9,445 nt of DNA, taken from Flavisolibacter sp. (GTDB lineage: Bacteria > Bacteroidota > Bacteroidia > Chitinophagales > Chitinophagaceae). The notes beneath the pieces are model-generated. The model made no database searches, was not told where the DNA came from, and saw only the letters and a program-made list of their open reading frames with translations. Both the position numbers and the translations under genes were made by a program. Below are positions 1 to 9,445 of this stretch, piece by piece. The stretch is from NCBI GenBank assembly GCA_025936195.1, contig JAICTW010000049.1, positions 1 to 9,445 on the forward strand. Reading direction: 5' to 3'. The stretch's first letter is position 1. Every line of letters starts with the position of its first letter.

Positions 1-69
1 AAACACCTGCAACAGCACAAAGGCCAGAAAGGTGAAATACCGTCGAATGACAAGGAAAATGTTACGCAT
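1..69 (-). CDS. mreC: Rod shape-determining protein MreC, N-terminal fragment cut by the window edge
   Basis: The minus strand is open from an ATG at 69-67 to the window edge, giving 23 residues that begin MRNIFLVIRRYFTFLAF. A short basic stretch (RNIFLVIRR) followed by a hydrophobic segment is the usual start of Bacteroidota MreC: a cytoplasmic tip and then the single membrane anchor. MreC is the periplasmic scaffold that links MreB filaments to the cell-wall elongation machinery (MreD, RodA, PBP2). It lies directly downstream of mreB on the same strand, the standard mreBC order, with a 76-base gap. No separate TAnnTTTG promoter is apparent in that gap, so co-transcription with mreB is likely. 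The identification rests on 23 residues plus gene order. The rest of the gene lies outside the window. Confidence 0.8.
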   Translation of the reverse strand, partial: MRNIFLVIRRYFTFLAFVLLQVF

Positions 70-80
70 AGAACCTGGAG

Positions 81-146
81 GGTTGAAGGTTAAAGGTTGA
101 AGGTGGTGTTACCCTATGCCTTACACCTTATACCTTTCGCCTTTAT
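81..146. repeat. Bipartite heptad-phased inverted array between mreB and mreC
   Basis: The left arm (81-101) holds three 7-bp units of the form GGTTRAA, followed by GGTGGTG. The right arm (119-146) holds four consecutive 7-bp units of the form CCTTNNN. The arms are complementary in their core (AAGG against CCTT): 85-104 can pair with 125-144 at about 15 of 20 positions. In the mreB-mreC transcript this would be a long imperfect hairpin between the two genes. There is no U-tract after it, so it does not look like a standard intrinsic terminator. The last unit touches the mreB stop codon (146-148). It could tune mreC expression relative to mreB or be a selfish or slippage-derived repeat; the sequence does not decide. 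Confidence 0.7.
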
Positions 147-1171
147 CATCTCATTACAAACGGATAACGGTCATAATTTTTTAAAGCCAACCCTGTGCCG
201 CGTACCACACTCTTCAGTGGATCATCAGCAACATGAACGGGCAGTTTTATTTTTTGGCTCAGTCTTTTATCCAAACCTTTTAATAAAGCACCGCCGCCAG
301 TTAAATACAAACCACGGCGATAAATATCAGCAGCTAATTCAGGAGGTGTTTGCTCTAAAGCTTTTAAAATTGCTTCTTCCATTTTAAAAATGGATTTGTC
401 CAAAGCTTCCGCTATTTCCTGATAACTCACCATGATCTGTTTGGGAATACCGGTAACAAGGTCGCGACCATTTACAGGAAGATCATCCGGTGGATTGTCA
501 ATATCTTTCATAGCGGCACCAATTTGTATTTTGATCTGCTCCGCAGTTCTTTCACCAATTAATAAGGAGTGATAACGGCGAAGTGCTTCCATAATATCAG
601 CAGTAAATTCATCACCGGCAATACGGATGGATTGATCGCAGACAATACCGGCCAGAGCAATAACTGTAATTCCTGTTGTACCACCGCCAATATCAATGAT
701 CATATTACCAACGGGCTCTTCCACATCAATGCCAATACCAAGTGCGGCAGCCATTGGTTCGTGTATCAGATAAACCTCTTTGGCTCCGGCTTGTTCGGCG
801 CTGTCGCGAACGGCACGTTTCTCCACTTCGGTAATGGAAGAAGGAATGCAGATCATCATGCGCCAGCTTGGAGGGAACAAAGGTTTTTTTGGATAAACCA
901 TTTTGATCATTTCACGAAGCATGAGCTCGGCTGCGTTGAAGTCGGCAATCACACCGTCTTTGAGGGGACGAACGGTTTTAATGCTTTCGTGGGTTTTTTC
1001 ATGCATCATCAGAGCCCGTTTGCCTACGGCCAAAACTTCTTTCGGATTGTTGCGGTTCAGGGCTACGATAGAAGGCTCATTCACTACGACTTCATCGTTG
1101 TGGATTATCAAGGTATTGGCGGTTCCCAAGTCTATCGCTATCTCCTGTGTGAACCAATTGAATAGTCCCAT
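146..1171 (-). CDS. mreB: Rod shape-determining protein MreB (bacterial actin homologue)
   Basis: This 341-residue protein has the usual MreB length. Actin-fold ATPase motifs appear in order: phosphate-1 DLGTANT (14-20), IHEPMAAALG (136-145), phosphate-2 DIGGGTT (160-166), the adenosine motif TGGGALL (291-297) and VVRGTG (322-327). The N-terminus MGLFNWF is hydrophobic and amphipathic, as expected for the membrane-binding start of MreB. MreB forms ATP-dependent filaments under the inner membrane that guide lateral cell-wall synthesis with MreC, MreD, RodA and PBP2. The ATG at 1171 places DLGTANT at its normal distance from the start. It is followed by mreC, and a TATCTTTG box lies about 90 bases upstream on the same strand. 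No missing residues or frameshifts were seen. The identification is secure. Confidence 0.97.
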   Translation of the reverse strand: MGLFNWFTQEIAIDLGTANTLIIHNDEVVVNEPSIVALNRNNPKEVLAVGKRALMMHEKTHESIKTVRPLKDGVIADFNAAELMLREMIKMVYPKKPLFPPSWRMMICIPSSITEVEKRAVRDSAEQAGAKEVYLIHEPMAAALGIGIDVEEPVGNMIIDIGGGTTGITVIALAGIVCDQSIRIAGDEFTADIMEALRRYHSLLIGERTAEQIKIQIGAAMKDIDNPPDDLPVNGRDLVTGIPKQIMVSYQEIAEALDKSIFKMEEAILKALEQTPPELAADIYRRGLYLTGGGALLKGLDKRLSQKIKLPVHVADDPLKSVVRGTGLALKNYDRYPFVMR

Positions 1172-1257
1172 GCTGCGTATTGGATTTATATGTTTTTGAA
1201 GGTTCGTGAAAAATTGGTGGAAATAAATTGAAATGTCAAAGTAAAAACGTTGTGGTT

Positions 1258-1265
1258 CAAAGATA
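1258..1265 (-). promoter_or_regulatory. Candidate mreB promoter, Bacteroidota -7 box
   Basis: Read on the minus strand, the bases are TATCTTTG, an exact match to the Bacteroidota -7 consensus TAnnTTTG. If transcription begins about four bases beyond the final G, as that promoter class implies, mreB would have a leader of roughly 80 bases. I see no clear TTG element at the expected -33 distance, so the call rests on the -7 box and its position in a divergent intergenic region. Confidence 0.5.
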
Positions 1266-1294
1266 TTTTTCGGTGAAGGCAGGGTTTAGGAAAT

Positions 1295-1353
1295 GTTTAC
1301 CAGTTTACAACTTACTAAACTTTCAAACTTGTGAACTCGTGAACTTGTAAACT
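1295..1353. repeat. Bipartite 8-bp-period inverted array upstream of the MFS gene
   Basis: The left arm has two 8-bp units beginning GTTTAC (1295-1302 and 1303-1310). The right arm has four clean 8-bp units ending in AAAC or GAAC (1321-1328, 1329-1336, 1337-1344, 1345-1352), preceded by a looser one (1313-1320). The arms are complementary: AGTTTACAA at 1302-1310 and TTGTAAACT at 1345-1353 form a perfect 9-bp inverted repeat around a 34-base centre. The right arm ends where the MFS -7 box begins (they share T1353) and covers the place where its -33 element should sit. The architecture matches the mreB-mreC array although the unit sequence is different. Confidence 0.7.
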
Positions 1354-1360
1354 AATTTTG
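1329..1360 (+). promoter_or_regulatory. Candidate promoter of the MFS gene
   Basis: TAATTTTG at 1353-1360 matches the Bacteroidota -7 consensus TAnnTTTG exactly. A TTG at 1329-1331, inside the 8-bp array, sits 21 bases upstream as a possible -33 element. The predicted transcription start is around 1364, one base before the GTG start codon at 1365, which would make the mRNA leaderless or nearly so. Confidence 0.55.
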
Positions 1361-1364
1361 TTCA

Positions 1365-2552
1365 GTGAAAATTATCAACCGCACGGTGCTCATTCTTTCG
1401 CTGGTAAGTTTGTTTGCAGATATAGCAAGCGAAATGCTTTATCCTGTTATTCCGGTTTATTTGAAAGAGATCGGTTTTTCAGTTTTATTGATTGGCGTTT
1501 TGGAAGGTATCGCGAACTTTACTGCAGGACTGAGCAAAGGTTATTTCGGAAAGTTGAGCGATGAGAAAGGCTTGCGATTGCCTTTTGTAAAGCTCGGATA
1601 TTTTCTGAGCGCTATCTCCAAGCCCATGATGGCTGCTTTTGTTTATCCCCTTTGGATATTTTTTGCAAGAACCGTTGACCGTTTAGGAAAAGGCTTGCGA
1701 ACCGCAGCGAGAGATGCTTTGCTTTCACAAAACGCCACAAAAGAAACCAAGGCAAGAGTGTTTGGATTTCATCGCGGCATGGACACATTAGGAGCTGCCA
1801 TTGGACCCACATTGGCTCTACTGTTCCTGATCTCTTATCCGCATCGCTATACACTCATTTTTCTTTTGGCATTTGTTCCGGGATTGATTTCTGTTGCACT
1901 TATTTTTTTGCTGAAAGAAAAAAGAGAACCTGCATCAACCTTAGGCAAAGGAAATTTTTTCTCCTTTTTTAAATACTGGAACATTGCTTCTGCCGATTAC
2001 AAACGAGTGGTTGTGGGATTGCTACTTCTTGCTTTGTTCAATAGCTCCGATCTATTTCTCATTCTTAAAACCAAACAGGTTACCGGCAGCGATGAACTGA
2101 CCATTGGAGCCTACATCCTGTACAATGTAGTCTTTGCTTTGGCTTCTTATCCTTTAGGTGCCGCTGCTGATAAAATTGGAATTAAAAAAGTATTCTTTAG
2201 TGGTTTGATTTTGTTTGCACTGGTTTATTTTCTTTTTGGTATCACCAATTCTGTTGTTGTTATTTTTTCCGCATTTTTTATTTACGGAATTTATGCTGCG
2301 GCTACGGAGGGAGTCACCAAAGCATGGATTACTAACATGGCGCATACCAGCAATACAGCAACAGCCATTGGTTTTTATACCTCTTGCGAAAGCATTTGCA
2401 CTTTACTGGCAAGCATTATTGCAGGCGCCATTTGGACCGGATTGGGAAGCAGAACCACTTTTTTTATCACCTCCGCTGTGGCTTTGGTAGTCGCCGTTTA
2501 TTTTTTAGTTTACATAAAACGGCATAAAGAGATAAAAGATATTTCCGGCTGA
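1365..2552 (+). CDS. MFS transporter, probable drug or small-molecule exporter
   Basis: This 395-residue protein is rich in hydrophobic segments and consistent with a 12-helix major facilitator in the inner membrane. Family signatures include the loop 2-3 motif GKLSDEKG (62-69), the stretch DRLGKGLRTAARDALL (105-120), which marks one MFS subgroup, and the second-half counterpart YPLGAAADKIG (262-272). The start is GTG at 1365. The next in-frame ATG (residue 24) would remove part of the first helix, so GTG is preferred. The gene is preceded almost directly by a TAATTTTG box. The downstream comEC start is only 6 or 36 bases beyond this stop, so the two are probably co-transcribed. The substrate cannot be told from sequence. 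Proteins of this subgroup are usually annotated as generic MFS or multidrug exporters. Confidence 0.9.
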   Translation: MKIINRTVLILSLVSLFADIASEMLYPVIPVYLKEIGFSVLLIGVLEGIANFTAGLSKGYFGKLSDEKGLRLPFVKLGYFLSAISKPMMAAFVYPLWIFFARTVDRLGKGLRTAARDALLSQNATKETKARVFGFHRGMDTLGAAIGPTLALLFLISYPHRYTLIFLLAFVPGLISVALIFLLKEKREPASTLGKGNFFSFFKYWNIASADYKRVVVGLLLLALFNSSDLFLILKTKQVTGSDELTIGAYILYNVVFALASYPLGAAADKIGIKKVFFSGLILFALVYFLFGITNSVVVIFSAFFIYGIYAAATEGVTKAWITNMAHTSNTATAIGFYTSCESICTLLASIIAGAIWTGLGSRTTFFITSAVALVVAVYFLVYIKRHKEIKDISG

Positions 2553-2577
2553 TCCTGTTTGAAAACAAAAGTTGTTT

Positions 2578-2585
2578 TATCTTTT
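2578..2585 (+). promoter_or_regulatory. Weak candidate -7 box before comEC
   Basis: TATCTTTT matches seven of eight positions expected for TAnnTTTG, with the final G replaced by T. It lies three bases before the ATG at 2589, the same spacing type as the box before the MFS start. A TTG at 2559-2561 sits 16 bases upstream. In an A+T-rich genome this could arise by chance. If functional, it would favour the ATG at 2589 as the comEC start. Confidence 0.25.
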
Positions 2586-2588
2586 AGC

Positions 2589-4670
2589 ATGCCTTTGCCA
2601 ACTGCTTATTTCTGGAACAAAATTCCTTTTGTTCGATTGCTTGTTGCTTTAATTGCAGGCATTGTTTTGCAATGGCAATTGCAGTTTTCCATTTCAATTT
2701 TGCTTATATCATTCACTATCTGCTCCTCGGCTCTTTTGATCTATTTTTCAATTTCCCTGAAATCAAAATTCAGCTTTGGCTATTTTAATGGCATTGCAAC
2801 CAACCTTTTCATTCTCTTAACCGGAGCCATTTTGGTTTGGCTGCATGATGTTCGGCATAATAAAAACTGGATTGGACATAATTACTCCGACAGCAATTAT
2901 GTAGTGGTAACCATTGAAGAACCATTGGTAGAGAAAATCAATTCATTCAAAGCACTGGCAAGAGTTGAGGGAGTCTATTCCAAAAATGATTTCAAAGAAA
3001 AAGCAGGACAGATCATCTTGTATTTTAAAAAAGATTCTTCTCTTCAACAACTGCATTATGGTTCACAAATCGTTTTCAAAAAGCCACTTCCGGAAATAAA
3101 GAATGCAGGCAATCCGGGCAGCTTTGATTACAAGCAATACAGTTTGTTCCAGGGTATCACACATCAAATCAATCTTTCAGCAAACGAGTTTGAAGTTCTT
3201 CCTTCAGAAAATAAAAATTTCTTTCATCAACTTATTTTCAATTGCAGAAGTTGGGTTGTTAAAACACTTCAACGTTTCATCAAAGGAGAAAAGGAACAGG
3301 GACTTGCAGAAGCCTTGTTGATTGGATACAAAGATGATCTTGACAAAAATCTGGTTCAATCCTATACCAATACCGGTGTTGTTCACATCATTGCTATTTC
3401 CGGAATGCATTTAGCATTGATCTATGCTTTGCTGGTTTTACTCACCAAGCCTATTCGGAGAAAAAAACAATTGAAATGGTTTCGAATTGCTTTGATCTTA
3501 TCTGGACTTTGGCTATTTACTTTATTGGCAGGGGCGCAGGCTTCTGTTGTACGTTCCGCTGTTATGTTTACCTGCATTGCCCTTGGCGAAGTACTTTCCA
3601 AACGAACATCTATTTATAATACACTTGCTTTGTCGGCATTTATTTTATTGGCGTATGATCCTTTCTGGCTTTGGGATGTAGGATTTCAACTGTCGTATGC
3701 TGCAGTATTAAGCATTGTGGTCTTCTATCGTCCCATTTATAATTGGTTTTATATTCCTAACAAATCAATTGATTTTATTTGGAAGACGATGGCTATTTCC
3801 ATTGCTGCGCAAATCTTAACCACACCTGTCAGCCTTTATCATTTTCATCAATTTCCTGTTTTGTTTTTACTGACCAATATTGTTGCGGTTCCGCTTTCCA
3901 GTCTGGTATTGTTTGGAGAAATTGCTGTTTGTGTTTTCGCGATCATCTCACCTCTTGCAAAATTTTTAGGATGGTTCACAGAGTTGCTTATATACTGGAT
4001 GAATTCTTACATTGAAAGAATTGAAATTATTTCCTTTTCTCTTTGGAATGGGTTTTACATCACCATTTTTCAAACCATTTTGTTATCAATTGCCGCTATA
4101 CTGATTTGTTTCTGGCTCGTGGAGAAAAGAAAATGGATGCTATGGTTTTCGCTAAGTGCTGTTTTGATCTTTATTGCTTTACGTTCCCTGTCCTTTTCAG
4201 AAGCATATCGTCAAAAAAAACTGGTTGTTTACAATGTTCCGAAGTTTTCAGCCATTGATTTAATTGACGGCAGAAATTACAATTTCATTGGCGATTCAAC
4301 TTTGTTATTTAATGAGTTCATAAGAAACTTCCACATTCAGCCTTCAAGAGTTTTGCATCGGATAGAACAGAACCAAACCCTTCCTGTTTCTTGCAAAGAG
4401 TTTGAGTTTTATACAAAGCGAATTGTAATCATTGATTCAACGCAATATTTTGTTCCGCTTCAAACAAGGCAACCAATTGATGTTTTAGTTCTTTCTAAAA
4501 GTCCAAAACTGTACATCTCCAATCTCATTAAAACTTTTTTTGTTCAGCAGATTGTCATTGATGGTTCTGTTCCGCGATGGAAAGCGAAGCTTTGGAAAAA
4601 GGACTGCGATTCGCTTCATATTCCTTGTTATGATGTTTCTGAAAAAGGTGCTTTTGTGATGAATCTCTAG
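2589..4670 (+). CDS. comEC: ComEC/Rec2-family competence protein, DNA-uptake channel
   Basis: Residue numbers count from an in-frame TTG at 2559 (703 residues); the ATG at 2589 gives 693 and is preferred because the conserved start WNKIPFVRLLVALIAG follows directly. The N-terminal membrane segments are followed by an OB-like soluble part with the family motif NPGSFDY (185-191). Next comes the competence core: ALLIGYKDDL (252-261), HIIAISGMHLALI (276-288), AGAQASVVRSAVM (324-336) and DVGFQLSYAAVLSI (373-386). ComEC carries single-stranded DNA across the inner membrane during natural transformation. The C-terminal region (about 553-703) starts KLVVYNVPKFSAIDLIDG and occupies the place of the metallo-beta-lactamase domain, but shows no HxHxDH metal motif, so nuclease activity in this domain is unlikely. 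Such a reduced C-terminus appears usual in Bacteroidota ComEC. It follows the MFS gene closely, but no functional link is evident. Confidence 0.93.
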   Translation: MPLPTAYFWNKIPFVRLLVALIAGIVLQWQLQFSISILLISFTICSSALLIYFSISLKSKFSFGYFNGIATNLFILLTGAILVWLHDVRHNKNWIGHNYSDSNYVVVTIEEPLVEKINSFKALARVEGVYSKNDFKEKAGQIILYFKKDSSLQQLHYGSQIVFKKPLPEIKNAGNPGSFDYKQYSLFQGITHQINLSANEFEVLPSENKNFFHQLIFNCRSWVVKTLQRFIKGEKEQGLAEALLIGYKDDLDKNLVQSYTNTGVVHIIAISGMHLALIYALLVLLTKPIRRKKQLKWFRIALILSGLWLFTLLAGAQASVVRSAVMFTCIALGEVLSKRTSIYNTLALSAFILLAYDPFWLWDVGFQLSYAAVLSIVVFYRPIYNWFYIPNKSIDFIWKTMAISIAAQILTTPVSLYHFHQFPVLFLLTNIVAVPLSSLVLFGEIAVCVFAIISPLAKFLGWFTELLIYWMNSYIERIEIISFSLWNGFYITIFQTILLSIAAILICFWLVEKRKWMLWFSLSAVLIFIALRSLSFSEAYRQKKLVVYNVPKFSAIDLIDGRNYNFIGDSTLLFNEFIRNFHIQPSRVLHRIEQNQTLPVSCKEFEFYTKRIVIIDSTQYFVPLQTRQPIDVLVLSKSPKLYISNLIKTFFVQQIVIDGSVPRWKAKLWKKDCDSLHIPCYDVSEKGAFVMNL

Positions 4671-4682
4671 TCGTTACCTTTG
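4654..4682 (+). promoter_or_regulatory. purH promoter, Bacteroidota type
   Basis: TACCTTTG at 4675-4682 matches TAnnTTTG exactly, and a TTG at 4654-4656 precedes it by 18 bases. The predicted transcription start near 4686 gives purH a leader of about 30 bases. The -33 element falls inside the last codons of comEC and the -7 box lies just after its stop, so purH can be expressed independently of comEC. This is the best promoter match in the window. Confidence 0.7.
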
Positions 4683-4715
4683 CGGCTCTTTTGATGCCTG
4701 CCTTAATTTTTTTAC

Positions 4716-6371
4716 ATGAGCAAGAAAATAACATCTGCCCTTATTTCTGTTTTTTACAAAGATGGACTGGAGCCGCTTGTACGCGAACTACACAATCAGG
4801 AAATCACCATTTATTCCACTGGTGGCACGCAAAATTTTATTGAGAACCTTGGAATTGAAGTGGTGCCTGTCGAAGACCTCACTTCCTATCCTTCTATTTT
4901 AGGTGGAAGAGTAAAGACCTTGCATCCTTCCGTATTTGGAGGAATACTGGGAAGAAGAAATCATCCGCAGGATGTTCAGGAAATGAAGGATTTTGAAATT
5001 CCCATTATAGATCTGGTGATTGTTGATCTCTATCCTTTTCAGGAAACGGTTGCTAGTACAACAGATGAAAAAACAATCATTGAAAAAATTGATATCGGCG
5101 GACCATCAATGATCCGTGCCGCAGCAAAGAATTTCAATGATGTTGCTGTGATCGCATCAAAGGATGATTACTTCAAACTCGTGGACCTTTTACAAACACA
5201 AGCCGGCAGTTTAACGTTAGATCAAAAAAGGAATTTTGCTGCAAAAGCATTTCAGATCGTTGCTGATTACGATATTGCTATCAACAATTATTTCAACAAA
5301 GAAAAACCATTAACAGTTATTGGTGCAGGGCAGGAAACGGTTTTGCGCTATGGAGAAAATCCGCATCAAAAAGCTGTTTTCTATGGCAACCTGAATGAGT
5401 GTTTTGATCAACTTCATGGAAAGGAAATTTCATACAACAATTTAGTTGACATTGATGCCGCCATTGAATTGATAAAGGAGTTCAGCCCCCACCAAACCTC
5501 CTCCAACGGAGGAGGCTTAGCCAAAACACAGCCCAGGCTTAATGAAGTTGCAAGCAATTTATCAGCCTCCTCGAAAAGCGAGGTACGTGAGCAGATGGCT
5601 TCACCCGTTGGGGGAAGTCGGATGGGGGCCGGACCTTGCACCTTCGCTATCATCAAGCACACGAATGTTTGTGGTATTGCCATAAGAGAAGAAGTTGCTG
5701 ATGCCTGGAAGCATGCACTGGCAGGAGATCCAGAAAGTGCATTCGGCGGCGTATTGATTTGCAATGCAAAAATTGATGAAGCAACTGCGCAAGCCATTAA
5801 TGAAATCTTTTTTGAAGTATTGATCGCTCCTTCTTTTGACGATAAAGCTTTGCAGATTTTGAAATCAAGGAAGAACAGAATTCTATTGCAATTAAAAAAT
5901 ACCAACACTACTTCAGACATTTACAAGAATGCCGTGAACGGAACTTTAGAACAGGGAAAAGACGCCGGCAATTTTGAAAAGTGGGAAGAAGTTGGTGGCA
6001 GAGCAAGCAATGAAAGAGAGAAAGAAGATTTAGTATTTGCGAACCTGGTTTGCAAACATTTAAAGTCAAACGCCATCGCTTTGATAAAGAATAAACAATT
6101 AGTTGGTAAAGGTTGCGGACAAACCAGTCGCGTGGATGCAACCAGACAGGCCATTGAAAAAGCAAAGCAGTTTAATTTTGATTTAACCGGCGCGGTAATG
6201 GCAAGCGACGCTTTCTTTCCCTTCAATGATTCAGTGCAAATTGCTCATCAGGCTGGTGTTACTGCATTCATACAGCCCGGCGGTTCTATAAGAGATAAAG
6301 ACAGCATTGATTATTGTGTTGCTAATAATTTGGCAATGGTAATGACCGGCATTCGTCATTTCAGGCACTGA
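4716..6371 (+). CDS. purH: Bifunctional AICAR formyltransferase / IMP cyclohydrolase PurH, with an in-frame insertion
   Basis: PurH formylates AICAR using 10-formyl-tetrahydrofolate and closes the ring to IMP, the last two steps of purine synthesis, in the cytoplasm. The N-terminal cyclohydrolase (MGS-like) domain shows STGGT (34-38), GGRVKTLHP (63-71) and GGPSMIRAAAKN (128-139). The formyltransferase domain shows RYGENPHQ (211-218), catalytic Lys314-His315 in IIKHTNVCG, DPESAFGG (338-345), GQTSRVDA (468-475) and ASDAFFPF (496-503), and ends in GIRHFRH. The 551 residues exceed the roughly 505-510 usual in this phylum. Residues about 257-306 are hydrophilic, G/S/P-rich and unlike the family, and coincide with a hairpin-rich DNA insertion. 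In the family this spot is the loop between the helix ending here in LIKEF and the strand leading into the catalytic Lys-His. All catalytic motifs remain, so the enzyme is probably active. The ATG at 4716 lies about 30 bases from the predicted transcription start. Confidence 0.96.
   Translation: MSKKITSALISVFYKDGLEPLVRELHNQEITIYSTGGTQNFIENLGIEVVPVEDLTSYPSILGGRVKTLHPSVFGGILGRRNHPQDVQEMKDFEIPIIDLVIVDLYPFQETVASTTDEKTIIEKIDIGGPSMIRAAAKNFNDVAVIASKDDYFKLVDLLQTQAGSLTLDQKRNFAAKAFQIVADYDIAINNYFNKEKPLTVIGAGQETVLRYGENPHQKAVFYGNLNECFDQLHGKEISYNNLVDIDAAIELIKEFSPHQTSSNGGGLAKTQPRLNEVASNLSASSKSEVREQMASPVGGSRMGAGPCTFAIIKHTNVCGIAIREEVADAWKHALAGDPESAFGGVLICNAKIDEATAQAINEIFFEVLIAPSFDDKALQILKSRKNRILLQLKNTNTTSDIYKNAVNGTLEQGKDAGNFEKWEEVGGRASNEREKEDLVFANLVCKHLKSNAIALIKNKQLVGKGCGQTSRVDATRQAIEKAKQFNFDLTGAVMASDAFFPFNDSVQIAHQAGVTAFIQPGGSIRDKDSIDYCVANNLAMVMTGIRHFRH
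5484..5633. repeat. Palindromic element inserted in frame within purH
   Basis: This segment of about 150 bp (50 codons) has inverted ends. The 25 bases from 5485 match the reverse complement of the right end (ending at 5629) at about 20 positions, both starting GCCCCCA and both containing CCAACGG. Each end folds on itself: the left has CCTCCTCC and GGAGGAGG around the loop AAC, and the right has TTCACCC and GGGGGAA around GTT. A third hairpin, CCTCG/CGAGG, lies at 5568-5582. My hand count gives about 57% G+C against about 34% in the 80 bases upstream. It encodes no transposase. The limits are approximate; no target duplication is obvious. It resembles REP/MITE-like or Rickettsia palindromic elements in behaviour, not in recognised sequence. 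Confidence 0.75.
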
Positions 6372-6381
6372 GAAAGTAATG

Positions 6382-6409
6382 CAAAGCCGAAAGTCCGGAG
6401 TTCAAAGTC
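6382..6409 (+). repeat. Short degenerate AAAGTC-type repeat after purH
   Basis: Related words AAAGCCG, AAAGTCCGG, AGTTC and AAAGTC follow one another within 28 bases just after the purH stop. Spacing is irregular (5-9 bases), so this is weaker than the other arrays in the window. It may be a decayed member of the same general class. Confidence 0.3.
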
Positions 6410-6413
6410 AGTG

Positions 6414-6443
6414 CATTCATGAAGCAGAAGAGATGCATGAATG
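6414..6443. terminator. Small hairpin downstream of purH, possible weak terminator
   Basis: CATTCATG (6414-6421) and CATGAATG (6436-6443) form a perfect 8-bp stem around a 14-base loop, extendable by a G-U pair. It lies about 40 bases past the purH stop in a convergent gap, where a terminator is expected. It is A+T-rich and no U-tract follows, so intrinsic termination is doubtful. The rest of 6372-6527 holds no gene that I can support. Confidence 0.3.
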
Positions 6444-6527
6444 TTGTGTAGGAATTGCCAACGGTTAATCCTTTATTGATTTTGTATCAAGCTACCTTAA
6501 GTCTATAACAATCTAAAGAACTCTTCA

Positions 6528-6591
6528 ATTCACGATTCACGATTCACGATTCACGATTGACGATTGACGTTTCACGATTTCACGATTGACG
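6528..6591. repeat. Nine-unit 7-bp tandem array overlapping a gene's 3' end
   Basis: Nine consecutive units of the form ATTSACG (S is C or G) fill 64 bases. Units 1-4 (6528-6555) are identical ATTCACG, units 5 and 6 and the last are ATTGACG, the seventh begins TTT, and the eighth has an extra T (8 bp). The array lies in the convergent gap between purH and the deacetylase-like gene and runs 20 bases into the latter. It covers its stop codon (6572-6574) and last five to six codons. Identical neighbouring units suggest recent expansion by replication slippage. No complementary arm is visible nearby, unlike the two arrays around mreB. Confidence 0.85.
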
Positions 6592-7885
6592 AAATAAACT
6601 TCCTGTACACCTCTCTCCATCCGGCAAATTCTTCATCAGTTCCTAAAAAGCTGTTGTGCCAAATGGTGATCAATGTTCCGTTCACCGACTTCACTACATT
6701 ATAGTACTGCATTAATTCCTGCAAGGCAGCATCAGCCAGAAGATTTTGTTCATAATAAGCGTTGGCATCCATAAAACAAAAGGGATGGATCAACAATTTT
6801 GTTGGTTCCTCATTTTTTAAATCGTACCAATAAAAAGCAGTAGCAATAGAAGCTCTGAAGCCATTAATGCTTCCGTAACCCATAGAGTAATCGTTTGTAA
6901 TGCCAAGTGCCAGTAATTTTCTGTAAGTAGATGGCAATTCAAAACGGATGAAATGCTGACGTGAACAAGTTACGGTTTGATTAGTGATTTGTTCAAGCGT
7001 GGCTTTTTCCTGGGTAAGTAGAGAAGGGGTATCGCCGCTTACCCATGATGGGTGCAATCCAACCCGGTATTTTGATGCGATGGATTGAATCAATTGTTGA
7101 AACTCCATATTGTTCACATCAATATTCTTATCGTACCTGCCTCTTTCCTTGGCTACCAAAAAAAAATAAACAGGTGAAAGATCAAACTCATCATGCAAAT
7201 CATCCATCCATTGATAGGCATCAAAAGGATCCTGACTCTTTCCTCTGATCACCCTTAGCCGATAAACCATTTTTCGAAACTTACCGCTGAAGAAAGACTT
7301 TAACAGTCCCCCGAAATTTCTTTTGAAGCCTTTGTTGTAAAAGCTCCAGGCCATATCAATATCATAAGTGGGGAGAAATGAAAATTGAGAATTGCCGGTT
7401 GCGAATTGAGCATTTTTTTCTATCAATAACTTTCTAAAATCTTCCAGCCAAATATTAATTAAAGGAAGGGGAAGAAAACCTTCTTTGAAAGCCACTGAAT
7501 TTTCATGAGCATATCTTCCATACCTATCCTTTTTGTGCGGAAGATATTCTTCGTATCGCGTCAGCAAATAAAAAACAGCAGCAAACAAATCAAAACCAAA
7601 CTCACCTTCTGCTTTGAAGAAAGCCTTATAGCCGTCTTTTTCAAAACATTCTATTTTCACCTGCCGCACTGAAGATTCAAACAATAAAGCATGCGGATGA
7701 ATAAAAATTTCTTTAGGATCAATGCGATGATAGTTGTAATTGATCTTACAGGTTTCCGGTGCACTTACAAATCGCTCTTCATCGCTGATGAGTTTGAATG
7801 GAAGGCCAAAATATCGGGAGAGAAATTCGGTTACGTATTGAAGTCGTGGTGTTACACTATGGCTAAAAACCAACACTGAACTCAT
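6572..7885 (-). CDS. Polysaccharide deacetylase family protein
   Basis: This is a 437-residue protein. The first 165 or so residues look like the N-terminal domain common in Bacteroidota deacetylase-like proteins (probably DUF7033, from memory). A NodB-like part follows: TYDID (173-177) with Asp175 and Asp177 as candidate metal or catalytic residues, GLHPSW with His278, SRQHFIR (308-314), LLIHPF with His367, and a late IWHNSF with His410. Members remove acyl groups from cell-surface or secreted polysaccharides; the substrate here is unknown. No signal peptide is evident, so it may act in the cytoplasm on a precursor. The motifs are diverged from classical NodB (TFDDG, HxxxH), so activity is inferred. 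The ATG overlaps the lutB stop by four bases (ATGA), implying translational coupling. The final residues (about 432-437) and the stop are supplied by the 7-bp array, so the natural C-terminus may once have been different. Confidence 0.8.
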   Translation of the reverse strand: MSSVLVFSHSVTPRLQYVTEFLSRYFGLPFKLISDEERFVSAPETCKINYNYHRIDPKEIFIHPHALLFESSVRQVKIECFEKDGYKAFFKAEGEFGFDLFAAVFYLLTRYEEYLPHKKDRYGRYAHENSVAFKEGFLPLPLINIWLEDFRKLLIEKNAQFATGNSQFSFLPTYDIDMAWSFYNKGFKRNFGGLLKSFFSGKFRKMVYRLRVIRGKSQDPFDAYQWMDDLHDEFDLSPVYFFLVAKERGRYDKNIDVNNMEFQQLIQSIASKYRVGLHPSWVSGDTPSLLTQEKATLEQITNQTVTCSRQHFIRFELPSTYRKLLALGITNDYSMGYGSINGFRASIATAFYWYDLKNEEPTKLLIHPFCFMDANAYYEQNLLADAALQELMQYYNVVKSVNGTLITIWHNSFLGTDEEFAGWREVYRKFISSIVKS

Positions 7886-9261
7886 TTTTCTTTATTTCTT
7901 TCTTTCCACAGTTGATGAAATGTTTTTTGAGGAAAATCAAGAGGGCTTCGGTATTTCTTCCAATCTTTCATTAATGTATTCACCACTGCACTTTTCATTT
8001 TCCCTGTTCCCATATTCATAAAACTGCGGTGCAGCATGGCTCGTTTCCAAACCTTCCACGTCATTCGCTCTGCTAAAGTAGAATCGCCTTCATCCGCTGA
8101 CTCGTGACGATTCTCCAAAAGCAACTCATGAAGATTAATTTTTACGGCACAAACTTCAGTACAGTTTCCGCACAGTGATGAAGCATAACTTAAATGCTTC
8201 CACTCGCCCATGTCTTTTAGATGCGGAGTAATGACAGAACCGATTGGTCCGCTGTAAGTAGCTTCGTAACTGTGTCCTCCAATGTTTTTATAAACCGGAC
8301 AAGCATTTAAACAGGCGCCGCAGCGAATGCAGTATAAAGATTCCCTTACTTTTTCATTAGCGAGCATATTGGTGCGTCCATTGTCCAGCAGGATCACATA
8401 CATATCTTCCGGCCCGTCGTTTTCATTCACCTGCCTTGGTCCTGTAACAATGGAACTGTACACCGTTACTCTTTGCCCTGTTCCATAAGTAGCCAGCAAA
8501 GGCCAAAACAAGGCGAGATCATTCATAGAAGGAATCACTTTTTCAATTCCTGTAATAACAATGTGTGTTTTTGGCCATGCGCAGCTTAGCCGTCCGTTGC
8601 CTTCATTTTCGGTAATAGCAATTCCACCAATATCTGAAATAATAAAATTAGCGCCGGTGATCCCAATTTCGGCCTGCCTGTATTTTTCACGAAGCTTTTC
8701 CCTGGCAACAAGGGTCAATTGATTAGGAGTAAGATGCGAAGGCGTCCCTAATTTATTTGCAAAAAGACGTGCTACATCTTCCTTGCTTTTATGCATGGCC
8801 GGAGTAACAATATGATAAGGCGGCTCTTCATCCAACTGTTGAATGTATTCACCCAGATCTGTTTCAACACTTTCAATATTGTGTTTCTCTAAAAATTTAT
8901 TGAGATGAATTTCTTCCGTCACCATGCTTTTGCTTTTTACAATGGTGTGGCAATTTTTTTCCTGACAGATTTTTAGAATTTCTTCTAATGCCTGTTCAGC
9001 GTTTTCAGCCCAAATAACCTTTGCACCTTTTTTGGTGATGTTTGCCTCGAAAGTTTCCAGCTGCTTATCCAGCGTTTCAATAGCTTTCCACTTAATGTTC
9101 TTGGCTCTTTCTCTGGCCAAATGAACATCGGTGAATTGTTGCTTGCCTACCGGAACAACAGCATTGTACTTTGAAATATTGAAGTTGATCTTATTGCGAT
9201 GTTCTCTATCAGCAGATTTAATGGTGGCCTTGGCCATGAATGAGGATGAGTGCTCGGACAT
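7882..9261 (-). CDS. lutB: LutB/LldF-type lactate utilization iron-sulfur protein
   Basis: This 459-residue protein has an N-terminal LUD domain (about 65-295), with GANFIISDIGGIAITENEG (203-221) and YGTGQRVTVYSSIVTGPR (259-276) as family hallmarks. An iron-sulfur segment follows with CIRCGACLNACP (Cys311, 314, 317, 321) and CGNCTEVC (Cys364, 367, 371), fitting two 4Fe-4S clusters. An alanine follows Cys371 where a proline is usual. In characterised systems LutB works with LutA and LutC to oxidise L-lactate to pyruvate, in the cytoplasm or at the membrane face. Neither LutA nor LutC is visible here, so lactate oxidation is inferred from family only. The ATG at 9261 overlaps the preceding stop (TAATG); a second ATG at residue 9 is possible. 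It is coupled to the deacetylase-like gene downstream. Confidence 0.9.
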   Translation of the reverse strand: MSEHSSSFMAKATIKSADREHRNKINFNISKYNAVVPVGKQQFTDVHLARERAKNIKWKAIETLDKQLETFEANITKKGAKVIWAENAEQALEEILKICQEKNCHTIVKSKSMVTEEIHLNKFLEKHNIESVETDLGEYIQQLDEEPPYHIVTPAMHKSKEDVARLFANKLGTPSHLTPNQLTLVAREKLREKYRQAEIGITGANFIISDIGGIAITENEGNGRLSCAWPKTHIVITGIEKVIPSMNDLALFWPLLATYGTGQRVTVYSSIVTGPRQVNENDGPEDMYVILLDNGRTNMLANEKVRESLYCIRCGACLNACPVYKNIGGHSYEATYSGPIGSVITPHLKDMGEWKHLSYASSLCGNCTEVCAVKINLHELLLENRHESADEGDSTLAERMTWKVWKRAMLHRSFMNMGTGKMKSAVVNTLMKDWKKYRSPLDFPQKTFHQLWKERNKEK

Positions 9262-9445
9262 TATTTTCTGGATTTTTCTTCTTCAAAATGTTCTACAGCT
9301 ATTTGATGTAGTGTAGAATAAAATTCATTTCCAAACTTACGAACGATTGCTTCTTTCAAAAACTGGTAAACGGGCAATTTTAGTTTTTTTCCCAAGGTGC
9401 AGCCCGGTTTGCACAAAATATCACGTGGCTCGTAATTAACATTTG
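9261..9445 (-). CDS. Unidentified protein, C-terminal 60 residues, cut by the window edge
   Basis: The minus strand is open from the window edge to a TAA at 9263-9261, whose final base is the first base of the lutB ATG (TAATG). The readable part has a CKPGC motif followed by a basic stretch (GKKLKLPVYQFLKEAIVRKFG) and a charged end, EEEKSRK. I do not recognise the family. It does not resemble the C-terminus of LutA or LutC, the usual partners of LutB. The 1-base overlap shows it is co-transcribed and probably translationally coupled with lutB. The open frame, overlap and normal composition support a real gene; its function is unknown from this fragment. Confidence 0.75.
   Translation of the reverse strand, partial: NVNYEPRDILCKPGCTLGKKLKLPVYQFLKEAIVRKFGNEFYSTLHQIAVEHFEEEKSRK

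Follow-up and report, generated by a model that had tools for sequence, protein, structure and literature searches.

In-frame palindromic elements of Rickettsia, triplex motifs and DUF559 as a presumed nuclease (labeled by Pfam as a protein of unknown function) are known separately and, to our knowledge, translated palindromic elements are known from Rickettsiales only. In homing endonuclease elements and inteins, a nuclease gene has a constant position within conserved genes, and such a position may be occupied, nuclease-less or empty; a homing cycle predicts nuclease-bearing, nuclease-less and empty states at one site. The REP sequences associated with RAYT (Y1) transposases are short hairpin repeats that are dispersed and come singly or in inverted pairs. 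The Rickettsia palindromic elements (RPE), in the passage of PMC10969869 devoted to them, are ∼150 bp long, palindromic, often in frame in unrelated conserved genes and predicted to be translated, and the same passage mentions neither triplex-motif ends nor nuclease-bearing forms. The TM_ECO motif of Escherichia coli, in the sections of Holder et al. (2015, PMC4666352) that describe it, combines a hairpin with a purine third arm according to the class II code, occurs singly or in inverted pairs (five cases), is patchily distributed between strains and forms a triplex in vitro, although a stable triplex was not found in vivo.

The locus compared here with these systems is the purH gene of a Flavisolibacter sp., contained in a window of 9,445 bp (the whole stretch of DNA that was analysed). 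Its relevant features are as follows.

4716..6371, + strand: purH, encoding the bifunctional AICAR formyltransferase/IMP cyclohydrolase, the host of the insert (ORF of 551 aa; NCBIfam PRK00881, 616.7 bits)
5484..5633, + strand: in-frame insert of 50 codons, residues 257-306 (75 of the 120 PurHs listed lack it; residue 258 is where the HMM alignment breaks)
5485..5518, - strand: left terminal unit, outward-pointing, hairpin CCTCCTCC/GGAGGAGG plus mirror arm GGTGGGGG (match of 23.5 bits to covariance model R1; triplex-type motif at 5486-5515)
5519..5595, + strand: linker, with a part ACACAG..CAGGCTTAATGAAG (by-eye likeness to linkers in genomes G085 and G332)
5596..5629, + strand: right terminal unit, degenerate, outward-pointing, hairpin CTTCACCC/GGGGGAAG plus mirror arm GATGGGGG (triplex-type motif at 5599-5628)
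5655..5660, + strand: codons of K314 and H315 (alignment of insert-bearing PurHs)

A first-pass annotation of this DNA had claimed ∼50 extra in-frame residues ending eight before Lys314, and the correspondence is exact: residues 257-306 are encoded by 5484-5633, the 551-aa frame runs through the insert free of stops, and K314 and H315, which we take to be the catalytic Lys-His of PurH, lie 8 and 9 residues past its end and are invariant in all 27 aligned insert-bearing PurHs. The claimed excess over the family length is also about the size of the insert, with full-length insert-free relatives mostly of 502 aa compared with 551, and the best NCBIfam HMM stretch stops at residue 258. The G+C content of the insert, 56.7% compared with 40.0% in the rest of purH, makes the claimed contrast real, but the flanks are richer than the 34% that had been given (37.3% in the 150 bp upstream and 46.0% in the 150 bp downstream). 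The AlphaFold2 model of PurH (27 sequences, mean pLDDT 70.7), for which the listed PDB matches start with PurH/ATIC, fits the proposed helix-strand loop as the insertion point, the insert being modelled as disordered (pLDDT below 50 at residues 258-305) between helix 240-256 and strand 308-314. The window also contains a tandem array of ∼9 copies of the 7-bp unit ATTCACG (6528-6592), in the space that separates purH from the following gene.

The inverted, self-folding ends that had been noticed are recovered as two inverted units of 34 nt each, and the RNA fold of 5478-5640 (-69.2 kcal/mol, z -4.6) is equalled by none of 200 shuffles. Both ends conform to the class II triplex pattern, that is, a pyrimidine stem, a purine stem and a third purine arm mirroring the latter. 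Hairpins with an 8-nt stem and a mirror purine arm are found only at 5486-5515 (-) and 5599-5628 (+) in the 9,445 bp, and in none of 30 Markov-randomised windows; the right unit has no match to R1 at E≤0.05. With 8-nt stems of other sequence, the ends depart from the TM_ECO consensus and its 9-nt stems, and at 145-150 bp, the insert has the palindromic-repeat size of ∼150 bp. The ACACAG..CAGGCTTAATGAAG part of the linker resembles, by eye, linkers of purH inserts and of other full copies in G085 and G332.

The insert is absent from 75 of the 120 listed PurHs, a sample that includes the window's own protein, as the alignment proposed in the first-pass annotation was meant to reveal; 42 of the others have a long insert and three a short one, all in one place. 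On a PurH tree built without the insert columns, in which many branches are weakly supported, the long form is found at 34 of 136 tips, which requires at least 18 state changes, compared with a mean of 30.6 (24-34) under shuffled labels, so that the insert, judged from these sequences, is partly inherited and has been repeatedly gained or lost. Together with the poor conservation of its protein sequence among PurH relatives, these changes differ from the outcome named beforehand as refuting, a conserved loop protein with no DNA palindrome. In Chitinophagaceae (394 genomes, 373 with a match), the matches of G332, G085 and G342, among those listed, run through the insert, and at none of 80 PurH loci of named relatives does the match extend far enough to hold an insert of 50 aa; in 11 named-relative genomes, the window element has weak DNA matches only (best E 0.04). 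The purH states in the PurHs compared here are nuclease-less or empty, and no nuclease-bearing element was seen among them. In two genomes (loci L119 and L125), by eye, differing short palindromes are present at the purH site, so that other repeat families may use this site.

Copies of the element recur in related genomes. When the 138-bp purH element of G085 is searched against its own genome, 35 places match at E≤1 (counting the element itself), with a best non-self match of E 5e-23 and three others nearly full length. The R1 units at E≤1 number 87 in G085, 37 in G332 and 33 in G342, where 150 of ∼970-1,600 candidates were scored per genome and weak matches are included. Under stricter filters (E≤1e-4), R1 units are found in 21 of 117 family genomes, namely 41 in G113, 26 in G085, 18 in G070, 16 in G097, 12 in G023 and 1-7 in each of the other 16. 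The repeat family is patchy and amplified across the genomes of the family. Many units in related Chitinophagaceae genomes are intergenic. Of 155 units counted, 97 lie outside any long frame, and 58 (a few of these being weak model matches) have a frame of 60 codons or more to each side of them; the count selected copies across which the reading frame stays open and is kept to the left and right. The search for further copies that had been suggested, run in relatives, thus found them both between and within genes, at the 35 places in G085 and in frame in conserved genes, and the recurrence in related Chitinophagaceae genomes supports the idea of a mobile palindromic repeat that would have turned into protein sequence.

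Of the hosts of in-frame copies, 26 were scanned with NCBIfam, which left four proteins unmatched at E≤1e-20. The hosts identified include RlmD, LeuRS, pyruvate dehydrogenase E1 (with a tandem double insert), AspRS, adenine deaminase, CarB, IcmF, menaquinone decarboxylase, MtaB, 4-hydroxyproline epimerase, CinA, the CCA-adding enzyme, AroA, UvrA (two genomes), NadE, IleRS and TrpA, so that in-frame residence in unrelated protein genes, as in RPE, is found in the related genomes. HMM stretches end or begin at the insert in RlmD, an alpha/beta hydrolase, LeuRS, pyruvate dehydrogenase E1 and the CCA enzyme, and in a few scanned hosts, the unit is outside the matched domain. Comparison by eye indicates that G085 shares host sites with G342 (UvrA and CarB), G023 (RlmD, pyruvate dehydrogenase E1 and the decarboxylase) and G070 (AroA). 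Units on the coding strand use one frame in 20 of 25 cases, and those on the other strand are divided among the three frames (19, 7 and 7 of 33). In a pyruvate dehydrogenase E1-like gene of G085 (locus L231, contig C263, 2185-2452), two tandem short elements make up ∼90 codons in frame.

The order within the terminal units is AAG, pyrimidine stem, loop, purine stem, TTT, arm and C, and the arm mirrors the purine stem, with T allowed opposite A-T. In the first set, which gave 17 distinct stem/arm pairs, this rule holds at 115 of 122 positions; swapping arms between equal stems lowers the number to 94.3 ± 4.3 (0 of 20,000 permutations as good). The second set, 60 stretches from eight genomes absent from the first (including G023, already encountered in the DUF559 comparison), yielded 14 pairs with 79 of 98 positions fitting, compared with 64.3 ± 3.3 permuted (0 of 20,000), two of these pairs, which were kept in, looking like opposite-strand readings of a hairpin; the nine unseen pairs alone are weaker, with 44 of 63 positions fitting and 72 of 20,000 permutations as good. 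Units without the TTT spacer and final C were excluded, namely 7 of 37 distinct units in the first set and, among 29 in the second, six lacking TTT along with further ones that lacked the C at the end. With all 26 pairs combined, the intrastrand-triplex code is followed at 159 of 185 positions, compared with 129.2 ± 5.0 permuted (0 of 20,000), figures that are not exact probabilities because related copies are not independent. Mirror repeats are not made by template copying, so that selection on a structure of the ends is likely. The mirror rule is the class II intrastrand triplex code described for the E. coli motif in the corresponding sections of PMC4666352.

Some relatives of the insert contain a nuclease-like gene. 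In the 1,218-codon LeuRS frame of G085, codons ∼321-480 are a DUF559 domain (PF04480) between two triplex-type ends; the G085 purH element is 94% identical to this LeuRS element over the last 50 bp, and by BLAST, the ends alone match between short and LeuRS DUF559 elements, the linker being untraced to the nuclease gene. The same LeuRS frame (locus L226, contig C152, 1258-4911) has three inserts, at ∼321-480 (DUF559), ∼714-748 and ∼1093-1138 (a short element). PF04480 was detected in eight of nine genomes searched, and in G085, short elements far outnumber the nuclease-bearing ones. PF04480 is in frame in LeuRS of G085, G023, G227, G024 and G018, in MetH (at one site in G085, G023 and G332 and at a second in G332), in CinA and IcmF of G023 and in a peptidase-like frame of G015, with host names taken from visual inspection and from alignments with the LeuRS query. 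The LeuRS insert, used in turn as the query of a protein search, retrieved 177 proteins, and the 120 listed, with hosts counted by Pfam domains and examples rescanned, comprise 95 LeuRS, 14 acetyl-CoA synthetases, five IleRS, two proteins of the methylmalonyl-CoA mutase type, two MetH, one RecG and one capsule reductase (P0186), the last with DUF559 at two sites. Capsule reductases of the Bacteroidaceae type with DUF559 are common in the protein collection searched, with at least 119 relatives of P0186 (P0242-P0360), all containing PF04480.

Across Bacteroidia, DUF559 is present in 83 of 149 genomes and, among 150 matches listed, 47 are in frames of at least 400 aa. In the PDB, DUF559 of a LeuRS has a match to 3hrl, an entry whose name describes an endonuclease-like protein (E 8e-17), and PADLOC gave one weak match (E 7e-4). 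The AlphaFold2 model of a DUF559-bearing acetyl-CoA synthetase is poor (mean pLDDT 44.8; ∼65-90 in the DUF559 part), and its 50 listed PDB matches are all acetyl-CoA synthetases. A Pfam scan of nine DUF559-bearing hosts revealed no intein family or splicing domain. An end motif lies within 200 bp at nine of 17 Bacteroidota DUF559 loci, the other eight having no recognised end motif, and triplex motifs at these 17 loci number 14 in 12.2 kb near DUF559 compared with 7 in 43.3 kb far from it.

The same host site can be found in different states. The CinA site, compared by eye like the next two, holds a short element in G085, DUF559 in G023 and DUF559 between two R1 units in G102; the adenine deaminase site, a short element in G085 and DUF559 between two R1 units in G063; the IcmF site, a short element in G085 and DUF559 in Mucilaginibacter sp. 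UYNi724. The changing states at these three sites are those that a homing cycle predicts. An alignment of 13 acetyl-CoA synthetases places DUF559 in loop 1 of nine proteins, of which five have a short loop 2 and four (P0217, P0218, P0221 and P0227) a nuclease-less, element-like stretch in loop 2; the remaining four proteins carry DUF559 in loop 2 and have an empty loop 1. A nuclease at a fixed site with nuclease-less and empty alleles is therefore found in CinA, adenine deaminase, IcmF and acetyl-CoA synthetase.

The proximity of DUF559 and triplex-type motifs extends beyond Bacteroidota. The ycjD gene of E. coli K-12 is annotated as DUF559, and the sole exact TM_ECO match in its 20-kb stretch is 168 bp away. 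When ycjD is combined with 14 DUF559 loci taken, from 33 matches, out of plasmid records of Pseudomonadota, Cyanobacteriota and Deinococcota, a triplex-type motif is found within 500 bp at 10 of the 15 loci and on both sides at five of these 10; the five loci beyond the 10 have no recognised end motif. Random anchors in the same stretches give a mean of 2.7 loci and a maximum of 8, and 10 was reached in none of 20,000 trials. Motifs outside Bacteroidota number 24 in 19.8 kb near DUF559 compared with 18 in 116.6 kb far from it, 13 of the far ones forming one Photobacterium array, and their strands vary by side (left, seven - and four +; right, five + and six -). In a Photobacterium sp. GJ3 plasmid (L452, ∼4370-4919), a triplex-type array with ∼148 bp spacing lies beside DUF559, and 13 more motifs are farther away. 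In a Sphingomonas parapaucimobilis plasmid (L442, 3866-4449), a DUF559 gene is flanked on each side by a pair of triplex-type motifs, and this stretch also holds carA, carB, dnaG and rpoD.

The purH insert is, therefore, probably a nuclease-less member of a family of homing-like, triplex-ended, DUF559-linked elements, and would be translated unspliced. Comparison of sequences supplies the basis: a repeat family whose copies reside in frame within many conserved genes, arms that covary with their stems, DUF559 located between such ends, both states at single host sites in different genomes and, outside Bacteroidota, DUF559 genes close to triplex motifs. Counting against this reading are the lack of any nuclease-bearing element among the PurHs compared, the BLAST match to the LeuRS DUF559 element in the ends but not in the linker, the end motifs missing at five of the 15 outside loci and eight of the 17 Bacteroidota loci, and the 97 of 155 units outside long frames. 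From the sequence comparisons we infer cleavage, the mode of copying, mobility, translation and the status of the short copies, which would be relics or elements moving in trans. In the scenario proposed, the DUF559 protein would cut a site in a conserved gene and the element would be copied in during repair, the hairpin/triplex ends probably mattering as single strands. Within genes, a copy would survive only in a permissive loop and only if its frame is open and matches that of the host; loss of the nuclease would follow, leaving a short palindromic insert that is still translated, as in purH of the window, and that would subsequently drift or disappear. The right end of the window copy is worn. 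We also lean, with a good deal more reserve, to the broader proposal that triplex repeats across bacteria, including the E. coli TM motifs, are ends or footprints of one DUF559-powered mobile class, whose Bacteroidota members would be in frame, translated and unspliced in essential enzymes and would cycle through three states, the purH insert being the nuclease-less one.

The other mobile source that can be envisaged, a Rickettsia-type palindromic MITE that encodes no nuclease, depends for its movement on an unrelated enzyme (for example, a RAYT (Y1) transposase) and shares only the palindrome with the DUF559 elements, is unlikely. It would account for the excess of short over nuclease-bearing elements in G085, Y1 transposases are present in G085, G332 and G342 alike, and, according to the part of PMC6006769 on this subject, one Bacteroidetes subclass of these genes has structures at its flanks that are repeated elsewhere in the genome. 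Against it, none of the 16 Y1 loci in these three genomes has a terminal unit nearby, one 11-bit match being all that was obtained, and the short and DUF559 elements are joined by the 94% identity of their last 50 bp and by coinciding host sites. RAYT as the mover was rejected on the count of Y1 loci, and the elements differ from REP/RAYT in this respect, with DUF559 lying between the units instead. The end motifs could also be chiefly regulatory or terminator structures, near DUF559 by chance and occasionally inside genes, given that many units are intergenic and that they are hairpins; this is very improbable, considering that mid-gene, in-frame residence would be left unexplained and that the relevant section of PMC4666352 cites an earlier study for the lack of promoter or terminator activity of the E. 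coli motif.

The host enzymes are conserved and mostly essential, and the ends fold strongly as RNA, both of which would suit removal of the short and DUF559 inserts from RNA or protein, or skipping by the ribosome, such that the enzyme remains unextended. This possibility is rather improbable: it would not require the open, in-frame state of the counted copies (a state for which the count was selected), and against it stand the single frame of most coding-strand units, the lack of an intein domain in the nine nuclease-bearing hosts scanned with Pfam and the lack of any Rfam match within the window. Least credible of all is an ordinary lineage-specific loop with chance palindromes, which has in its favor the variable length of the PurH site but fails to account for the copies elsewhere in relatives, the at least 18 state changes on the PurH tree and the end motifs that occur nowhere else in the window or in the 30 random ones.

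With the DUF559-linked element as the preferred reading, the comparison with RPE made in the first-pass annotation holds for the behavior (translated, in frame, in conserved genes) but is incomplete: the mirror-arm, triplex-type ends and the nuclease-bearing relatives at the same host sites set these elements apart from the RPE as described, although the purH insert alone would be a variant of the RPE kind. TM_ECO is reported in those sections of PMC4666352 to be always intergenic with no mobility gene nearby, whereas here the units are also intragenic, in frame and beside DUF559. Unlike inteins, the nine hosts contain no splicing domain, the insert would remain in the protein and the nuclease is DUF559. 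No description of these Bacteroidota elements, or of DUF559 inserted in host genes, was found in the open-access PMC literature, nor was the union of in-frame palindromes, triplex motifs and DUF559, so that the element class is rated as new.

If this interpretation is correct, translated palindromic elements, triplex repeats and DUF559 would unite as one system; for bacterial triplex repeats, no mobility gene had been found, according to the sections of PMC4666352 on these repeats. It would also be a mobile element whose persistence depends on toleration of its protein form, rather than on splicing itself out, with conserved metabolic enzymes as its niche. This would further suggest that the extra domains in some enzymes of Bacteroidota (LeuRS, MetH, acetyl-CoA synthetase and a capsule reductase) are parasites.
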